From Noviherbaspirillum sp. L7-7A (GTDB lineage Bacteria; Pseudomonadota; Gammaproteobacteria; Burkholderiales; Burkholderiaceae_D): 64,000 bases of DNA. This document shows, one piece after another, positions 1 to 64,000 of the stretch (its first letter is position 1; each line of letters begins with the position of its first letter). The notes below the pieces were generated by a model. It was not told where the DNA came from and did no database searches. It was given only the letters and a program-made list of their open reading frames with translations. The DNA is taken from NCBI RefSeq assembly GCF_019052805.1, contig NZ_JAHQRJ010000003.1, forward strand, positions 372,001 through 436,000, in the 5' to 3' direction. The translations under genes were made by a program, and so were the position numbers.

Positions 1-239
1 CCAGAGCCCTTGCCATCGTCGTGCCGTCAGCGCCCATCGACCAGCATAAGACAGATCGCCGGCAGGTAAGCGCTTCTGACCTACCTGCTGGCCTTGTGAC
101 AACGGCACGACGTCGGCCGCTGTCTGTCAGACAAGGAAGTCTTCATTGACCAAGCGCGCTTAGCGTTTCTTTAATTGCAGGGTCGGGTTAACTTCCGTTA
201 TACGATAGTTGCACGAACTCTTTCCAACTAGGAACAAAA

Positions 240-428
240 ATGCAGAAAATCATGGTGGTATTGGCGGTATTGCTCGTAACCGGTTGCTCTAGCATGGGCA
301 TGGGCGGTAGTTCAAACGCCACGTCCGGCCGCTCGGATATGAATATGACCCGCTCCTCAGGCTATTCGACGGATCGTGAGCCTGTTATCAAAAGCAATGG
401 AAACCTCAGCCTTTATCACGGCGGCTAA
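240..428 (+). CDS. small lipoprotein, unknown function
   Basis: A 62-residue protein with a short hydrophobic N-terminus ending in the lipobox VTGC at residues 13-16, so Cys16 should be lipidated after signal peptidase II cleavage. The mature part is rich in Ser, Gly and Met and has no recognisable domain. A clear rho-independent terminator follows 24 bases after the stop, which supports a real monocistronic gene. The lipoprotein assignment is seen directly; the function is unknown. Confidence 0.72.
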   Translation: MQKIMVVLAVLLVTGCSSMGMGGSSNATSGRSDMNMTRSSGYSTDREPVIKSNGNLSLYHGG

Positions 429-451
429 AATTAAAGTTGTGCAATAGAAAA

Positions 452-476
452 CCCGCTTCGGCGGGCTTTTTTATTT
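452..476 (+). terminator. rho-independent terminator of the lipoprotein gene
   Basis: CCCGC and GCGGG arms pair around a TTCG tetraloop (452-465) and are followed by a T-rich run. It sits just after the lipoprotein stop codon. Confidence 0.85.
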
Positions 477-681
477 CAGTAAACGAAAAACGACAATATT
501 TCTAAACGGCATGCTGTTTATGAAAAATCGACTGGTGTGACAACATGGCTATAATCGTTAAGCAAACAGCTTGGCTAACAGCGAAGTTTAGTTTCTTTTG
601 AAAAAATTGTTTTAGCCTCTAATATCCTGCCGACTTTTGTTCATCCGGTAAGGCGATTCAAAACAAAAAGCTCTTTGTTAT

Positions 682-2676
682 ATGAATACTAATCCGGAAC
701 CCACGCAATCGGCCGACTCGGACCAGCATCCGCCATTTGCCAGGTACGAGGCCGATGACTGGAAAATGCTGCACCAGTTGAGTATGGGACTGCTGCAACC
801 CGGCAGGTTGGGACAAAAACTTAATATGGTCCTTGAGACCGTCGCAGCGTTCCATAATACGACGAAGGCTGTCTTATCAGTAATGAATGTTGCCTCGTCT
901 ACTCTTACGGTAAAGGCGAGTATGGGCTTCAACGACGCCGCGGTAAGGGACTTGTCGCGGATACGGCCCGGCGAGGGTTGCTGTGGCGTCGCGTTTGCGG
1001 AACGGCACCGCGTCATCATTGAAAACTTCGCGTCCTGTGAGCAATTCAAGAGCTTCCGACCATGGGCAGAGCTCAATGGTATCGGCGGTGTTTATTCGAC
1101 ACCGTTTAACGATGCCGAGAACAATACGATTGGCGTGCTGACCCTTTATTTTGATCATCCACATTCGCCAACCATCCGTGAAATGGAATTGACGGATATG
1201 TGCGCCAGCAGCCTGGCTCTGATGCTGGACCGTGAGCGCACAGAAGCAGCACGGCGCCGCGAGCGGGACCACCGCGATCAAGTCTTCGGTGGCATGGCGG
1301 AAGCGCTATGTATCGTGGACCGTGATTTCACCGTGATAGAAATGAATGCGGCGGCAGTCCAGTTGAACAAGCGACCGCTGCATGAGATGCTAGGCAGGAG
1401 TCACTGGGACCTTTGGCCCGAAACCAACGATAGCGAAGTTGGCCGCCTGTACAGAAAGGCAATGGCGGCACGTGTTACGACCTTTCTGGAAAACCGCTGG
1501 GTAGATCCGGTTGGTAACGTCGGCTGGTACGAGCTCACGGCACAGCCGATTGCAGAAGGCCTAGCCCTGTACATTCGCGACATCAGCAAAAGAAAAGCCG
1601 CTGAAGAAGAGATGCGACAGAGCGAGATGCGCTACCGTATTCTGAGCGAAACGGTTTCAGACCTGGTATGGCGCGCGAACGCTCACGGCAAACCCATCGA
1701 AGATACGAGTTCATGGCGGCGTTATACCGGCGACATGACGCCGGACTTGCAATGGATTACTTCGGTGCATCCGGACGACCGGGAACGTGTTAAATCGGCT
1801 TGGCAAGGCTATTTGGCCAAGGGGGAGCCGGCAGGCGAGACTTACCGGGTGCGTCGTAAGGACGGAGAGTACCGTTACCTCCATTCTCGTGCTGTCCCGC
1901 TGCGCAACAGCCTCGGCGAAGTCGTTGAATGGATCGGTATATGCACCGACGTTACCGACGTCATTATGGAGTCGGAAAGCATGCGTTTAGCCAACGCGCG
2001 GAAAGACCAGTTCCTGGCAATTTTGAGCCACGAGCTGCGCAATCCAATCAGTGCAACACGCATGGCTGCGAGCTTGCTTGAAAAGCCAGCGGTGGAAGAG
2101 CACAGAGTCGCGCACCTAGCACAGGTCATCGGTCGCCAGGTCGGTCATATGTCCCGGTTGGTAGAAGACCTGCTGGACGTCTCCCGTGTCTCGCTTGGGT
2201 ATGTGATCCTGGACAAACAGCAATTTGACCTGCGTGCCATTGCGCACGATGCCGTGGAACAGGTGCGCCCGATGTTTACGCTCAAGCACCAAATCCTGAT
2301 CGAAAACTTGCCCACGCAGGAATGCGCCGTCTTCGTGGACCGCACGCGCATGGTGCAGGTCGTAGCCAATCTGTTGAGTAACGCTGCGCGTTATACGCCG
2401 GACAGGGGCAATATCTCGGTAAATATCACCGCCTTGGAAAACGCTTTCGACGTGCGAGTCACAGATAACGGGATTGGCTTTGAACAGGAAAATGTCAAAG
2501 GCCTGTTTGATTTCTACGCACAGGCGGAACGCTCGGCCGATCGCAAAAACGGCGGCCTTGGGTTAGGCCTCGCATTGGTAAAAAGTCTTGTCGAACTGCA
2601 TGGCGGGAGCGTACATGCTTACAGCAATGGTAAAGACCTAGGCAGTACTTTTACGGTTAGGTTGCCAAGGCGGTAG
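682..2676 (+). CDS. soluble GAF-PAS-PAS hybrid-sensor histidine kinase
   Basis: A 664-residue kinase without membrane segments, so probably a cytosolic sensor. In order: GAF domain (about 25-190, with a GEGCCG motif), first PAS (about 200-310), second PAS/PAC (about 315-425, ending GICTDVTD), HisKA dimerisation domain with the phospho-acceptor His450 in SHELRNP, and a HATPase_c domain with N box at Asn563 (NLLSNAARYTP), G1 DNGIGF at 595 and G2 GGLGLGLA at 624. No response regulator or receiver domain lies next to it, so the partner is elsewhere. The GAF motif is of a general type, so the ligand cannot be told. Confidence 0.93.
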   Translation: MNTNPEPTQSADSDQHPPFARYEADDWKMLHQLSMGLLQPGRLGQKLNMVLETVAAFHNTTKAVLSVMNVASSTLTVKASMGFNDAAVRDLSRIRPGEGCCGVAFAERHRVIIENFASCEQFKSFRPWAELNGIGGVYSTPFNDAENNTIGVLTLYFDHPHSPTIREMELTDMCASSLALMLDRERTEAARRRERDHRDQVFGGMAEALCIVDRDFTVIEMNAAAVQLNKRPLHEMLGRSHWDLWPETNDSEVGRLYRKAMAARVTTFLENRWVDPVGNVGWYELTAQPIAEGLALYIRDISKRKAAEEEMRQSEMRYRILSETVSDLVWRANAHGKPIEDTSSWRRYTGDMTPDLQWITSVHPDDRERVKSAWQGYLAKGEPAGETYRVRRKDGEYRYLHSRAVPLRNSLGEVVEWIGICTDVTDVIMESESMRLANARKDQFLAILSHELRNPISATRMAASLLEKPAVEEHRVAHLAQVIGRQVGHMSRLVEDLLDVSRVSLGYVILDKQQFDLRAIAHDAVEQVRPMFTLKHQILIENLPTQECAVFVDRTRMVQVVANLLSNAARYTPDRGNISVNITALENAFDVRVTDNGIGFEQENVKGLFDFYAQAERSADRKNGGLGLGLALVKSLVELHGGSVHAYSNGKDLGSTFTVRLPRR

Positions 2677-2733
2677 ACAACGGGCCTAGTGGAAATGTCA
2701 TGAAATCCTTCCACCTCCGAGGCGGGCTAAAGT

Positions 2734-3751
2734 ATGAGCAGCTGCAGCATGGCAATCGTCGGAATCGGGCTGGACATTGCAAAGTCGCTGTTTCAAGTCC
2801 ATGGCATACATGCGCACAGCAAAGTAGTGCTGAAGAAGTCCCTGTCGAGTTTGGAGATGGTGACTTTCTTTTCCAAATTGCGATTGTGCTTGATTAGGTT
2901 GGAAGCCTATGCCGGTGCCGACTATTGGCCTAGGGAACTGTGCCGCCAAGGCCATACCGTACGACTAATGACTGCCCAATTTGTAACGCCATACTGCAAG
3001 AATGACGCCAATGATACCGAAGCGATCTGCAAGGCCGTCGGGCGGCCCAACATGCGCTTTGTGCCGGTCAAGAGGGCAAAAGCGCAAGCAATATTGACGT
3101 TGCACCGAGCACGGGACTTCCTGGTATCGGAGCGCATTGCATTGTCTAATTAAATTCGCGGACTGCTAGCTGAATTCGGTATCGTGATCGCCACTGGCAT
3201 GGCGAGTTTGCGCCGGCTTATGATGAAAGTGCAAACAAGTGCATTCACCCTGCCCGCACTGGCGAACGAGAAGAGCGCCGAGCTGTACGAGCGTTTGCTA
3301 AATCTCGACGGAAAGGCAGCCGAGTATAAACGCTATATTTCTATGCTAGCTAAGCAAGCGAGGCCTCTAAGCGCCTGATGAAAACTGAAGGGGTTGGGCT
3401 GATTACAGCCATTGCGCTAGTGGCCAGCGTGAGAGATGGCAAGATGTTTCGCAATGGAAGAGAATTTGCAGCATGGTTAAACTCACGCCAAGGCAGTATT
3501 TGAACGACAGCAAAAATCGGCTGGGTGGCATTACCAAGCGTGGCGACGCTAGGTTGCGAACCTTGCTAATTCATCGCACCAGTAGTTCCGTTTGCTCAAT
3601 GGTGGAAAAATTCGATCGCAAGAGTCAGTGGGTGAGCGCGTTGCAAAAGTGCTCCTGCTCCAAGGTGGCAGCAGTCGCTTTGGCAGCCAGAAATGCCAGC
3701 ATCATTTGGGCCATGCTGTCTCGTGGAACGGAATACAGATTGGCTGGATAA
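2734..3751 (+). pseudogene. IS110-family transposase remnant
   Basis: The N-terminal DEDD domain is clear: GIGLDIAKS, then LEAYAGADYW and KNDANDTEAI carry the expected acidic residues. The C-terminal Transposase_20 part (RLGGITKRGDARLR) is also present. The gene is broken three times. At 3151 an in-frame TAA replaces what is normally a Gln before IRGLLAEFG, and reading resumes in the same frame. Near 3370 the frame shifts just before LMKTEGVGLITAIALVAS. Near 3472 it shifts back before KLTPRQYLNDSKNRLGG. The element should therefore be immobile. The next 200-300 bases may be its non-coding end, but no ends or target duplication were recognised. Confidence 0.88.
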
Positions 3752-4376
3752 GCAAGAGCAAAGACGGCTAACGATCACCAGAAAGTATCCCGCCAACGAT
3801 TGCGAGCAAGACGGGTTGATGGAGAAAAGAATTCGGACTCACGTAGACAAGAACCTGATAACAAACTTGGTCGAAACAAGACCGAACGGTAAAGAGGCAG
3901 CCTGCGAGCAGAAGACATCAGGGCCGACATCAACGGGTGCTATAGTAGGCTGGGTAAATTTGTGCAGTCAAAACTTAGTTCAACGTCAAAACAGTGGCTG
4001 GCAAAACGGAGGATGTTCAAAAATAGTTTGTCAAAGGCACATATGAAGGTAGTTCGTCCTTCCCGCTAGGGATTTCGCCGGAGTGGCCAGTACGGGAGGC
4101 CGGGGCTTAGCGAAGCACGCATGCTAGTCGCGCGTGAGCCAGTGCAGAGGGGTCAACTGTGCTTGCATCGAGCGCAGCAGGCGGGGCCAGCGACATCGCA
4201 CTGGCAAACGGACAGCTTGGGGGTGTTTTTGCACCGGGGACTGTCCCGATTGTGCAGTCGCGCTTGCTGCGCTTCCTGCCACCAGCAAAAGGCAAAGGCA
4301 CAGCACACCAGCACCCAATGGCCGCGAATCGCCTGGTTACTGCAGACCATGAAGTCAGCCCAGCCAAGCTGATCTT
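3752..4376. other. intergenic, no gene recognised
   Basis: The first 200-300 bases may be the 3' non-coding end of the IS110 element. The rest is GC-rich and gives overlapping short ORFs in several frames on both strands, none with a recognisable motif or ribosome-binding site. Confidence 0.5.
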
Positions 4377-5022
4377 TCAATTGGCGTACTCACACCATTT
4401 CGTCGCGCCGTAGGCAGGATCGCCAAAGGCGCCGTTGTTGCAAGCGATCGCGCCGGTGGCCGACTTGTATGCGAAAGAGCCATTCGCACCGTATCGCACC
4501 TGGTGAGTGCCGCTGAAACTGCATGTGCCACCCTCTCCTGCACACCACGTCCACACAGTCGGGGCAATCACAGGTTGTGGCGTCGTAGGCGTTGTTCCGG
4601 ACGTCGACTCATACTCGCAGGTCTTGGTCAGTCCAAATGCAGGATCGCCAAAGGTACCGTTATTGCAGCCAATCGAACCGATGGCGGTCTGGTAGGCAAA
4701 CGAATTGTTAGCGCCGTAGCGCACCTGTGCCGTGCCACTGAACGTGCATGTGCCGTTTTCACTTGCGCAAGCCGTCCACACAGGTAGTGCGGGGGCTGTG
4801 GTCGTAGGCGGCGTCGGGCTGGAGGTGGTCGTGCTGGATTGCGCATAAGCGCAAGTCTTGGTCAGGCCATAGGCGGGGTCACCAAACACGCCGTTGTTGC
4901 ACGCCAGATAGCCAGAGCCTGACTTGTAAGCATAAGTGCCGCCCGCGCCGTAGCGTACCTGGCGCGTGCCGCTAAAGGTGCAGGTTCCTCCCTCAGTGGC
5001 ACATTCAATCCAGTTCACGCTT
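4377..5022 (-). repeat. three tandem coding repeats of a four-Cys module
   Basis: Units of about 170-180 bases at roughly 4377-4545, 4612-4782 and 4846-5022 encode W-x-x-CA-x-E-x-GTC-x-FSGT-x-QVRYGA ... CNN-x-x-FGDPA-x-G-x-TK-x-C. They are separated by Thr/Pro/Ser-rich linkers, the usual layout of accessory binding modules. Confidence 0.85.
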
Positions 5023-6269
5023 GGCGAGGGTGACGTGACCGGCGGCGTTGTCGTGGTCGAAGTTGGATCGGGCATCTTGACCGTCGAAGTGACCGGCTCA
5101 ACCTCGTAAGCGCCGATGTCGATCTGGCCGTTGACAGGCCTTGCCTCATTGCCGGCCACGTGCTTGTACTGGAAAGACGGTTTGAGGGAAAGCCCACCGG
5201 CGGAAATACCCGGCACAGAGCCAGCATCAACCATCGGCGATACGGCTGCGGGATGCAAATCGAAGTTGGCACGATCGACAAAAGCAGCCGCCACGCTACG
5301 ATAGTTTGTTTTGTCGATAGCGCTGGACTGGGTATTGACGTTGCCGGTGCCGGAGAAAACATTGTTCTGCATGAGGACCGGTGTGCCAACCGAGCCGCCC
5401 ACCATGATGAACGTGCCGCGTGAGCTATCGTCATTCAGGAACGTGTTGTTGACGACATAGAGGTCCTGGCCCGAATTTGTCGCGCCTTCTTCGCCATAGG
5501 CTACCAATGCGGGGTTCTGATTGTTGGCCGGCTGGTGGATCACATTGCCGATCAGGTAGGTCGTGCCGCCATTCGGAAAATCCACTTCATAGCTGGGCTG
5601 GCCGCTTGTACTGGAGAAGCGGCTGTTGACGACGGTATTGGTGTTGGCTCGGGACTTCAGGTTGTGGCCGATATTGGCATCATGGGAGTAGCTCGCCCTG
5701 AAAATCAGGCTGTTAATGTGCCCGATATACAGGTTGTGAGAATAGCCGTCCCCATACCCGTTGTAGGCGAACTCAGTGGTTTCGATGGTGACATTGGAGA
5801 CCCCGTCGTTGTTGGTGAGGATGCCGTTTTCGTTATGATGCAGGTAGCTGCCACGCAACGTCAGATGCTGCCCGTCCAGCCGCAACGCCGCGCCATTGCG
5901 GTCGTTGACGCGGGCGCCGAACATTTCGACATTCTCAATGCTCGTGTTGTTGCCTGAGAGGACCCAGATGCCCTTACCCATTGCATTGCGACCGCCGCCA
6001 TCGATTTTGGGCCGGCCGTTCACGCCACGAATCGTCAGGTTGCTGGGATAGATGCCGCACACGTCGCCAACGTAGGAGCCAGCTGCGTCGATTTCCACAA
6101 TATCGCCGTCCCTGGCTGCCCCGAACGCTGCACAGGGAGCGCTATAGTTTTTACCTGGCCCTACTGTAATAGTCGCAGCCGACGCGGTAGCAGCGGCGAA
6201 GAGAAAAAGAAGGGCTGCAGTCGATGAGACAGTGTGCCGGTAAAAATTGGTGGTTCCTATTGCAGTCAT
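4377..6269 (-). CDS. secreted right-handed beta-helix protein with three Cys-rich C-terminal repeats
   Basis: A 630-residue exported protein. Residues 1-32 form a signal peptide (hydrophobic run ending TASAAT). Residues about 35-390 read as a parallel beta-helix: short repeating units with Asn ladders such as NNDGVSNVTIETTEFAYNG, as in pectate-lyase-like and alginate-epimerase-like proteins. A Thr/Pro/Ser linker follows, then three copies (about 417-475, 497-553, 575-630) of a four-Cys unit with the core FSGT-x-QVRYGA and CNN-x-x-FGDPA. Family knowledge suggests polysaccharide binding or cleavage at the cell surface. No catalytic set was identified, so the enzyme activity is open. It is not in an operon. 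Confidence 0.85.
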   Translation of the reverse strand: MTAIGTTNFYRHTVSSTAALLFLFAAATASAATITVGPGKNYSAPCAAFGAARDGDIVEIDAAGSYVGDVCGIYPSNLTIRGVNGRPKIDGGGRNAMGKGIWVLSGNNTSIENVEMFGARVNDRNGAALRLDGQHLTLRGSYLHHNENGILTNNDGVSNVTIETTEFAYNGYGDGYSHNLYIGHINSLIFRASYSHDANIGHNLKSRANTNTVVNSRFSSTSGQPSYEVDFPNGGTTYLIGNVIHQPANNQNPALVAYGEEGATNSGQDLYVVNNTFLNDDSSRGTFIMVGGSVGTPVLMQNNVFSGTGNVNTQSSAIDKTNYRSVAAAFVDRANFDLHPAAVSPMVDAGSVPGISAGGLSLKPSFQYKHVAGNEARPVNGQIDIGAYEVEPVTSTVKMPDPTSTTTTPPVTSPSPSVNWIECATEGGTCTFSGTRQVRYGAGGTYAYKSGSGYLACNNGVFGDPAYGLTKTCAYAQSSTTTSSPTPPTTTAPALPVWTACASENGTCTFSGTAQVRYGANNSFAYQTAIGSIGCNNGTFGDPAFGLTKTCEYESTSGTTPTTPQPVIAPTVWTWCAGEGGTCSFSGTHQVRYGANGSFAYKSATGAIACNNGAFGDPAYGATKWCEYAN

Positions 6270-7419
6270 TATTCGCGTTCCTCGCCAAGTCTTTCGTTTC
6301 CTTGAGGAAATGATAGTATGTTGACGACACGAAACGCAAGGAATAATTTCTTTTTGGAAAATTAAATAACTTGAAAATAGCTAAGTTTCGCGAAGGTCTA
6401 GGTACCGTGATCATCAGCTGCTTTGATCGCCTACTTCGCTGCTTCGAGCTTAGAGACGTCGTATTCGACCAAAATTGATCGGGTGGATTGCTTTTTCGTC
6501 ACTGCTTGGAGTAGTTTCAAAGGACGGTTTGTTGCCTTCTTAGTTTTTCTTAAAGACAAGACCGCCCTCAATCTTTGCTACCGCATCATCCGGAATACTG
6601 CACAAGTCCCCCGTCAGGATCACTATTCACCATTGACAGAGGCTGCCCCAGTCATGTCTGATTACGCGAAGCAATGCTGCCAATGTTCAGCGATATCAGG
6701 CAGCAGCTGACTCAGGCGGCAGTGGATTTTTATAAACCATGCGGCATGTCAATTCCCTAGAACGGGCACGTCGAGACATTTCATGAATGGTTTGATACGC
6801 CCTGGTTTCTTTTCTAGCTGAGAGAGAAGAAGGACGAATTACCGCAGAAAACAGATGGCGTCACATGCGCATCACCGCCGCTCTAGCGTAATGCTAGTTG
6901 CCGGAAAGTCGCCTTGTAGTCGGGTAGAAGCCGGGCCTTGCAATGAGCCTCATTATTGTTGCGATCCTAGCTACCTGAATGATTGAGTCGGCTACTTGGT
7001 ACCAGCGTTAAGAGCGCTAGCGTTCGACTTGTTTTTGCATCGGGCGATAGTCAAACCCAGCATTCCAGTCGGATCTGCTAACTGAACCGATTGCTTAAAT
7101 CGGACATTTTGACTTTGTGACGTACTGGTGACCTAAGCATTGCATTGATACCTCAGGAACGACATCGGAGATAACTCTCCATTCTTGAAATCCGTGAGTG
7201 CACAAATCAGCAATCCATTGCCTGATGAAAGAAAAGCAATAACGACTTGACTCAGAACGATAGCGATGTCGCAGCGAATAATGATTACCTGAAACGGGTT
7301 TATTATCAATTCTCTGATCAACCGACGTCTTGAACATTTTCAACCTTGGACAGCCAATCAGTGTAACTAGCTGGTACAGCAGTGCTATCTCGTTGCAAAC
7401 GTTTGGTGCAGAGACTAAG
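6270..7419. other. long intergenic stretch, no gene recognised
   Basis: About 1.15 kb of lower-GC sequence. Short ORFs exist on both strands (for example 6423-6710 forward and 7095-7499 reverse) but none shows a domain, a plausible start or codon use like the neighbours. It presumably contains the promoters of the beta-helix and hydrolase genes. Degenerate remnants cannot be excluded. Confidence 0.5.
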
Positions 7420-8097
7420 ATGAAAGACGATTTGAAAAGCTTGGTACACATCCCAGCCGATTCCATCACAGTCGCGGGGATGCTTGAACTTCCTGCCAAT
7501 GCTTATGGATTAGTGCTGTTTGCTCATGGAAGTGGAAGCAGTAGGCTGAGCGCACGCAACAATCATGTTGCTGCCGTTCCTAGGCAGGCCGGGCTAGGCA
7601 CCCTGCTAATCGATCTGTTGACGGTGGAAGAAGACCGCCATTATCAGACAAGGTTTGATATCGATTTGCTGGCACGCCGTCTGGACAGCGCTGTTGCATG
7701 GCTGCATATCCAGGACGCAACCGCTGGATTGCCGCTGGGGTTATTTGGCGCTAGTACTGGCGCTGCCGCCGCACTTCGGGTTGCCGCCAAGCGACCAAGC
7801 GAGCTTACTGCCTTGGTGTCACGTGGCGGACGGCCAGACCTTGCAGGCAAGGACAGTCTGGCTGCGGTGCGCACGCCGTGCCTACTGATTGTTGGCGGCG
7901 ACGATCACGGCGTGATCGAATTGAATCAACAGGCCTATGGCTTGCTGCACGGCGAGAAACGGCTTGCGATCGTGCCAGGTGCCACCCATCTTTTTGAAGA
8001 ACCGGGCAAGCTGGATGAGGTAGCGATGCTTGCTGCTCACTGGTTTGAATACCATTTCAGGGAAGCGGGCCAAAAAGCGGCAGGCCGGGAGGCATGA
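7420..8097 (+). CDS. alpha/beta hydrolase of the dienelactone hydrolase type
   Basis: A 225-residue cytosolic hydrolase with an alpha/beta fold. The oxyanion region LFAHGSGSS is at about residue 31, the nucleophile Ser lies in GASTGA, the acid Asp in the GGDDHGV loop and the catalytic His in GATHLFEE. The family often occurs alone or fused to a phosphoribosyltransferase domain; here it stands alone. The ORF is open to an ATG at 7330, but the family-like sequence begins at the ATG at 7420, which I prefer. The substrate is unknown. Confidence 0.82.
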   Translation: MKDDLKSLVHIPADSITVAGMLELPANAYGLVLFAHGSGSSRLSARNNHVAAVPRQAGLGTLLIDLLTVEEDRHYQTRFDIDLLARRLDSAVAWLHIQDATAGLPLGLFGASTGAAAALRVAAKRPSELTALVSRGGRPDLAGKDSLAAVRTPCLLIVGGDDHGVIELNQQAYGLLHGEKRLAIVPGATHLFEEPGKLDEVAMLAAHWFEYHFREAGQKAAGREA

Positions 8098-8375
8098 CAG
8101 CAATGAATCGCGCAGTACTGGGAACACAACCGAGGCAAAACCCCACGCGAGGCGTGTGCGAGAAAAGCGAGAAAACGCTGCAGCAACATTTGCATTATCC
8201 GCGCTGCGTTTTCCACCGCACTCGCAACAGCGCTCACTTTAGGGTGGCAGTGTGAACCAGCGCGCGTCTACCAGGCGAAAGTTTGCTGACCACCCCATTG
8301 CTTTGCGCAATACCTGTCCTGCTGGACGGTAAAAGGATTAGCAAATGACAATAACCTCCTGTCCCTGCCATTCAA

Positions 8376-8909
8376 TCAAAGTGCTTGCGCTTGCGTTGCA
8401 TCGGGTGCAGCCACTGGCGTCACTAGTGGAAGCACCTTCATTCGAATGTCAGCAAAGATAGCCAGACCATCATCAATCGAAAATCGCTGGGCGTGGCGCT
8501 CAAAACATTCACGCGCTTTTTGGGATTTCGCATCCTTTGCTCGGTAACCCTGATAAGTCGTGATCAAGCCATCACAGGCATGCACAATCTGATCCGCCGA
8601 TCCATGGCCAATATAGGCGCCCAGCGCCTGCAAACGGTGCAGCGCGTCGGACAACCACATCAGGTCTTCACGCTGCCTGGGTCGGTCGCCGTTGTCGGAC
8701 CGCAGCGCGTAAGCGCTGCATACGCCAATTGCGGCCGCTACCTTGCCGGAAAATTCAATCAGGCGCGCCAGTTCAGGCGTCAAGTTTACTGCAATCGGCT
8801 CGACCGGCGGTTCGTCACTATCGCGCTTGAAGTTCAACGCACCAGAAGCCAGCCAACCCAGCGCGCCGAGTACCCCGGCTGACAAAAATACTTTTCGTGC
8901 GTTGGACAT
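8376..8909 (-). CDS. hypothetical membrane-anchored protein
   Basis: A 177-residue protein with one N-terminal hydrophobic segment (about residues 8-26, LSAGVLGALGWLASGALNF) that could be a membrane anchor. The rest is a mostly helical soluble part, and a second weakly hydrophobic stretch lies near 55-70. No known domain was recognised. Codon use fits the region and the start ATG is the first available. It is convergent with the hydrolase gene. Confidence 0.6.
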   Translation of the reverse strand: MSNARKVFLSAGVLGALGWLASGALNFKRDSDEPPVEPIAVNLTPELARLIEFSGKVAAAIGVCSAYALRSDNGDRPRQREDLMWLSDALHRLQALGAYIGHGSADQIVHACDGLITTYQGYRAKDAKSQKARECFERHAQRFSIDDGLAIFADIRMKVLPLVTPVAAPDATQAQAL

Positions 8910-9289
8910 CAGGCTATTTCCTTATCGTGTTAAACCACCTATAGCGATGCACGAGCGCATCGGCAATAGAAGGCAGTTAGGGACCCTGTTGATTTTAACG
9001 CTTGCTGCATGAGATGGATGCATTCGTTGCAAGGATTCATCTCCCGATTCTTCAATCAAAATAAGGCGGTCGCTCTTGCCTGCTCTGCCGAGTTGGCGCC
9101 TGGTTAGAAATCGACGGCGAGCAGGCCGTTTAGTGTCCCGTTAATAAGTAAAACGGTTTATTCATAATTTCCTTTGAATAACTTATTTGCGTGATACCTG
9201 AGCGCACCTTATCATGCCAGCATTGTTGCTAGAATAAAAATTAAACGCGTCGCTTCGATAATTACATCTATAAAAACCAACCGAAACGC
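8910..9289. other. intergenic, nothing recognised
   Basis: 380 bases between the divergent hypothetical gene and the next fragment. It is AT-richer towards the right end. No clear promoter pair or repeat was picked out. Confidence 0.4.
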
Positions 9290-9604
9290 ATGACTCTAAG
9301 AGAACAGGCACAAAAAATAAAAGCTTGTTTCGCGGCTGCCGTACGGTTTTCAGATCCGAGCGAGCGGGAGACCCGTTACTCACTTGGTACAATGCTCTGC
9401 GCCCTGGCGATTCTGGTGGTGGTCTCCATTGGCATGCTATGGCTGGGAGACAAGCTCAGCGCTAAGGAGATGGTGCTGACGCGTTTCATGGCCAAGGGAC
9501 AAGCAACCCTGACCGGCCAAATCCACGACGCGTCGGTAGCGCGCGATCAGATCACGGTGGTGATGTACGACCAGCAGTTTCTCACTGAATCTCCCCATGC
9601 CTAA
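9290..9604 (+). pseudogene. truncated N-terminal fragment, possibly of a CHASE2-type sensor
   Basis: A 104-residue ORF with one strong transmembrane segment (about residues 34-54) followed by a stretch ending QITVVMYDQQFLTESPHA. That layout, a membrane anchor followed by an extracytoplasmic D-x-x-x-L type strand, resembles the start of CHASE2 sensors, but the reading frame stops at once. No continuation of such a domain was found in other frames. The CHASE2 link is a weak inference; the truncation is likely because scrap genes surround it. Confidence 0.35.
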
Positions 9605-9846
9605 AGGCAGGGCCTATTTTCAGAACGCCGAAAAGGTATGGCCGGACGCGGTGCGTTTCTATGGTGAGACGCAGGGCTGGGATGAAGCGAAGAAGGTTGC
9701 GGCGAATTGCAGCAGGAACTTCCGCCGCATGTCGGCGCAGTGTACGCAGGCGGCGAGCAGCCCGGCTGAATGAAATCGCCGAAGCCGAACGCAAGACCAA
9801 GCAGAAGGCGGATCAGATCGCGGAAAAGATCATGAAGAAGAAGTGA
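9597..9846 (+). pseudogene. short fragment with probable frameshift, unknown
   Basis: A 58-residue reading frame (9597-9772) starts MPKGRAYFQNAEKVWPDAV and has the look of real coding sequence. A Lys/Glu/Ala-rich helical stretch ending QIAEKIMKKK continues in another frame to the stop at 9844-9846. One frameshift near 9765 would join them. There is no ribosome-binding site before 9597. The family was not recognised. Confidence 0.3.
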
Positions 9847-9917
9847 CCGGGAAATGATCAAGTCAGCGCCGGGCCGCCATCTTGCGGCTCAGGCGCGGCC
9901 GGCATGCATGGCGGCCG

Positions 9918-10580
9918 TTACAACACCGCCTTGACCAGCATCATGCTGCCAATAGCCGGCATCCAGATCAGGAAGAAGCGGCGAAACACATCCGGCTGCA
10001 TGCGATGCCGGATGCGCTGGCCCAGCATCATGCCCGCCATCGCCGGCAAGAGCGCCAGCAGCGCGCTTAAGGTGACCGACATCAGCATACGGCCGCCCAT
10101 CATCCGGCCCAGCGTTAGGCCGATCGCGCAGGCGCTGAAAGCCAAGCCGAAGGCCTGGATCAGTTCTTCCTTGTCCAGCTTCAGCGAGGCCATGTAAGGG
10201 ATCAGCGGAATCACTGCCAGTCCGGTGAAACCGTAGAGCAGCCCGGACAACAGGCCCCCTACCGGCGCCAGCGGTGGTGCCAGCCGCGGCGGCACATGGA
10301 ACTGCGGCGCCAGCAAGCCGAAGAGGCCGTACACCGCCAGCACGGCGCCCAGTATGTCGCCCGCAAAGCTGGCATGGGCCAGCGTGGTCGAACCGAGGAA
10401 CCCGCCTGCCGCCAGCGTGGCCAGCAAGGGCGCAAAGTGGCGCAGCAGCCGGCCGAAGCCGGGGCCGGCCAGAAGTTGCCAGGTGTTCTTGACCAGGATC
10501 GAAAACGTCAGCAGGGCAACCGCTTCCGGCGTGCCCATGAGCAGGCCAAGCACGCTCATTGCCACCGTTGGCAAACCCAT
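9918..10580 (-). pseudogene. TauE/SafE-family permease, N-terminally truncated
   Basis: The 220-residue ORF is almost wholly hydrophobic with about seven membrane segments and the family-like stretch GMGLPTVAMSVLGL near its start. Homology can be read upstream in frame through VKRIIGMG to about 10598, and then stops: the first membrane helix and the start codon of a normal 245-260 residue permease are missing. Directly beyond lies the equally truncated peroxidase fragment on the opposite strand. The family exports sulfite or organosulfonates. This copy is probably inactive, although a shorter protein from the internal ATG cannot be excluded. Confidence 0.75.
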
Positions 10581-10605
10581 GCCGATAATGCGCTTGACAT
10601 GATGC

Positions 10606-11269
10606 CAATGCGCAATGGCGGCAGCCGCACCTACGATAACGACTTCTATAATATCGGCGCCTCGCCAATGCCGGAGGACCTGGGCGTGGTCGGTAGCGAA
10701 CCCGAGGTGCTGCAGAAGCCGGGCCGCCCGCTGTCGGAGAGCAAGCTGTACGCCCTGCTGGGCAGCGGCGCACCCTCCCTGCTGGGCAATGGCTTCGACT
10801 TGTCAAAGTATGTACAGCCCAAGATCGACGAAGTCAGCGTGGACGGCGCCTTCAAGACGCCCGGCCTGCGCAATGTCGATTTGATCGGGCCGTACTTTCA
10901 TAATGGCAGCAAGGCAACGCTGATGCAGGTGGTAGAACACTACAACGCCGGCGGCGGTGCCGTGGGCGCACTGAACGAGGCCGATCTGCATCCCGACATC
11001 CAACCGCTGAACCTTGAGGAGGAAGGGAAGAAACCCTTGTCAGCTTCCTGCTTGCGCTGACCGACAACCGGGTGCGCATGGAGAAGGCGCCTTTCGACCA
11101 TTCATCGCTTTGCATACCGGCCGGGCATGTGGACGAGCCCTTGAGTAGCACCCAGTCCGGCACCATGATGAATGCCACCGATGTCACGCTGTGCATGAAG
11201 GAGGTGGGCGCAGCAGGGCGGGCGACACCGATCAGCCCATTCATGAGGCTGTCGCGTCATTTCCGTTAG
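10606..11269 (+). pseudogene. C-terminal part of a MauG/cytochrome-c peroxidase family protein, frameshifted
   Basis: The frame from about 10611 gives RNGGSRTYDNDFYNIGAS and then TPGLRNVDLIGPYFHNGS with LMQVVEHYNAGG, which is the conserved C-terminal half of di-heme peroxidases. Near 11030 the frame shifts, and SFLLALTDNRVRMEKAPFDH continues in another frame to the stop at 11267-11269. Both CxxCH heme sites, which lie further upstream in the family, are missing. The gene has lost its N-terminus at the same junction as the permease fragment, so it cannot be functional. Confidence 0.82.
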
Positions 11270-12073
11270 CAGCCGCCGGTAACGGGCCGTGCAGGCGCAA
11301 CCATGTGCCTGCACGGCAGCATCACTCAAAGGGTGTACCGCCGCATTCGGCGCAGAGCCTGTCAGCGATGGCTTGGGAAACCGTTACACCGGCTGAATCG
11401 AACCGGGCACTTGCCCCGAGGCGCGGCGTATTTCGCCCGCTTGCCTCCGTTGCCGGTTGCCGGGGACCAGTTCCCTGCCATGCCGTTTCCAACTCGCGCG
11501 AGCGGGCAGCGCTCCTGCGGATGGACCCTCATGCCGCGCACGTTAATTTTCCTGGCGATGCCTGGCTGCAAACCAGCTTCGCTTTAATACTGTCCAGTAC
11601 TAAAGGAAAACCGCCAGGATTTATGTGTAATTAATAAAGTGACAGCACCGCTGAAGCCAACTCATCCATAAAACGTCCATCTCCTTACGCTGTCCGCGCA
11701 TCCTCGGCATCTCGTGAATAAGCTGCCGGCACGATCATTAAAAGCCCTTGAAAAACCAACTCTGCAACCTCATCTTCGATGGAGACGAAAAGCACTGTAG
11801 GAAATTTTATTTTTATTTAGAAACAGTGCTTTATGATTTTCTTCCAATGTTTTCCCTTGTGACTTTCTGCTGAAAATTTCAGCAGAAACTACCAGAAAGG
11901 TATTGCAATTGGTCGCAGATTTGGTTAACATAGGCACTGTGTTTATATACAGCTCCTTTCACAATCACTGATCGGCAGGCACATGCCGAAATTTCCTTAA
12001 TTAATTGACATGGCAGCTCTGCCTTAAGGCTGCCTGAATAGTCGTCCGTGGCTGTCGCGTCAACTCTCGCAGG
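11270..12073. other. intergenic, nothing recognised
   Basis: About 800 bases. The left half is GC-rich with several short shadow ORFs, and the right half (from about 11590) is AT-rich without a convincing ORF. It separates the scrap genes from the mobile-type DNA module and may contain the element boundary, but no attachment repeat was found. Confidence 0.4.
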
Positions 12074-12487
12074 TCAGGCCGTCGTCGTGTCGTTAAGCGC
12101 GGTCGGTGGCAGGTTGGCGCGTGGCGCTGCCAGTTGCTGGCGCAGCAGGTCGAGCATCAGCTCGCGCGCGTAGTCGGGTTGGGCGCGGAACAGGGTCAGC
12201 GCGGTGTCGAGGAACAGTCTTTCACGTTCATCGGCCGGCGGCGCGGGCCTGTCGTGTTCCCTGTCCATCCAGCCATGCGGCAGGTCCAACGCGGTTTCGA
12301 TCGCGCGGGCCACGCTGTTGCCGATGTTCTTGCGCTGGCACTTGATGTGGCTGAGGTAGCGGTCGGACAAGCCCAGTTGCTGGGCGAACTGCTTGAGCAT
12401 GCCGCGTTGCGGCTGATCGGGATGACGGGAGATGTAGTCGTTGAACAGGGCGTGGAAGTTCTTGTGCCTAATCTGGCTGCTGTTCAT
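12074..12487 (-). CDS. XRE-type helix-turn-helix regulator
   Basis: A 137-residue protein. The start at 12487 has a strong GGGGGAGAAC ribosome-binding site; the frame is open further upstream, but that part does not look coding. The helix-turn-helix lies at about residues 28-75 (LKQFAQQLGLSDRYLSHI, with the typical follow-on NIGNSVARAIE). Such genes commonly control phage or ICE recombination modules, and here it is divergent from one (12.7-17.9 kb). The operator was not identified. Confidence 0.78.
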   Translation of the reverse strand: MNSSQIRHKNFHALFNDYISRHPDQPQRGMLKQFAQQLGLSDRYLSHIKCQRKNIGNSVARAIETALDLPHGWMDREHDRPAPPADERERLFLDTALTLFRAQPDYARELMLDLLRQQLAAPRANLPPTALNDTTTA

Positions 12488-12687
12488 CGACGTTCTCCCC
12501 CGATATGGATTCTTCACGAATGGCGTGCGGCGCCCGGTCCGGGATGGTTGCCACGAATGCCGCCTAGTGTAGCCGAGGAGCCCGGATTTTTCGTTGTTGT
12601 ATTGCAACCAATTTAGGCGTTTTTTGTGCTGGCACAAGAGCCGCCGAGATTCATCCGATCACTGAGGAAGGTTAAGCCTGGAGTGCC

Positions 12688-13332
12688 ATGAAAAAGCTGA
12701 GAGTTCGTTATTCCCAACCGATCAATTCGGACACATTTGAAGTCAGCCCGCCCGCCCAGGCGCCGCAGGGCGTACTGGTGGACGCGATACTGGTGACGTC
12801 GGAAATCTGCGGCCAGACGCTGTCGGCGGCTGCCGCCAGGATACTGGCGGGCGACCTGGCGGACTTCGACGAGACTGCTATCCTGGGCGCGCTGTCGCGT
12901 TGCCGGATGGAGGTGCAGGGGCGGCTGAAGGTGTCGGACATCGTCGTGCGCATTGCTGACGGCAGGCCAGACGCCGAGGAAGCGTGGGACATGCTGCCCC
13001 GTGACGAGACGGCATCCATCGTCTGGACCGAGGAAATGGCACGGGCCTGGGGGCTGGCGCTGCCGCTGCTGGAAGCCGGCGACGTTGGCGCCGCACGCAT
13101 CGTGTTCGGCGACAACTATGCCCGGGCGGTGCAGCAGTCCCGCATGCGGCGCGAGCCGGTGCGCTGGATGCCCTCTCTGGGCAGCGACGTGAAGGCACGG
13201 GAAGCGGCAGTGCTGGAAGCGGTGCGCAAGGGCCGGCTGACGGTCACCCAGGCCAGCGCCCTGCTGCCGCCCGGTGACCTGCTGCCGGTAGCGGCGAACG
13301 ACGCTCCGGCACGCGCGCGCAAGCTGCATTAA
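12688..13332 (+). CDS. hypothetical protein of a mobile-type DNA module
   Basis: A 214-residue soluble, Ala-rich protein without a domain I recognise. A GGAG motif precedes the ATG. It is the first gene after the XRE regulator and is followed by a hairpin and then the ATPase, Gp157-like, SSB and helicase genes, so it may belong to the same recombination or replication module. The C-terminal half (VKAREAAVLEAVRKGRLTVT) could form a small helix-turn-helix, but this is only an impression. Confidence 0.65.
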   Translation: MKKLRVRYSQPINSDTFEVSPPAQAPQGVLVDAILVTSEICGQTLSAAAARILAGDLADFDETAILGALSRCRMEVQGRLKVSDIVVRIADGRPDAEEAWDMLPRDETASIVWTEEMARAWGLALPLLEAGDVGAARIVFGDNYARAVQQSRMRREPVRWMPSLGSDVKAREAAVLEAVRKGRLTVTQASALLPPGDLLPVAANDAPARARKLH

Positions 13333-13378
13333 GGCAAGGCTGGCAGGTTTGCCCGATACAGCGCCCGCGCCTATTGCT

Positions 13379-13402
13379 GAGCTACCTTTTAAGTAGCTCT
13401 TT
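13379..13402 (+). terminator. hairpin after the hypothetical gene
   Basis: GAGCTAC and GTAGCTC are perfect 7-base arms (13379-13399) around a 7-base loop, followed by TTTAA. The U run is short, so it may be a weak terminator or a palindromic protein site before the ATPase gene. Confidence 0.5.
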
Positions 13403-13442
13403 AAGCGGAATGCAGGCGTAATCGGCCGGCACGGGAGGTGAC

Positions 13443-14471
13443 ATGGACGAGCAGGACAGTAGAGACGATGGCGGCATGCAGTGGTTCGAGGAAGTCGGCC
13501 GTCGGCAACAGATGCAGGAAACCCAAACTGAAAGGAAAAGAGTCATCATGGCTGGATTTGAAATTCATCGTGCTACAAAGCGCCGCGCCAAGCTCCGTCT
13601 GGGCATGTCCGGACCGGCCGGCAGCGGCAAGACCTACTCCGCACTGCTGATCGCCGGCGGTTTGGGTGGACGCATCGGGATGATCGACACCGAGCATGGC
13701 AGCGGCGACTTGTATGCCGACCTGCTGCCGGAAGGCTACGACGTGCTGCAGCTGACGCCGCCGTACACCCCGGCCCGCTATGTCGAGGCGATTCATGCGC
13801 TGGAAGATGCCGGCGTGCAGACCATCATCGTCGACAGCCTGACCCATGCCTGGACCGGCGAAGGCGGTTCGCTCGACCGGCAGGGCAAGATCGCCGACAA
13901 GTCGGGCAACAGCTGGCAGGCCTGGCGGCAGGTGACGCCGGAGCACAATGCGCTGGTGGAAGCTCTGCTGCAAAGCAAGTGCCACATCATCGCAACCATG
14001 CGCGCCAAGACCGAGTACGTGCAGGAAAAGGATGAGCGGACCGGCCGCCAGACCGTACGCAAGATTGGCCTCGCGCCCATCATGCGCGACGGCATCGAGT
14101 ACGAGTTCACCACCTTCCTGGAACTGGACCTGCACCACATGGCCTTTGCCGGCAAGGACCGTACCCGTCTGTTCGACGGCTCGATCTTCAAGCCGGACGT
14201 GGAAACCGGGCGCAAGCTGCTGTCCTGGCTGGATGCGGGCGTGGATGCGCCGGTCAAGCGCACCGTGTCGGAAGAGCAGAAGGCCGAGATGCGCCAGGCC
14301 ATTTCCGGCGCCGTTACCTTGGACGACCTGTTCAAGGCGTTTTCCGCGGCCTACCGGGTGGCGACCGCGCTCTCGGACAACGAGACCCTGGCCGACCTGA
14401 CCGCGCTGAAGAACGAGCGCAAGGCCTGGCTGGAAGCTCAGAACGAAGAACAGCTGGGCATTGCAGCATGA
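13443..14471 (+). CDS. RecA-like/AAA_24 family ATP-binding protein of phage type
   Basis: The Walker A motif GPAGSGKT lies in LGMSGPAGSGKTYSAL and Walker B in TIIVDS, followed by a RecA-like core. Such ATPases in phages and ICEs act with single-strand annealing or Gp157-type partners in DNA recombination. Two starts are possible: the ATG at 13443, 342 residues, with GGGAGG four bases upstream, or the ATG at 13548, 307 residues, preceded by AAGGAAAAG, which matches the usual family N-terminus better. The stop overlaps the next start as ATGA, so the two genes are translationally coupled. Confidence 0.82.
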   Translation: MDEQDSRDDGGMQWFEEVGRRQQMQETQTERKRVIMAGFEIHRATKRRAKLRLGMSGPAGSGKTYSALLIAGGLGGRIGMIDTEHGSGDLYADLLPEGYDVLQLTPPYTPARYVEAIHALEDAGVQTIIVDSLTHAWTGEGGSLDRQGKIADKSGNSWQAWRQVTPEHNALVEALLQSKCHIIATMRAKTEYVQEKDERTGRQTVRKIGLAPIMRDGIEYEFTTFLELDLHHMAFAGKDRTRLFDGSIFKPDVETGRKLLSWLDAGVDAPVKRTVSEEQKAEMRQAISGAVTLDDLFKAFSAAYRVATALSDNETLADLTALKNERKAWLEAQNEEQLGIAA

Positions 14472-14974
14472 ACCCGGTGTTCGAAGCCTTCGAGCTGGCC
14501 GCGCAGTATCGGCGGCTGGCCGAGATCCTGGCCGAGCAGCATGACGATCCGAAACTGATCGCCGACACGCTCGACAGCATCTCCGGCCCGCTCGACGAGC
14601 GCCTGGAAAACCTGGCCAAGATGGTGCGCAACGTCGAAACCGCAGCCCGCGGCGTGGAGCAGACCATCGCCGCGCTGGAAGCCCGCCACGCCGGCCTGCT
14701 GCGCGCGGCCGAGCGCGGCCGACGGCTGGCGCTGGAACTGATGCAGACCGCCGGACGGGACAAGGTAACCACCGCCCTGTTCTCGCTGGCGGTACGCAAG
14801 AACCCGCCGCTGGTGGTGATCGACCAGGAGGAGGCATTGCCGCCGCAGTTCCTGGTGCGCCATGAACCGCCGCCGCCGACGCCGGACAAGAAGGCGATCG
14901 CGGCATCGCTGAAGGCCGGCATGCCGGTGCCCGGCGCCCACGCGGAACAGCGCGTGCGGCTCGACATTCATTAA
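14468..14974 (+). CDS. siphovirus Gp157-like protein
   Basis: A 168-residue protein with a long coiled-coil-prone middle (about 30-105, DERLENLAKMVRNVETAARG) and a C-terminal part VRKNPPLVVIDQEEALP ... KKAIAASLKAG, which matches the Gp157 family known from phages and linked to resistance or recombination functions. It overlaps the upstream ATPase stop by ATGA and is followed by an array of short repeats and then ssb. Confidence 0.8.
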   Translation: MNPVFEAFELAAQYRRLAEILAEQHDDPKLIADTLDSISGPLDERLENLAKMVRNVETAARGVEQTIAALEARHAGLLRAAERGRRLALELMQTAGRDKVTTALFSLAVRKNPPLVVIDQEEALPPQFLVRHEPPPPTPDKKAIAASLKAGMPVPGAHAEQRVRLDIH

Positions 14975-15023
14975 GCAGTCAGGCAGTAGTCAAAAAGCAG
15001 TGAAGAAGCAGTAATAAAGCAGC
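14973..15023 (+). repeat. five short iteron-like repeats upstream of ssb
   Basis: Copies of A(A/G)GCAG(T/C) start at 14973, 14981, 14995, 15006 and 15017. The last three are spaced 11 bases apart, about one helical turn, between the Gp157-like gene and ssb. They could be protein-binding sites controlling ssb, or simply low-complexity sequence. Confidence 0.4.
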
Positions 15024-15060
15024 CAACAAGCAAGCATTACGTACCCTGAAGGAGAATCGC

Positions 15061-15519
15061 ATGAGTACCTTGAATAAAGTCACCCTGATCGGCTATCTCG
15101 GACGCGACCCGGAGACGCGCTCCACCGCCGCCGGGGACAGCGTCGCCCAGTTCACGCTGGCCACCACCGAGACCTGGAAGGACAAGGCCACCGGCGAAAA
15201 GCGGGAAGCCACCGAGTGGCATCGCGTGGTGCTCTACCGCAAGCTGGCCGAGATCGCGGGACAGTACCTGAAGAAGGGTTCGCTGGTCTACGTCGAAGGC
15301 CGCCTGCAGACCCGCAAGTGGACTGGCAAGGATGATGTCGAGCGCTACGTAGTCGAGATCATCGCCGACGACCTGCGCATGCTGGGTGGCCGCCCACATG
15401 GCGACGAGTCGCATGAAGCCGGCAAGCCGGGCGCTGAAACGACGTCCGGCACCACCCGCAAGTCAAGCCAGCCGGCGCTGTCGGAATTCGAACTCGAAGA
15501 CGACGCGATCCCGTTCTGA
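15061..15519 (+). CDS. ssb: single-stranded DNA-binding protein
   Basis: A 152-residue SSB. The OB fold covers about residues 4-108 ([48 protein letters not shown]). A short linker leads to the acidic tip DDAIPF that recruits partner proteins. The ribosome-binding site is GGAG at 15051-15054. Its place in an accessory recombination module suggests this is the element copy rather than the housekeeping one. A strong terminator follows. Confidence 0.95.
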
Positions 15520-15564
15520 CCCTGATGCTGTCGTACCGTGCCCCGCACGGCAGCACAGCCCCGC

Positions 15565-15597
15565 CGCCGCCCAGGTCGTTTGACCGGGCGGCGTTTT
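15565..15597 (+). terminator. rho-independent terminator after ssb
   Basis: CGCCGCCC (15565-15572) pairs with GGGCGGCG (15586-15593), and an inner GGTC/GACC extends the stem with one bulged base. TTTT follows directly. Confidence 0.85.
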
Positions 15598-15622
15598 CAA
15601 TGGCTCTGATTGAATTTCTTCC

Positions 15623-17860
15623 ATGGACCAGGTTGCAGGCATTCTCTCATCGCTCGTCGTCTACAACGACAAATGGGGCCGCGGCAGCGTGCGCCTGGAT
15701 GACGGCAAGCGGCTGACCTGCGTCGGCGAGGCGCTGGCCGGTCTGTCCGCGGGCAACCGCTACCGGCTGGACGGACGCATCGTCAACCATCCCAAATACG
15801 GCCCCCAGATATTGGTGGCGGCCGCCGCGGTCGACCTGCCCTGCTCGGCCGATGCGCTGGCCGCCCATCTGAAGGCGAACTTCCGCGGCTGCGGTGCAGC
15901 CACCGCCCGCAAGCTGGTTGCGCATTACGAGGATGCGGGCCAGCTGCATGCACTGCGCGACCTGCTGATCGAAAATCCGCATGCGGTGGATTTTTCGCTG
16001 GTTACCAGGCGCCGCATCGCGGCAACCGAAGGCCTCGACACCGCCGCGCTGATCTGCCGCGACCTGTCGGGCCGGATCGGCGCCACCGGCATCAGGCCGG
16101 CCGTGCTGCGCCGCCTGGCCGACTGGCTGCTGCCGCTGGTGGCCGATGCGGCCGAGCCGGTGCGCCAGGCATGGAGCGTGTTTGGCGCCGATCCGTATGC
16201 GCCAATCCGGCAGGTGGAAGGCTATGTGTTTCCGGCGGCCGACCGGATCGCCCTGACCTGCCTGGCCTTTCCGCGCTTTCACCATGCCAGGCTGGCGGCG
16301 CTGGCCACCCATGCACTGCGCGACGGCTGCGAACGCAACGGCCACAGCTTTCTCAATGCAGAGGAACTGGCCGAACGCATTGCCGCCTGCGATCCCGATG
16401 TGCCGCCCGAGGCGGCGCTAAAAGCGGCGCAAAAGACGGGCGAGCCGCTGGTGGTAAAGGACGGCTGCCATTACCCGGTCCAGCTGTTTCACTGCGAGCA
16501 GGCGCTGGCGCTGCACTTGGCGCGGCGGGCGCTGCGCATGGCTGCGCCCATGGTGGCGCTGGATGCCGCTGCGCTGGAAGCGGACATCGGCGCGGCCGAG
16601 CAGGCCATGGGCCAGCACTTCGCGCTCGACGCCGGACAGCGCAGTGCATTGCAGCGCATGCTGGCGTCATCCCACTTGGTGCATACCGTGACCGCCGGCC
16701 CCGGCTGCGGCAAGACCGCGATGATGGAAGTCCTGGCGCATGTGGCGCGCGATCGCAACATCCTGTTCTGCGCACCGACCGGCAAGGCAGCCAAGGTGCT
16801 GTCCGGCCGGGTGCGGCGCTACGGCCGCAGCGCGGTGACGGTGCACAGCCTGCTGGGTGTCAGGGACGAGGGCTATCTCCATGACGAGCAGCAGCCGCTG
16901 GAAGCCGACATCGTGGTGGTGGATGAATCGTCGATGCTGGACCTGGTGCTGGCCCGCGCACTGTTCGATGCGCTGCCGGCCGACTGCCATCTGATCCTGC
17001 TGGGCGACACCGGCCAGCTGGCATCGGTCGGCCCCGGCAATGTGCTGGCCAACATCCTGCTGCTGCCCGGCGACCATCACCGACTGCACCAGGGGCACCG
17101 CAACGACGGCGGCATCCATGAACTGGTGCAGCAGTGCCGCCTCGGCGCGGTCGACTGCCATGACCGTCCCGGCGTGCGCTTTTCGCGTTCGCTGCCGCCG
17201 CCGGACGATGTCGGCCTTTCGCGCGTGGTGCATGCCTACCTGGATGCGGTGCGGCGCTGCGGCCTGGAGCGGGTCGCGCTGCTGATGCCGCGCCGCAGGG
17301 GCGATATCCACCTGCCGGGCTGGAACACCACCTACATCAACGAAGCCCTGCGCCAAGTGCTCAACCCTTCCGGCAAGCGCATTCCCGGCAGCGCGCTGCG
17401 CCTGGGCGACCGCATCATCATCCGCCGTAACCTGGCGCTGGATGACGAGGGACTGGCGCTGGTGGTCAATGGCGACACTGGCACCCTGGTCGCCTGCGAG
17501 GTCGATGACGCCGGCACCAGTGTGCTGCACCTGACGCTGGCGCTGGACGATGGCCGCGAGATCCTTTATCCGGGCGGCGCGCTCGACAGCCTAGTGTTGG
17601 CCTATGCGCTGACGGTCCATGCGGCGCAAGGCTCGGAATACCAGGAAGTGATCGTAGTCTGCACCGTTGGCTCACCCGCCTTCGTGCATCGGGGCATGCT
17701 CTACACTGCGTTTTCCCGCGCCCGCGAACGCCTGACCGTAATTGGCGACCCGGTGGCGATCCGGGCCATCTGCGCGCGACCGGCGCCGCGGCGCAATGCG
17801 CGGCTGGTGGAATGCACGCGGCACGCGATGCGGCGCATGCATCATGCGGGGCATCGCTGA
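15623..17860 (+). CDS. RecD2-like ATP-dependent DNA helicase
   Basis: A 745-residue SF1B-type helicase. The N-terminal half carries helix-hairpin-helix-like segments (about 80-130, FRGCGAATARKLVAHYEDAG). The motor follows: Walker A GPGCGKT at 359-365, CAPTGKAAKVLSGRV, Walker B VVDESSMLD, motif III LGDTGQLASVGPGN, and a UvrD_C-type end with TVHAAQGSEY and YTAFSRARERLTVIGD. RecD2 proteins unwind DNA 5' to 3'. This gene closes the recombination module after the ssb terminator and probably has its own promoter. No strong ribosome-binding site is visible at the chosen ATG. Confidence 0.9.
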   Translation: MDQVAGILSSLVVYNDKWGRGSVRLDDGKRLTCVGEALAGLSAGNRYRLDGRIVNHPKYGPQILVAAAAVDLPCSADALAAHLKANFRGCGAATARKLVAHYEDAGQLHALRDLLIENPHAVDFSLVTRRRIAATEGLDTAALICRDLSGRIGATGIRPAVLRRLADWLLPLVADAAEPVRQAWSVFGADPYAPIRQVEGYVFPAADRIALTCLAFPRFHHARLAALATHALRDGCERNGHSFLNAEELAERIAACDPDVPPEAALKAAQKTGEPLVVKDGCHYPVQLFHCEQALALHLARRALRMAAPMVALDAAALEADIGAAEQAMGQHFALDAGQRSALQRMLASSHLVHTVTAGPGCGKTAMMEVLAHVARDRNILFCAPTGKAAKVLSGRVRRYGRSAVTVHSLLGVRDEGYLHDEQQPLEADIVVVDESSMLDLVLARALFDALPADCHLILLGDTGQLASVGPGNVLANILLLPGDHHRLHQGHRNDGGIHELVQQCRLGAVDCHDRPGVRFSRSLPPPDDVGLSRVVHAYLDAVRRCGLERVALLMPRRRGDIHLPGWNTTYINEALRQVLNPSGKRIPGSALRLGDRIIIRRNLALDDEGLALVVNGDTGTLVACEVDDAGTSVLHLTLALDDGREILYPGGALDSLVLAYALTVHAAQGSEYQEVIVVCTVGSPAFVHRGMLYTAFSRARERLTVIGDPVAIRAICARPAPRRNARLVECTRHAMRRMHHAGHR

Positions 17861-17969
17861 TCAGCCCTGCCTGACCAGCAGGCGCGGGCAGGCGAGCCGG
17901 CGCAAAGCGCGGCATTGCGCGCCGGGTTAGCATAGGCAACGTTTTTCCACCTCAGCCGGAGACAATGCC

Positions 17970-18440
17970 TTGAACCAGGTCCGAACCCCATACTCATCCG
18001 ACGCCTCGCTGCAGGGCGGCGCGCAATGGCTGGTGGCCTTCGCCGCCGGCTTCATCGCGGTGCTAGCGCTGCATCAGCCCGTACTTGGCTTGCTGGCATC
18101 GGCCGGCATCACCCAGGTCACGCCGTATGCCACCAAAGCGGTCGGCCCGCTGGGCGTGCCGCAGTTCATTTCGGCCGCCTTCTGGGGCGGCGTCTGGGGC
18201 ATCGTGCTGCATGCGCTGAGCCGGCGCTGGCCGCTTACGCCGGGCTTCGTCGTCAAATGCCTGCTGTTTGGCATGGTGTTCCCGACACTGGTGGCCTGGT
18301 TCGTAGTCGCGCCGATCAAGGGATTGCCAATGGCGGGCGGCTTCAAGCCCAATAATATGCTGACCGGGCTGTGCGTGAATGCCGCCTGGGGGCTAGGCAC
18401 AGGACTACTGCTGGCGCTGTACCGGCGCTTCAGGCGGTAA
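17970..18440 (+). CDS. integral membrane protein, unknown
   Basis: A 156-residue protein starting at TTG 17970, with GGAG upstream at 17958-17961. Four hydrophobic segments (about 19-45, 62-82, 92-112, 130-150) indicate an inner-membrane protein with short loops. The second segment region, with GVPQFISAAFWGGVWG, has the look of a small conserved membrane family. The role is unknown. It stands alone between the DNA module and the garD region. Confidence 0.72.
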   Translation: MNQVRTPYSSDASLQGGAQWLVAFAAGFIAVLALHQPVLGLLASAGITQVTPYATKAVGPLGVPQFISAAFWGGVWGIVLHALSRRWPLTPGFVVKCLLFGMVFPTLVAWFVVAPIKGLPMAGGFKPNNMLTGLCVNAAWGLGTGLLLALYRRFRR

Positions 18441-18679
18441 GACTGCACGCGGAATAAAACTGCTTTCGGCGCCTTCGACGCTTTCGTGAGGTGCAGTTTG
18501 CATTGAGCATTGCACCATTCGTCGCAAACCGGGATGGTCTTGCAGCAGGACCTCCTTGACTGACCAACGGTGGAATGCCCCTTCGAAGTATTCCATCCTG
18601 CGGCGGCGCGTCGCAAAAACGGCTGGCGGTGAGCGCCGCGCCGGCCCGGAAGCCGGCTGCGATGCCGTCACGCCAACGC

Positions 18680-19663
18680 TCAGTCGACCTTCACATTAGC
18701 CGCCTTCACTACCTTGGCCCACTTGGCGATCTCGGCGGCCTGGAAGTCTGCCAGCTGCTGCGGCGCCATGCCCGACGGCTCCACGCCCAGCTTGGCTAGG
18801 CGCTCCTGCACATCCGGCTGCTTGAGGATGGCCGCGACTTCGGTCTGCAGCCGCTGCACGATAGCCGGCGGCGTGCCGGCCGGCGCAAACATCGCCTGCC
18901 ACGACACCACTTCATAGCCGGGCACGCCGGCTTCGGCCATGGTCGGCACATCCGGCATGCTGGCCACCCGTTTGGCCGAGGTCACCGCCAGCGGTCTCAC
19001 CTTGCCGCTCTGGATGAAGGGGCCGGCAACCACGGTGGTGTCGAACATCAGCGGCACCTGCCCGCCGATCACGTCCTGGATCGCCGGCGCGCTGCCCTTG
19101 TAGGGGATATGCACCATGTCGATGCCCGTCATGGTCTTGAACAGCTCGGCCGACAGATGCTGCGAGGTGCCGTTGCCGGCGGACGCGAAGGACAGGCTGG
19201 CCGGCTTGGCCTTGGCGGCAGCGATCAGTTCCTTGACCGACTTGAACGGACTGGCCGGATTGACCACCAGCACATTGGCATTGGTGCCGATCAGCGTGAT
19301 CGGCGCAAACGACTTCAACGGGTCATAGGAGAGCTTGTACAGGCTGGCATTGATCGAATGCGAGCTGATGGTGCCACCCATGATGGTGTAGCCATCGGGC
19401 GCTGCGCGCGCCACAAGTTCCGAGCCGATATTGCCGCCGGCGCCGGGACGGTTGTCGATGATGACGTTGGTGCCCAGCGCGGGGCCCAGCTTCTGGCCGA
19501 TCAGGCGGGCCAGGATATCGGTGGTGCCGCCGGCCGGGAACGGCACGACGTAGGTAATGGGCTTGCTGGGCCATTTGTCCTGGGCCTGCGCCGGCAGGAC
19601 GATGGCGGAAAGCGCGAGTGCCGAGAGGGAAGCGGCGATCAGGGTGCGGCGTGCGACTTGCAT
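18680..19663 (-). CDS. Bug-family (TctC-like) periplasmic solute receptor, probably for hexarate
   Basis: A 327-residue receptor with a signal peptide (residues 1-27, cut after AQA) and the Bug hallmarks WPSKPITYVVPFPAGG, TDILARLIGQKLG and VIDNRPGAGGNIGSE in the first 80 residues. Bug proteins bind carboxylates for TctAB-type transporters or for sensing; no TctA or TctB is present in this window. It lies 64 bases downstream of garD on the same strand, so galactarate or glucarate is a reasonable ligand. AAGGACACTCT precedes the start. Confidence 0.93.
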   Translation of the reverse strand: MQVARRTLIAASLSALALSAIVLPAQAQDKWPSKPITYVVPFPAGGTTDILARLIGQKLGPALGTNVIIDNRPGAGGNIGSELVARAAPDGYTIMGGTISSHSINASLYKLSYDPLKSFAPITLIGTNANVLVVNPASPFKSVKELIAAAKAKPASLSFASAGNGTSQHLSAELFKTMTGIDMVHIPYKGSAPAIQDVIGGQVPLMFDTTVVAGPFIQSGKVRPLAVTSAKRVASMPDVPTMAEAGVPGYEVVSWQAMFAPAGTPPAIVQRLQTEVAAILKQPDVQERLAKLGVEPSGMAPQQLADFQAAEIAKWAKVVKAANVKVD

Positions 19664-19727
19664 AGAGTGTCCTTCATTGATCTTGTCGTGAGGTGATGCG
19701 AGGGGGTAGTGCGACCGGGATGGCGTG

Positions 19728-21305
19728 TCAGGTCACCGGCGCCGGGTTGAACAGCGTCAGCGCATTATGGAGTTTCCAGTGTTCTGCCCAGGTCTTCCTG
19801 CCGCTGGCCACGTCGAGCAGCAGGCGAAACAGTTCCCAGCCCACGTCTTCGATGGTGGCCTCGCCGGTGGCGATGCGGCCGGCGTCCACATCCATTAGGT
19901 CATGCCAGCGGCGCGCCAGGTCGGAACGGGTGGCAACCTTCACTACCGGCACCGCGGCCAGCCCATAAGGCGTGCCACGGCCGGTGGTAAAGACATGCAG
20001 GTTCATGCCGGCAGCCAGCTGCAGCGTGCCGCAAATGAAGTCCGAAGCCGGCGTGGCCGCATACAACAGGCCTTTCTGCTTGGCCTTCTCGCCGGGCGCG
20101 AGCACGCCGGAAATCGGGCTGGTACCGGATTTGATGATGGAACCCATCGCCTTTTCCACGATGTTGGCCAGGCCGCCCTTCTTGTTGCCCGGGGTGGTGT
20201 TGGCGCTGCGGTCGACACCGCCCTTCTTCAGGTAGTCGTCATACCAGGCCATCTCGCGGATCATCGCGTCGGCCACCTCGGCATTAACCGCGCGCGAGGT
20301 CAGTTGGTCGATGCCGTCGCGCACCTCGGTTACCTCGGAAAACATCACGGTGGCGCCGGCCCGCACCAGTAGGTCGGTGGCGTAGCCCAGCGCCGGGTTG
20401 GCGGTCACTCCGGAAAACGCGTCGCTGCCGCCGCACTGCATGCCAACCACCAGGTCGGATGCCGAGCAGGTCTCGCGGCGGCGCTGGTTCAGTTCAGCCA
20501 GCCTGCGCTCGGCCATCGTCATGATGGAATCGATCATCGACTGGAAGCCGATGTGTGCATCATCCTGCAGGCAGACAGTGTTGGACGGCTCGTCGCCGCG
20601 GATAGGGATGCTGCCGGCCGGAAACAGCCGCGCCGGCTGCAGCTTCTCGCAGCCTAAGCTGACCACCATAGGCTGGCCGCCGAAATTCGGATTGCGGCTG
20701 ATGTTCTGCAGGGTGCGGATCGGCACCACGGCGTCGGGCGCGTCGATGGCCACACCGCAGCCGTAGCTGTGTTCCAGCCCAACCACATCGTCCACGTTGG
20801 GATAGCGCGGCAGCAGCTCGGCCTTGATGCGCTGCACCGCATGCTCGACCACGCCGGCCACGCATTGCACGGTGGTGGTAATGGCCAGGATGTTGCGGGT
20901 GCCGACGCTGCCGTCGGCATTGCGGTAGCCCTCGAAGGTATAGCCTTCCAGGGGCTCAACCTTCTGCGGCGCCCGGTTGGCGATCGGCAGGTTGGTCAGT
21001 TCGCGTGCCGGCGGCATGCGCACCACCGATTCCTCGATCCAACTGCCCTGTGCTATGTCGCGCATCGCGTAGCCGATGATGACGTCATAGCGGCGGATAG
21101 CGTCGCCTTCGGCAAGATCGACCAGCGCGATCTTGTGGCCTTGCGGCACCCTGGTTTTTAGCACGAATTCGCCAAGAAATTCGGTGCCGGCGGGCAAGCC
21201 GCCATCATTGGCGACAATGGCCACGTTGTCGTTCGCATGCATTTTGATATACAGCGGCTTGACCGCCGCTACGCCCTGCTCTGATTCGGTGTGCCTGATT
21301 TCCAT
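19728..21305 (-). CDS. garD: galactarate dehydratase
   Basis: A 525-residue enzyme of the UxaA/GarD family that dehydrates galactarate (meso-galactarate) to 5-keto-4-deoxyglucarate. An N-terminal SAF domain (about 5-80) is followed by the catalytic part with [53 protein letters not shown] and [10 protein letters not shown]. The length matches E. coli GarD (523 residues) rather than the shorter altronate dehydratase family members. The start at 21305 is preceded by CAGGAATCCC; the frame is also open from 21344. It is the first gene of an operon with a Bug receptor and is divergent from a GntR regulator. Substrate preference is inferred from similarity and from the nearby kdgD. Confidence 0.9.
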
Positions 21306-21405
21306 GGGATTCCTGAAAGATTGCCGCTGTACCGAACGCCGCACCGATAAACCGCCATTGCGCCGCGCCTGCTAAAGTCGGTTGCCGTGATTTGATACGG
21401 ATATA

Positions 21406-21442
21406 GTTATCAGTCATCAGACAACATATGACGGAGTATAAT
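21406..21442. promoter_or_regulatory. candidate GntR operator with gntR promoter
   Basis: GTTATCAGTCATCAGACAAC (21406-21425) is an imperfect palindrome with outer arms GTTRTC/GAYAAC. A nearly identical copy lies upstream of kdgD. A perfect -10 TATAAT at 21437-21442 faces gntR, and the motif covers its -35 region. On the other strand TTGTCT inside the motif could serve as the garD -35. A repressor bound here would block both promoters. Confidence 0.7.
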
Positions 21443-21499
21443 TAGCCGATCCGAAATTGGCAACTGTTAAGCGATTTAACTTCCGTCCAGGCCGACAGC

Positions 21500-22255
21500 A
21501 TGAATACCGTCCCTCTTCCCGTTCCCCCAGCCCTATCCCGCAAACCGCGCAACCTCGCCCAGGGCGTGGTTGCCTATATTGCCGACGGCATCCGCAATGG
21601 CACGGTCAAGCCGGGTGACAAGCTGCCCACCGAATCGGAAATCATGCGGCTGATGGGCGTAAGCCGTACCGTGGTGCGGGAAGCGATTTCCCATATGCAG
21701 GCAGCCGGCATGGTGGAGACGCGGCATGGCATCGGCACCTTCGTGCTGCAGCCAGCGCCGACACCGAGCCAGACACTGGGCATTGACCCCAGCACCGTGG
21801 TCACGATGCGCGACGTGCTGGCGATCCTAGAGTTGCGCATCAGCCTGGAAACCGAAGCGGCCGGGCTGGCGGCCCACCGCCGCACCGCGGCGCAATTGCA
21901 GGCGCTGCGAGACGCGCTTGATCGTTTCCAGCAAGAGGCACGCACCGGCGGCGACACCGTAGCGGCCGACATGGAATTTCACTTGGCCATTGCCCAGTCT
22001 TCGGATAACCGTTACTTCCATGACATCCTGGGCCAGCTCGGCACCAACATCATTCCGCGCTCGCGGCTTAATTCGGCCAAGCTGGCGCAGGACGATCCGA
22101 TGGCCTACATGGAGCGGGTAATACGGGAGCATGAGGATATCTTCAACGCCATTGGCCGCCAGGACCCGGAGTCGGCGCGGGCGGCCATGCGCACCCATCT
22201 TTCCAACAGCCGGGAACGGCTGCGCCAGGCGCAGGAACGGGCGGTCTCGAACTGA
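21500..22255 (+). CDS. FadR-subfamily GntR transcriptional regulator of the hexarate genes
   Basis: A 251-residue regulator. The winged helix lies at about residues 14-80 (GDKLPTESEIMRLMGVSRTVVREAISHMQAAGMVETRHGIGTFV region) and the FCD ligand domain at about 105-235 with EFHLAIAQSSDNRYFHDIL carrying metal-binding type His residues. FCD regulators usually respond to organic acids. It is divergent from garD across 194 bases containing a palindromic motif that recurs before kdgD, so it probably represses galactarate/glucarate catabolism. Confidence 0.9.
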   Translation: MNTVPLPVPPALSRKPRNLAQGVVAYIADGIRNGTVKPGDKLPTESEIMRLMGVSRTVVREAISHMQAAGMVETRHGIGTFVLQPAPTPSQTLGIDPSTVVTMRDVLAILELRISLETEAAGLAAHRRTAAQLQALRDALDRFQQEARTGGDTVAADMEFHLAIAQSSDNRYFHDILGQLGTNIIPRSRLNSAKLAQDDPMAYMERVIREHEDIFNAIGRQDPESARAAMRTHLSNSRERLRQAQERAVSN

Positions 22256-22529
22256 TCAGGGTTTGAACAGACGTCTGAATTCATCCAGGTGTTCTGCAGC
22301 GGCTGCCGGCAGGAGACAGTCGTTACAAGAGTGGACAATGCGGCGTCTTTCTGTGCCTGCTTGCAGCCAAGAACGGACATTCATCTTTCACTGGGACGGT
22401 CTGCGGGTCCTTGAGCAAACGTTGGCTGGCTGGTCGCATTGAGCCGGTTGGCTTCTATCCTTGCGCAACGGATTTCACCGGTCAGGCAGACAGCAGGAAA
22501 TCAGAAACAAGCAATTCATCTCTCTGCTG

Positions 22530-23456
22530 CTAGGCACTCAACGTTGCATAAGATTCGAATTCAGCGCGAATAGAGGCTGCCAACGCAGAGAGTGCTTCAG
22601 GCCGTAACCGGCCCTTTTTCGTGATCTCGTAGAAGCTCAAGGACACTGACGGTTCCGTCAGAAGCGACATCTGCACCTGGTAACGCTGGCACGCTGGCGC
22701 AATAAAGGAAGGCAGAACCGTTACGCCAAATCCGGCTTCCACCATTGCAAGCAGGGTCTGAAAGTTTTCGTACACCGGCCTGTCCTCGTCGCCCCGACCG
22801 ATGATGCGCAACTGCTCTTCTATCAGTTCTTGAACCGGGTTGTCGGACGGCAGTCCGAGCAATGGCTTGTCATGCAGCGTCGCCCATCTGGTCTTTCCTG
22901 ACGCTGTACCGTGCCTGTGGGCTTTTGCCTTCCTTTCCAGGGGTGAAACGTAGGCCAGCATGAACGCAGCCAGCGGCGTGCGCTCGATACCCGACTGTGC
23001 CTTGAAAAAAGCCCCGAACCCGGCGTCGAGCTCGCCGTTGGCCACGCCATTCTGTATTGCTTCGCGGTTGATATCCCTGATGTGCACGTTGATATCCGGG
23101 TATTTTCGTTTGAAAGCGGTAATGGCGGCAGGCATGACAAAAGCGGCAATGATGGGAGTCACCCCTACTCTCAGTGTCCGCTGCGCGCGGCTTGATATCT
23201 GATTGATCGTGTCCGTGATCGACTCCAGTTCAGCCACGATGCGACTCGCCACAGGAACCAGCTGCAGACCTTCCGTGGTGAGGGCAACGGAGCGTGTGGT
23301 GCGGTCGAACAAGCGGCATTTCAATTGCTCTTCAAGGTCGCGCATCATCGCGCTCAATCCCGACTGGGTGATATGCAGACGCTCCGCGGCACGCGTGAAA
23401 CTGGTCAGCCGCGCGATAGCGAGAAATGCCTGCATTTGCCGCTGCGTCACATTCAT
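22530..23456 (-). CDS. LysR-type transcriptional regulator
   Basis: A 308-residue LysR protein: helix-turn-helix at 1-62 (MNVTQRQMQAFLAIARLTSF, AAERLHITQSGLSAMMRDLE) and a periplasmic-binding-like effector domain (about 90-300). It is divergent from a Bug receptor and FAD-monooxygenase pair, which it probably controls in response to an aromatic or related acid. The 101-base spacer contains a 14-base palindrome at its start. Confidence 0.92.
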   Translation of the reverse strand: MNVTQRQMQAFLAIARLTSFTRAAERLHITQSGLSAMMRDLEEQLKCRLFDRTTRSVALTTEGLQLVPVASRIVAELESITDTINQISSRAQRTLRVGVTPIIAAFVMPAAITAFKRKYPDINVHIRDINREAIQNGVANGELDAGFGAFFKAQSGIERTPLAAFMLAYVSPLERKAKAHRHGTASGKTRWATLHDKPLLGLPSDNPVQELIEEQLRIIGRGDEDRPVYENFQTLLAMVEAGFGVTVLPSFIAPACQRYQVQMSLLTEPSVSLSFYEITKKGRLRPEALSALAASIRAEFESYATLSA

Positions 23457-23465
23457 GAGCTTTAC

Positions 23466-23479
23466 TTCTTAATTAAGAA
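23466..23479. promoter_or_regulatory. palindrome in the LysR-Bug intergenic region
   Basis: TTCTTAATTAAGAA is a perfect 14-base palindrome ten bases before the LysR start codon. It is well placed for autoregulation, although it does not have the classical T-N11-A form. Confidence 0.45.
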
Positions 23480-23557
23480 AATAATAGCGATTATATTCTT
23501 GATCAGGATGGGGTTAAATGCAGCACGATCATTCAAACCGAACCATACGGAGACCCC

Positions 23558-24529
23558 ATGAAGTTCTCACAGTACCTAGGCATCGGTGCCCTCGCAGTGT
23601 CGATATTTAACGGCGGCGCCCACGCGGCCGGCTATCCCGAGCGCCCAGTAACGATTGTTGTGCCTTTTGCGCCAGGCGGTGCTACGGATGCAAGCGCTCG
23701 ACTGCTGGCCCAAGCGTTCCAGAAGCAGTCAGGCGCCACCTTTGTTGTCGAAAACGTTGCAGGCGCCGGAACGACGATTGGAGCAGCGAAAGTGGCACGC
23801 GCTGCCGCAGATGGCTATACGCTGCTGTGGGGCGGGCTGACCTCCAATGCAATGGCGCCACACCTCTACGCTAAGCTGTCCTATGACGGCATCACGTCCT
23901 TCTCGCCAATTTCCCTAATCGCCACACAGCCGTATGTGCTGCTTGTGAATGCCAAATCACCCTTTGCCAAGATTGGGGATCTGACGACGAAAGCGCAGGC
24001 CGAGCCGGGCAAGCTCAATTTTGCCAGTCCCGGTGAAGGCAGCTCGCCGCACCTGACCACGGAACTCTTTCTCAACGCAACACGCCTCTCAATGCAGCAT
24101 GTTCCCTACAAAGGTGCGGCGCCAGCGATGAGCGGCCTGCTGGCCGGCGACGTCGACATGATGGTCGATACGCCGACCGCGCCGCTGCCCATGATCAAGG
24201 CGGGACGCTTGCGTGCGCTTGCCGTGACGAGCAAGCAGCGCCTGCCGGAACTACCGGAAGTCCCCACTGTGCAGGAAAGCGGTTTGGCGGATTTCGAGGC
24301 GGCGACCTGGTTCGGCCTGTTCGCACCGCGCGGCACGCCGCCGGAGGTGATTGCCACGCTCAACCGCATGGCTACCACGGCGCTGAAGGAACCCGCTGTC
24401 TTGGAGCAGATGAAGCAGGCCATGTTTACGCCGGCACCTTCAACACCGGAACAATTGGCCGAGAAGGTCAAGTCGGAAAGTGCAAAGTGGAGCCGCATCA
24501 TCAAGGAAAAGAACATCCGTCTCGAGTAG
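23558..24529 (+). CDS. Bug-family (TctC-like) periplasmic solute receptor
   Basis: A 323-residue receptor with a signal peptide (about 1-24, cut near AHA) and the motifs YPERPVTIVVPFAPGGATD and VVENVAGAGTTIGAAKVA. GGAGACCCC precedes the ATG. It is divergent from the LysR gene and 73 bases upstream of an FAD-dependent monooxygenase. The pair suggests capture of an aromatic or N-heterocyclic acid that is then hydroxylated. No TctAB partner is nearby. Confidence 0.92.
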   Translation: MKFSQYLGIGALAVSIFNGGAHAAGYPERPVTIVVPFAPGGATDASARLLAQAFQKQSGATFVVENVAGAGTTIGAAKVARAAADGYTLLWGGLTSNAMAPHLYAKLSYDGITSFSPISLIATQPYVLLVNAKSPFAKIGDLTTKAQAEPGKLNFASPGEGSSPHLTTELFLNATRLSMQHVPYKGAAPAMSGLLAGDVDMMVDTPTAPLPMIKAGRLRALAVTSKQRLPELPEVPTVQESGLADFEAATWFGLFAPRGTPPEVIATLNRMATTALKEPAVLEQMKQAMFTPAPSTPEQLAEKVKSESAKWSRIIKEKNIRLE

Positions 24530-24602
24530 GCGCGAGTGCTGCCACGCAACGCGGCCTGCCATGCGTGGGCCACCGATCATGTTATGAGGATTGAGGTCAG
24601 GA

Positions 24603-25802
24603 ATGAAAAAGACACAACGTATTCTTATTGCTGGCGCTGGCATTGGCGGGCTGACAGCGGCCTTGTCTTTGCTCAGGCGTGGATATGACGTAAAGGTCTA
24701 TGAACAAGCCGTCGAACTGCGTGAGGTTGGTGCAGGCCTACAATTAAGCCCCAATGGCTTGCGTGCCTTGTACCAGCTCGGGCTGGGCGACGCACTTGGA
24801 GCGCTTGCGAGCGAACCGGAAGGCAAGGAGATACGCCTGTGGAGCACTGGCCAGACGTGGAAACTGTTCGACCTGGGCCAAACCTCCGTGGCGGATTACG
24901 GCTACCCCTACTTCACGATTTACCGCCCGGATCTGCTCAAAGTGCTCACCGATGCCGTTCGTGCAATCAAGGCCGATGCCATTACGTTGAACGCGAAGTG
25001 CAGCGGGTTTAAGCAGACGGCAGAAGGCGTGGCCCTGAAGCTGGGTGACGGACGAGAGGTGCTGGGCGACATGCTGATCGGTGCCGACGGCGTTCACTCC
25101 CCCATTCGCGGCCAGCTGTTCGGTGCCGACAACCCATCCTTCTCCGGCTGCCTCGCATGGCGTGGCGTCATTCCGATGGAGCGCCTGCCGCAACATATGC
25201 GCCGCACTGTCGGCACCAACTGGATTGGCCCCGGCGCTCATGTCATTCATTATCCACTGCATGGCGGTACGCTGATGAACTTTGTCGGCATTGTCGAACG
25301 TAATGATTGGCAGGTTGAATCTTGGACGCAGAAGGGCTCGCATGATGAGTGTCATGCGGACTTCAATGGATGGCATCAAGACGTGCATGAAATGATCAAC
25401 CACATTGACGTCCCCTACAAATGGGCACTGATGGCGCGTCCACCGCTGACAAGGTGGTCTGTGGGCCGGGTCACCCTCATGGGCGACGCCTGCCATCCAA
25501 CGCTGCCGTTTCTCGCACAGGGCGCGGTGATGGCGATTGAGGATGGCTATCTTCTTGGGCGCTGCATCGGGCAGCACGAGGACAATCCGGCGCTTGCCCT
25601 GGCAAGGTACGAGCAAGCCCGTATCGAGCGCACCACCAGAATCGTCTTGCGCTCAACGGAGAACGGCAAGCGCTTTCACAATCCCGCCCTGGCCTCGCCC
25701 GAGGGAGCGGCCGCTTATGTGGATCGCGAATGGGCGGAAGACAAGGTAAGGGAACGGTACGACTGGCTATTCCGTTACAACGTCGACGAGGTCGCGGTGT
25801 GA
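24603..25802 (+). CDS. FAD-dependent aromatic-acid monooxygenase (salicylate/6-hydroxynicotinate hydroxylase type)
   Basis: A 399-residue class A flavoprotein. FAD motifs: ILIAGAGIGGLTAAL near the start, the acidic end of strand 2 (VYEQAVELREVGAGLQL), DMLIGADGVHSPIRGQLFG (DG motif, about 155-175), and GRVTLMGDACHPTLPFLAQG (GD motif, about 285). NAD(P)H-dependent ring hydroxylation of a phenolic or pyridine acid is the family reaction; the exact substrate cannot be read. The ATG at 24603 has GAGGTCAGGA upstream and is preferred over the TTG at 24591. It is probably co-transcribed with the Bug gene. Confidence 0.88.
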   Translation: MKKTQRILIAGAGIGGLTAALSLLRRGYDVKVYEQAVELREVGAGLQLSPNGLRALYQLGLGDALGALASEPEGKEIRLWSTGQTWKLFDLGQTSVADYGYPYFTIYRPDLLKVLTDAVRAIKADAITLNAKCSGFKQTAEGVALKLGDGREVLGDMLIGADGVHSPIRGQLFGADNPSFSGCLAWRGVIPMERLPQHMRRTVGTNWIGPGAHVIHYPLHGGTLMNFVGIVERNDWQVESWTQKGSHDECHADFNGWHQDVHEMINHIDVPYKWALMARPPLTRWSVGRVTLMGDACHPTLPFLAQGAVMAIEDGYLLGRCIGQHEDNPALALARYEQARIERTTRIVLRSTENGKRFHNPALASPEGAAAYVDREWAEDKVRERYDWLFRYNVDEVAV

Positions 25803-26253
25803 CTAGTAGGAACCGGTAAGAGCGACACCTGCTTCGTTTTATCTTGTGGGAATCATCGCCTGCTAACAATCAGCGAATCAAAGCTGTTCTCCGCGCAAAG
25901 GTCATTCAGAAAAGACAGGCGACCAACGGGTGTCAGGTCAATAGCTGCCGGTCGCCAATTTAAATTGAATGACTGCAACGCGTGGCCTTGTTGAAACTTC
26001 CCTTAATTAGCTCGTCACGATGTGACGTCGCTGCAACTTGCAGGGAATTGCGCTTAACCTCATTTCCTGCTCGATTGAAACCCAGAACAGCGCGCCAGGG
26101 TGCTGATCAGGGATGGCGCCATGGTCAAGTCCAGTCATCCCAAATAGACGAAAACACCTGCCGACCCTTCAAATTGACCTTTCTTGGATTCCTGACAAGG
26201 TAGCCTTTATCCCTGCTCCTATCATCAAGAGACTATTCACCCAGGAGACTGAA
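25803..26253. other. intergenic, nothing recognised
   Basis: 451 bases after the monooxygenase. No ORF with supporting features and no terminator with a clear T tract were seen. The right end holds the ribosome-binding site AGGAG (26243-26247) of the next small gene. Confidence 0.4.
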
Positions 26254-26457
26254 ATGAAGAAGGCAATGTTTCTACTAGTATTGTTTGTCGCAGGAGCTTC
26301 TTTCAGCAATACCAGTTTTGCCCGTGAAAATGAGGAAAAAAATGTGGTGGGGCGGACATCCGATCGGGTTACGCCACCCCATCGTCACGCGCGTAAGGGC
26401 ACCGTAGCCAACAAAGTGAAACGTGCCCATCCAATTCGCAGGTTGGAAGGCAAGTGA
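26254..26457 (+). CDS. small secreted basic protein
   Basis: A 67-residue protein. The ATG at 26254 has AGGAG upstream, and a typical signal peptide follows (KKAMFLLVLFVAGASFSNTSFA, residues 2-23). The mature part is short, charged and rich in His, Arg and Lys (PPHRHARKG). A longer frame from 26113 exists but lacks a good start. The function is unknown; a periplasmic role is inferred from the signal peptide only. Confidence 0.7.
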   Translation: MKKAMFLLVLFVAGASFSNTSFARENEEKNVVGRTSDRVTPPHRHARKGTVANKVKRAHPIRRLEGK

Positions 26458-26706
26458 CAGTTTTCCTATCGGTTACACGGGTTTCATTCTGTCGTGTGGC
26501 CTGGTAGAGCGGACATGCACATTCATCGCCAATTTGGATGCCCGCTTTTTCTAGCGAACAGGCATTTGCAGGATGGCATAAAAGACGGCCCTGAATTGAT
26601 CACCTGAAGCCGGCCAGCCGCCGCCCGAGTGCTGCATGGATCTACAGCCCGGAAAGTCCGACATGCCCTTTAGCGCTGATTAAGGACTTCCCGTTCGGCA
26701 CGCCTC

Positions 26707-27341
26707 TCAACGCGGATAGGTGAAGCCGGTGCGGATATCCATCGGCGCCAGACGGCTGCCTTCGCGCACCATTAGCCGTTGCGGCGGTTCATCGCCTGCC
26801 AGCGCGCGCGACGCAATGGGCAGTCCTTCGCCCTTGCGCAACATGGGATCGCATCGCTCGTAGACGTTGGGACACCCTGTGGCTTTCAGGAGCGCCTGCA
26901 CGACGGGCACCTTCCATAGGTCGACGCCACCGGCATTGAATTGGCATATCAGATAGCCTGCGGTGCCGCCATAGCTGTGCACCAGGAGACCCGGCAACCC
27001 ATCCTTTTCGCCATCGACCAACTGCACCAGTGCCTTCGGGTCGGCGCTGCGCAGCGCATCGGCACGCAGAGACACGGCAGCCTGCACGCGCCGCTTGATC
27101 ATCGCGTGGTCAACCGGCTCGTCCTCGCGCAAGGTCCAGACGCGGGCGGCGATTTGTGATTTGGCGTTATAGGCTGCGCGGGCAAGGAACTGCCGGGACG
27201 ACGACTGCACAATCGCCGTGGCGCCCGGCCTGTTGCGCTCTTGCGGCTTGCCTTCGACCTTTTCGACGGCGGAGACGTAAATCCACGGGTCGCCGGAAAG
27301 CAGGCCTTTTCCTTACCCTGTTTGATGGTGATGATGAGCAT
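26707..27341 (-). pseudogene. rlmI: rlmI-like 23S rRNA m5C methyltransferase, broken
   Basis: Reading from the ATG at 27341: the PUA-type start (MLIITIKQGKEK) runs into a frameshift near 27308, after which LLSGDPWIYVSAVEKVEG and then SRQFLARAAYNAKSQIAARVW continue in the frame ending at 26707. The protein ends with DIRTGFTYPR where the family has the start of the Rossmann domain (TGQKTGFFLDQR). The SAM-binding half of this roughly 390-residue enzyme is therefore missing. Two independent lesions mark it as a pseudogene; a functional copy may lie elsewhere. Confidence 0.85.
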
Positions 27342-27462
27342 GTGCAGCTTTCGTTTTACGGAACGGGATGATACAGCAAGGTGCCCGCCTTGCTTTCGCT
27401 GCCTGCCGGGCATGCATTGATGAGCACTGCGGTAGCTTCCAACTTGCGTCATTGTCGAGCAT

Positions 27463-27504
27463 GTTGTACGATGACTGATAACATTTCGTTAGTTATCGTA
27501 TAAC
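27463..27504. promoter_or_regulatory. candidate GntR operators upstream of kdgD
   Basis: GTTGTACGATGACTGATAAC (27463-27482) reads on the other strand as GTTATCAGTCATCGTACAAC, which matches the garD-gntR motif at 18 of 20 positions. Nine bases further, GTTATCGTATAAC (27492-27504) is a second palindrome with the same arms. Both lie 50-95 bases before the kdgD start. Confidence 0.7.
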
Positions 27505-27557
27505 GGCGTGTTCCCGTGTTGCTGGCCCTTTAACTTTTAACCGTGCCTTCCCAATCC

Positions 27558-28472
27558 ATGATTACTCCACAAGACCTGAAACAAACCCTGTCGTCCGGCC
27601 TGCTGTCCTTCCCGATTACGGATTTCGATGCCAATGGCGACTTCAAGGCCGGCACCTATATCGAGCGCCTGGAATGGCTGGCGCCCTATGGCGCAACTGC
27701 GCTGTTCGTGGCTGGCGGCACTGGCGAATTCTTTTCGCTGACGCCAGACGATTATTCCCGGGTGGTCAAGACGGCGGTTGAAACCTGCCGCGGCAAGGTG
27801 CCCATCCTGGCAGGCGCCGGCGGCCCGACCCGTACCGCGATCGCCTATGCGCAGGAAGCCGAGCGCCTGGGCGCGCATGGCATCCTGCTGATGCCCCATT
27901 ACCTGACCGAAGCCAGCCAAGACGGCCTGGTAGACCATGTCGAGGCAGTCTGCAAGTCGGTCAAATTTGGCGTGGTGGTGTACAACCGCAACGTCTGCCG
28001 TCTCGACGCGGAGTCGCTGCTGAAGTTGGCCGACCGCTGCCCCAACCTGATCGGCTTCAAGGACGGCGTCGGCGAGATCGAGTCCATGGTCACCATTCGG
28101 CGCCGCCTCGGCGACCGCTTCAGCTACCTCGGCGGCCTGCCCACCGCCGAAGTCTATGCCGCCGCTTACAAGGCGATCGGCGTACCGGTGTATTCCTCGG
28201 CCGTGTTCAACTTCATCCCGCGGACCGCGGTAGAATTCTATGAAGCGATCCGCACTGACGACTACGCCACCACCGAGCGCCTGATCGACAGTTTCTTCCT
28301 GCCCTACTTGGCAATCCGCAACCGCAAGGCCGGCTATGCGGTGAGCATCGTGAAGGCTGGGGCCACCCTAGTCGGCCGCGGCGCCGGCCCCGTGCGGCCG
28401 CCGCTGACCGACCTGACCGGCGAGGAATGCGAGCAGCTGGATGCGCTGATCAAATCGCTCGGTTCGCAGTAA
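27558..28472 (+). CDS. kdgD: 5-dehydro-4-deoxyglucarate dehydratase
   Basis: A 304-residue class I aldolase-type enzyme of the DapA/NAL superfamily that converts 5-keto-4-deoxyglucarate to 2-oxoglutarate semialdehyde with loss of CO2 and water. Family motifs: [50 protein letters not shown] (conserved Tyr) and [13 protein letters not shown] with the Schiff-base Lys168. The ATG at 27558 fits the family start; a GTG at 27543 is possible. Together with garD it covers galactarate to 2-oxoglutarate semialdehyde. The final semialdehyde dehydrogenase is not in this window. Confidence 0.94.
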
Positions 28473-29290
28473 AAATAAGCAGGATCACCGGAGGACGACT
28501 TCACTGTCTTCCGGGATGACACCGGGCAGGGGAACCAGTCGCCTGACTGCTCCCCTCCGTGCCTTGCCACCCGGTCTGCATGTCCGCGCCGTGTGGACGA
28601 AGCAAGCTTTCCACGCCTGCGTTGCGATGGCCTCTATTTAGCTTCCAGATTGCGTTTATTCATCAGCATCGCTCCATGCGCCGTAGCAGCCATGTATTGG
28701 CTCGACTGCCGACATCCACTGGCGGCTGGCGGGGCCTCTTGGCGCCATTTCCGCTTCTTTCACGCGCTCAGATATCCTTTCTCTCGGTCTAGCAGCAAGA
28801 TGTGGATCGCCACCGTGATGAGTCGTAAAACCGGTTCTTGGTCTTGTGAATGCAAGTGCGTAGGTTTCTGTGACCTGAAGCCCATCCCACGAATAGGCTA
28901 TGTCGACCCTGCAAAATAGATGCTATAAATCAACTTTTTTCGAAAAGCTTTTATGAGTGATCTATATTGCCTAGCGAGATTGGAGCGGCATATGTATCCG
29001 CGGTAAGTTGAATGTGCATACAACACTTCCCGGACAAGCTGCGACCGGACCACTGCCGACACAGAGCAGTCCATGCTCAGTTAAAGGGGTGACGGAGGTG
29101 TGTTCGATTCACCTCCAATGGAACACGCTGTCACGCTCGGTTTTCCCGCCTTGCTCCGTCGGTCGGTCCAACGCGATGCCTTCGGTAGTGAAACACCGGC
29201 GACTGCCCATGAATCGCTTATATCCCAGCCAATAACAGTCGCACCAATAGTCATTGGCTGCCTGCGGGCCGCCAAGCACAGGGAATATCC
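28473..29290. other. intergenic with a few hairpins, no gene recognised
   Basis: 818 bases. A stem of CCGGAGGAC (28488-28496) with GTCTTCCGG (28506-28514) follows kdgD without a T tract. GGAGGTG/CACCTCC around a 9-base loop lies near 29094-29116. No ORF carries a motif or ribosome-binding site until AGGGAA before 29291. Confidence 0.45.
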
Positions 29291-30133
29291 ATGCCACGCA
29301 CGAAAAAAACCAGCCCTGCCGAAGACCTGCTCTATCTCATCGCCCTGCTGCCCTGGTGGGCTGGCGTGGGAATGGCCATCGTGGGTTATGGCGTCCTCCA
29401 TGCGCTGGCGGCACCAGGGGCCGTCCCCATTGCACAGCCGACTCAGCTCGGCCAGTACCTAGGAAAGATGCTGGGGAAGACGCTGGCGTACTACGGGCAG
29501 TTCATCGTGCCGGTTATCTGCCTGGCCGGCGCCGCACTGTCGGCGTGGCGTCGCCGGCAGCGCCGCGCCTTGGTCGCCACGGTCACGCAGAACCCGGCGG
29601 CCGGCGTTTTGGACGGTTTGTCGTGGGAGGAATTCGAGCGGCTTGTCGGTGAAGGATTTCGGCTGCAGGGCTATAGGGTGATCGAAACCGGCGGCAGCGG
29701 GCCGGACGGCGGCGTGGACCTTGTGTTAAGCAAGGGTAGCGAGACCTACCTTGTCCAATGCAAGCAGTGGAAAGCGTACAAGGTCGGCGTCGAGGTAGTG
29801 CGCGAGCTGTACGGCGTCATGGCGGCAAAGGGCGCGGCAGGCGGATTCGTCGTCACATCAGGACAGTTTACGGAACCCGCCCGCGAATTTGCCCGGGGCC
29901 GGAACCTCAAGCTGGTGGATGGACAGGTGTTGCTGCGACTGCTTCAACCGGTGCAGACGGCACGCTCCGGAAACTCATCTGCGATGAGGGCGCCGACGAT
30001 TCGTGCGGCGGCCGATCCGTACCCTGGTATTCCGTCTTGTCCAGCCTGTGCGAAGCCCATGGTGCGCCGGACAGCCAGGCGCGGTAGCCAGGCTGGGAAT
30101 GGGTTTTGGGGATGTGCGCGATATCCGGTATGA
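29291..30133 (+). CDS. membrane-anchored Mrr-type restriction endonuclease with zinc ribbon cut short
   Basis: A 280-residue protein: two hydrophobic segments (about 22-45 and 63-85), then an Mrr_cat domain (about 105-215) with the PD-(D/E)xK residues Asp143 in GPDGGVDLV and Q156-C-K158, then a topoisomerase-type zinc ribbon with Cys250, Cys253 and Cys275. The TGA stop stands at codon 281, exactly where the fourth zinc Cys of the family (FWGC-x-x-YP-x-C) is expected, and KGTR follows in frame. The gene may thus be one point mutation short of a full ribbon. Such proteins cleave modified or foreign DNA. No methylase is nearby. Confidence 0.85.
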   Translation: MPRTKKTSPAEDLLYLIALLPWWAGVGMAIVGYGVLHALAAPGAVPIAQPTQLGQYLGKMLGKTLAYYGQFIVPVICLAGAALSAWRRRQRRALVATVTQNPAAGVLDGLSWEEFERLVGEGFRLQGYRVIETGGSGPDGGVDLVLSKGSETYLVQCKQWKAYKVGVEVVRELYGVMAAKGAAGGFVVTSGQFTEPAREFARGRNLKLVDGQVLLRLLQPVQTARSGNSSAMRAPTIRAAADPYPGIPSCPACAKPMVRRTARRGSQAGNGFWGCARYPV

Positions 30134-30618
30134 AAGGGAACACGGTCGGTTGGCTGACGGTACGGAAAGGTTGTTGGCTGGTTGATGGAATTGGTCGATT
30201 TTTAAAAGAATGTGCACATGCGAAAAACGGCTGGGGAGCGTTTCTTCAAATTGCCTTGAGGCTGAGGTAAGGAAGAATGCCCGATGTAACAGGCTTCACG
30301 TTCGTCGTAACAGGAAACTGGGCGCCGGCAGGAAATTGGCCGCAACCGCTTTGGCATTTTTTTCCAATCGCCAAGGTGTTTAATTGCTTGCTCCCTTTGC
30401 AAGCTGCTAAAGATTGTAAGCAAGCCTTGAAAAACTTTATGCGATGACGCGCAAATGGCCGATCTTTGTTTATCGTTAAACAGAAAAAATTGATGTCATA
30501 TAAGCAGGCCTGTCCATCCGCATAGGTATATTAGGTTTTTAGCACGTGGCTAAAATCATTGCACGCCGGAATGCCGCCATTGCGTTTATTTCCATCCAAA
30601 AAAGAGAAGCGGCTAATA
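30134..30618. other. intergenic, nothing recognised
   Basis: 485 bases, AT-rich towards the right. No ORF of interest; it probably contains the promoter and leader of the cold-shock-domain gene, whose ribosome-binding site AAGAGAAG lies at about 30602-30609. Confidence 0.4.
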
Positions 30619-31251
30619 ATGACCAATAAAAAAAATCCCCGGTATCAGGGAAGAATAAGCGCCTGGAAGGACGATCAGGGCTTTGGATTCATTACGCCAA
30701 ACGGCGGCGGGCCGACCGTTTTTGTCCACGTAAAATCGTTTTCTCACCAAGGAGTTCGTCCTGCAGGTAATGAAATCGTTACGTATGACCTGGCTGTGAA
30801 CGAAAAAGGACAACCTCGAGCCGAAAACGTCGCTTACGTCCACCATCGATATGCAAAGCAACCATCTTGTCGCACAGGCATGAATTCGCAGATTGCTGCC
30901 GTCGCTTTTCTGGGATTCATTACTGCTTGTCGTTTTACTGGTAAATTACCTGCTCTGATCCTCGGCCTATACATCGCAATGAGCATTTTGGCTTTTATCG
31001 CTTACGCCAATGACAAGTCCGCGGCCCGGAATAATCGGTGGAGGACCAAGGAAAGTACTTTGCATGCAATTGGTCTTGCCGGAGGCTGGCCGGGGGCTCT
31101 AATTGCCCAAAAAGTTTTCCGGCACAAGTATAAGAAGCAAGCTTTCCAACAGGTGTTTTGGTTTACTGTCATTGCCAATTGCAGTGCTCTTGCCTGGCTT
31201 CTTTCACCTTTCGGATTCAACTCACGACAAATCTTTCTTGGGGCACTATGA
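30619..31251 (+). CDS. cold-shock domain / DUF1294 membrane protein
   Basis: A 210-residue two-part protein. Residues about 8-75 are a cold-shock OB fold (GRISAWKDDQGFGFITPNG, with the RNP-like GFGFI and VFVHV). The C-terminal half is DUF1294: two to three membrane segments (about 95-140 and 178-198) around the signature YANDKSAARNNRWRTKE and GGWPGALIAQKVFRHK. The ATG at 30619 is preferred over an upstream TTG at 30559 because it starts the conserved region and has AAGAGAAG before it. The family role is not established; nucleic-acid binding at the membrane is inferred. Confidence 0.9.
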   Translation: MTNKKNPRYQGRISAWKDDQGFGFITPNGGGPTVFVHVKSFSHQGVRPAGNEIVTYDLAVNEKGQPRAENVAYVHHRYAKQPSCRTGMNSQIAAVAFLGFITACRFTGKLPALILGLYIAMSILAFIAYANDKSAARNNRWRTKESTLHAIGLAGGWPGALIAQKVFRHKYKKQAFQQVFWFTVIANCSALAWLLSPFGFNSRQIFLGAL

Positions 31252-31486
31252 CTTGAGTAAAACCAGACGTGATTGCGTGCCCAGCGGCAAGCGGCGTCAA
31301 CATCAGCAGGCCAAAAAACCGGGTAAGGAGGACGAATCCAACCACGCCATCCTAACTGATAGCGAATTTAGCCACTCCGGTGAGGTGCTCCTTCTTATGG
31401 CGACCAAAAGCGCATCGGAATGGAATCTTATTCTCAGCAAAATGTCGAATTGCTACCTGTACGCAGACCTGGCAGACGGAGCCGAC

Positions 31487-31699
31487 ATGAACTGGGACAT
31501 TGTTGAAGGGAATTGGAAGCAATTCAAGGGGAAAATCAAGGAAGAGTGGGGCAAGCTGAACGACAACCACCTGGACAAGATTGCAGGGGTACGAGATCAG
31601 GTAGCGGGAAGAAAACAAGAGACGAGCGGATTGGATCGAGTTGAAGCCGATAAAAAAGTCAAGGCAGATGACCGAGCAGATAAGGGCGATCTTCACTAA
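31487..31699 (+). CDS. CsbD-family stress protein
   Basis: A 70-residue hydrophilic helical protein that begins MNWDIVEGNWKQFKGKIKEE, the family signature, followed by WGKLNDNHLDKIAG. GGAG lies just upstream of the ATG at 31487. CsbD proteins are abundant stress-induced proteins of unknown biochemical role. The C-terminal 25 residues are very Lys/Asp-rich and differ from the common family end. Confidence 0.92.
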   Translation: MNWDIVEGNWKQFKGKIKEEWGKLNDNHLDKIAGVRDQVAGRKQETSGLDRVEADKKVKADDRADKGDLH

Positions 31700-32270
31700 A
31701 AATCACCACGTTTCAAAGGTGTTTTTTCACCCGTCGCTCAGCACGCTGACCCGCATGTCAGCAAGCAGCGACACAGCGCCATATAATCATTGCGGCATGA
31801 TGAGTAGACGTTGGTGGTTTCAAGCAATCGGTGAAGAGAATCGGAAAACTGCGGGCGGTCCCTCATCATTAACCGTTTCCAGTAGCCATTTATTTAGTTA
31901 CCTGGCGCCGGCATCATATTTCGATTGCAAGTAAGTCGATAGGTCGGCGCCTTAAGGCGACTACTTTTTAATAAGCCATGCGTATTCGGATACCACCCAC
32001 CATGCCAGCGATGGCGCGGTTTACAGCAATATGCGTGGATATTTTTTGCCAGCGTAAATTCCTCGTGGCTGGCCATCTCCTTGCCACGATCCCCGAATCA
32101 ACGCTCGATAGCGTTCTTGGGAAAGCTCGCACACATTTCTTGTCAGCGTGTTGATCATTGTTTTTGTATCCTCATCCAGTACCTACAGGAGGCAAGAATT
32201 TTCGATTTAATCGAAAGCGGCGTTGATGAAAATGATATTCTGCGATGAACCTTTAATGATGGAGAGTGAT
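31700..32270. other. intergenic, at most one doubtful tiny ORF
   Basis: 571 bases. On the reverse strand an ORF of 45 codons (32158 down to 32021) starts MINTLTRNVCELSQERYRAL, with a weak GAGG 11 bases upstream. It could be a remnant or a real small gene, but nothing else supports it. Confidence 0.35.
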
Positions 32271-32417
32271 ATGTCTATTACAAAGGCATTTGAAGAAGGC
32301 CAGGAAGCGGCGGCATTAAATAAAAGTAAAACCGATTGTCCCTATGCATCCGACAGTCAAGAGGGCAAGGATTGGCATGAAGGTTTTGATGATAGGAACG
32401 ACACTAACGATATGTAG
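32271..32417 (+). CDS. ribosome modulation factor-like small protein
   Basis: A 48-residue protein starting at the ATG at 32271 with GGAGAG just before it. The pattern AFEEGQEAA, then CPY at about 23-25 and W-H-E-G-F near 36-40 matches the layout of RMF (helix, CPY, W-x-x-GW/GF), which dimerises 70S ribosomes in stationary phase. It is acidic, unlike the basic E. coli RMF, so ribosome binding is uncertain. Stress-type neighbours fit such a role. Confidence 0.65.
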   Translation: MSITKAFEEGQEAAALNKSKTDCPYASDSQEGKDWHEGFDDRNDTNDM

Positions 32418-32480
32418 AAAAATTCCGGCTTTTACTAAAGAAAGACACAAAATTGCGCTTTAGGCGGAGCAAAAACGCAC

Positions 32481-32505
32481 AATGCCGGCATTCGATGCCG
32501 GCATT
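32481..32505. terminator. strong hairpin after the RMF-like gene
   Basis: AATGCCGGCA and TGCCGGCATT are perfect 10-base arms around TTCGA. There is no long T run on the forward strand. Its place between convergent small genes suggests a bidirectional terminator. Confidence 0.55.
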
Positions 32506-32793
32506 GTTGACCGCAGCTGAAGAAATCTTATGGCCAAGACAAAAGAGCTCAACGAGAGTGCTGAGCGCTTCCAGGTTTGCTTCTGGTAAAAGACGCCCTT
32601 GCCAGGAAGTTCGTGCCAAGGACGTTTTGTCGATAACCGTGCTTCACACCTGGGCAACGCCCTGCTTTTAATGAGTTGATCGCTTCGCGTGCCTGATTTC
32701 CAGCCCGCCTCCTTAAGAGCAGCGCTGCCTAGTCGACGTAATGATCCGCCCGAAGCGGGTCACGCCTTTGATAGCAAGGCGTAACTCGACCTA

Positions 32794-32937
32794 TCACAAC
32801 TGGTCTTCAATCAATCCCTGCGGCAGGTGCTCAAGCTGGGCCGGAGGACCTTCCAGGGAAGAAAAGGCGCTCAGTTCTTCTTGCTCGAAGGAAAATTTTT
32901 CTTGCGTCGCGGCGATTTGCGTGAGGTGGTCAAACAT
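32794..32937 (-). CDS. 47-residue small protein, unknown
   Basis: A reverse-strand ORF with the perfect ribosome-binding site TAAGGAG eight bases before its ATG at 32937. The product begins MFDHLTQIAATQEKFSFEQE and ends PQGLIEDQL. It is acidic and has no membrane segment. After the stop, ACGCCTT and AAGGCGT form a hairpin (about 32762-32781). The ribosome-binding site, the coding-like composition and the hairpin support a real gene despite its size. Confidence 0.6.
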   Translation of the reverse strand: MFDHLTQIAATQEKFSFEQEELSAFSSLEGPPAQLEHLPQGLIEDQL

Positions 32938-33275
32938 GATTGCTCCTTAATGTCGGTTTACAACCTGTAGAGTACCGATGTCTGCTGCGGTGCACCATTC
33001 CGCACTATCTCTTCCGTTAGTAGGCATGCGCTGACACGTTTCGGATGGTGAATGCATCGTGCACGATGCATACTGCCGCCTTGCCATACCCGGCCAAACT
33101 CACAGTTCATGGCCAAAAATTCGCAAGCTTAGTAGGTCGCTCTTATGGTGGCGGACGCTGCTCCGCTTTAAGAAACGGCAGGCGCCAACAGTGCCTGCCG
33201 CTGACAGCCGCCGGGCCAGCACAGTGGGCTGCTCCCGGCGGTGCACACTTCAACGCTCCCTATGAACCTTACGTA
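32938..33275. other. intergenic, nothing recognised
   Basis: 338 bases between two reverse-strand genes. Short overlapping ORFs only. Confidence 0.4.
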
Positions 33276-34607
33276 TCACGGCTTTGCATTCAGCAGCGAA
33301 GGCTGAATGCCACTGACCCCGGCCAGGCCCAGGACGGTCAGCAGCACGTTCTGCGGCCCGGCATGCGCATTCACCGGCGCCCACCATTCATTCTTCGCCG
33401 AATGGATGCCGGAAGACGCGCCGCCGCCGCTCATCGTGATCGCCGGGATGCCCAGGCTCATCGGCAGGTTGGCATCGGTCGAGTGGGCAATGTCGAGCGC
33501 AGGCTTTCTGCCCTGTACCGATGATGCGGCCAGGGCGATCTGAACGATGGGGGACGACACCGCCATCTTGCCAGCCGGCCTGTCCCCGATCAGCGTGGTT
33601 TCCACCTTGATGGCGTTGCTGTTCCAGCGCTTGTTGGTCTCATCCGCGCCCTGCTGCACGGCGGCCAGGATCTGTTTTTCGATTGTCTGCAGCGCTGCCT
33701 TGTCTTCCGAACGCATGTCGACCAGCATCGATGCTGCGCCTGAGATGGTGTTGACCGACTGACCGCCTTCGATCACGCCCACATTGAACGTCACCTTCGG
33801 GTCGGTGGGAACGCGCAGCTCGTCGATATGGGCCACCGCCCTTCCCAGCGCATGGATCGCCGAGGGCAGGCCGAAGGCTTCATAGCTGTGGCCGCCCGGT
33901 CCCTTAAAGCTGATCTTGTAACGCCGGCTGCCGGTTGCAAGATAAGTGACCGGCTCGCCCTCGTCGCCGCCCAGCGTCGGCTCCAGACCGACGAAGGCCC
34001 TGATCTCGTTGTTCCTTGCGAAGATATGCTTGACGCCCTTCAGGTCGCCCAGTCCCTCCTCGCCAACATTGCCGCAAAAGATGATGTCGCCTTCCGGCTG
34101 AATCTTCGCCGCTTTCATCGCCTCGGCAATGGTCAGAATGGCTGCCAGCGACCGGGCGTTGTCTGCGATGCCAGGCGCGTACAACCGCCCGTCCTTTTCC
34201 GTCAGGGTGAGATCGGTCGCCATTGGGTACACCGTATCCAGGTGAGCGGCCAGCATGACCGTCGGGCCATTGCCGCTGCCTTTCAGGGTTCCCATCACGT
34301 TGCCCGCTTCGTCGATCTGCACCTGCTCCAGCCCAAGCGCCTTCAGGCGCGCCGCGAAGTCGGCGGCACGCTTGCCCTCTTCAAAGGTCGGCGCGGGAAT
34401 GGCATTGATGGCCTTGGTGTTGGCCACGGTTTTCGCCTCGTTCTTCTCGATGAAGTCGAGCGCCTGCCTGACCGACGGCTGCCGGGCGAGCTGGCTCATC
34501 GGCGTATTGATGCCTGGTGCAAGAGACGGAACGGCATCGGCGGACAGCACAAGCGGCGCGGCCGAGATGCCGAGGAGAAGAGGGAGAAGGCGCAAGCTGG
34601 AATGCAT
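33276..34607 (-). CDS. secreted M20-family metallopeptidase
   Basis: A 443-residue exported zinc peptidase. The start at 34607 gives a clean signal peptide (LLPLLLGISAAPLVLSADA); the frame is open to a TTG at 34682, but that part is not signal-like. Co-catalytic metal ligands of the family are present: His and Asp in VMLAAHLDTVYP, Asp in APGIADNARS, the Glu pair in GNVGEEGLGD, and a C-terminal His in SSGIHSAKNEW. A dimerisation domain (about 220-330) is inserted. Family members are aminopeptidases or carboxypeptidases; a peptidase T or CPG2-like role in the periplasm is likely. Confidence 0.9.
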   Translation of the reverse strand: MHSSLRLLPLLLGISAAPLVLSADAVPSLAPGINTPMSQLARQPSVRQALDFIEKNEAKTVANTKAINAIPAPTFEEGKRAADFAARLKALGLEQVQIDEAGNVMGTLKGSGNGPTVMLAAHLDTVYPMATDLTLTEKDGRLYAPGIADNARSLAAILTIAEAMKAAKIQPEGDIIFCGNVGEEGLGDLKGVKHIFARNNEIRAFVGLEPTLGGDEGEPVTYLATGSRRYKISFKGPGGHSYEAFGLPSAIHALGRAVAHIDELRVPTDPKVTFNVGVIEGGQSVNTISGAASMLVDMRSEDKAALQTIEKQILAAVQQGADETNKRWNSNAIKVETTLIGDRPAGKMAVSSPIVQIALAASSVQGRKPALDIAHSTDANLPMSLGIPAITMSGGGASSGIHSAKNEWWAPVNAHAGPQNVLLTVLGLAGVSGIQPSLLNAKP

Positions 34608-34769
34608 TGGTTTGGTCCCGTTCAGTGCATTTGTAGACGCGGCAATATGCCGCAGCCCGCCGATTGTACGAGCCCGCATCAATGGTTGGCGGGCTTTCCT
34701 GCTGTTACGCGGATTCGGTCAAGGAAAGCGACTCGCCCTGACGGGCGGCATTGTCCGTCTGCCCTTGCA

Positions 34770-35732
34770 TCAATCCACCGTAATCCGGTTGCTCTTCACC
34801 AGCCCCGCCCAGCGCGTCATCTCCGCCTGCACGAACCTGCCGAATTCCTCTGGCGTGCTGCCCACCGGGTCCAGCCCCAGTCCCTGCAACTTCTGGCGGG
34901 TGGCCGGGTCTTTCACTGCAGCCTGCACTTCCTTTGCCAGCCGCGCCACCACCTCGTTGGGCGTCCCTTTGGGAACGAAGAAGCCATTCCATTCCAGCAC
35001 TTCAAAATCCTTGAAACCGCTTTCGGCCAGCGTCGGCACCTCCGGCATCGCGGCCATGCGCTTCGCGGACGTCACCGCCAGCGCGCGCAGCTTGCCCGAC
35101 TTCACATAGCTCATCCCGGACGCGGCGTTGGCGAAATAGGAATCGACCTGGCCGCCCATCAAGTCGGTCAGTGCCGGCGCGCCGCCCTTGTACGGCACAT
35201 GCAGCAAGTCGATGCCGGCCCGGGCCTTGAGCAGTTCGCCGATCAGGTGGGCCGCGCTGCCGGCGCCGTAGGAGGCATAGGTTAGCTTGCCGGGATGCTT
35301 GCGCGCATAGTCGACGAATTCCTGCACGGTGCTGTAAGGCGCGTTCGGCGGCACCACGAAGATATTGGGCACCGTCACCGCCAGCGATACCGGCACCAGG
35401 TCCTTCGCCGGGTCGAACGCCATCTTGCGCAGCGCCGGATTGACCGCGAAGGCCGAGGCGTCGTACAGCACGGTGTAGCCGTCCGGCTCGGCTTGGGCCA
35501 CTGCCTGCGCGCCGATCATGCCGCTGCCCCCCGGCCGGTTGTCGATCACCACCGTCTGTCCCAGCGTGGTCGCCAGCCGGGTGGCGAGGATGCGGGCGGC
35601 ATTGTCGGCGCCGCCGCCCGGCGAATACGGCACCACCAGCCGCACTGGCTTGGTCGGATAAGCCTGGGCCAGCGCCACGGCGGGCGCGCAGGCCAGGGCC
35701 AGCACGGCGAACAGTTTCTTGAATCGGGACAT
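34770..35732 (-). CDS. Bug-family (TctC-like) periplasmic solute receptor
   Basis: A 320-residue receptor. The start at 35732 has GAGGAGAGAACC upstream and a signal peptide ending ALAQA; the open frame continues further but is not coding-like. Hallmarks: YPTKPVRLVVPYSPGGGAD and VIDNRPGGSGMIGAQ. It is the last gene of the CitE/CaiB/Bug/cyclase operon, which therefore has two receptors. Confidence 0.93.
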   Translation of the reverse strand: MSRFKKLFAVLALACAPAVALAQAYPTKPVRLVVPYSPGGGADNAARILATRLATTLGQTVVIDNRPGGSGMIGAQAVAQAEPDGYTVLYDASAFAVNPALRKMAFDPAKDLVPVSLAVTVPNIFVVPPNAPYSTVQEFVDYARKHPGKLTYASYGAGSAAHLIGELLKARAGIDLLHVPYKGGAPALTDLMGGQVDSYFANAASGMSYVKSGKLRALAVTSAKRMAAMPEVPTLAESGFKDFEVLEWNGFFVPKGTPNEVVARLAKEVQAAVKDPATRQKLQGLGLDPVGSTPEEFGRFVQAEMTRWAGLVKSNRITVD

Positions 35733-35758
35733 GGTTCTCTCCTCAGGTGACAGCATGT

Positions 35759-36778
35759 TCAGACCGTGGCAACCGGGTTCACCGGCGAGCCGACTGCGCC
35801 AGGAAGATGGAGCGGCGGCGCAGTCAGCAGGAAGGCATGGCGGCCGCGCTGGCGTAGCCAGCCGGCCAGTTCGGACAGGTACCACATCTCGCCCAGCGGC
35901 AGGCCGAGCTTAAACAGGCAGTGCTCGTGCAGCGGCAGCAACGCGCCGGCGTGGCCGTCGGGCAGCGCCTGGCGACGCTCTTCCACCGCATAGTTGTCGG
36001 CGGCGATAGCGGCGATGCCGGAGGCGCTGATCCAGTCCAGCAAGGCGGCGTCGGTGCCGTCGAGCACGGCGCATGCGTTGCGCAGCGCCTGGTGGTCGTC
36101 GACCGGACGCAGGTTCAGGGCCAGCTCGGCCAGGCCGGTATGCAGGCACAGGATGTCGCCGCTGCGCACCGTCACGCCATCGCCTTCGATGATGCGCATC
36201 AGTTCGTCATAGCCCACCGCATGGCGCGCCGTGCCGACATGCCGGTACAGGTCGATCAGCACGCCCCTGCCCTGCACGCCATGACGCGCCGGCGGCGCGA
36301 CCGACAGCGCCTGCGCGCCGGTGTAGGCGAGGGCATCGTCGCCGGGCGCGATGGCGCCGATGCCAAAGCCGTTGTAGCCCACCGGCTCGGCAATGCCGTC
36401 GCCGTTAGCGTCAAACAGCTGGCAGACGTGGGCCAGCGCGTCCCATTGCGTGGAGTATTGCGGCGACAGGGTCACGCTGTCGTCACTGATCACGTCGGTG
36501 GCGCCGGGAATGTTCTGGCCGAGCGCATAGCTGAAGTACGGCGCGCCATTGTGTTGGGCGGGCTGCAGCAGCGGCGGCCGACGGCGCGGATTAAGCGCCG
36601 CCTGGCGCGGCACGTCCAGCGGCAGGCTGAGCGAGAACGACAATCCTTCCCGCACTTCACGCACGGCCGCCAGCCGCTGCGCCTGGCCGATCAGGTTGAG
36701 CCGGCCGAGCTGGTCGTCCGGCCCGAAGTCGCCCCAGTTCGAGCCTGGCGGCCTGTGTTTCCAGCGCTTACCTGTCAT
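35759..36778 (-). CDS. cyclase-family hydrolase (kynurenine formamidase-like fold)
   Basis: A 339-residue protein of the large-cyclase family. The usual metal motif HxGTHxDxPxH appears here as the variant QWDALAHV (STQWDALAH), followed later by GRGVLIDLYRH and GDILCLHTGLAE, typical of the family. Members hydrolyse or cyclise amides and lactones. The start at 36778 is chosen because it lies four bases after the stop of the upstream Bug gene and begins the conserved part. The function in the operon could be lactone or amide opening before CoA activation. Confidence 0.85.
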   Translation of the reverse strand: MTGKRWKHRPPGSNWGDFGPDDQLGRLNLIGQAQRLAAVREVREGLSFSLSLPLDVPRQAALNPRRRPPLLQPAQHNGAPYFSYALGQNIPGATDVISDDSVTLSPQYSTQWDALAHVCQLFDANGDGIAEPVGYNGFGIGAIAPGDDALAYTGAQALSVAPPARHGVQGRGVLIDLYRHVGTARHAVGYDELMRIIEGDGVTVRSGDILCLHTGLAELALNLRPVDDHQALRNACAVLDGTDAALLDWISASGIAAIAADNYAVEERRQALPDGHAGALLPLHEHCLFKLGLPLGEMWYLSELAGWLRQRGRHAFLLTAPPLHLPGAVGSPVNPVATV

Positions 36779-36782
36779 GCCG

Positions 36783-37766
36783 TCATTCCGCGCTGATCTG
36801 CTTTTCTTGGGCGATGGTGCGCCACTTGTCGAGCTCGCGCCGCACATAGGCGGCGAACTGACCGGGCGTCACGCCGGTGGCCGGCTCGGCCCCTTCCTGG
36901 GCGAAGCGCTCGCGCATTTCCGGCGTGTCGATGATGGCGCCGATCTCGCTGTTGAGACGTTCCACCACCGGCGCCGGCGTGCCGGCAGGCGCGAAGATGC
37001 CCCACCAGATCTCGACCTCGTAACCGGGCAGGGTCTGGCTGAGCGTCGGCACGCCCGGCACCAGGGCCGACGGCTTGGGCGAAGTCACCGCCAGCACCCG
37101 CACCTTGCCGCTTTTCATCTGGCTCGTGGCCGATGCCGGCGACGCCACCATCATCTGCACCTGACCGGCAATCATGTCGGTCAGGGCCGCCGCGGCACCC
37201 TTGTAGGGCACGTGGATCATGTCGACCTTGGCCATCGAGTTCAGCATCTCGGCCGACATCTGGTTGATCGAGCCGATGCCTGCGGAGGCATAGTTGATCT
37301 TGCCCTTGTTGGCGCGGGCGTCGGCGATCAGATCGGCGGCGGTCTTGTAAGGCGTCTGCGCGCCCACGGTCAGCAGCATCGGCCCGGTGGCGACCAGCGA
37401 CACCGGCGCGAAGCCCTTGATCGGGTCATAGGGCAGGTTCTTCTGCACCGCCGCCGAGGTGGTGAAGGTGGAGGAAGTTAGCATCAGCACTGAGCCGTCG
37501 GCCGGGGCGCGGGCAACGAAGCTGCTGCCGATCACGCTGCCGGCGCCGGGCTTGTTGTCGACGATCACATTGGCGCCGATGCGCGGCCCGAGCTTCTGGG
37601 CGATCACGCGGGCAAAGGCGTCATTGCTGGCGCCGGGGCCGAACGGCACCACCAGGGTAATGGTCTTGGGCAGCGGCGCCGGCGCTGCCGCCAGCACGGG
37701 GACTGCAGCCAGACAGGCGATGCCGGCCACCAGGCTGGCCAGGAAGTTGCGGCGTGGATGGGTCAT
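36783..37766 (-). CDS. Bug-family (TctC-like) periplasmic solute receptor
   Basis: A 327-residue receptor with a twin-Arg-like start (HPRRNFLASLVAGIACLAAV) and the Bug hallmarks LPKTITLVVPFGPGASND and VIVDNKPGAGSVIGS. GGAGACACC precedes the ATG. It lies between the CoA-transferase and cyclase genes, four bases before the latter. The signal peptide might use Tat, since two Arg occur before the hydrophobic core, but a full Tat motif is not present. Confidence 0.92.
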   Translation of the reverse strand: MTHPRRNFLASLVAGIACLAAVPVLAAAPAPLPKTITLVVPFGPGASNDAFARVIAQKLGPRIGANVIVDNKPGAGSVIGSSFVARAPADGSVLMLTSSTFTTSAAVQKNLPYDPIKGFAPVSLVATGPMLLTVGAQTPYKTAADLIADARANKGKINYASAGIGSINQMSAEMLNSMAKVDMIHVPYKGAAAALTDMIAGQVQMMVASPASATSQMKSGKVRVLAVTSPKPSALVPGVPTLSQTLPGYEVEIWWGIFAPAGTPAPVVERLNSEIGAIIDTPEMRERFAQEGAEPATGVTPGQFAAYVRRELDKWRTIAQEKQISAE

Positions 37767-37802
37767 GGTGTCTCCTTCGATTGTTGTGTGATGCGGTGCT
37801 GC

Positions 37803-39011
37803 TTACTGGCCGAGCACGCCAAGCGACTGCAGGCGTTCGATTTCCTCACGGCTGTAGCCATGCTGCTCCAGAATGGCCACCGAATGCTGGCCGGGGAGCG
37901 GCGCGGCAAAGGCGGCCGGGCCCGGCGTGTCGCTGAAGGTGATCGGCTTGTTGAGCCCGCGGTAGCTACCCACCAGCGGATGCGACAGCGTGGCCACCAT
38001 GTCCTCGGCCAGCACCTGGGGATGGTCGAACATGTCCTCGATGCTGCGCACCGCGGCGCACGGCACCCGCTCGCCGAAGACCTCTTCCCATTCCAGCGCC
38101 GAGCGCGCCGCCAGCGCCTGGCGCAGGCGGGGCACGATCTCGCCGGCGGCTTCGGCGCGCTTGCGCACGGTGTCGTAGCGCGGGTCGGCCGCCAGCTCAG
38201 GCATGCCGGCCAGCTCGCACAGGTCGCGCCAGAAATGCGGCGTGTTGGCCGACAGGTAAAGACTGCCTTCCCGGGTCGGATGGATGCCGGTAACCCCGCC
38301 GGAGCGCATGTCGCGCGATACGTCGCGGGCTTCGCCGTCGGCCCAGATGAAGCGCGCCGACTGCATCGCCAGCGCGCTGCGCAACAGCGACACGCCGACA
38401 TGCTGGCCGCGCCCGGTGCGCTCGCGGCACAGCAGCGCCGACGACACGCCGAAGGCCAGCATCGAGGCGGCATAGTAGTCGACGATGGAGCCGTAGGCGA
38501 TTTCCGGCGCCTCGGCCGACTTGCCCTGCATGGCGCAGATGCCGGTCATGGCCTGCAGCACCTGGTCATAGCCGGCCTTGTCCTTCAGCGGGCCGGTCAC
38601 GCCGTAGCCGGTGACGGCGCAGTACACCAGGCGTGGATTGACCTCCTTCAGCTGCTCCCAAGCGATGCCGAGCCGGGCTGGCACCGACGGGCGGAAGTTA
38701 TGCACCAGCACATCGGCCTGCAGCACCAGCGTCTTCAGCGCGGCCAGGCCCTCGGCCTGCTTCAGGTCCAGCACCAGGCCGCGCTTGCTGCGGTTCACGC
38801 CGAGGAAGGCGCGGCTTTCCTGCGCCAGCGTGGACGGATACTTGTGCAGCGTGTCGCCGGCCGGCGACTCGATCTTGATCACCTCGGCGCCCAGGTCGGC
38901 CAGCAGCGTGCAGCCGTAGGGACCGGCGATATAGCTGGACAGGTCCAGCACGCGGATGCCCGACAGCGGGCCGGCCATGTCGGTGCCTGGCTGGTATGAC
39001 TGATTCATCAT
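37803..39011 (-). CDS. CaiB/BaiF class III CoA-transferase
   Basis: A 402-residue enzyme that moves CoA between carboxylic acids. It begins with the family stretch LSGIRVLDLSSYIAGPYGCT and LLADLGAEVIKIESPAGD and carries NRSKRGLVLDLK. An upstream TTG (39014) is directly in line, but there is no ribosome-binding site of its own. The IscB element ends exactly at the start codon, and the iscB stop TGA overlaps the ATG (TGATG). Its original ribosome-binding site, AGGAG, now lies about 1.7 kb away behind the lyase gene. Expression may depend on coupling to iscB translation. Confidence 0.93.
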   Translation of the reverse strand: MMNQSYQPGTDMAGPLSGIRVLDLSSYIAGPYGCTLLADLGAEVIKIESPAGDTLHKYPSTLAQESRAFLGVNRSKRGLVLDLKQAEGLAALKTLVLQADVLVHNFRPSVPARLGIAWEQLKEVNPRLVYCAVTGYGVTGPLKDKAGYDQVLQAMTGICAMQGKSAEAPEIAYGSIVDYYAASMLAFGVSSALLCRERTGRGQHVGVSLLRSALAMQSARFIWADGEARDVSRDMRSGGVTGIHPTREGSLYLSANTPHFWRDLCELAGMPELAADPRYDTVRKRAEAAGEIVPRLRQALAARSALEWEEVFGERVPCAAVRSIEDMFDHPQVLAEDMVATLSHPLVGSYRGLNKPITFSDTPGPAAFAAPLPGQHSVAILEQHGYSREEIERLQSLGVLGQ

Positions 39012-40393
39012 CAAGATTTTGCGCGGGATACCCCGGCATTCATGCCGGGGAGGGATAGCGCGGCATGCGAAGCATGCCCTACACCCGCTGAAATATTGCT
39101 ATCTATGTTGAACGAATAACCGTAGCCATCGGCTCGCTGCAGCATGGTGCAGTAGTGGTGACTGATTCCCTGTACTACCTCTTTACTCAACTGAATATAA
39201 AAATTGCCGGAGGCGCGAACCGCGACCCGGCCCGCATAGGTGCCGAACTTTTTTCCGGCTGTGACCGTGGCTCGTACCATGTCGCCGGTCTGGAAACCTT
39301 TGACAGACTTCTCACGCATCAGATAGCCACGCGGGAAGCCATACTTGTCCAGTCGGGTACGCTGATACGAGCCACGTCCGGTAGCCTTGATGGCCAATGT
39401 CGGCCGGCACCAACTCGTAACCGATTCCACCGCTCCAACGCACGCAGCATCCAGTGCATGCGTTTTGGGCACGTCCAGCCGACACCTGTTGTACTTGGCC
39501 CGGCCGCCCAAGGAGGCTTCGACTGTAAGGTCAGTAGCTTTCAGGCTGTTGAACAAGGCCCATCGGGTCGCATTCACGGCAGCGGTATCCCTCAGAGGCC
39601 GCTTAGCCTGCGCCAAAATCCGGGCTAGCCGGGTCGGATCCTTTTTTAAAAAGACCCGGATATCCAGTGCGGCCTTTTTGTGGTTGCAAGGCTGGCATGC
39701 GGTGCCGAGGTTGCTGATGCGATTCGTGTCACCGCTGGCGCGGGGCGTAATGTGCTCCATCTGCAACGGCACGTTTTCTTTATCGCAGTACATGCCTTTG
39801 CGACCCCATTTCTCCAGCAAGTATTCGCGCACCTCATACCCGGCCAGCGTTCCTTGCTGATATTCGACGCCGGAGATTTTGGGATTTTCCACCGCTTGCA
39901 TGTCGAACCTGACCAGTTCAGTGCTCAGGGCCGTTACAGGTGCCCAGCGGCAGATCCGATTGACCCATGCCATTGTCGTGTCGACCCGGTGCTGTAGAGA
40001 CGGCGCCAACCAGCCTTTTGGCTTGCGACGATTGAGGAACCGTGGCGCACGGTAGTGCGTGTTGCGGCCGCGCCGTGCCCGACGCATATTGCGTCTAGCA
40101 GGCAACGCTTCGGAGATCTGCCGACCACGATGGATTAAGTCGAACAGATTGAGCACGGCGATGCCGCCATTGAACTCTCTTACTCGCGCGATGCCAGTGA
40201 CCTTGCTACCGGGATCTAGTTTGAGACGCAGCGGTTGAAACTCGCAGGAATTGGCATTCCGCTCCACGAGCCGGATCACAAATGGCAGAACATGATGGAC
40301 GCGCGCACGACCACGTTCGAGGAGCAATCTCGCCCGCTTCTCCGTGCACGGCATCACCGGCCTGCCGTATCGCTCCAACACAGAAACCGCCAA
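39011..40393 (-). CDS. iscB: IscB RNA-guided nuclease
   Basis: A 460-residue IscB, the ancestor-like relative of Cas9. In order: PLMP-like start (GRPVMPCTEKRARLLLERG, about 10-30), RuvC-I with Asp60 in LKLDPGSK, Arg-rich bridge helix (about 100-126, RRNMRRARRGR), RuvC-II with Glu159 (LSTELVRFD), HNH domain with His214 in LQMEHITPR and NLGTACQPCNHKK, RuvC-III with KTHALDAACVG, and a C-terminal domain. It starts at TTG with AGGAGAAGGAA upstream. All nuclease residues appear intact. Gly200 replaces the first Cys of the usual CxxC (CAYC here GMYC), a one-base change that could weaken zinc binding. Confidence 0.93.
   Translation of the reverse strand: MAVSVLERYGRPVMPCTEKRARLLLERGRARVHHVLPFVIRLVERNANSCEFQPLRLKLDPGSKVTGIARVREFNGGIAVLNLFDLIHRGRQISEALPARRNMRRARRGRNTHYRAPRFLNRRKPKGWLAPSLQHRVDTTMAWVNRICRWAPVTALSTELVRFDMQAVENPKISGVEYQQGTLAGYEVREYLLEKWGRKGMYCDKENVPLQMEHITPRASGDTNRISNLGTACQPCNHKKAALDIRVFLKKDPTRLARILAQAKRPLRDTAAVNATRWALFNSLKATDLTVEASLGGRAKYNRCRLDVPKTHALDAACVGAVESVTSWCRPTLAIKATGRGSYQRTRLDKYGFPRGYLMREKSVKGFQTGDMVRATVTAGKKFGTYAGRVAVRASGNFYIQLSKEVVQGISHHYCTMLQRADGYGYSFNIDSNISAGVGHASHAALSLPGMNAGVSRAKS
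39031..39078. repeat. right-end hairpins of the IscB element
   Basis: CCCCGGCAT and ATGCCGGGG are perfect 9-base arms (39031-39050) around two bases. GGCATGC and GCATGCC form a second hairpin (39062-39078). They lie within the 3' end of iscB, as is usual for single-strand-transposed IS605-type ends. Confidence 0.8.
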
Positions 40394-40680
40394 TTCCTTC
40401 TCCTAAAATTTTGCCCTTACAGGCCTTGTTACGGCGCCTTTCGGCGCTCTCTCCTCGACCATGTTGCAACGCAGCTTAGAGATTTCTCTCTTGCGACAGA
40501 CCGTTTCGTCCTTACCCTATGCTTGTCTGCATCTGCCGCTTTCAGAGCTACGGACTGAAGAAGCATCCGTAGGTGAGTCTTGTACTTCGTTGCAACGTAG
40601 TAGCGATACCTTGCTACTGGGTCTGGTCAACCGAGCATGTCAGTTTCCTTTCATGCTCCGGCCTTCAGGCCGGGGTAGTT
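40394..40680 (-). ncRNA. candidate omega RNA of iscB
   Basis: About 290 non-coding bases between the element's left end and iscB, the place where IscB guide RNAs are encoded. Several stem-loops can be read: GCGCC-TTTC-GGCGC (about 40434-40447), CTACGGA with TCCGTAG (40548-40572), AGTAGC with GCTACT (40599-40618) and GAGCATG with CATGCTC (40633-40658). In known systems the guide is the 5' end of this RNA and comes from sequence beyond the left end, here the tail of the lyase gene. Confidence 0.65.
40658..40673. repeat. left-end hairpin of the IscB element
   Basis: CCGGCC and GGCCGG pair around TTCA. It is very similar in stem and loop to the right-end hairpin and is followed by GGTAGTTGAC on the plus strand. 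Confidence 0.78.
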
Positions 40681-40697
40681 GACCTTGCTTGTCTCCT

Positions 40698-41609
40698 TCA
40701 GGTCCGGACCGGCGCGGCGGGCAGGATGCCAAGCGTGCGCGCCATGGCGACGATGGCTTGGGCGCGCAGCGCGAACGGGATATCGATCATGCGGCCCTCC
40801 ACCAGCAACGCGCCGGTGCCGTCCTTCTGCGCCGTCTCCCACGCATCGGCCACACGCACGGCGCGCGCGATTTCCTCGTCGCTGGGGCGGAAGCTCTCGT
40901 TGGCCAGCGCCACCTGGCTCGGATGGATGCAGGTCTTGCCCATGTACCCCAGGCGACGCGCCTGGGCCGCTTCGCTGCGGTAGCCTTCCGGGTCGCGCAC
41001 ATTGGCATAGGCGGAATCCAGCGCCGGCAGGCCGGCCTCGCCCGCCGCCAGCCGCACGGCGAGCTGCAACTGCTGGATGGCCGTCGGATTGGCGCGGTCG
41101 ATGCCAAGCGGCTCCAGCAGATCGGCAAAGCCGAGCTGCATGCCGACCACCCGCGCATCGGCGCCGGCGATCTCGGCCGCCAGCCGCAGTCCGCGCGGCG
41201 ACTCGATATTGGCCAGGATGCCGATGGGCCGGGTGCAGCCATGCGCCTGCTCCCAGCGCGAGAGTGCCTGTGCAGTGCGCCGCACATCGTCGGCCGATTC
41301 CGCCTTGGGCAGGTTGACGACATCCACCGCCGGCCAGGCGCAGGCTTCGATGTCGCGCTCGAAGTGCGGCGTCTGCAGGCCATTGATGCGCACGATGATG
41401 GTCTTGCCATGGCCGCTGGCGGCGTCCGATTGCAGGAAGCCGGTCAGCGCTTGCCGCGCCTCGTCCTTGCGCTCTTCCAGCACGGCGTCTTCGAGGTCGA
41501 TAGAAATGGCGTCGGTGTCGCTGGCCAGTGCCTTGGCGAACAGTGCAGGCCGGGCGCCGGGCACGAACAGCTTGCTGCGGATCAGCGGCAGCGGCTGCGG
41601 ATGGGTCAT
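40698..41609 (-). CDS. HpcH/HpaI aldolase/citrate lyase family (CitE-like) protein
   Basis: A 303-residue TIM-barrel lyase of the CitE type: RSKLFVPGARPALFAKAL, AISIDLEDAVLEERKDEAR, IGILANIESPRGL (metal-binding Glu) and an Asp in LDSAYANVRDPEG. Such enzymes cleave malyl-, citramalyl- or related CoA esters. First gene of an operon with a CoA-transferase, two Bug receptors and a cyclase; AGGAGACC lies before its start. Its end, TGAAGGAGACAAGC on the minus strand, still holds the ribosome-binding site that served the next gene before the IscB insertion. Confidence 0.92.
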   Translation of the reverse strand: MTHPQPLPLIRSKLFVPGARPALFAKALASDTDAISIDLEDAVLEERKDEARQALTGFLQSDAASGHGKTIIVRINGLQTPHFERDIEACAWPAVDVVNLPKAESADDVRRTAQALSRWEQAHGCTRPIGILANIESPRGLRLAAEIAGADARVVGMQLGFADLLEPLGIDRANPTAIQQLQLAVRLAAGEAGLPALDSAYANVRDPEGYRSEAAQARRLGYMGKTCIHPSQVALANESFRPSDEEIARAVRVADAWETAQKDGTGALLVEGRMIDIPFALRAQAIVAMARTLGILPAAPVRT

Positions 41610-41751
41610 GAAGGTCTCCTGTTCTTATGGTCGGCCTGCCTGGCGCAGGCGGCACGCGCAAACTCTTGCTATGGACACCACTATAGCCCCGGCTAGGCCC
41701 ATGAAAAACTATACAATCCTACTTTCAAAAGATAGCTTTTCTACTGTTTTC

Positions 41752-42618
41752 ATGGATACCCGATTTCTTGAAAGCCTGGTTGCCGTCGTCGAGCAGGGCT
41801 CGATTGCCGAGGCCGCGCGGCGTCTGAACCTCACGCCGGCCGCGATCACCCAGCGCATTCAGGCATTGGAGCGGGAGCTCGGCACGGCGCTGCTGATGCG
41901 CTCGGGCCGTACGGTGCGGCCGACCGAGGCTGGCGCCAGGATGGTCGAGCGCGGCCGCGGCCTGCTGATGGAAGTGCGCGACCTGAAGGCGCATGCGGTC
42001 GATACCGGCATGGCAGGTGAATTAAGGCTGGGCGCCGTCGCCACCGCCCTGAACGGCATGCTGCCCGACATCCTGGCGGCGCTGGCGCGCAGCTATCCGC
42101 GCATGACCGTCCACATGGTGCCCGGCACCTCCGACTTCCTGCTCTCGCAGGTGCAGTCCGGCACGCTAGACGCGGCCATCCTCGTCGAACCGGACTATGG
42201 CCTGGCCAAGACCTGCGGCTGGCGGGTGCTGCGGGAAGAGCCGCTGGTGGTGCTGGCACCACGGGCGATGGCGGGCGACGATGCGCATGCGCTGTTGCGC
42301 GAAGCGCCCTATATCCGCTATGACCGCAACACCTATGGCGGGCGGATTGCCGACCGCTACCTGCGCGCCCATGAGATACAGCCCACGGTGCGCTTCGAGC
42401 TGACCTCGCTGTCGGCCATTGCGCTGCTGGTGGACCGCGGCCTGGGCGTGGCCCTGGTGCCGGACTGGCCGCCCCCGTGGCCGGAGGGTTTGTCGCTGAA
42501 GAAGCTACCAATTGCCGATCCGTCCTGCGTCCGCAGGCTGGGCCTGCTGTGGTACAAGGCCTCGGCCCGGCTGCGGCTGGTCAATGCGTTGCTGGAGCAG
42601 GCAGCGCATACCGGCTGA
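41752..42618 (+). CDS. LysR-type transcriptional regulator
   Basis: A 288-residue LysR protein starting MDTRFLESLVAVVEQGSI, with the helix-turn-helix to about residue 60 (AAITQRIQALERELG) and an effector domain after residue 88. The frame is open further upstream, but the ATG at 41752 fits the family. It is divergent from the CitE/CaiB/Bug operon (142-base spacer), which it probably regulates. The spacer contains CTACTTTCAAAAGATAG, a possible T-N11-A site. Confidence 0.9.
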   Translation: MDTRFLESLVAVVEQGSIAEAARRLNLTPAAITQRIQALERELGTALLMRSGRTVRPTEAGARMVERGRGLLMEVRDLKAHAVDTGMAGELRLGAVATALNGMLPDILAALARSYPRMTVHMVPGTSDFLLSQVQSGTLDAAILVEPDYGLAKTCGWRVLREEPLVVLAPRAMAGDDAHALLREAPYIRYDRNTYGGRIADRYLRAHEIQPTVRFELTSLSAIALLVDRGLGVALVPDWPPPWPEGLSLKKLPIADPSCVRRLGLLWYKASARLRLVNALLEQAAHTG

Positions 42619-42869
42619 ACCTGAACCGCCGTCCAATGATGCCGGATCGTTGCGGGATGGACCCAGGTCGCGCTGGGCCGCGTTCCTCCTCTGCTGCGTT
42701 GTACGCCTTCCGGGTTTGTCGTCTGTGCTTTTCGGAGGCAGGATGCGGACAGCCAGCGCAAACGGGCATGTGAGCTGTTGCCCAGCTGCCTGATCTTTAC
42801 GTGACAAGGCCCATAGTCATTATTCTGGTCGTCTTGCGTTGTCCAACATGGTGTCACCGGAAACTGCCA

Positions 42870-42920
42870 TTTATTGTCCAGGACAAATAAATTGACTATT
42901 GGAAATTTACTTGGTTTAAT
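42870..42920 (+). promoter_or_regulatory. promoter and palindromic operator of the pyp operon
   Basis: -35 TTGACT (42892-42897) and -10 TTTAAT (42915-42920) are 17 bases apart, close to the sigma-70 consensus. Directly upstream, TTTATTGTCC-A-GGACAAATAAA (42870-42891) is a near-perfect inverted repeat ending at the -35. GAGGAAG lies before the pyp start. The remaining 370-base gap shows nothing else. Confidence 0.7.
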
Positions 42921-42988
42921 GATGTTTTTTTAAAGCAACTAAATCTCGTTACACCCTTGAATCAACTATAGAAAAGAAGAGGAAGAAT

Positions 42989-43366
42989 ATGGAACTAGTC
43001 GGTTTCAACAAGGCGGACATCAATAACGTGCTCAGCAAAATGTCTACCCAAGACATAGACAAACTCGCATTTGGAGCGGTTGAGCTGGACAAAAATGGCA
43101 CGGTGTTGCGGTACAACGCAGCCGAAGGTGCAATCACAGGGCGAAATCCGGCCACCGTCGTCGGCAAGAATTTCTTCCGCGATGTCGCTCCGTGTACCTC
43201 CAAACCTGCCTTCAAGGGCGTCTTCGACGCCGGCGTCAGGGCCAATGACCTCAATACGATGTTTGAATATGTTTTTGACTATCAGATGAAGCCGACCAAG
43301 GTCAAAGTGCACATGAAGAAGGCGTTGAGCGGAGACAATTTCTGGATTTTCGTCAAGCGCCTCTGA
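42989..43366 (+). CDS. pyp: photoactive yellow protein
   Basis: A 125-residue PAS-fold blue-light sensor, the same length as the Halorhodospira halophila protein. All pocket residues known from that protein are present at the same numbers: Tyr42 and Glu46 (hydrogen bonds to the p-coumaroyl phenolate), Thr50, Arg52, Cys69 (thioester attachment, in RDVAPCTSK) and Met100. The C-terminus [16 protein letters not shown] is nearly identical. The next gene, two bases downstream, encodes the chromophore-activating ligase. The output partner is not evident; no sensor kinase is directly fused. Confidence 0.97.
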
Positions 43367-43368
43367 TC

Positions 43369-44607
43369 ATGACAGATGCCTTCACTTCAGATGCTGCGGT
43401 GACCTGGTGGCGTGATGAAGCGGTCATGCACCGTTTCATCTCCGACCTGGTCGCCTCCGAGCTGTCAGCCATGCGTCGAACCGCGCACGCTACGACAGGC
43501 GCCTTGACCCCAGAGACGCATCTGGGCAGGGACCTCGGGGTCGACTCGCTCGAACTGATGGGGCTGGCCACCGCGCTGGCCCAGGCGTTGCACATGCATG
43601 AGTCGGGTATCGAGGATTACCTGCTGGTGCACCAGACTTTGGGAGACTGGCGCACTATCGCCCAGGCCAGCCTGGAAAAGTTCTCGGCACGAATGACATT
43701 CCTTACTTCCGGCAGCACGGGGCAGCCCAAAAGCTGCGTGCATGCACTTCATGCGCTATGGCAGGAAGTACAGGAAGTAGCCCCTCTGCTTTCTGGATGC
43801 ACAAAGTTGTTTGTGGCAGTGCCCAGTCACCACATCTACGGTTTCCTGTTCACCATCCTGTTGCCGCGCGCTCTGGACCTCGACAGCCGTTCCGTGCTGG
43901 ACCTGCGCAAGAGTTCGCCGGCACGGCTATCGCGTGAGTTGCGTGAAGGCGACGTGGTAGTCGGCCACCCCGAATTCTGGCGCATAGTCATGCGGGTGAT
44001 CCCGGCTTTCCCGGCAGCCATTACCGGGGTAACCTCCACCGCTCCCTGGCCAGTTGAGATCGATGCCGGCTTGCGCGCCGCGGGCCTGCATCGGATGGTG
44101 CAGATATATGGGAGCTCGGAAACGGCGGGCGTCGGCTGGCGCACCTGCATTGACGAGCCTTATGAACTGTTCTCCTTCTGGCAGCGTGCCGACCACGCCA
44201 CTAATCTCCTGATTCGCCAAGGCGAGACGGAAGGCATCCAAACGCCCGACCTTTTGACGTGGCAAGGCGAACGCCGTTTCCTGCCAACCGGCCGTCTCGA
44301 CCATGCGGTGCAGGTGGGTGGCATCAACGTATTTCCCCAGAAGGTGCGGCGCGCACTACTGTCGCATCCTGATGTCGTCGATGCCGCGGTGCGGCTGATG
44401 CGGCCCGATGAAGGCAATCGGCTCAAGGCATTCATCGTGCCCCGTGATCCCGGCACTGACGCCGTCAAGCTTTCGGAAAAGCTCGGCGTATGGGCAGGGC
44501 AACGGCTTGGCGCTGCTGAACAGCCTCGCGCCTTTTCCTTTGGCACTTCGCTGCCGCTCGATGAAAAAGGCAAGCAGGCCGACTGGATCATTGCGCCGCT
44601 TCGGTGA
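43369..44607 (+). CDS. pcl: p-coumarate:CoA ligase of the photoactive yellow protein type
   Basis: A 412-residue adenylate-forming enzyme, short for the family, that should activate p-coumarate as the CoA ester for PYP. Residues about 18-100 look like an acyl-carrier domain with the phosphopantetheine-type Ser60 in DLGVDSLELMG. The ligase follows with the P-loop FLTSGSTGQPKS (111-122), YGSSETAGVGW (A5 motif), GRLDHAVQVGGINVFPQKV (A8) and an A10 Lys in DEKGKQADW. It is co-transcribed with pyp across two bases. Tyrosine ammonia-lyase, which makes p-coumarate, is not in this window. Confidence 0.92.
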   Translation: MTDAFTSDAAVTWWRDEAVMHRFISDLVASELSAMRRTAHATTGALTPETHLGRDLGVDSLELMGLATALAQALHMHESGIEDYLLVHQTLGDWRTIAQASLEKFSARMTFLTSGSTGQPKSCVHALHALWQEVQEVAPLLSGCTKLFVAVPSHHIYGFLFTILLPRALDLDSRSVLDLRKSSPARLSRELREGDVVVGHPEFWRIVMRVIPAFPAAITGVTSTAPWPVEIDAGLRAAGLHRMVQIYGSSETAGVGWRTCIDEPYELFSFWQRADHATNLLIRQGETEGIQTPDLLTWQGERRFLPTGRLDHAVQVGGINVFPQKVRRALLSHPDVVDAAVRLMRPDEGNRLKAFIVPRDPGTDAVKLSEKLGVWAGQRLGAAEQPRAFSFGTSLPLDEKGKQADWIIAPLR

Positions 44608-44709
44608 TACCTGATCACCAAAGGCGGCATGGGCAGCCATGGGAGCGCTTGCCGCTACCGGCGCCTTGCGCAACAACAGCCGCCAGCGGAACGCGAAAAG
44701 CCGGGAAGA

Positions 44710-46044
44710 TCAGGACTGGTGGCTGCCCGGCCCCGTAAGGACTCCGAACCGTATCCGCACCAGCAGCCCGCCGAGCGCCGCCCTGTCCATCATTACCGAT
44801 GCGCCATGGCGGTCGGCGATGGCCTTCACAATGGCCAGGCCCAGCCCGCTTCCCCCTGGCGGCGAACCGGGCACCCGATAGAAGCGGTCGAACACCCGCT
44901 GCCGGTCCTGCTCGTGAATGCCAGGTCCGCTGTCCTCGATGGTCACCACGCCGGTATTGCCCTCGGCCTGCAGCGTGACGCGCACGGTGCCGTTTTCCGG
45001 GGTGTAGCGCACCGCATTGTCGAGCAGATTACGCAGCATGATCTGCCAGCCTTCGGCGTCGCCCACGACTTCCATGTCGCGCACGCCCTCGTACTGGATC
45101 TCGATGTTCTTCACGAGCGCGAAGCGCGCGGCATCGCCCGCCGCCAGTTCCAGGCAGGCCGGGATATCGACCCGCTTGACCGCGCCGCTCTGCAGCGGCG
45201 GGTCCTGGCGCGCCAGGTTGAGCAGCTGCTCCACCAGCCGCGAGGCGCGGTCTATGCCGCCCAGCAGCCGCTGCACGCCCTGCATCCGGGTTTCCTCGTC
45301 CTTGGCCCGCATCAGCGTCTGCACCTGCAGCCGCAGGGCCGTCAGCGGCGAACGCAGCTCATGGGCGGCATCGGCCACGAAGCGCTGCTGCGATTCCAGC
45401 GCATGCGACAGCCGCGTCAGCAAGGAGTTCAGCTCCGAGGTCAGGCCCGAGACTTCGGTAGGCACACCGCGCTCCGACACCGGCGCCAGCGAGCCGGCAT
45501 CGCGGTTGGTCAGGTCTTCGCCAATGCGCTTCAACGGCGACAGCGCGGTGCTGACTACGCCCCAGGTCGCCAGCAGCAGCAACAGGGAGGTGGGTATGGT
45601 CGGCGACAGCGTCTTCAAGGCAAAGCTGGTCGCCCGGTCGCGCCGCACCTCCATGTTCTGCGCTACCTGGATGGTGCGGCCATGCGCCGTCAGCGCATAC
45701 ACCCGCCAGTCGCCATCGGCCAGCGCGACGGTGGCAAAGCCCGGTCCGTCCTGCTTGGGCGGAAAGTGCGCCACTGACGACTGATAGCGCTTGTGGCCAT
45801 TCTCGTCCCACACCTGGATCGCGAAATCATAGGCATCGTCATTACCCACGCCGCGCCGGTACCAGTCCCATTCCTGGAAGTCGCTGTCCTGCAGCGCAGA
45901 AGCCATCTGCTCCATGTGGTAGTCGAACAGCTTGTTGGCCTCATGCCGGGCGGCGCTGTAGGACGTGGCGAACTGGATCACAGCAGCCACGATGATTTCG
46001 GCGCCCAATAGCAACAGCAGGCGCACGCGCAGCGAACGGATCAT
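44710..46044 (-). CDS. sensor histidine kinase of the metal efflux operon
   Basis: A 444-residue membrane kinase (QseC/TctE/CusS-like). First membrane segment at about 8-26 and second near 150-175, with a periplasmic sensor part between them, then HAMP, HisKA with the acceptor His228 in DAAHELRSPLT, and HATPase_c with LLDNAVRYTPENG, EDSGPGI and GGSGLGLAIVK. The ATG at 46044 overlaps the regulator stop as ATGA. The frame is also open upstream through the regulator gene, so the longer version is rejected. The periplasmic part has no evident metal-binding Cys/His cluster. Confidence 0.92.
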   Translation of the reverse strand: MIRSLRVRLLLLLGAEIIVAAVIQFATSYSAARHEANKLFDYHMEQMASALQDSDFQEWDWYRRGVGNDDAYDFAIQVWDENGHKRYQSSVAHFPPKQDGPGFATVALADGDWRVYALTAHGRTIQVAQNMEVRRDRATSFALKTLSPTIPTSLLLLLATWGVVSTALSPLKRIGEDLTNRDAGSLAPVSERGVPTEVSGLTSELNSLLTRLSHALESQQRFVADAAHELRSPLTALRLQVQTLMRAKDEETRMQGVQRLLGGIDRASRLVEQLLNLARQDPPLQSGAVKRVDIPACLELAAGDAARFALVKNIEIQYEGVRDMEVVGDAEGWQIMLRNLLDNAVRYTPENGTVRVTLQAEGNTGVVTIEDSGPGIHEQDRQRVFDRFYRVPGSPPGGSGLGLAIVKAIADRHGASVMMDRAALGGLLVRIRFGVLTGPGSHQS

Positions 46045-46700
46045 GTCTTGCCAACCATGTAGCCCAAGCCGCGCACATTGATCACGACCTGCTGCCCGAG
46101 CTTCTTGCGCAGGCCGTGGATGTAGACCTCGATCGCATTGCTTTCGACTTCCCCGGACCAGCCGTACAGCCGCTTCTCCAGCTGCTCGCGCGACAGGATG
46201 GCGCCCGGCCGCAGCACCAGCGCTTCCAGGATCTCCCACTCGCGCGCCGACAGCATCACCTGCTTGCCCGCCAGCTGCACCTGGCGGGTATCGATCTGCA
46301 CCACGACGTCGCCGTTGCGATAGACCCGCTCGAAGCCACCGCGCACCCGGCGCATCAGCGCCTCCAGGCGAGCGATCAGCTCGTCGAGGTCGAACGGCTT
46401 GACCAGGTAGTCGTCGGCGCCGCTGCGCAGGCCATGCACCCTTTCCGCTACGGTGTCGCGCGCGGTCAGCACAAGCACCGGCATCGCATTGCCCTCGGCG
46501 CGCAGCTTGCGCAGGATGTCGACGCCGTCGCGGTAAGGCAGGCCGAGGTCGAGCAGCATCGCGTCATACGGCCGGCTTGCAATGGCCGCCTCGGCCTGCA
46601 TGCCGTCCTTGACCCAGTCCACCGACAGGTTCTCGCCTTCCAGCGCGATCTGGATGCTCTCGCCGATCATCTCATCGTCTTCCACCAAGAGTATCTTCAT
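46041..46700 (-). CDS. OmpR-family response regulator
   Basis: A 219-residue regulator: receiver domain with Asp51 (AMLLDLGLP), the acidic pocket EDD at 7-9 and the Lys in YLVKPFD, then a winged-helix domain (about 125-217, SAREWEILEALVLRPG). It is the first gene of the two-component pair, 82 bases downstream of the efflux pump gene on the same strand, so it probably controls metal efflux together with its partner kinase, in the manner of CusRS or CzcRS. Confidence 0.93.
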   Translation of the reverse strand: MKILLVEDDEMIGESIQIALEGENLSVDWVKDGMQAEAAIASRPYDAMLLDLGLPYRDGVDILRKLRAEGNAMPVLVLTARDTVAERVHGLRSGADDYLVKPFDLDELIARLEALMRRVRGGFERVYRNGDVVVQIDTRQVQLAGKQVMLSAREWEILEALVLRPGAILSREQLEKRLYGWSGEVESNAIEVYIHGLRKKLGQQVVINVRGLGYMVGKT

Positions 46701-46781
46701 TGCCTCCCCCTGCTCCTTCGCTGGCCCGTGCGGCCCGCCATGGCGCTGACATTACCATGGCAACCGCTACCGGCATACGCC

Positions 46782-49700
46782 TTACACGCCGTCGTCGCCC
46801 TTGTGATTGCCGGTATCGTCGAACCACTGGTACAGGGCCGGCAGCACCACCAGCGTCAGCAGCGTCGACGTCACCAGCCCGCCGATCACCACGATGGCCA
46901 GCGGCCGCTGCACTTCCGAGCCCGGCCCGGTGGAGAACAGGAAAGGCACCAGGCCTAACATCGCGACCGTGGCGGTCATCATCACCGGCCTAAAGCGCGA
47001 GGTGGCGCCAAGCTGGGACGCTTCCCGCAGCGGCGTGCCGGCCCGGCGCAGGCTGCGGATATAGGACACCAGCACCACGCCGTTAAGCACCGCAATGCCC
47101 CACAGCGCAATAAAGCCCACCGATGCCGGCACCGACAGGTACTCGCCGGCGATGAACAGCCCGAAGATGCCGCCGATGGAAGCAAACGGCAGCACCATGA
47201 TGATCAGCGTTGCCAGCTTGAGCGAGCCGAACAGCAGGAACAGCAGGAAGAAGATGGCGGCAATCGTCACCGGCACGATGATGGATAGGTGGCCCAGCGC
47301 GCGTTCCATGTTCTGGAACTGGCCGCCCCACTCCAGACGGTAGCCTTCCGGCAGCGCCACCTGCTTTTCCACCGCCGCGCGCAACTCGGCCACGAAGCCA
47401 CCGAGGTCACGGTCCTTCACGTTCACGCCCACCACGATGCGGCGCTGCGCCGCCTCGCGCGAGATCTGCGCCGGGCCGTCATGCACCGTGATGGTGGCGA
47501 CGTTTTCCAGGCGCACCGCCGCGCCGTCGGCGGTAGTGATGAGCTGGGAGCGTATTGCCGCGACATTGTTGCGGAAGGACTCCGGCAGCCGTACCACCGC
47601 ATTGTAGCGGCGGGTGCCTTCATAAATCTCGGTGGCAACTTTGCCGCCGATCGCGGTCTCGATCACGTCATGCACGTCGGCCACGTTGATGCCCAGCCGC
47701 GCAATCGCCTGGCGGTTGATGTCCACCGACAGGTACTGCTGGCCCGCCACCTGCTCGACCCGCAGGTCATAGGCGCCGGCCACACCGCGCGCCACGCGGG
47801 CGATCTCGTCGGCCTTCTTCTTAAGCGTGTCGATGTCCTCGCCGAACACCTTCACGGCCACATCGGAACGCACGCCGGTCACCATTTCATCGACCCGGTC
47901 CGAGATCGGCTGGGCCATCACGATCTGCACGCCCGGCAACTGCAGCAGCTTCTTGCGGATCTCCTCGGCGATGTCGTCCTGGTTCCAGCCGTCGGGCCAT
48001 TCATCGCGCGGCTTCAGGCTGACGATGGGCGTGGACTCGTTCTGGCCCTGCGGATCGGCCGGCGACTCGCCGCGGCCCACCGACGACACCGCCGACTTCA
48101 CGCCCGGCACCGTCATCACCAGGGCCATGGCCTTCTGCTCCATGCGGATCGATTCCTCTAGCGAGATGTTGGGCACACGGTTAATGCCCGGCACCACCGA
48201 TCCTTCCTTCATCTCCGGAATGAAGGCCGTGCCCAGCAGTGGCACCACCGCCAGCGAACCTAGGAACACCACCACCGCGCCGATGAAGGTTTTCTTGGGT
48301 GACTCTAGCGCCGCCCGCAGCAGGGGCAGGTAGGGCTTCTTCATCGCCGCGATCAGCCGGGTGTCGTGCTCGCCGTCGCCAGGCTCAACCTTGAGCAGAT
48401 AGGACGACAGCACCGGCGTCAGGGTCAGCGACAGGAACAGCGAGATGAACAGCGCAATCGCGATGGTATAGGCTAATGGCGCGAACATCTTGCCTTCCAT
48501 GCCCGATAGCGTCATCAGCGGCAGGAACACCAGGATGATGATGCTGATGCCGAAGATCACCGGCGTGGCCACTTCCATCACCGCCGGCAGGATACGCTGC
48601 AGCCGGTTCTGCTGGCCTGCCGGCCGCGCAAGATGGACGTGGGCGTTTTCCACCACCACCGCCGGGCCGTCCACCATCAAGCCGATCGCAATGGCCATGC
48701 CGCCCAGCGACATCAGGTTGGCCGACAGGCCGAAATGATTCATCACGATGAAAGTCAACAGCGGCGTCAGCACCAGCGTGGCTACCACGGCCAGCGACGA
48801 ACGCACGTCGCCCAGAAACAGGAACAGCACCACCACCACCAAAATGACGCCTTCGATCAGCACCTTGATCACGGTGTACAGTGCCGAATCGACCAGTTCC
48901 GAGCGGTCGTAATAAGACACGATGCGCAGGTCGTCGGGCAGCATGCCCTTGTCATTAATTTCCGCCACCCGCTCCTGGATGCGCGACACCACTTCCTTCG
49001 CATTACCGCCGCGCAGCATCATCACCACGCCACCCACCGATTCGGTAACGCCGTTCTTCACCAGCGCGCCGACCCGCACGTCGTGGCCGATCTGCACGTC
49101 TGCCACGTTGCGTATCATTACCGGCACGCCGCCGCTTTCCTTCAGCACGATATTGCGGATGTCCTCGGTGTCCTTGATCAGGCCCAGGCCGCGGATCAGG
49201 TACTGCTCCGCGAATTGCGGCAGCACGCCGCCGCCGGAGTTGGCATTGTTCAGCGCCAGCGAACGGTAGACTTCCTGCAGCGTGATGCCGTAGTGGCGTA
49301 GCCGATCCGGGTTCACCAGCACCTGGTACTGCTTCACGTAGCCGCCCTGGGAATTGATTTCGGCCACGCCCGGTATCGAGCGCAGCAGCGGCCGCACCAC
49401 CCAGTCCTGGGTATTGCGGCGCCGGGTCAGTTCTTCCACCGACAGCGTGCGGTCGCCATCGTCGGCGCGTTCCAGGGTGTACTGATAGACCTCGCCGAGT
49501 CCGGTGGACACCGGCCCCAATATGGGCGTGACATTTTGCGGTAGCCGCTGGCCGATCTCGATCAGGCGCTCCATCACCAGCTGGCGCGCGAAATACACAT
49601 CGGTCTGGTCGGTAAACACCAGCGTGATCAGCGACAGCCCGGCCTTGTTCAGCGAACGGATCTCGGTCATTGCCGGCAAGCCTGTCATCGAGATCTCGAT

Positions 49701-49904
49701 GGGCGCCGTCACCAGCCGTTCCACTTCCTCGGGCGAGCGGCCCGGCGCTTCGGTGGCGATCTGCACCTGCACATTGGTAACGTCAGGGAAGGCATCGACC
49801 GAGAGTTTTCTTGCGGCATTTAGGCCAAAGGCCATCAACACGAATGCCAGCACGACCACGATCAGGCGCTGGTTCAGGGCGCCCTTGATAAGGGATTGGA
49901 TCAT
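46782..49904 (-). CDS. heavy-metal efflux RND pump, CusA/CzcA family
   Basis: A 1040-residue inner-membrane proton-driven pump with the RND layout: 12 membrane segments, two large periplasmic loops (about 33-335 and 560-860), FPDVTNVQVQIATEAPG at the start and GLMVDGPAVVVENAHVH in TM4 where the family has its proton-relay Asp. It forms a tripartite complex with the next two genes. Whether the substrate is Cu/Ag or Co/Zn/Cd cannot be decided; the methionine relay of CusA was not mapped. Confidence 0.93.
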   Translation of the reverse strand: MIQSLIKGALNQRLIVVVLAFVLMAFGLNAARKLSVDAFPDVTNVQVQIATEAPGRSPEEVERLVTAPIEISMTGLPAMTEIRSLNKAGLSLITLVFTDQTDVYFARQLVMERLIEIGQRLPQNVTPILGPVSTGLGEVYQYTLERADDGDRTLSVEELTRRRNTQDWVVRPLLRSIPGVAEINSQGGYVKQYQVLVNPDRLRHYGITLQEVYRSLALNNANSGGGVLPQFAEQYLIRGLGLIKDTEDIRNIVLKESGGVPVMIRNVADVQIGHDVRVGALVKNGVTESVGGVVMMLRGGNAKEVVSRIQERVAEINDKGMLPDDLRIVSYYDRSELVDSALYTVIKVLIEGVILVVVVLFLFLGDVRSSLAVVATLVLTPLLTFIVMNHFGLSANLMSLGGMAIAIGLMVDGPAVVVENAHVHLARPAGQQNRLQRILPAVMEVATPVIFGISIIILVFLPLMTLSGMEGKMFAPLAYTIAIALFISLFLSLTLTPVLSSYLLKVEPGDGEHDTRLIAAMKKPYLPLLRAALESPKKTFIGAVVVFLGSLAVVPLLGTAFIPEMKEGSVVPGINRVPNISLEESIRMEQKAMALVMTVPGVKSAVSSVGRGESPADPQGQNESTPIVSLKPRDEWPDGWNQDDIAEEIRKKLLQLPGVQIVMAQPISDRVDEMVTGVRSDVAVKVFGEDIDTLKKKADEIARVARGVAGAYDLRVEQVAGQQYLSVDINRQAIARLGINVADVHDVIETAIGGKVATEIYEGTRRYNAVVRLPESFRNNVAAIRSQLITTADGAAVRLENVATITVHDGPAQISREAAQRRIVVGVNVKDRDLGGFVAELRAAVEKQVALPEGYRLEWGGQFQNMERALGHLSIIVPVTIAAIFFLLFLLFGSLKLATLIIMVLPFASIGGIFGLFIAGEYLSVPASVGFIALWGIAVLNGVVLVSYIRSLRRAGTPLREASQLGATSRFRPVMMTATVAMLGLVPFLFSTGPGSEVQRPLAIVVIGGLVTSTLLTLVVLPALYQWFDDTGNHKGDDGV

Positions 49905-49911
49905 GGTGGCG

Positions 49912-51114
49912 TCACTCGCTCAGCAGCATGCGCTTGCGTTCATTGTTGAGATGGAAGGCGCCTTCGACCACGACCCGGTCGTCGGGCTGCAGCCCGCTTT
50001 CCACCGGTCGCACGCCGGCGAATTCTGGCCCCAGCTTGACCTTCACCATGCGGAAGCGGCCGTTGCCTTCGTCCTTCAGCACATGGTCTTCATCGCTTTC
50101 CCGCACCACCGCGCCGGCCGGCACCGCCAGCTTGTCCACTGGACGGCTGGCGATCAGCATCGTGGCCAGCATCGCCGGCTTGAGCATGCGCTCGGGGTTG
50201 TCGAGCTCGGTACGCACGGTGACGGTGCGCCGCTCGGCATCGACCGTGGCGCCTACATACACCAGCTTGCCTTCGACGCGCTGGTCGCCCAGCGCTGGCA
50301 CCTCGACCTGCACGCTCTGCCCAACCTTGATGCCATTGATCTGCTGCTCGGGCACCTCGGCCACCACCCAGACCCGCGACAGGTCGGCAATGGTAAATAG
50401 CATGTCCGCCGGCTGGGTCACCTGGCCCAGCGCGACCTTGTGCTCCACCACCACGCCGGGCGCGGTGGCGATGATCTGCGAGGTCGAGTTGATGGTGCCG
50501 CTGTTGCCCAGTGCGCGGATGGCGCCGGCGCTCATGCCTTGCACTCGCAGCTGTTCGGCGGCGGCGCGCTTTTCGGCTTCCGCAATGGCCAGTTCGCTTT
50601 CCCGCTTCTGCAGTTCGGCCGAGCCGATCACGTCGGCCGCCAGCAGTTGCCTGGCACGCTCGACATTGCGCTGGTTCAACCTGGCGCGGGCATCGGCGCT
50701 CAGGTAACTGAGTTGCGAGGTGCCGAGCTCGGTGCTGTTGAGCTGGGCCAGCAGGTCGCCCGCCTTGACGCTTTGACCGCGGGTGACATGCAGCTGGGTC
50801 ACGCGCCCGGTGACGTTGGCGCCGATGCGCGCCACCCGGTATTGGTCGAAGTCGACATGGCCGGCAATGCGCTCGGTCTGGCTGATTGGCACCGTCGTCA
50901 CCGGCTTGACTACCAGCTCGCGCTGCATCTCGGCGCTGGCCGTAACCAGGGTCGGGTCCTTGCGCTGCGCTTGGGCATCCTTGGTCGCGGGGGCCTTTGC
51001 CGTGTCCGCGTCTTTGGAAGAGTCGCATGCGGCAAGCAGCGCCAGCGGCAGCAGCAGCGCGGCGGCGCACAGGCCGGCCCTGCCACGCGCGGTCGGGAAT
51101 GGGAAAGCGTTCAT
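49912..51114 (-). CDS. efflux RND periplasmic adaptor, CusB/CzcB type
   Basis: A 400-residue membrane-fusion protein with a lipoprotein-like signal (LLPLALLAACDSS, lipobox near residue 27) and the usual hairpin, lipoyl and beta-barrel parts: HVDFDQYRVARIGANVTGRV, ATAPGVVVEHKVALGQV, IADLSRVWVVAEVPEQQI. It links the pump to the outer-membrane channel. The gene lies seven bases before the pump gene. Confidence 0.93.
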   Translation of the reverse strand: MNAFPFPTARGRAGLCAAALLLPLALLAACDSSKDADTAKAPATKDAQAQRKDPTLVTASAEMQRELVVKPVTTVPISQTERIAGHVDFDQYRVARIGANVTGRVTQLHVTRGQSVKAGDLLAQLNSTELGTSQLSYLSADARARLNQRNVERARQLLAADVIGSAELQKRESELAIAEAEKRAAAEQLRVQGMSAGAIRALGNSGTINSTSQIIATAPGVVVEHKVALGQVTQPADMLFTIADLSRVWVVAEVPEQQINGIKVGQSVQVEVPALGDQRVEGKLVYVGATVDAERRTVTVRTELDNPERMLKPAMLATMLIASRPVDKLAVPAGAVVRESDEDHVLKDEGNGRFRMVKVKLGPEFAGVRPVESGLQPDDRVVVEGAFHLNNERKRMLLSE

Positions 51115-51119
51115 CGTTG

Positions 51120-52385
51120 TTATTCCTGATTCAGGGTTTGAATATCAATCAGCGCGGCGCGGCGCTCGAAGCGGGCGGAGATCAGCTCGTTGCGGGCGCT
51201 GCGGTAGACCCGCTGCGCATCGAGGTAATCGAGAATACCGCGCTCGCCGAAGCGATACGCCGCTTCCGCCACCCGCAGCGCCGCCTCGGCTTGGCGGATG
51301 ATGCCGGACTCCAGGGCACTGACCTGGTTGCTGCCGATCTGGTATTGCTGGTAGGCGTTGGAGACCTGCTGGCGCAGGTCGAACTCGGCCTGTTCCTGCT
51401 CGAACTGTAGCCGCGACAGCTGGGCGGTGGCTTCGGCCACCGGTCCGCGTCGGCGGTCCCAGATAGGAATGGTGACGGTAACGCCAAAGCGGGTGCTGCG
51501 CACTTCCGGGTCCTCGTCGTAGCCGGCGCGCAGCGTGACAGCCGGCGTGCGCAATGCGCGCTCCAGCCCGAGCTGTTCACGTCCGCGCAGGGTCAGCGCG
51601 CGGGCACGCGCCAGGCCCGCATTGCGCTCCAACACCTGCGTTTCCAACGTGGCCAGCGGCGGCAGTTCGGGCAAGGGTTCGATCTCGGCATTGACGTCGA
51701 AATTCAGTGGTAGCACATTGCCCACACTGTTGCGCAGCGCGGCCTTGGCCTGTTCGACCCGCAGCCGCGCGCTCTGTGCCTGCTTCTGCGCATTGAGCAG
51801 TTCGGCATCGGCCCGGATGATGTCGTAGCGCGGCGCCTCGCCGGTGGACACCCGCACCGAGACCCGTTCCCGCACCTGCTCCGAGGTTTTCAAATCCTGC
51901 TCGGCGGCATCGAGCTCGGACTCCCGCCGCAGCACATCGTAGTAGCGCAGCTTGACCATACGCACCAGCTCCTGCCGTGACAAACGCAGCTGCGCCTGTT
52001 CGGCGGTCAGGCTGGCGGTTGCGGCACTGATGCGGGCATTGCGCTGGCCAGGAAGGTCCAGCCGCTGCGCTAGCGTCACGCCATGGGTATTGCCGGCGAT
52101 GGCGGTAGGAACACGGGCGCGCTGCGAGCCGTTGGCCCATTCCACTTCGGGGTTCGGGTAAGCGCGAGCGGTATCGATGGCGGCGACTGCGCCATTGACG
52201 CCTTCGGCTGCCGCCCGCAGCCTTGGATGCTGCTCCTGCGCCAGTCCGACCAGTTGCGAAAGGGAATACTTCTCCTGTGCCTGGACCGGCGCGCCGATGC
52301 AGAATAGCGCGCCGACGCAGAGCGTCAGCCGCAACAAGGAAGCGACCGCGCGCGGCGCGGCCAGGGATTGATCATTGCCTGACAT
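51120..52385 (-). CDS. TolC-family outer-membrane efflux protein, CusC/CzcC type
   Basis: A 421-residue outer-membrane channel with a signal peptide ending PVQAQ, followed by two OEP repeats (about 40-220 and 230-415) of coiled-coil helices such as AVAAIDTARAYPNPEVEW and EVRSTRFGVTVTIPIWDRR. First gene of the tripartite set. An ATG at 52385 with GGAG ten bases upstream is chosen over a GTG at 52397. Confidence 0.9.
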   Translation of the reverse strand: MSGNDQSLAAPRAVASLLRLTLCVGALFCIGAPVQAQEKYSLSQLVGLAQEQHPRLRAAAEGVNGAVAAIDTARAYPNPEVEWANGSQRARVPTAIAGNTHGVTLAQRLDLPGQRNARISAATASLTAEQAQLRLSRQELVRMVKLRYYDVLRRESELDAAEQDLKTSEQVRERVSVRVSTGEAPRYDIIRADAELLNAQKQAQSARLRVEQAKAALRNSVGNVLPLNFDVNAEIEPLPELPPLATLETQVLERNAGLARARALTLRGREQLGLERALRTPAVTLRAGYDEDPEVRSTRFGVTVTIPIWDRRRGPVAEATAQLSRLQFEQEQAEFDLRQQVSNAYQQYQIGSNQVSALESGIIRQAEAALRVAEAAYRFGERGILDYLDAQRVYRSARNELISARFERRAALIDIQTLNQE

Positions 52386-52753
52386 TGTTGTTGGCACTCC
52401 GTATGCGCTGCCTCTGCAGCCTTGCGAGAAAGGGATGGATGCGCGCCGGCCGCTTGGCGGCGGGCGCGCTCCCGACGCTGCGCATGGTAATGATGGAAAC
52501 TTAGGGGGAACTTAATCCACGGCAGAAGGCGATGTTGCCGCGTTGCGCGGACAGGGTTTTGCTGGAATGGCAGCGTGATCGGCCTGATGCCGCACATCAT
52601 GCGTACCCGACTGCGGGGCAACGGCGCGCCACCATGGGGCGCTGCATAGCGGGTCTGTGCCGGCCGTGAAGCGGTTTTGCGTTGTCAACGACATCTAACA
52701 CGGCACCCGGTAAAGCTAGCTGCCCATCATCCCCGGCAGGCAGCCAGCATCGA
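52386..52753. other. intergenic region upstream of the efflux operon
   Basis: 368 bases, GC-rich, between a small membrane protein gene and the efflux operon on the same strand. It should contain the operon promoter and the regulator's binding site, but no direct repeat of the CusR kind was picked out. Confidence 0.4.
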
Positions 52754-52894
52754 TCAGAATGCCCCTTGAAAAGGCTTCCTACCTATCATGGCGCCATGCA
52801 TGAAGATCATGCCAAGGCTGCCCAGCATGGCAAGCGCCCCTATTGCTGCCAGAAGGATGACCACGCTGCGCACCACGCCTGACCAGACGTTCAT
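52754..52894 (-). CDS. 46-residue Met-rich membrane peptide
   Basis: An ORF with the strong ribosome-binding site AAGGAG eight bases before its ATG at 52894. The product is one membrane helix with six Met among 46 residues (VVILLAAIGALAMLGSLGMI) and the tail HGAMIGRKPFQGAF. It lies on the same strand about 370 bases before the metal efflux operon. A link to metal handling is inferred only from position and Met content. Confidence 0.6.
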   Translation of the reverse strand: MNVWSGVVRSVVILLAAIGALAMLGSLGMIFMHGAMIGRKPFQGAF

Positions 52895-53056
52895 CGCAAG
52901 CTCCTTTCCCCCTGTTAGGCAAGGAATTTGCCACGAAGTGCGCGCGACGTCATGGGTACCGCAGATAGGGCAAAAGCCGGCATGCGCCGGCTTTTGCTGT
53001 TTCAGGCCGGCCGCCCTGCAGGGCGCAGCCGGGTGCTGCTTCGAAGTCGATACTGC

Positions 53057-53359
53057 TTAGCCGCCGAAGTAGGTGTCGTTCACATCGCCGTAATGGCGGA
53101 TGGAAGCAGCACGGATAGCTTCGGCGCGCACGTCCTGGCGGCTGCGGCTGCTGGAAGCGTAGACCGTGTCCTGGCCGTCATGCTGGCGCTGGGCAATCGC
53201 GCCTTCCGAGGCGGCTTGGGCCAGGTCCTGGCGCACTTCGGCGCGGGTGGCGCGGGACTGGAAGCCGGCGTCCGGGGCAACGAATTCGGTCTGCTGGGCA
53301 AAGGCCGAACCGGCGGCGGCGAAGACGGCAACGGCGGTGATAAGGTTCTTGACGTTCAT
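53057..53359 (-). CDS. DUF4148 periplasmic protein
   Basis: A 100-residue protein with a signal peptide (ITAVAVFAAAGSAFAQ) and the DUF4148 pattern RAEVRQDLAQAASEGAI. The start at 53359 is preceded by GGAGAAC. DUF4148 is common and often multi-copy in Burkholderiales; its function is unknown. Confidence 0.88.
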   Translation of the reverse strand: MNVKNLITAVAVFAAAGSAFAQQTEFVAPDAGFQSRATRAEVRQDLAQAASEGAIAQRQHDGQDTVYASSSRSRQDVRAEAIRAASIRHYGDVNDTYFGG

Positions 53360-54041
53360 GGTGTTCTCCAAATGAAGGTTGAGGAAGCGGGCACGGCGGT
53401 CAAGGCATTCAGGAGTCAAGTCTGCCCGTCGGGTCCTGCTTCGGTGAACCGCACCGGCTGGTGCGTTCATCGATGGACACAGTGTACTTATCCCTCTGGT
53501 TGCAATAAACAGCACACGAATCAATGCACCATTTCATTTTTAGGAATAAACGCACTTTTCCACAGCTGGGGTTCAAGTAATTTTCCTGCGGCAGACGGCG
53601 TGTCAAGCACAAACACAACTTATGCCGCCTCAGAGTTATTTTCCAAGGAGCAAAGAGGCCTGGTGACTTAAGTTGCCGTTGAAGTTGCCGTTCAACTTCC
53701 CAATGAGCGCGCCGGGACGGCAATGCAGGAAGCGGATAAGGTGCGGCGTCTGTTCGACTGGAGCGAAGCGGAGCGAGTTTGGCCGCGCCCCGCTTCCTGC
53801 ATTGCCGTCCCGGGCACCCCGCGCAGCGGGCCGCGACCATGGGGTCCGCCTTTTTTGGCAAAGTAAAAAAGAGGAAGTCGCCTGCCGGGGCGAACTCCCG
53901 GCCTGGTCAGGATGCAAGTCCATGCGCAGTGTTCCATCAGCTCAAGGACATGCGTATTGGTACCCCACCCCAAACATGTGCGTATTGGTGCGCCAGGCAT
54001 AACGATGTCACTGTGAAGCAGCATTCAGCACTGACTAGGCC
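53360..54041. other. intergenic stretch with a dispersed-type repeat
   Basis: 682 bases without a credible gene. The left half is AT-rich; the right part holds a large inverted repeat (53712-53813) and two copies of GCGTATTGGT near 53951 and 53979. Confidence 0.55.
53712..53813. repeat. 24-base inverted repeat, REP-like
   Basis: A perfect 24-base arm (53712-53735, beginning CCGGGACGGCAATGCAGG) is repeated inverted at 53790-53813, with 54 bases between that include GAGCGAAGCGGAGCGAG. Such elements, followed by CCTTTTTTGGCAAAG, look like the dispersed intergenic repeats of Burkholderiales genomes. Confidence 0.75.
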
Positions 54042-54899
54042 CTATCCCTCATACTGCCGCCCCCTCTCCAGAATCCCCGCCGTCCCCAGCACTCCATTCA
54101 GCGCATCAAAGTCCAGCATCCGCCCTGCATTCCCCTGGTTGCTGCCAGCGTCGTGCAACTGCTGGAAGTAGGCGTCGAGCGCATGCGCTACCGCCCGCAC
54201 CGTGCCGCCAGGGAAGATCGCCAGACGGTAGCCGATCTCCTGCAGTTCCTGCGCATTCTTCAACGGCGTCTTGCCGCCTTCGACCATGTTGGCCAGCAGC
54301 GGCACCCTGGCGCCAAAGCGCTCGGTGACGATGCGCATCTGCGCCACGTCGCGAACGGCTTCGATGAACAGTACGTCAGCGCCGGCCTCAAGATACATCT
54401 CGGCGCGGTCCAGTGCCGCGTCGAAACCATCAACCGCCACCGCGTCGGTGCGGGCAATGATCAGCGTCTGGTCGGACTCCCGCGCATCCAGCGCCGCCCG
54501 GATCTTGCCAGCCATCTCGCCGGCGCCAATCAGCTGCTTGCCATCCAGATGACCGCAGCGCTTCGGACTGGTCTGGTCCTCCAGCTGAATCGCCGACGCG
54601 CCAGCGCGCTCGAAGCGCCTGACAGTGCGCTGCACGTTCAGGGCATTGCCGAAGCCGGTGTCGGCATCGATGATCACTGGCAGCGCGGTGCGCTCGCGTA
54701 TCGCGGCCATGGTGTCGCAGACCTCGGCGAAGCTGACCAGGCCGATGTCGGGCGCGCCCAGCCGGGTATAGGCAATGCTGGCGCCCGACAGGTACAACGC
54801 CTCGAAGCCTGCGCGCTCGGCCATCAGCGCCGAGAAGGCGTCATAGACGCCGGGCGCGATCAGGATTTGCTGCTGTTGCAGCTGTTGTTTCAGGGTCAT
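54042..54899 (-). CDS. isocitrate lyase/PEP mutase-family lyase (2,3-dimethylmalate lyase-like)
   Basis: A 285-residue lyase of the ICL/PEPM superfamily with IDADTGFGNALN (metal Asp residues), the loop SPKRCGHLDGK with the catalytic Cys, and ARTDAVAVDGFDAAL. Family members cleave methylisocitrate, 2,3-dimethylmalate, or decarboxylate oxaloacetate. The start at 54899 overlaps the small hydratase stop as ATGA. Directly coupled to a two-subunit aconitase-type hydratase, it fits a hydrate-then-cleave sequence such as dimethylmaleate to propanoate and pyruvate. Confidence 0.87.
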   Translation of the reverse strand: MTLKQQLQQQQILIAPGVYDAFSALMAERAGFEALYLSGASIAYTRLGAPDIGLVSFAEVCDTMAAIRERTALPVIIDADTGFGNALNVQRTVRRFERAGASAIQLEDQTSPKRCGHLDGKQLIGAGEMAGKIRAALDARESDQTLIIARTDAVAVDGFDAALDRAEMYLEAGADVLFIEAVRDVAQMRIVTERFGARVPLLANMVEGGKTPLKNAQELQEIGYRLAIFPGGTVRAVAHALDAYFQQLHDAGSNQGNAGRMLDFDALNGVLGTAGILERGRQYEG

Positions 54900-55405
54900 T
54901 CCGTCTTCTCCTTGTCCTTTTGCTGCTGCGCCAGCTGCTTCTTCAGATGCGGCAGCAGTCCGCCGTCTTCCACCATCGCCATCAGAAAGCCGGGGATTGG
55001 CTCGCAAGGCAATGTTAGGCCTTGTTGCGGCAGCAGGATGCGGCCCGCCACCGGGTCGACCGCGATCGCCGCGCCGTCGGGTATGCCGCCGATATCCGGG
55101 CACACCAGCGCCATCAGCCCCAGGTTCAGCGCATTCCGGTAAAAAATGCCGCCGAAGGACTGCGCCAACACGGCGCGGATGCCCAGCGCCTTGAGCGCCT
55201 GCGGCGCCTGCTCGCGTGAGGAGCCGATGCCGAAGTTGCGCCCGGCAACTAGGATGTCGCCTTCGCACACTCCACCGGCAAAGTCCGGGCGCACCGCTTC
55301 CAGGCAGTGCATGGCAAGCTCCGCGATCGGCAGCTTCATGTACTGGCCGGGCGCCATCACGTCGGTATCGACGCCATCGCCGAACTTCCAGACCCGCGCG
55401 CTCAT
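54896..55405 (-). CDS. aconitase-type hydratase small subunit (LeuD-like)
   Basis: A 169-residue swivel-domain subunit: WKFGDGVDTDVMAPGQYMKL, then AGRNFGIGSSREQAPQALK with the substrate-binding GSSRE. It pairs with the large subunit just upstream, overlapping it by ATGA and overlapping the lyase downstream by ATGA. The catabolic context argues against leucine synthesis. Confidence 0.88.
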   Translation of the reverse strand: MSARVWKFGDGVDTDVMAPGQYMKLPIAELAMHCLEAVRPDFAGGVCEGDILVAGRNFGIGSSREQAPQALKALGIRAVLAQSFGGIFYRNALNLGLMALVCPDIGGIPDGAAIAVDPVAGRILLPQQGLTLPCEPIPGFLMAMVEDGGLLPHLKKQLAQQQKDKEKTE

Positions 55406-56673
55406 CGGCTTTCCTCCAGCAATGGCCGCGGGTCCGTGATGCGCCCCGCTACTGCCGACGCTGCCACCGTGTAGGGCGAGGCCAGCCAGACCTGGCTGCT
55501 GTCGGCGCCCATGCGGCCTTTGAAGTTGCGCGCGGTCGACGAGATCACGCGCTCGCCGTCGGCAAAGCGGAACTGGCCGTAGCCGGCGCAGGCGCCGCAG
55601 CCGATCGGCAGGATCTGCGCGCCGGCATCGGCCAGCGCGTGCAGCGTCCCTTCCGACTGCGCCGCCTGCTGGTCGCGCAACGAGGCCGGCGCCACCAGCA
55701 GGCGCTTACCCGCCGCCACCCGCCGGCCGCGCAGGATGCGGGCGGCCATGCGCAGGTCGGCCAGCTTGGCGCCGGTGCAGGCGCCGATATAGGCGGTGTC
55801 GATTTCCTGGCCCGAGGCGCCCTCGACCGGCCCGGCATTGGCAGGGCTGTGCGGCGCGGCCACCTGCGGCGCCAGCGCTGAGGCGTGGAATGCGTGGTGC
55901 GCCAGCAGCGGCGCTCCGGGATCGGTATGCCAGTCGGCATCCGGTCCGTCCGCAGCGCCCGCGGCGTGCAGCCAGGCGCGCGTGGTCGCATCCGGCGCCA
56001 CCAGCCCGGCCTGCGCGCCCAGTTCGGCGGCCATATTGGCCAGCGTCATCCGCTCCTGCATCTCCAGCGCGGCCACCGCCTCGCCGGCAAATTCCACCGC
56101 CTGGTACTGGCCGCCATCCATGCCCAGCTTGCCGCACAGGAACAGCATCGCATCCTTGGCCGAGACACCGTCCGGGAAACGGCCCATCCATTCGATCAGG
56201 ATGGTGCCGGGCACCTTTAGCCAGATCTCGCCGGTCACCAGCACGCCCAGCATTTCGGTCGCGCCTATGCCGAACATGTAGGCGCCGAAAGCGCCGCCGG
56301 TGCTGGAATGACTGTCGCCGCCGACGATCAGCATGCCGGGGCGGACATGCCCGCGTTCCGGCAGCACAACGTGGCAAATGCCCTCTTCGTCATGGAAGTG
56401 GCGGATGCCGGCATCGCGCACCCAGTCGCGGGTAAAGCGCAGGATCTGCTGTGAGTCCTTGTCCTCGGCCGGCACGTAATGGTCGGTGACGATCACGTAG
56501 CGGTCAGGGTCCCATACCTTCGCGCCCAGCGAGTCCAGCATCGGCGCCACTCGGCGCGGGCCGGAAGAATCGTGCGACATCGCCAGGTCGACCCTACAGG
56601 TAACGATCTCGCCAGGCTGCACCGTCTCCCTGCCGGCGGCGCGGGCAATGATTTTCTGCGCAAGCGTATGCAT
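55402..56673 (-). CDS. aconitase-type hydratase large subunit (LeuC-like)
   Basis: A 423-residue [4Fe-4S] subunit. Cluster ligands sit in IGACTGAKLADLRM (one Cys) and IGCGACAGYGQ (two Cys); the active-site stretch GGDSHSSTGGAFGAYMFGIG is also present. The start at 56673 lies five bases after the stop of the Bug gene. Related to LeuC, homoaconitase and dimethylmaleate hydratase. Inferred substrate: a substituted maleate or malate bound by the upstream receptor. Confidence 0.89.
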   Translation of the reverse strand: MHTLAQKIIARAAGRETVQPGEIVTCRVDLAMSHDSSGPRRVAPMLDSLGAKVWDPDRYVIVTDHYVPAEDKDSQQILRFTRDWVRDAGIRHFHDEEGICHVVLPERGHVRPGMLIVGGDSHSSTGGAFGAYMFGIGATEMLGVLVTGEIWLKVPGTILIEWMGRFPDGVSAKDAMLFLCGKLGMDGGQYQAVEFAGEAVAALEMQERMTLANMAAELGAQAGLVAPDATTRAWLHAAGAADGPDADWHTDPGAPLLAHHAFHASALAPQVAAPHSPANAGPVEGASGQEIDTAYIGACTGAKLADLRMAARILRGRRVAAGKRLLVAPASLRDQQAAQSEGTLHALADAGAQILPIGCGACAGYGQFRFADGERVISSTARNFKGRMGADSSQVWLASPYTVAASAVAGRITDPRPLLEESR

Positions 56674-56678
56674 GGGCG

Positions 56679-57659
56679 CTACTCCGCGACGGCGCCGGAG
56701 AATTTCACGACCTTGGCCCAATGTTGCACGTCGCGCGCGACGAACTCGCCGAACTGCTGCGGCGGCATCGCGCTCGGGGTACCGCCGTCGGTTTCCAGCT
56801 TCTTCACAAAAGCCGGGTCCTCGATCGCCTTCTTCGCCGCTTCGTAGAGCCGCTGCGTCACATCGGCCGGCATCCTGGCAGGGCCGAACAGGCCGAACCA
56901 GGCATTGGACTCGAAGCCCTTGACCGTCCTGCCGATCGGCGGCACGTTGGGGAACTGCGGCATTGGCGTGGCGCTGGTCACGCCCAGCAGCTTGATCTTG
57001 CCGCTCTGCACATGCGGCAGCACGTTGAGCGCGCTGGCGAACATCAGTTCGACATGGCCGGCCAGCACGTCGGTGATGGCCGGGTTGGTACCCTTGTAGG
57101 CGACGTTGACGATATTGACGCCGGTCATCATCTTCAGTTGCTCGCCTGCCAGGTGCAGCGAGGAACCGCTGCCGCCGATGGCGAAATTGAGCGCGCCTGG
57201 ATTCTTCTTCGCATAGTCCAGCAGTTCAGCCAGCGTATTGGCTGGCACGTTCTGGTTGGCGATCAGCACGCTGGGGACGGTGGCGACCATGGTGATTGGC
57301 GTAAAATCCTTGACCGGGTCGAACGGCAGCTTCGGGTACAGCGAGGCGTTGATGGTGTGGCTGGTGAAGCTCATCAGGATGGTTTCGCCATTGGGCGCGC
57401 TCCTGGCGACCGCCTCGGCGGCGATGTTACCGCCGGCGCCGCCGCGGTTTTCCACGATCACTGGACGTTTCAGGCTCACTTCCATGCCGCGCCCCACGGC
57501 ACGCGCCAGGGTATCGGTGGTGCCCCCGGCCGGCGCGCCAACGATGATCTTGATCGGCCGGGAATTGTCCTGGGCCAGCGCGGACGCGGCGGCCATGCTC
57601 ATGGCGGCAACGGCCAGGGCGGCCGCGACGCGGCGCAGGGTGGGTCGGTTAGTGTGCAT
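56679..57659 (-). CDS. Bug-family (TctC-like) periplasmic solute receptor
   Basis: A 326-residue receptor with signal peptide (VAAALAVAAMSMAAASALAQ) and the hallmarks RPIKIIVGAPAGGTTD and VIVENRGGAGGNIAAE. AAGGAGACATGC precedes the start at 57659. First structural gene of the hydratase/lyase operon, so a dicarboxylate such as a methylated maleate is a plausible ligand. Confidence 0.93.
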   Translation of the reverse strand: MHTNRPTLRRVAAALAVAAMSMAAASALAQDNSRPIKIIVGAPAGGTTDTLARAVGRGMEVSLKRPVIVENRGGAGGNIAAEAVARSAPNGETILMSFTSHTINASLYPKLPFDPVKDFTPITMVATVPSVLIANQNVPANTLAELLDYAKKNPGALNFAIGGSGSSLHLAGEQLKMMTGVNIVNVAYKGTNPAITDVLAGHVELMFASALNVLPHVQSGKIKLLGVTSATPMPQFPNVPPIGRTVKGFESNAWFGLFGPARMPADVTQRLYEAAKKAIEDPAFVKKLETDGGTPSAMPPQQFGEFVARDVQHWAKVVKFSGAVAE

Positions 57660-57763
57660 GCATGTCTCCTTGATGTCTGATTCCTGATGGTTGCCAGCCG
57701 GTCTGCGCCGGCCTGTCTGCTCCCTTGTCCTTGCCGCTTGCTGGCGCCGCGCGGCAGCTGCGC

Positions 57764-58546
57764 CTACGGCCGCGCAGCCTCGTCCTTCTGGACCCAGACG
57801 CGCGCCTCCTCGTCGCCGCCGCGCCAAAGGTCCATCCGGTACGCGTAGCGGTCGGGCCGGTACAGGCCCTGCAGCCATTGCACCGGCCGGCCATCCACGT
57901 CCAGCACCAGGCGCCTGACCGCCAGCAGCGGCGCGCCCACCGGCACCGCTAGCAGCGCAGCGATGTCAGTGTCGGCCAGCCGCGCCGAAATGGTCTGTCG
58001 GGCGTGTCCCACTTTCACGCCCTGCTCTTCCAGCAGCGTCAGCATGGGCCGCGCGCGCAAGGCCTCGGCATGCAGGCGCTCGCCGATCGCCACCGGCACG
58101 AAGGTCGCGATATGCGATACCGGCCCCTTGTCGATGCTGCGCACCCGCACCGTCCTGATCGCGGCCTCCCCGGCCGCCAGCCCGAGTTCGCCGGCAATCT
58201 CGGGCGACGGCACGGCACGCTCCAGGCAGATCACGCGCACCGAAGTGTCCAGCGCCGAGCTGATGATGTTTTCCAGCAGGCCAGCGGCGCGCCGCTGCTC
58301 CAGCGTCTGCCTCACCACCGCCGGGTTGACGAAGGTGCCGGCCCCGCGTCGGCGGGTGACCAGACCCTCCTGCACCAGCTGGTCGAGCGCCTTGCGCATC
58401 GTGATGCGCGACACTTTGTACTGTCGCGCAAGATCGAGTTCGCCCGGAAGTGGCAGGGTGGCGTCGCAGTCGGCGACGCAGCGGTCGCGCAGGACCAGAT
58501 AGATCTGGTGGTACAGGGGCACCACCGAGCCCGGGACGGCTTGCAT
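57764..58546 (-). CDS. HutC-subfamily GntR regulator
   Basis: A 260-residue regulator: winged helix at about 10-75 (PLPGELDLARQYKVSRITM, KALDQLVQEGLVTRRRGAGTFV) and a UTRA ligand domain at about 95-240. It precedes the Bug/hydratase/lyase genes on the same strand by 104 bases and probably represses them. A perfect 8-6-8 inverted repeat over its own promoter (58593-58614) is its likely operator. Confidence 0.92.
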   Translation of the reverse strand: MQAVPGSVVPLYHQIYLVLRDRCVADCDATLPLPGELDLARQYKVSRITMRKALDQLVQEGLVTRRRGAGTFVNPAVVRQTLEQRRAAGLLENIISSALDTSVRVICLERAVPSPEIAGELGLAAGEAAIRTVRVRSIDKGPVSHIATFVPVAIGERLHAEALRARPMLTLLEEQGVKVGHARQTISARLADTDIAALLAVPVGAPLLAVRRLVLDVDGRPVQWLQGLYRPDRYAYRMDLWRGGDEEARVWVQKDEAARP

Positions 58547-58592
58547 GGGAGCGAGGAAAGAAAGTAAGGTGCGCCGATCTTATATATGACCT

Positions 58593-58614
58593 AATGTCCT
58601 GTCAATAGGACATT
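58593..58614 (-). promoter_or_regulatory. operator over the gntR promoter
   Basis: AATGTCCT and AGGACATT are perfect arms around a 6-base spacer. On the minus strand the spacer and next arm contain TTGACA (58605-58600), a perfect -35, with TATAAG 15 bases or TAAGAT 17 bases further. A repressor here would block RNA polymerase. Confidence 0.78.
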
Positions 58615-58762
58615 TAAGCCGACACTTGGCCAAATACATGCGCGCCCGGTCGCAGCCGAGCTTGCAGGCGCGCTACGAGACGAGAGGGGAACAACCGGAA
58701 CAGGCAAATGAGAAGCGGCAGTGCCGGAAGCGGCGCCAAGCCGCTTTCCGGATACACGGACC

Positions 58763-60106
58763 TTAAGCAGCCCGGCCGTACACGGATTCCATTTCGCGCC
58801 GGATCCGCACCGCCAGCGACGATGCGTCGACGTCGACATCGCCCCAGCCAACCGCCTGGCCCGCCTTCACCGGATTCTTCAGGCGCACGCCATGCGCCAG
58901 CCCCAGTGGCAAGCCCCCCAGCCGCAGCGATTCCTGGGCTGGCAGCAATTTGCCATACACCGTGAAGCCGCCCTCGCCGTCCAGCATTTCGCCAACTGCG
59001 AGATCACGTTTGGCGGTGGCCACCACGTCGCCGTGCCAGCACACCGGCGCGCCGGTCGGCTCGCCGCGCAGCCCCACGGACGCCACGCTGATCCCCAGTT
59101 CCAGGCCGATCAGGTGATAAGGCTTGTACATGGACGAGTACTCGCCGCTGACATCGGTCTTCAGGCCATATTCGCTAAAGCAGCGCTTTACATAGTCGCT
59201 GCCCGCTGCGAAGGTCACATACACCCCCCAGCGCAGGTCGCGCGGCACTGGAGAACCGTCGCGCTGCAGGCTAGATATCACTTCCACCTGGCCGCGCTGC
59301 GCCAGGATGCCGCCGTCAGTCCGGGGCTTCAGGATCGCTGCTAGATCATCGACATCCACTGCCGGAAAGGCTAGGCCGTTCGGCGCCAGCAGGCCGGCGG
59401 CATTGGCCACGGCCGCCATCTCGATCGCGCTCTTGGTGCCGTCGAGGAAGCTGTTGAACATTTGCGCATTCATGCCGCCCTGCTTGGCGTCCTCGGCCGA
59501 CAGGCCGTAGTGCTGCCATACCGTCTCGGGCGTGGAGGCATGATAGGTCGGCAGATATTTGGTGCCCTTGCCGGCCGCCACCACCTCAAAGCCGGCAGTG
59601 CGCGCCCAGTCCACCATCTCGCAAATCAGCGCCGGCTGGTCGCCATAGGCCAGGGAATAGACGATGCCAGCCTCGTCGGCCTTGCGCTTCAACAGCGGGC
59701 CGGCCAGCGCATCGGCCTCGACATTGACCATTACGATGTGCTTCCTGTGCTCGCAGCAGGCCAGCACGTGGCCAATGCCGGCGGCCGGGTTGCCGGTGGC
59801 TTCGATGATGATGTCGATATGGGGAGAAGCGATCAGCGCCTGGCTGTCTTCGATGATGGCAGTGGCGCCATTGCTGGCAGCCTGATCCAGCGTGCTCGCA
59901 GCGTAGCGCTCGGCGGTCCAGCCAAGGTTGGCGAGTGACTGTCTCACCCGCGTAGGCGCCAGGTCTGCGATGCCAACCAGGTGCACGCCGGGCGTGCGCG
60001 GCACCTGGGACAGATACATGGAGCCAAACTTGCCGGCCCCGATCAAACCGACCCGCAGCGGCTTGCCTTGGCGCCCGCGGGCTTCCAGTTTGGCGAAAAG
60101 ATTCAC
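58763..60106 (-). CDS. SAF-domain NAD(P)-dependent oxidoreductase (homoserine dehydrogenase-like)
   Basis: A 447-residue protein: Rossmann fold with LRVGLIGAGKFGSMYLSQV near the start, then a catalytic domain (GDQPALICEMVDWAR, GKGTKYLPTYH) and a C-terminal SAF-like domain (about 355-425, VVATAKRDLAVGEMLDGEG). The family includes homoserine dehydrogenase-like enzymes and the DRL proteins, some of which act on sugar phosphates or polyol acids; the substrate here is unknown. It starts at GTG with AAGGAGACCTC upstream and is read toward the GntR gene, 216 bases away. Confidence 0.83.
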   Translation of the reverse strand: MNLFAKLEARGRQGKPLRVGLIGAGKFGSMYLSQVPRTPGVHLVGIADLAPTRVRQSLANLGWTAERYAASTLDQAASNGATAIIEDSQALIASPHIDIIIEATGNPAAGIGHVLACCEHRKHIVMVNVEADALAGPLLKRKADEAGIVYSLAYGDQPALICEMVDWARTAGFEVVAAGKGTKYLPTYHASTPETVWQHYGLSAEDAKQGGMNAQMFNSFLDGTKSAIEMAAVANAAGLLAPNGLAFPAVDVDDLAAILKPRTDGGILAQRGQVEVISSLQRDGSPVPRDLRWGVYVTFAAGSDYVKRCFSEYGLKTDVSGEYSSMYKPYHLIGLELGISVASVGLRGEPTGAPVCWHGDVVATAKRDLAVGEMLDGEGGFTVYGKLLPAQESLRLGGLPLGLAHGVRLKNPVKAGQAVGWGDVDVDASSLAVRIRREMESVYGRAA

Positions 60107-60189
60107 GAGGTCTCCTTGATGTCGTTGTTGTCAGGAGCGCTCTTTATAACACCTCGGTCGTCAGTGCGTCATAGGACAATGCTCGGGCT

Positions 60190-60900
60190 TCACACCGCGC
60201 GGCGGACCAGCAGCTCCTTGATCTTGCCGATGGCTGCGTTCGGGCTCAGGCCCTTGGGGCAGACGTCGACGCAGTTCATGATCGAGTGGCAGCGGAACAG
60301 GCGGTACGGATCTTCCAGGTTGTCCAGGCGCTCGCCGGTGGCTTCGTCGCGGCTGTCGGCGATGAAGCGGTAAGCCTGCAGCAGACCTGCCGGACCGACG
60401 AACTTGTCCGGGTTCCACCAGAACGACGGGCACGAGGTCGAGCAGCAGGCGCACAGGATGCACTCGTACAGGCCATCCAGCTCCTCGCGCTCTGCCGGAT
60501 ACTGCAGGCGCTCCTTCTCCGGCGGGATCGTGTTGTTGATCAAAAACGGCTTGATCGAGTGGTACTGCTTGAAGAAGTTGGTCATGTCCACGATCAGGTC
60601 GCGGATCACCGGCAAGCCCGGCAGCGGACGCAGCACGATCGGCTGGCTCAGCTCGTTCAGGTTGGTGGTGCAGGCCAGGCCGTTCTTGCCGTTGATGTTC
60701 ATCGCGTCCGAGCCGCACACGCCTTCGCGGCAGGAGCGGCGCAGCGCCAGCGAATCGTCCACATCGGCCTTGATGCGCTGCAGTGCGTCCAGCAGCATCT
60801 TGTCGGTGTCCTTCAGCTCGACCGTCAGGTCCTGCATGTAGGGCTTGGCATCCTTGTCCGGATCGTAGCGGTATATCTTGAATTTGACTGTGCGTGGCAT
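60190..60900 (-). CDS. sdhB: succinate dehydrogenase iron-sulfur subunit
   Basis: A 236-residue subunit of complex II. [2Fe-2S] ligands in SCREGVCGSDA and LAC, [4Fe-4S] in CILCACCSTSCP and [3Fe-4S]/[4Fe-4S] partners in CHSIMNCVDVCPKG. Passes electrons from SdhA to quinone. Last gene of the sdhCDAB operon, 22 bases after sdhA. Confidence 0.97.
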   Translation of the reverse strand: MPRTVKFKIYRYDPDKDAKPYMQDLTVELKDTDKMLLDALQRIKADVDDSLALRRSCREGVCGSDAMNINGKNGLACTTNLNELSQPIVLRPLPGLPVIRDLIVDMTNFFKQYHSIKPFLINNTIPPEKERLQYPAEREELDGLYECILCACCSTSCPSFWWNPDKFVGPAGLLQAYRFIADSRDEATGERLDNLEDPYRLFRCHSIMNCVDVCPKGLSPNAAIGKIKELLVRRAV

Positions 60901-60922
60901 GGTCTGTGTTCTCTGTAGGCGT

Positions 60923-62701
<1,779 letters not shown>

Positions 62702-62703
62702 GA

Positions 62704-63075
62704 TTACACTCTCCAGAGAATCTGCGCCGCATAGCCGGCGCAACCGATCAACCACACGATGGTGGCACTTTGCAGCAAGAGGCGGGCGACGACGGGCTTG
62801 ACATAGTCCATCCAGATGTCGCGCATACCGACCCAGACGTGATAGAACATCACGAGCAGGGTGACGAAGGTGGCGATCTTGAACCACTGGCGGGCGAACA
62901 TGCCGGCCCAGCCTTCATAGCTGAAATTGCTGCCTGTGAGGAAGGTCGCCAGGATGATGACGGTATAGAGGGCCATGACGATGGCGGTGATGCGCTGGGC
63001 CAGCCAGTCGCGAAAGCCATAGTGGGCGCCGACGACGAGGCGCTTGGAGCCGATGTTGTTGTGCTTGAGGGCCAT
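62704..63075 (-). CDS. sdhD: succinate dehydrogenase membrane anchor subunit D
   Basis: A 123-residue anchor with three membrane helices and GAHYGFRDWLAQRITAIVM near the start; HVWVGMRDIWMDYVK carries the heme b His region. It lies two bases before sdhA and four bases after sdhC, so the genes are one operon. Confidence 0.94.
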   Translation of the reverse strand: MALKHNNIGSKRLVVGAHYGFRDWLAQRITAIVMALYTVIILATFLTGSNFSYEGWAGMFARQWFKIATFVTLLVMFYHVWVGMRDIWMDYVKPVVARLLLQSATIVWLIGCAGYAAQILWRV

Positions 63076-63079
63076 GGTG

Positions 63080-63490
63080 TCAGAACACTCCGAACAGTTT
63101 CAGGGCGACCAGGAGGGTCAAAAACAGGCTGATGGCCAGCACGCTGGCGGCCGAGTGGCGCGAGCCTTCCTTGCTCAGGCCCATGTGCATGTCCATGAAC
63201 AGGTGGCGGATGCCGGCGGCGAAGTGGTGCAGGTAGGCCCAGGACAGGGCCAGGATGATCAGCTTGATATACCACTGCGAGGCAAAGCCGCGCAGGTAGT
63301 CGAACGAGATTTCAGAGGTGATGCTGCGTTCGAGCAGGTAGAGCACGAAGGGCAACAGCAGGAACATCAGCGCGCCGCTGATGCGATGCAGGATGGATAC
63401 CACGCCGGCCAATGGCAGGCGGTAGTGCATCAGCTGCGTGACGTGGATATTGCTGTACTGCGGCCGGCTTTTGCTTGCAGTGTTTGACAT
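63080..63490 (-). CDS. sdhC: succinate dehydrogenase cytochrome b556 subunit
   Basis: A 136-residue membrane subunit with three helices: HRISGALMFLLLPFVLYLL (quinone/heme-side Ser and Arg) and HHFAAGIRHLFMDMHMG with the heme His. First gene of sdhCDAB. The ATG at 63490 is chosen; another ATG at 63502 is possible. Confidence 0.94.
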   Translation of the reverse strand: MSNTASKSRPQYSNIHVTQLMHYRLPLAGVVSILHRISGALMFLLLPFVLYLLERSITSEISFDYLRGFASQWYIKLIILALSWAYLHHFAAGIRHLFMDMHMGLSKEGSRHSAASVLAISLFLTLLVALKLFGVF

Positions 63491-63617
63491 GGAAGGCCTC
63501 ATAAGCCCTGCGCGCCTGGCATGGTTGCCGGAGACAGGACGATTGGTGATTCATTCGGGAACCGTATTGTCGTACAACCGCGTTATACTGTCCAATATCT
63601 GGATGGTCTGCCTGATA

Positions 63618-63632
63618 TATCTTTTAGAGATA
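63618..63632. promoter_or_regulatory. palindrome before the LysR gene
   Basis: TATCTTTTAGAGATA is an imperfect palindrome (TATCTyT/ArAGATA) six bases before the LysR start, possibly an autoregulatory site. Confidence 0.4.
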
Positions 63633-63637
63633 CCACA

Positions 63638-64000
63638 ATGGAATTAAGGCATTTACGCTATTTCCTGGCGGTAGCCCAGGAGGGCAACGTGACGCGGGCG
63701 GCGGAAAAGCTGGGCATCGGCCAGCCGCCGCTGAGCCAGCAGATTCTCGCGCTCGAACGGGAACTGGGCGTGCCGCTGTTCCGCCGCACCGGGCACGGCG
63801 TGACGCTGACCGAAGCCGGCACGGCGCTGCTAGCCGACACGAAGCGGCTGCTCGACGATGCGCAGCATGCGATGCAGAATGCCCAGCGCGCCGGGCGCGG
63901 CGAGACCGGCCACCTGAGTCTGGGCTTTACCGCCTCGTCCGCCTTCAATCCAACCGTGCCGGCCCTGATACGCGACTTCCGCAATGCCTATCCCGGCGTC
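63638..64000 (+). CDS. LysR-type regulator, cut by the window edge
   Basis: 121 residues of a LysR protein: MELRHLRYFLAVAQEGNVTR with the helix-turn-helix AAEKLGIGQPPLSQQILALE, and the start of the effector domain (GHLSLGFTASSAFNPTVPAL). The frame is open to the last base. Divergent from sdhC; the target may lie beyond the window rather than sdh. Confidence 0.9.
   Translation, partial: MELRHLRYFLAVAQEGNVTRAAEKLGIGQPPLSQQILALERELGVPLFRRTGHGVTLTEAGTALLADTKRLLDDAQHAMQNAQRAGRGETGHLSLGFTASSAFNPTVPALIRDFRNAYPGV

Follow-up and report, generated by a model that had tools for sequence, protein, structure and literature searches.

A photoactive yellow protein (PYP) gene that is followed directly by a gene for a putative chromophore ligase raises the question of how such an operon is switched on, how p-coumarate reaches the protein, and through which partner its signal leaves. 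The locus lies in a genome of 5.22 Mb (three contigs, 99.97% complete), and the window analysed here is the 64,000-nucleotide stretch C3:372001-436000. The reading that we favour, with a probability of roughly 0.55, is that of a light-induced clade-A PYP module that would be gated by a LitR-type regulator, loaded through a carrier arm of its own ligase with p-coumarate taken up by the cell, and linked by a shared ligase to a second PYP with c-di-GMP as the output. The coordinates of the features are collected in Table 1.

Table 1 Features of the pyp-pcl operon and the second PYP gene.
Feature	Position	Strand	Basis or remark
Palindromic operator, 15 bp, ATTGTCCAGGACAAA (proposed LitR-type box)	42873-42887	.	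exact match to WTTGTCNNNGACAAW; conserved elsewhere
-35-like hexamer TTGACT	42892-42897	+	sequence; 4 bp after operator
-10-like hexamer TTTAAT	42915-42920	+	sequence; spacer 17
Candidate ribosome-binding site (likely), purine-rich	42977-42985	+	by eye from sequence
pyp, clade-A photoactive yellow protein	42989-43366	+	125 aa; profile, PDB sequence match, alignment, tree
Chromophore Cys69 codon	43193-43195	+	within pyp
pcl, p-coumarate-activating ligase of the pyp operon	43369-44607	+	412 aa; profile, homology, operon linkage
Acyl-carrier-protein-like domain of pcl, residues 12-104	43402-43680	+	alignment, models, fold search, PF00550
Ser60 codon (invariant Asp59-Ser60)	43546-43548	+	within carrier-like domain of pcl
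Shortened adenylation (ANL) domain of pcl, residues 108-412	43690-44604	+	P-loop at 113, C-terminal lysine 402
Clade-C PYP	C1:3049000-3049482		78.6 bits on TIGR02373, below cut-off; on largest contig

The photoactive yellow protein

The first-pass annotation had described a PYP of 125 residues with six named pocket residues in place, and the analysis bears this out. The protein scores 182.3 bits against TIGR02373, above the curated cut-off of 143.05, which places it inside the PYP family, a point that the annotation had left to a search. Tyr42, Glu46, Thr50, Arg52, Cys69 and Met100 are invariant in an alignment of six PYPs, in which Phe92, Phe96 and Trp119 are likewise invariant columns. Residues 1-125 align end to end with the sequences of crystallised PYPs (1otd, E = 3.6e-55), most of which we take to be from Halorhodospira halophila. 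In a tree of 78 clade-A and 16 clade-C rows, restricted to these two clades, A and C separate with support of 100/100 and the window PYP falls within clade A; its nearest neighbours are Noviherbaspirillum proteins, the closest being that of N. pedocola (86% identity). The window PYP is by its sequence a genuine photoactive yellow protein, for which p-coumarate binding, absorbance at about 446 nm and a photocycle are predicted.

PYP genes are as rare as the annotation had supposed: the TIGR02373 cut-off is exceeded in 6 of 369 class-level genomes and in 8 of 120 relatives, the own genome being counted in both. PYP homologues by the hundred and many pyp-pcl neighbours have already been published (PMC9664959, PMC12826048). 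The window PYP adds one more, ordinary member to a family that is already known, and the unusual parts of the locus are the carrier-like domain of the ligase and the LitR-type operator. The order pyp, pcl is common to this locus and the pyp-pcl-tal operon of H. halophila (PMC12826048), whose PYP shares the pocket residues discussed above. In contrast to that operon, the locus lacks tal, the genome search turned up no TAL-like lyase, the operator is of the LitR type, and the second PYP belongs to clade C and is accompanied by GGDEF and EAL domains.

The G+C content of pyp is 51%, against 61% for the window. We rejected this difference as proof of transfer because pyp also lies below its own locus in all four relatives compared.

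The ligase and its carrier-like domain

As annotated, pcl begins two bases after the stop codon of pyp. It had also been called a dedicated ligase, a description that holds insofar as the gene adjoins pyp and is homologous to pcl genes elsewhere, but that the curated model does not extend to: its score against TIGR02372 (306.4 bits) is under the cut-off of 334.7, so that homology and the linkage to pyp in one operon are what justify the name PCL. The cut-off is reached in just two of 120 genomes, and 11 of the 120 have a match of at least 265 bits. By its full name TIGR02372 is, we presume, the PYP-activation family of 4-coumarate--CoA ligases. The alignment covers positions 4-385 of the 386 of the model, and the carrier-like N-terminal region therefore belongs to the model too, while PF00501 and PF13193 are matched in the last 300 residues. 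A pcl match is present in 80 of 80 named clade-A loci, four of them with short or odd ORFs (L101, L105, L109 and L127), and a C-terminal lysine of catalytic type occurs in 86 of 87 PCL rows. At 1e-30 the own genome has one PCL only, that of the clade-A operon, and a phylum-wide search with TIGR02372 at 1e-45 retrieved 2 of 398 genomes, neither of them new.

The carrier-like part separates PCL from ordinary ligases, since in 20 of the 120 genomes the only ligases that match TIGR02372 do so from about position 87-102 onward. A short ligase of known structure, 4gs5 (358 aa), covers positions 101-397 of the PCL profile and so leaves the carrier-like part unmatched. The FlxY-type short 4-coumarate ligases of flexirubin synthesis resemble PCL in having 4-coumarate as substrate and in lying far from plant 4CL (PMC3992019).

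Our PCL alignment has 90 rows, comprising the window enzyme, one per clade-A locus (80) and nine from further genomes. Asp59-Ser60, a pair of the phosphopantetheine type, occurs in every one of the 88 rows that cover this position; the remaining two (L101 and L127) are short ORFs with a gap there. Over 76 non-redundant rows the mean column identity of the domain is 32%, and the Asp, the Ser and two other columns are invariant. Ten further plasmid PCLs were found, and all four that were fetched (from Rhizobium, Caballeronia, Methylobacterium and Sphingomonas) carry the motif DSLE.

The predicted fold of this domain resembles that of a carrier protein. Models of the whole PCL (pLDDT 93.5) and of the domain alone (pLDDT 91.3) both show a helical bundle whose second long helix begins at Ser60 (residues 60-74 in the whole-enzyme model), as in acyl carrier proteins (ACPs). 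A fold search of the PDB with the domain model is led by ACPs, the best being a Toxoplasma ACP with a TM-score of 0.81 by target length, at E-values that are all at least 0.046 and with one designed scaffold among the 50 rows listed. Several of the rows are chains of large complexes that we take to be ACP. The evidence from sequence profiles is weak by itself: PF00550, with a gathering cut-off of 20.8 bits, scores 22.8 for the domain alone and 19.8 for the full PCL, and is matched at E up to 1 in 22 of 76 PCL members, whereas the PDB profile matches of the domain have E = 0.012 or worse, with T4 lysozyme mixed in. In the open-access literature searched we found no description of a carrier domain in PYP ligases, and the annotation had overlooked it as well. 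Given Asp-Ser in 88 of 88 rows, PCL may load p-coumarate by way of a carrier arm of its own, and the domain, its predicted fold and the invariant pair together suggest pantetheinylation of Ser60.

Among the loci surveyed, four apparent PYP-PCL fusions (L041, L093, L102 and L131, with ORFs of 544-565 aa) were discarded, because the N-terminal extra sequence is another reading frame and does not encode PYP. One locus (L012:265-3041) encodes a chemoreceptor-PYP fusion followed by a pcl with the DSLE motif; MCP-PYP fusions have been published already (PMC12826048). In Pandoraea eparura (L101:2981-8289) a clade-A and a clade-C pyp share one locus with a pcl ORF of 215 aa that is possibly broken. 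A PYP-like protein at L016:1489-1893 scores 85 bits on TIGR02373 and is about as far from clade A as from clade C; a nearby gene looks by eye like an acyl-CoA synthetase.

The promoter, the operator and LitR

The annotation had placed a consensus-like promoter directly beside a palindromic operator. Counted by hand, TTGACT-N17-TTTAAT (42892-42920) agrees with the consensus at 10 of 12 positions and the palindrome does lie just upstream of the -35 element, but the promoter taken alone is weak evidence because the promoter scan finds 0.8 sites by chance in shuffles of the stretch. The scan of the stretch itself does not list this promoter, since it requires an A as the second base of the -10 hexamer. 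The weight of the palindrome comes from its conservation elsewhere. At no more than one mismatch, WTTGTCNNNGACAAW has a single site in the window (0.16 expected; present in 15 of 100 shuffles). An exact copy lies within the 250 bp upstream of pyp in 11 of 81 loci, where 40 first-order resamplings gave 0, and one further upstream region has it at one mismatch. All twelve of these loci are from Burkholderiales (Noviherbaspirillum, Glaciimonas, Massilia and Pusillimonas). Among six Noviherbaspirillum pyp promoters, two lack a box within one mismatch: upstream of pyp in N. suwonense (L083) there is none within two mismatches, and in N. pedocola (L082) only one site, at two. Four Massilia PYPs cluster with Ramlibacter in the tree yet carry the box, whereas no Ramlibacter pyp locus has one within two mismatches, which suggests that such operons joined this one regulon on separate occasions.

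Twelve relatives hold 29 exact forward sites against one for a reversed-pattern control, several of the exact sites being inside ORFs, where chance is possible. In the own genome the excess at one mismatch is only twofold (27 sites against 13 for the reversed control). The clade-C pyp is also preceded by a box in two Glaciimonas genomes and in G427; in Glaciimonas this box lies between the clade-C pyp and a lyase gene, either of which could be the target. The clade-C operon of the own genome has no exact box. In the own genome a fasciclin-domain gene has two operator-like sites upstream (one exact and one mismatched, L178:5877 and 6224, corresponding to C1:909876 and 910223), and in both Glaciimonas genomes a box lies between genes that look by eye like a lipocalin and a short-chain dehydrogenase (L201:3992, L203:4047).

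A regulator encoded at C1:75253-76203 matches MerR HTH (43.7 bits), B12-binding_2 (26.1 bits) and B12-binding (32.6 bits), all over the gathering thresholds, the last by 0.5. Three of the eight exact boxes of the own genome lie within the 217 bp between this litR-type gene and a divergent amine oxidase-DUF1365 pair; LitR/CarH light regulators have the same MerR and B12-binding domains and the same divergent genes. Nine relatives (G369, G370, G371, G374, G382, G383, G393, G423 and G427) share with the own genome a box, at no more than one mismatch, in the litR promoter. These ten are all the genomes that encode a close LitR, and seven of them carry the box as a pair 59-63 bp apart. G393 has in addition a second LitR homologue without a box.

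The annotation's view that expression is specifically controlled gains from the conservation of the box both before pyp and at litR promoters. As the operator is common to the two promoters, pyp-pcl is probably induced by light as part of a LitR-type regulon, with LitR as the putative ligand of the shared operator and with repression in the dark by analogy to published LitR work. This would give PYP a regulatory circuit in which one light sensor, the B12 photoreceptor LitR, governs the making of another. Among the matches listed from the open-access literature, the two papers that contain both names mention LitR only in the titles of references.

The source of p-coumarate

No tyrosine ammonia-lyase (TAL) lies beside pyp, as had been noted, and the genome-wide search that the annotation had recommended retrieved one aromatic lyase (PF00221), at C1:164845-166314. 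Its motifs, Ala-His at motif 1 and Glu at motif 2, are of the histidine-lyase type, and the TAL-type His at motif 1 and Gln at motif 2 are absent from it; as a TAL it is an unlikely candidate. The sister genome G370, in which clade-A pyp and pcl are both missing, encodes an enzyme 98% identical to it. Both Glaciimonas genomes and G374 have, directly beside pyp-pcl, a lyase that carries the Gln motif, and five clade-A genomes are without a Gln-type lyase (G000, G369, G371, G393 and G427). Because the one lyase is histidine-lyase-like and is shared with G370, p-coumarate is probably taken up, which is a better reading than supply by the own lyase. Uptake has been suggested before in general terms (PMC12826048).

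A second PYP and a candidate output

The annotation had seen no obvious output kinase linked to pyp, and none beside it has an evident link. We rejected the neighbouring two-component system (44710-46700) as the output, because neither of its proteins is found at E = 1e-30 in five Noviherbaspirillum loci (L082-L084, L086 and L089), which extend at most 6 kb to each side. The system is present in the sister genome G370, which lacks clade-A pyp, and weaker histidine kinase or response regulator homologues lie near pyp in L107 and L144.

A search of the genome for other PYP or PAS partners, also proposed in the annotation, yielded the clade-C PYP of Table 1, followed in the same operon by a PAS-GGDEF protein and then a PAS-GGDEF-EAL protein. 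By eye, this PYP keeps Tyr42, Glu46, Cys69 and Met100 and has lost Thr50 and Arg52. A PYP-like match at 1e-10 is present in 18 of 120 genomes and clade A in 8 of 120, the own genome included in each count, and all eight clade-A genomes also have a clade-C-like PYP. The probability of this co-occurrence by chance is 5e-8 when genomes are counted and 7.5e-5 when genera are (4 of 92 within 10 of 92), kinship being handled at the genus level only. A pcl gene is present in the eight clade-A genomes and in three clade-C-only genomes (G382, G388 and G425), where it adjoins the clade-C pyp. Seven of ten clade-C-only relatives are without a PCL at 1e-30, which argues against a strict need of clade C for PCL.

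In three alphaproteobacterial plasmids, clade-C PYP, a diguanylate cyclase and PCL form a single gene run, and in Caballeronia SBC2 a clade-A pyp-pcl pair lies face to face with a clade-C pyp that is accompanied by GGDEF and EAL genes. Given the linkage of pcl to clade C and these gene runs, the single PCL probably also loads the clade-C PYP. Together with the presence of clade C in all eight clade-A genomes and the GGDEF and GGDEF-EAL genes of the own operon, they make c-di-GMP the likely, and best-supported, candidate output. The own paralogue belongs with the Burkholderiales clade-C PYPs that have GGDEF/EAL neighbours (PMC9664959), but differs from them in that its genome also has a clade-A operon, the sole place where a pcl was found. 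The pairing and the pcl linkage elsewhere support the idea that clade C, so far uncharacterised, has p-coumarate as its chromophore too and uses c-di-GMP for signalling. In L202 and in L085/L087 (Glaciimonas), a single island comprises a clade-C pyp, GGDEF and GGDEF-EAL genes, a TAL-type lyase, a clade-A pyp, pcl and two boxes.

Proposed mechanism and alternatives

In the mechanism that we propose, a LitR/CarH-type repressor would occupy the operator abutting the -35 element in the dark and be released in the light, whereupon pyp and pcl would be co-expressed. PCL would adenylate p-coumarate, probably transfer it to a phosphopantetheine arm on Ser60 of its N-terminal carrier-like domain, and deliver it as a thioester to Cys69 of PYP. 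The p-coumarate would probably be imported, for example from plant matter, and because no TAL-like enzyme was found, PYP would be functional only with light and p-coumarate together. The same PCL would probably charge the clade-C PYP, and the GGDEF and GGDEF-EAL proteins of that operon would likely provide the c-di-GMP output. The genes, the residues, the domain with its predicted fold, the conservation of the operator, the co-occurrence and the failure of the search to find a TAL-like lyase are observations; pantetheinylation, LitR binding, the chromophore source, shared loading and the output are inferred. Extended to the family, the proposal is that PCLs are one-module carrier enzymes whose own phosphopantetheine arm serves Cys69 of both PYP clades and avoids CoA-dependent breakdown, the Oxalobacteraceae module being LitR-gated and working only with outside p-coumarate; this wider claim is tentative, and we would put it slightly short of even odds.

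In the textbook view pCL makes p-coumaroyl-CoA, and this ester reacts with apo-PYP (PMC12826048). The N-terminal domain would then be left over from a carrier protein, with a structural or docking role. This possibility, which we consider serious although doubtful, draws on the published pCL activity, on the formation of 4-coumaroyl-CoA in vitro by another short ligase, FlxY (PMC3992019), and on the resemblance of the PCL adenylation core to CoA ligases. A remnant, however, would hardly retain Asp-Ser in 88 of 88 rows within a domain of 32% mean column identity, and in the predicted models the second long helix begins with the serine, as it does in ACPs. As for the chromophore itself, supply by the single own lyase seems very unlikely to us: it is the sole PF00221 member in the genome and the specificity of the family is not safely predictable from sequence (PMC3992019), but both of its motifs are histidine-lyase-like, the lyases beside pyp-pcl in the aligned relatives have Gln at motif 2, and the near-identical enzyme of G370 occurs without clade-A pyp and pcl.

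At the operator, the regulator could be one other than LitR, such as a sensor of p-coumaroyl thioesters, the litR promoter merely sharing the box. MerR proteins usually bind within the promoter spacer, whereas the box here lies upstream of the -35 element. The class II LitR box published for Pseudomonas, TGTACA-N12-TGTACA (PMC9758184), is unlike WTTGTCNNNGACAAW, and the system here also differs from the class II systems in having the PYP operon as one target. A regulator other than LitR is nevertheless unlikely, since each of the ten genomes that encode a close LitR has the box, at up to one mismatch, in its litR promoter, seven of them as a pair 59-63 bp apart. G425 has only a distant LitR homologue, itself without a box, and no site, and G388 has no LitR at 1e-25 and one site, inside an ORF. 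We regard it as more improbable still that PYP-A acts on LitR directly, and not via c-di-GMP, in the manner of the short LOV protein that targets the class II LitR of Pseudomonas mendocina (PMC9758184). Besides that precedent, the photoreceptor is a single domain without an output domain and has its operator in common with litR; on the other hand, no litR lies beside pyp in the loci searched for it, and the LitR of the own genome retains both B12-binding domains and can therefore be its own light sensor. The LitR-gated, carrier-loaded module remains our preferred reading. PYP is a standard model photoreceptor; the invariant carrier-type serine makes the attachment step directly testable and could improve the production of holo-PYP.

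Possible mobility of the operon

Synteny with the sister genome G370 (92% identity) ends at 44741, just past pcl, and the flanks are mostly different in other Noviherbaspirillum loci; L084 holds a homologue (122 bits) of the CoA-transferase that neighbours the operon in the window, and one neighbour gene is common to L086 and L089. From the break and the differing flanks, the pyp-pcl operon, with its own promoter, seems to move as a self-contained unit.

An IscB-like RRXRR-HNH protein is encoded 2.6 kb upstream of pyp (39011-40393, minus strand), a possible trace of mobility. In N. suwonense (L083) a protein that looks similar by eye is encoded about 1.5 kb after pcl.
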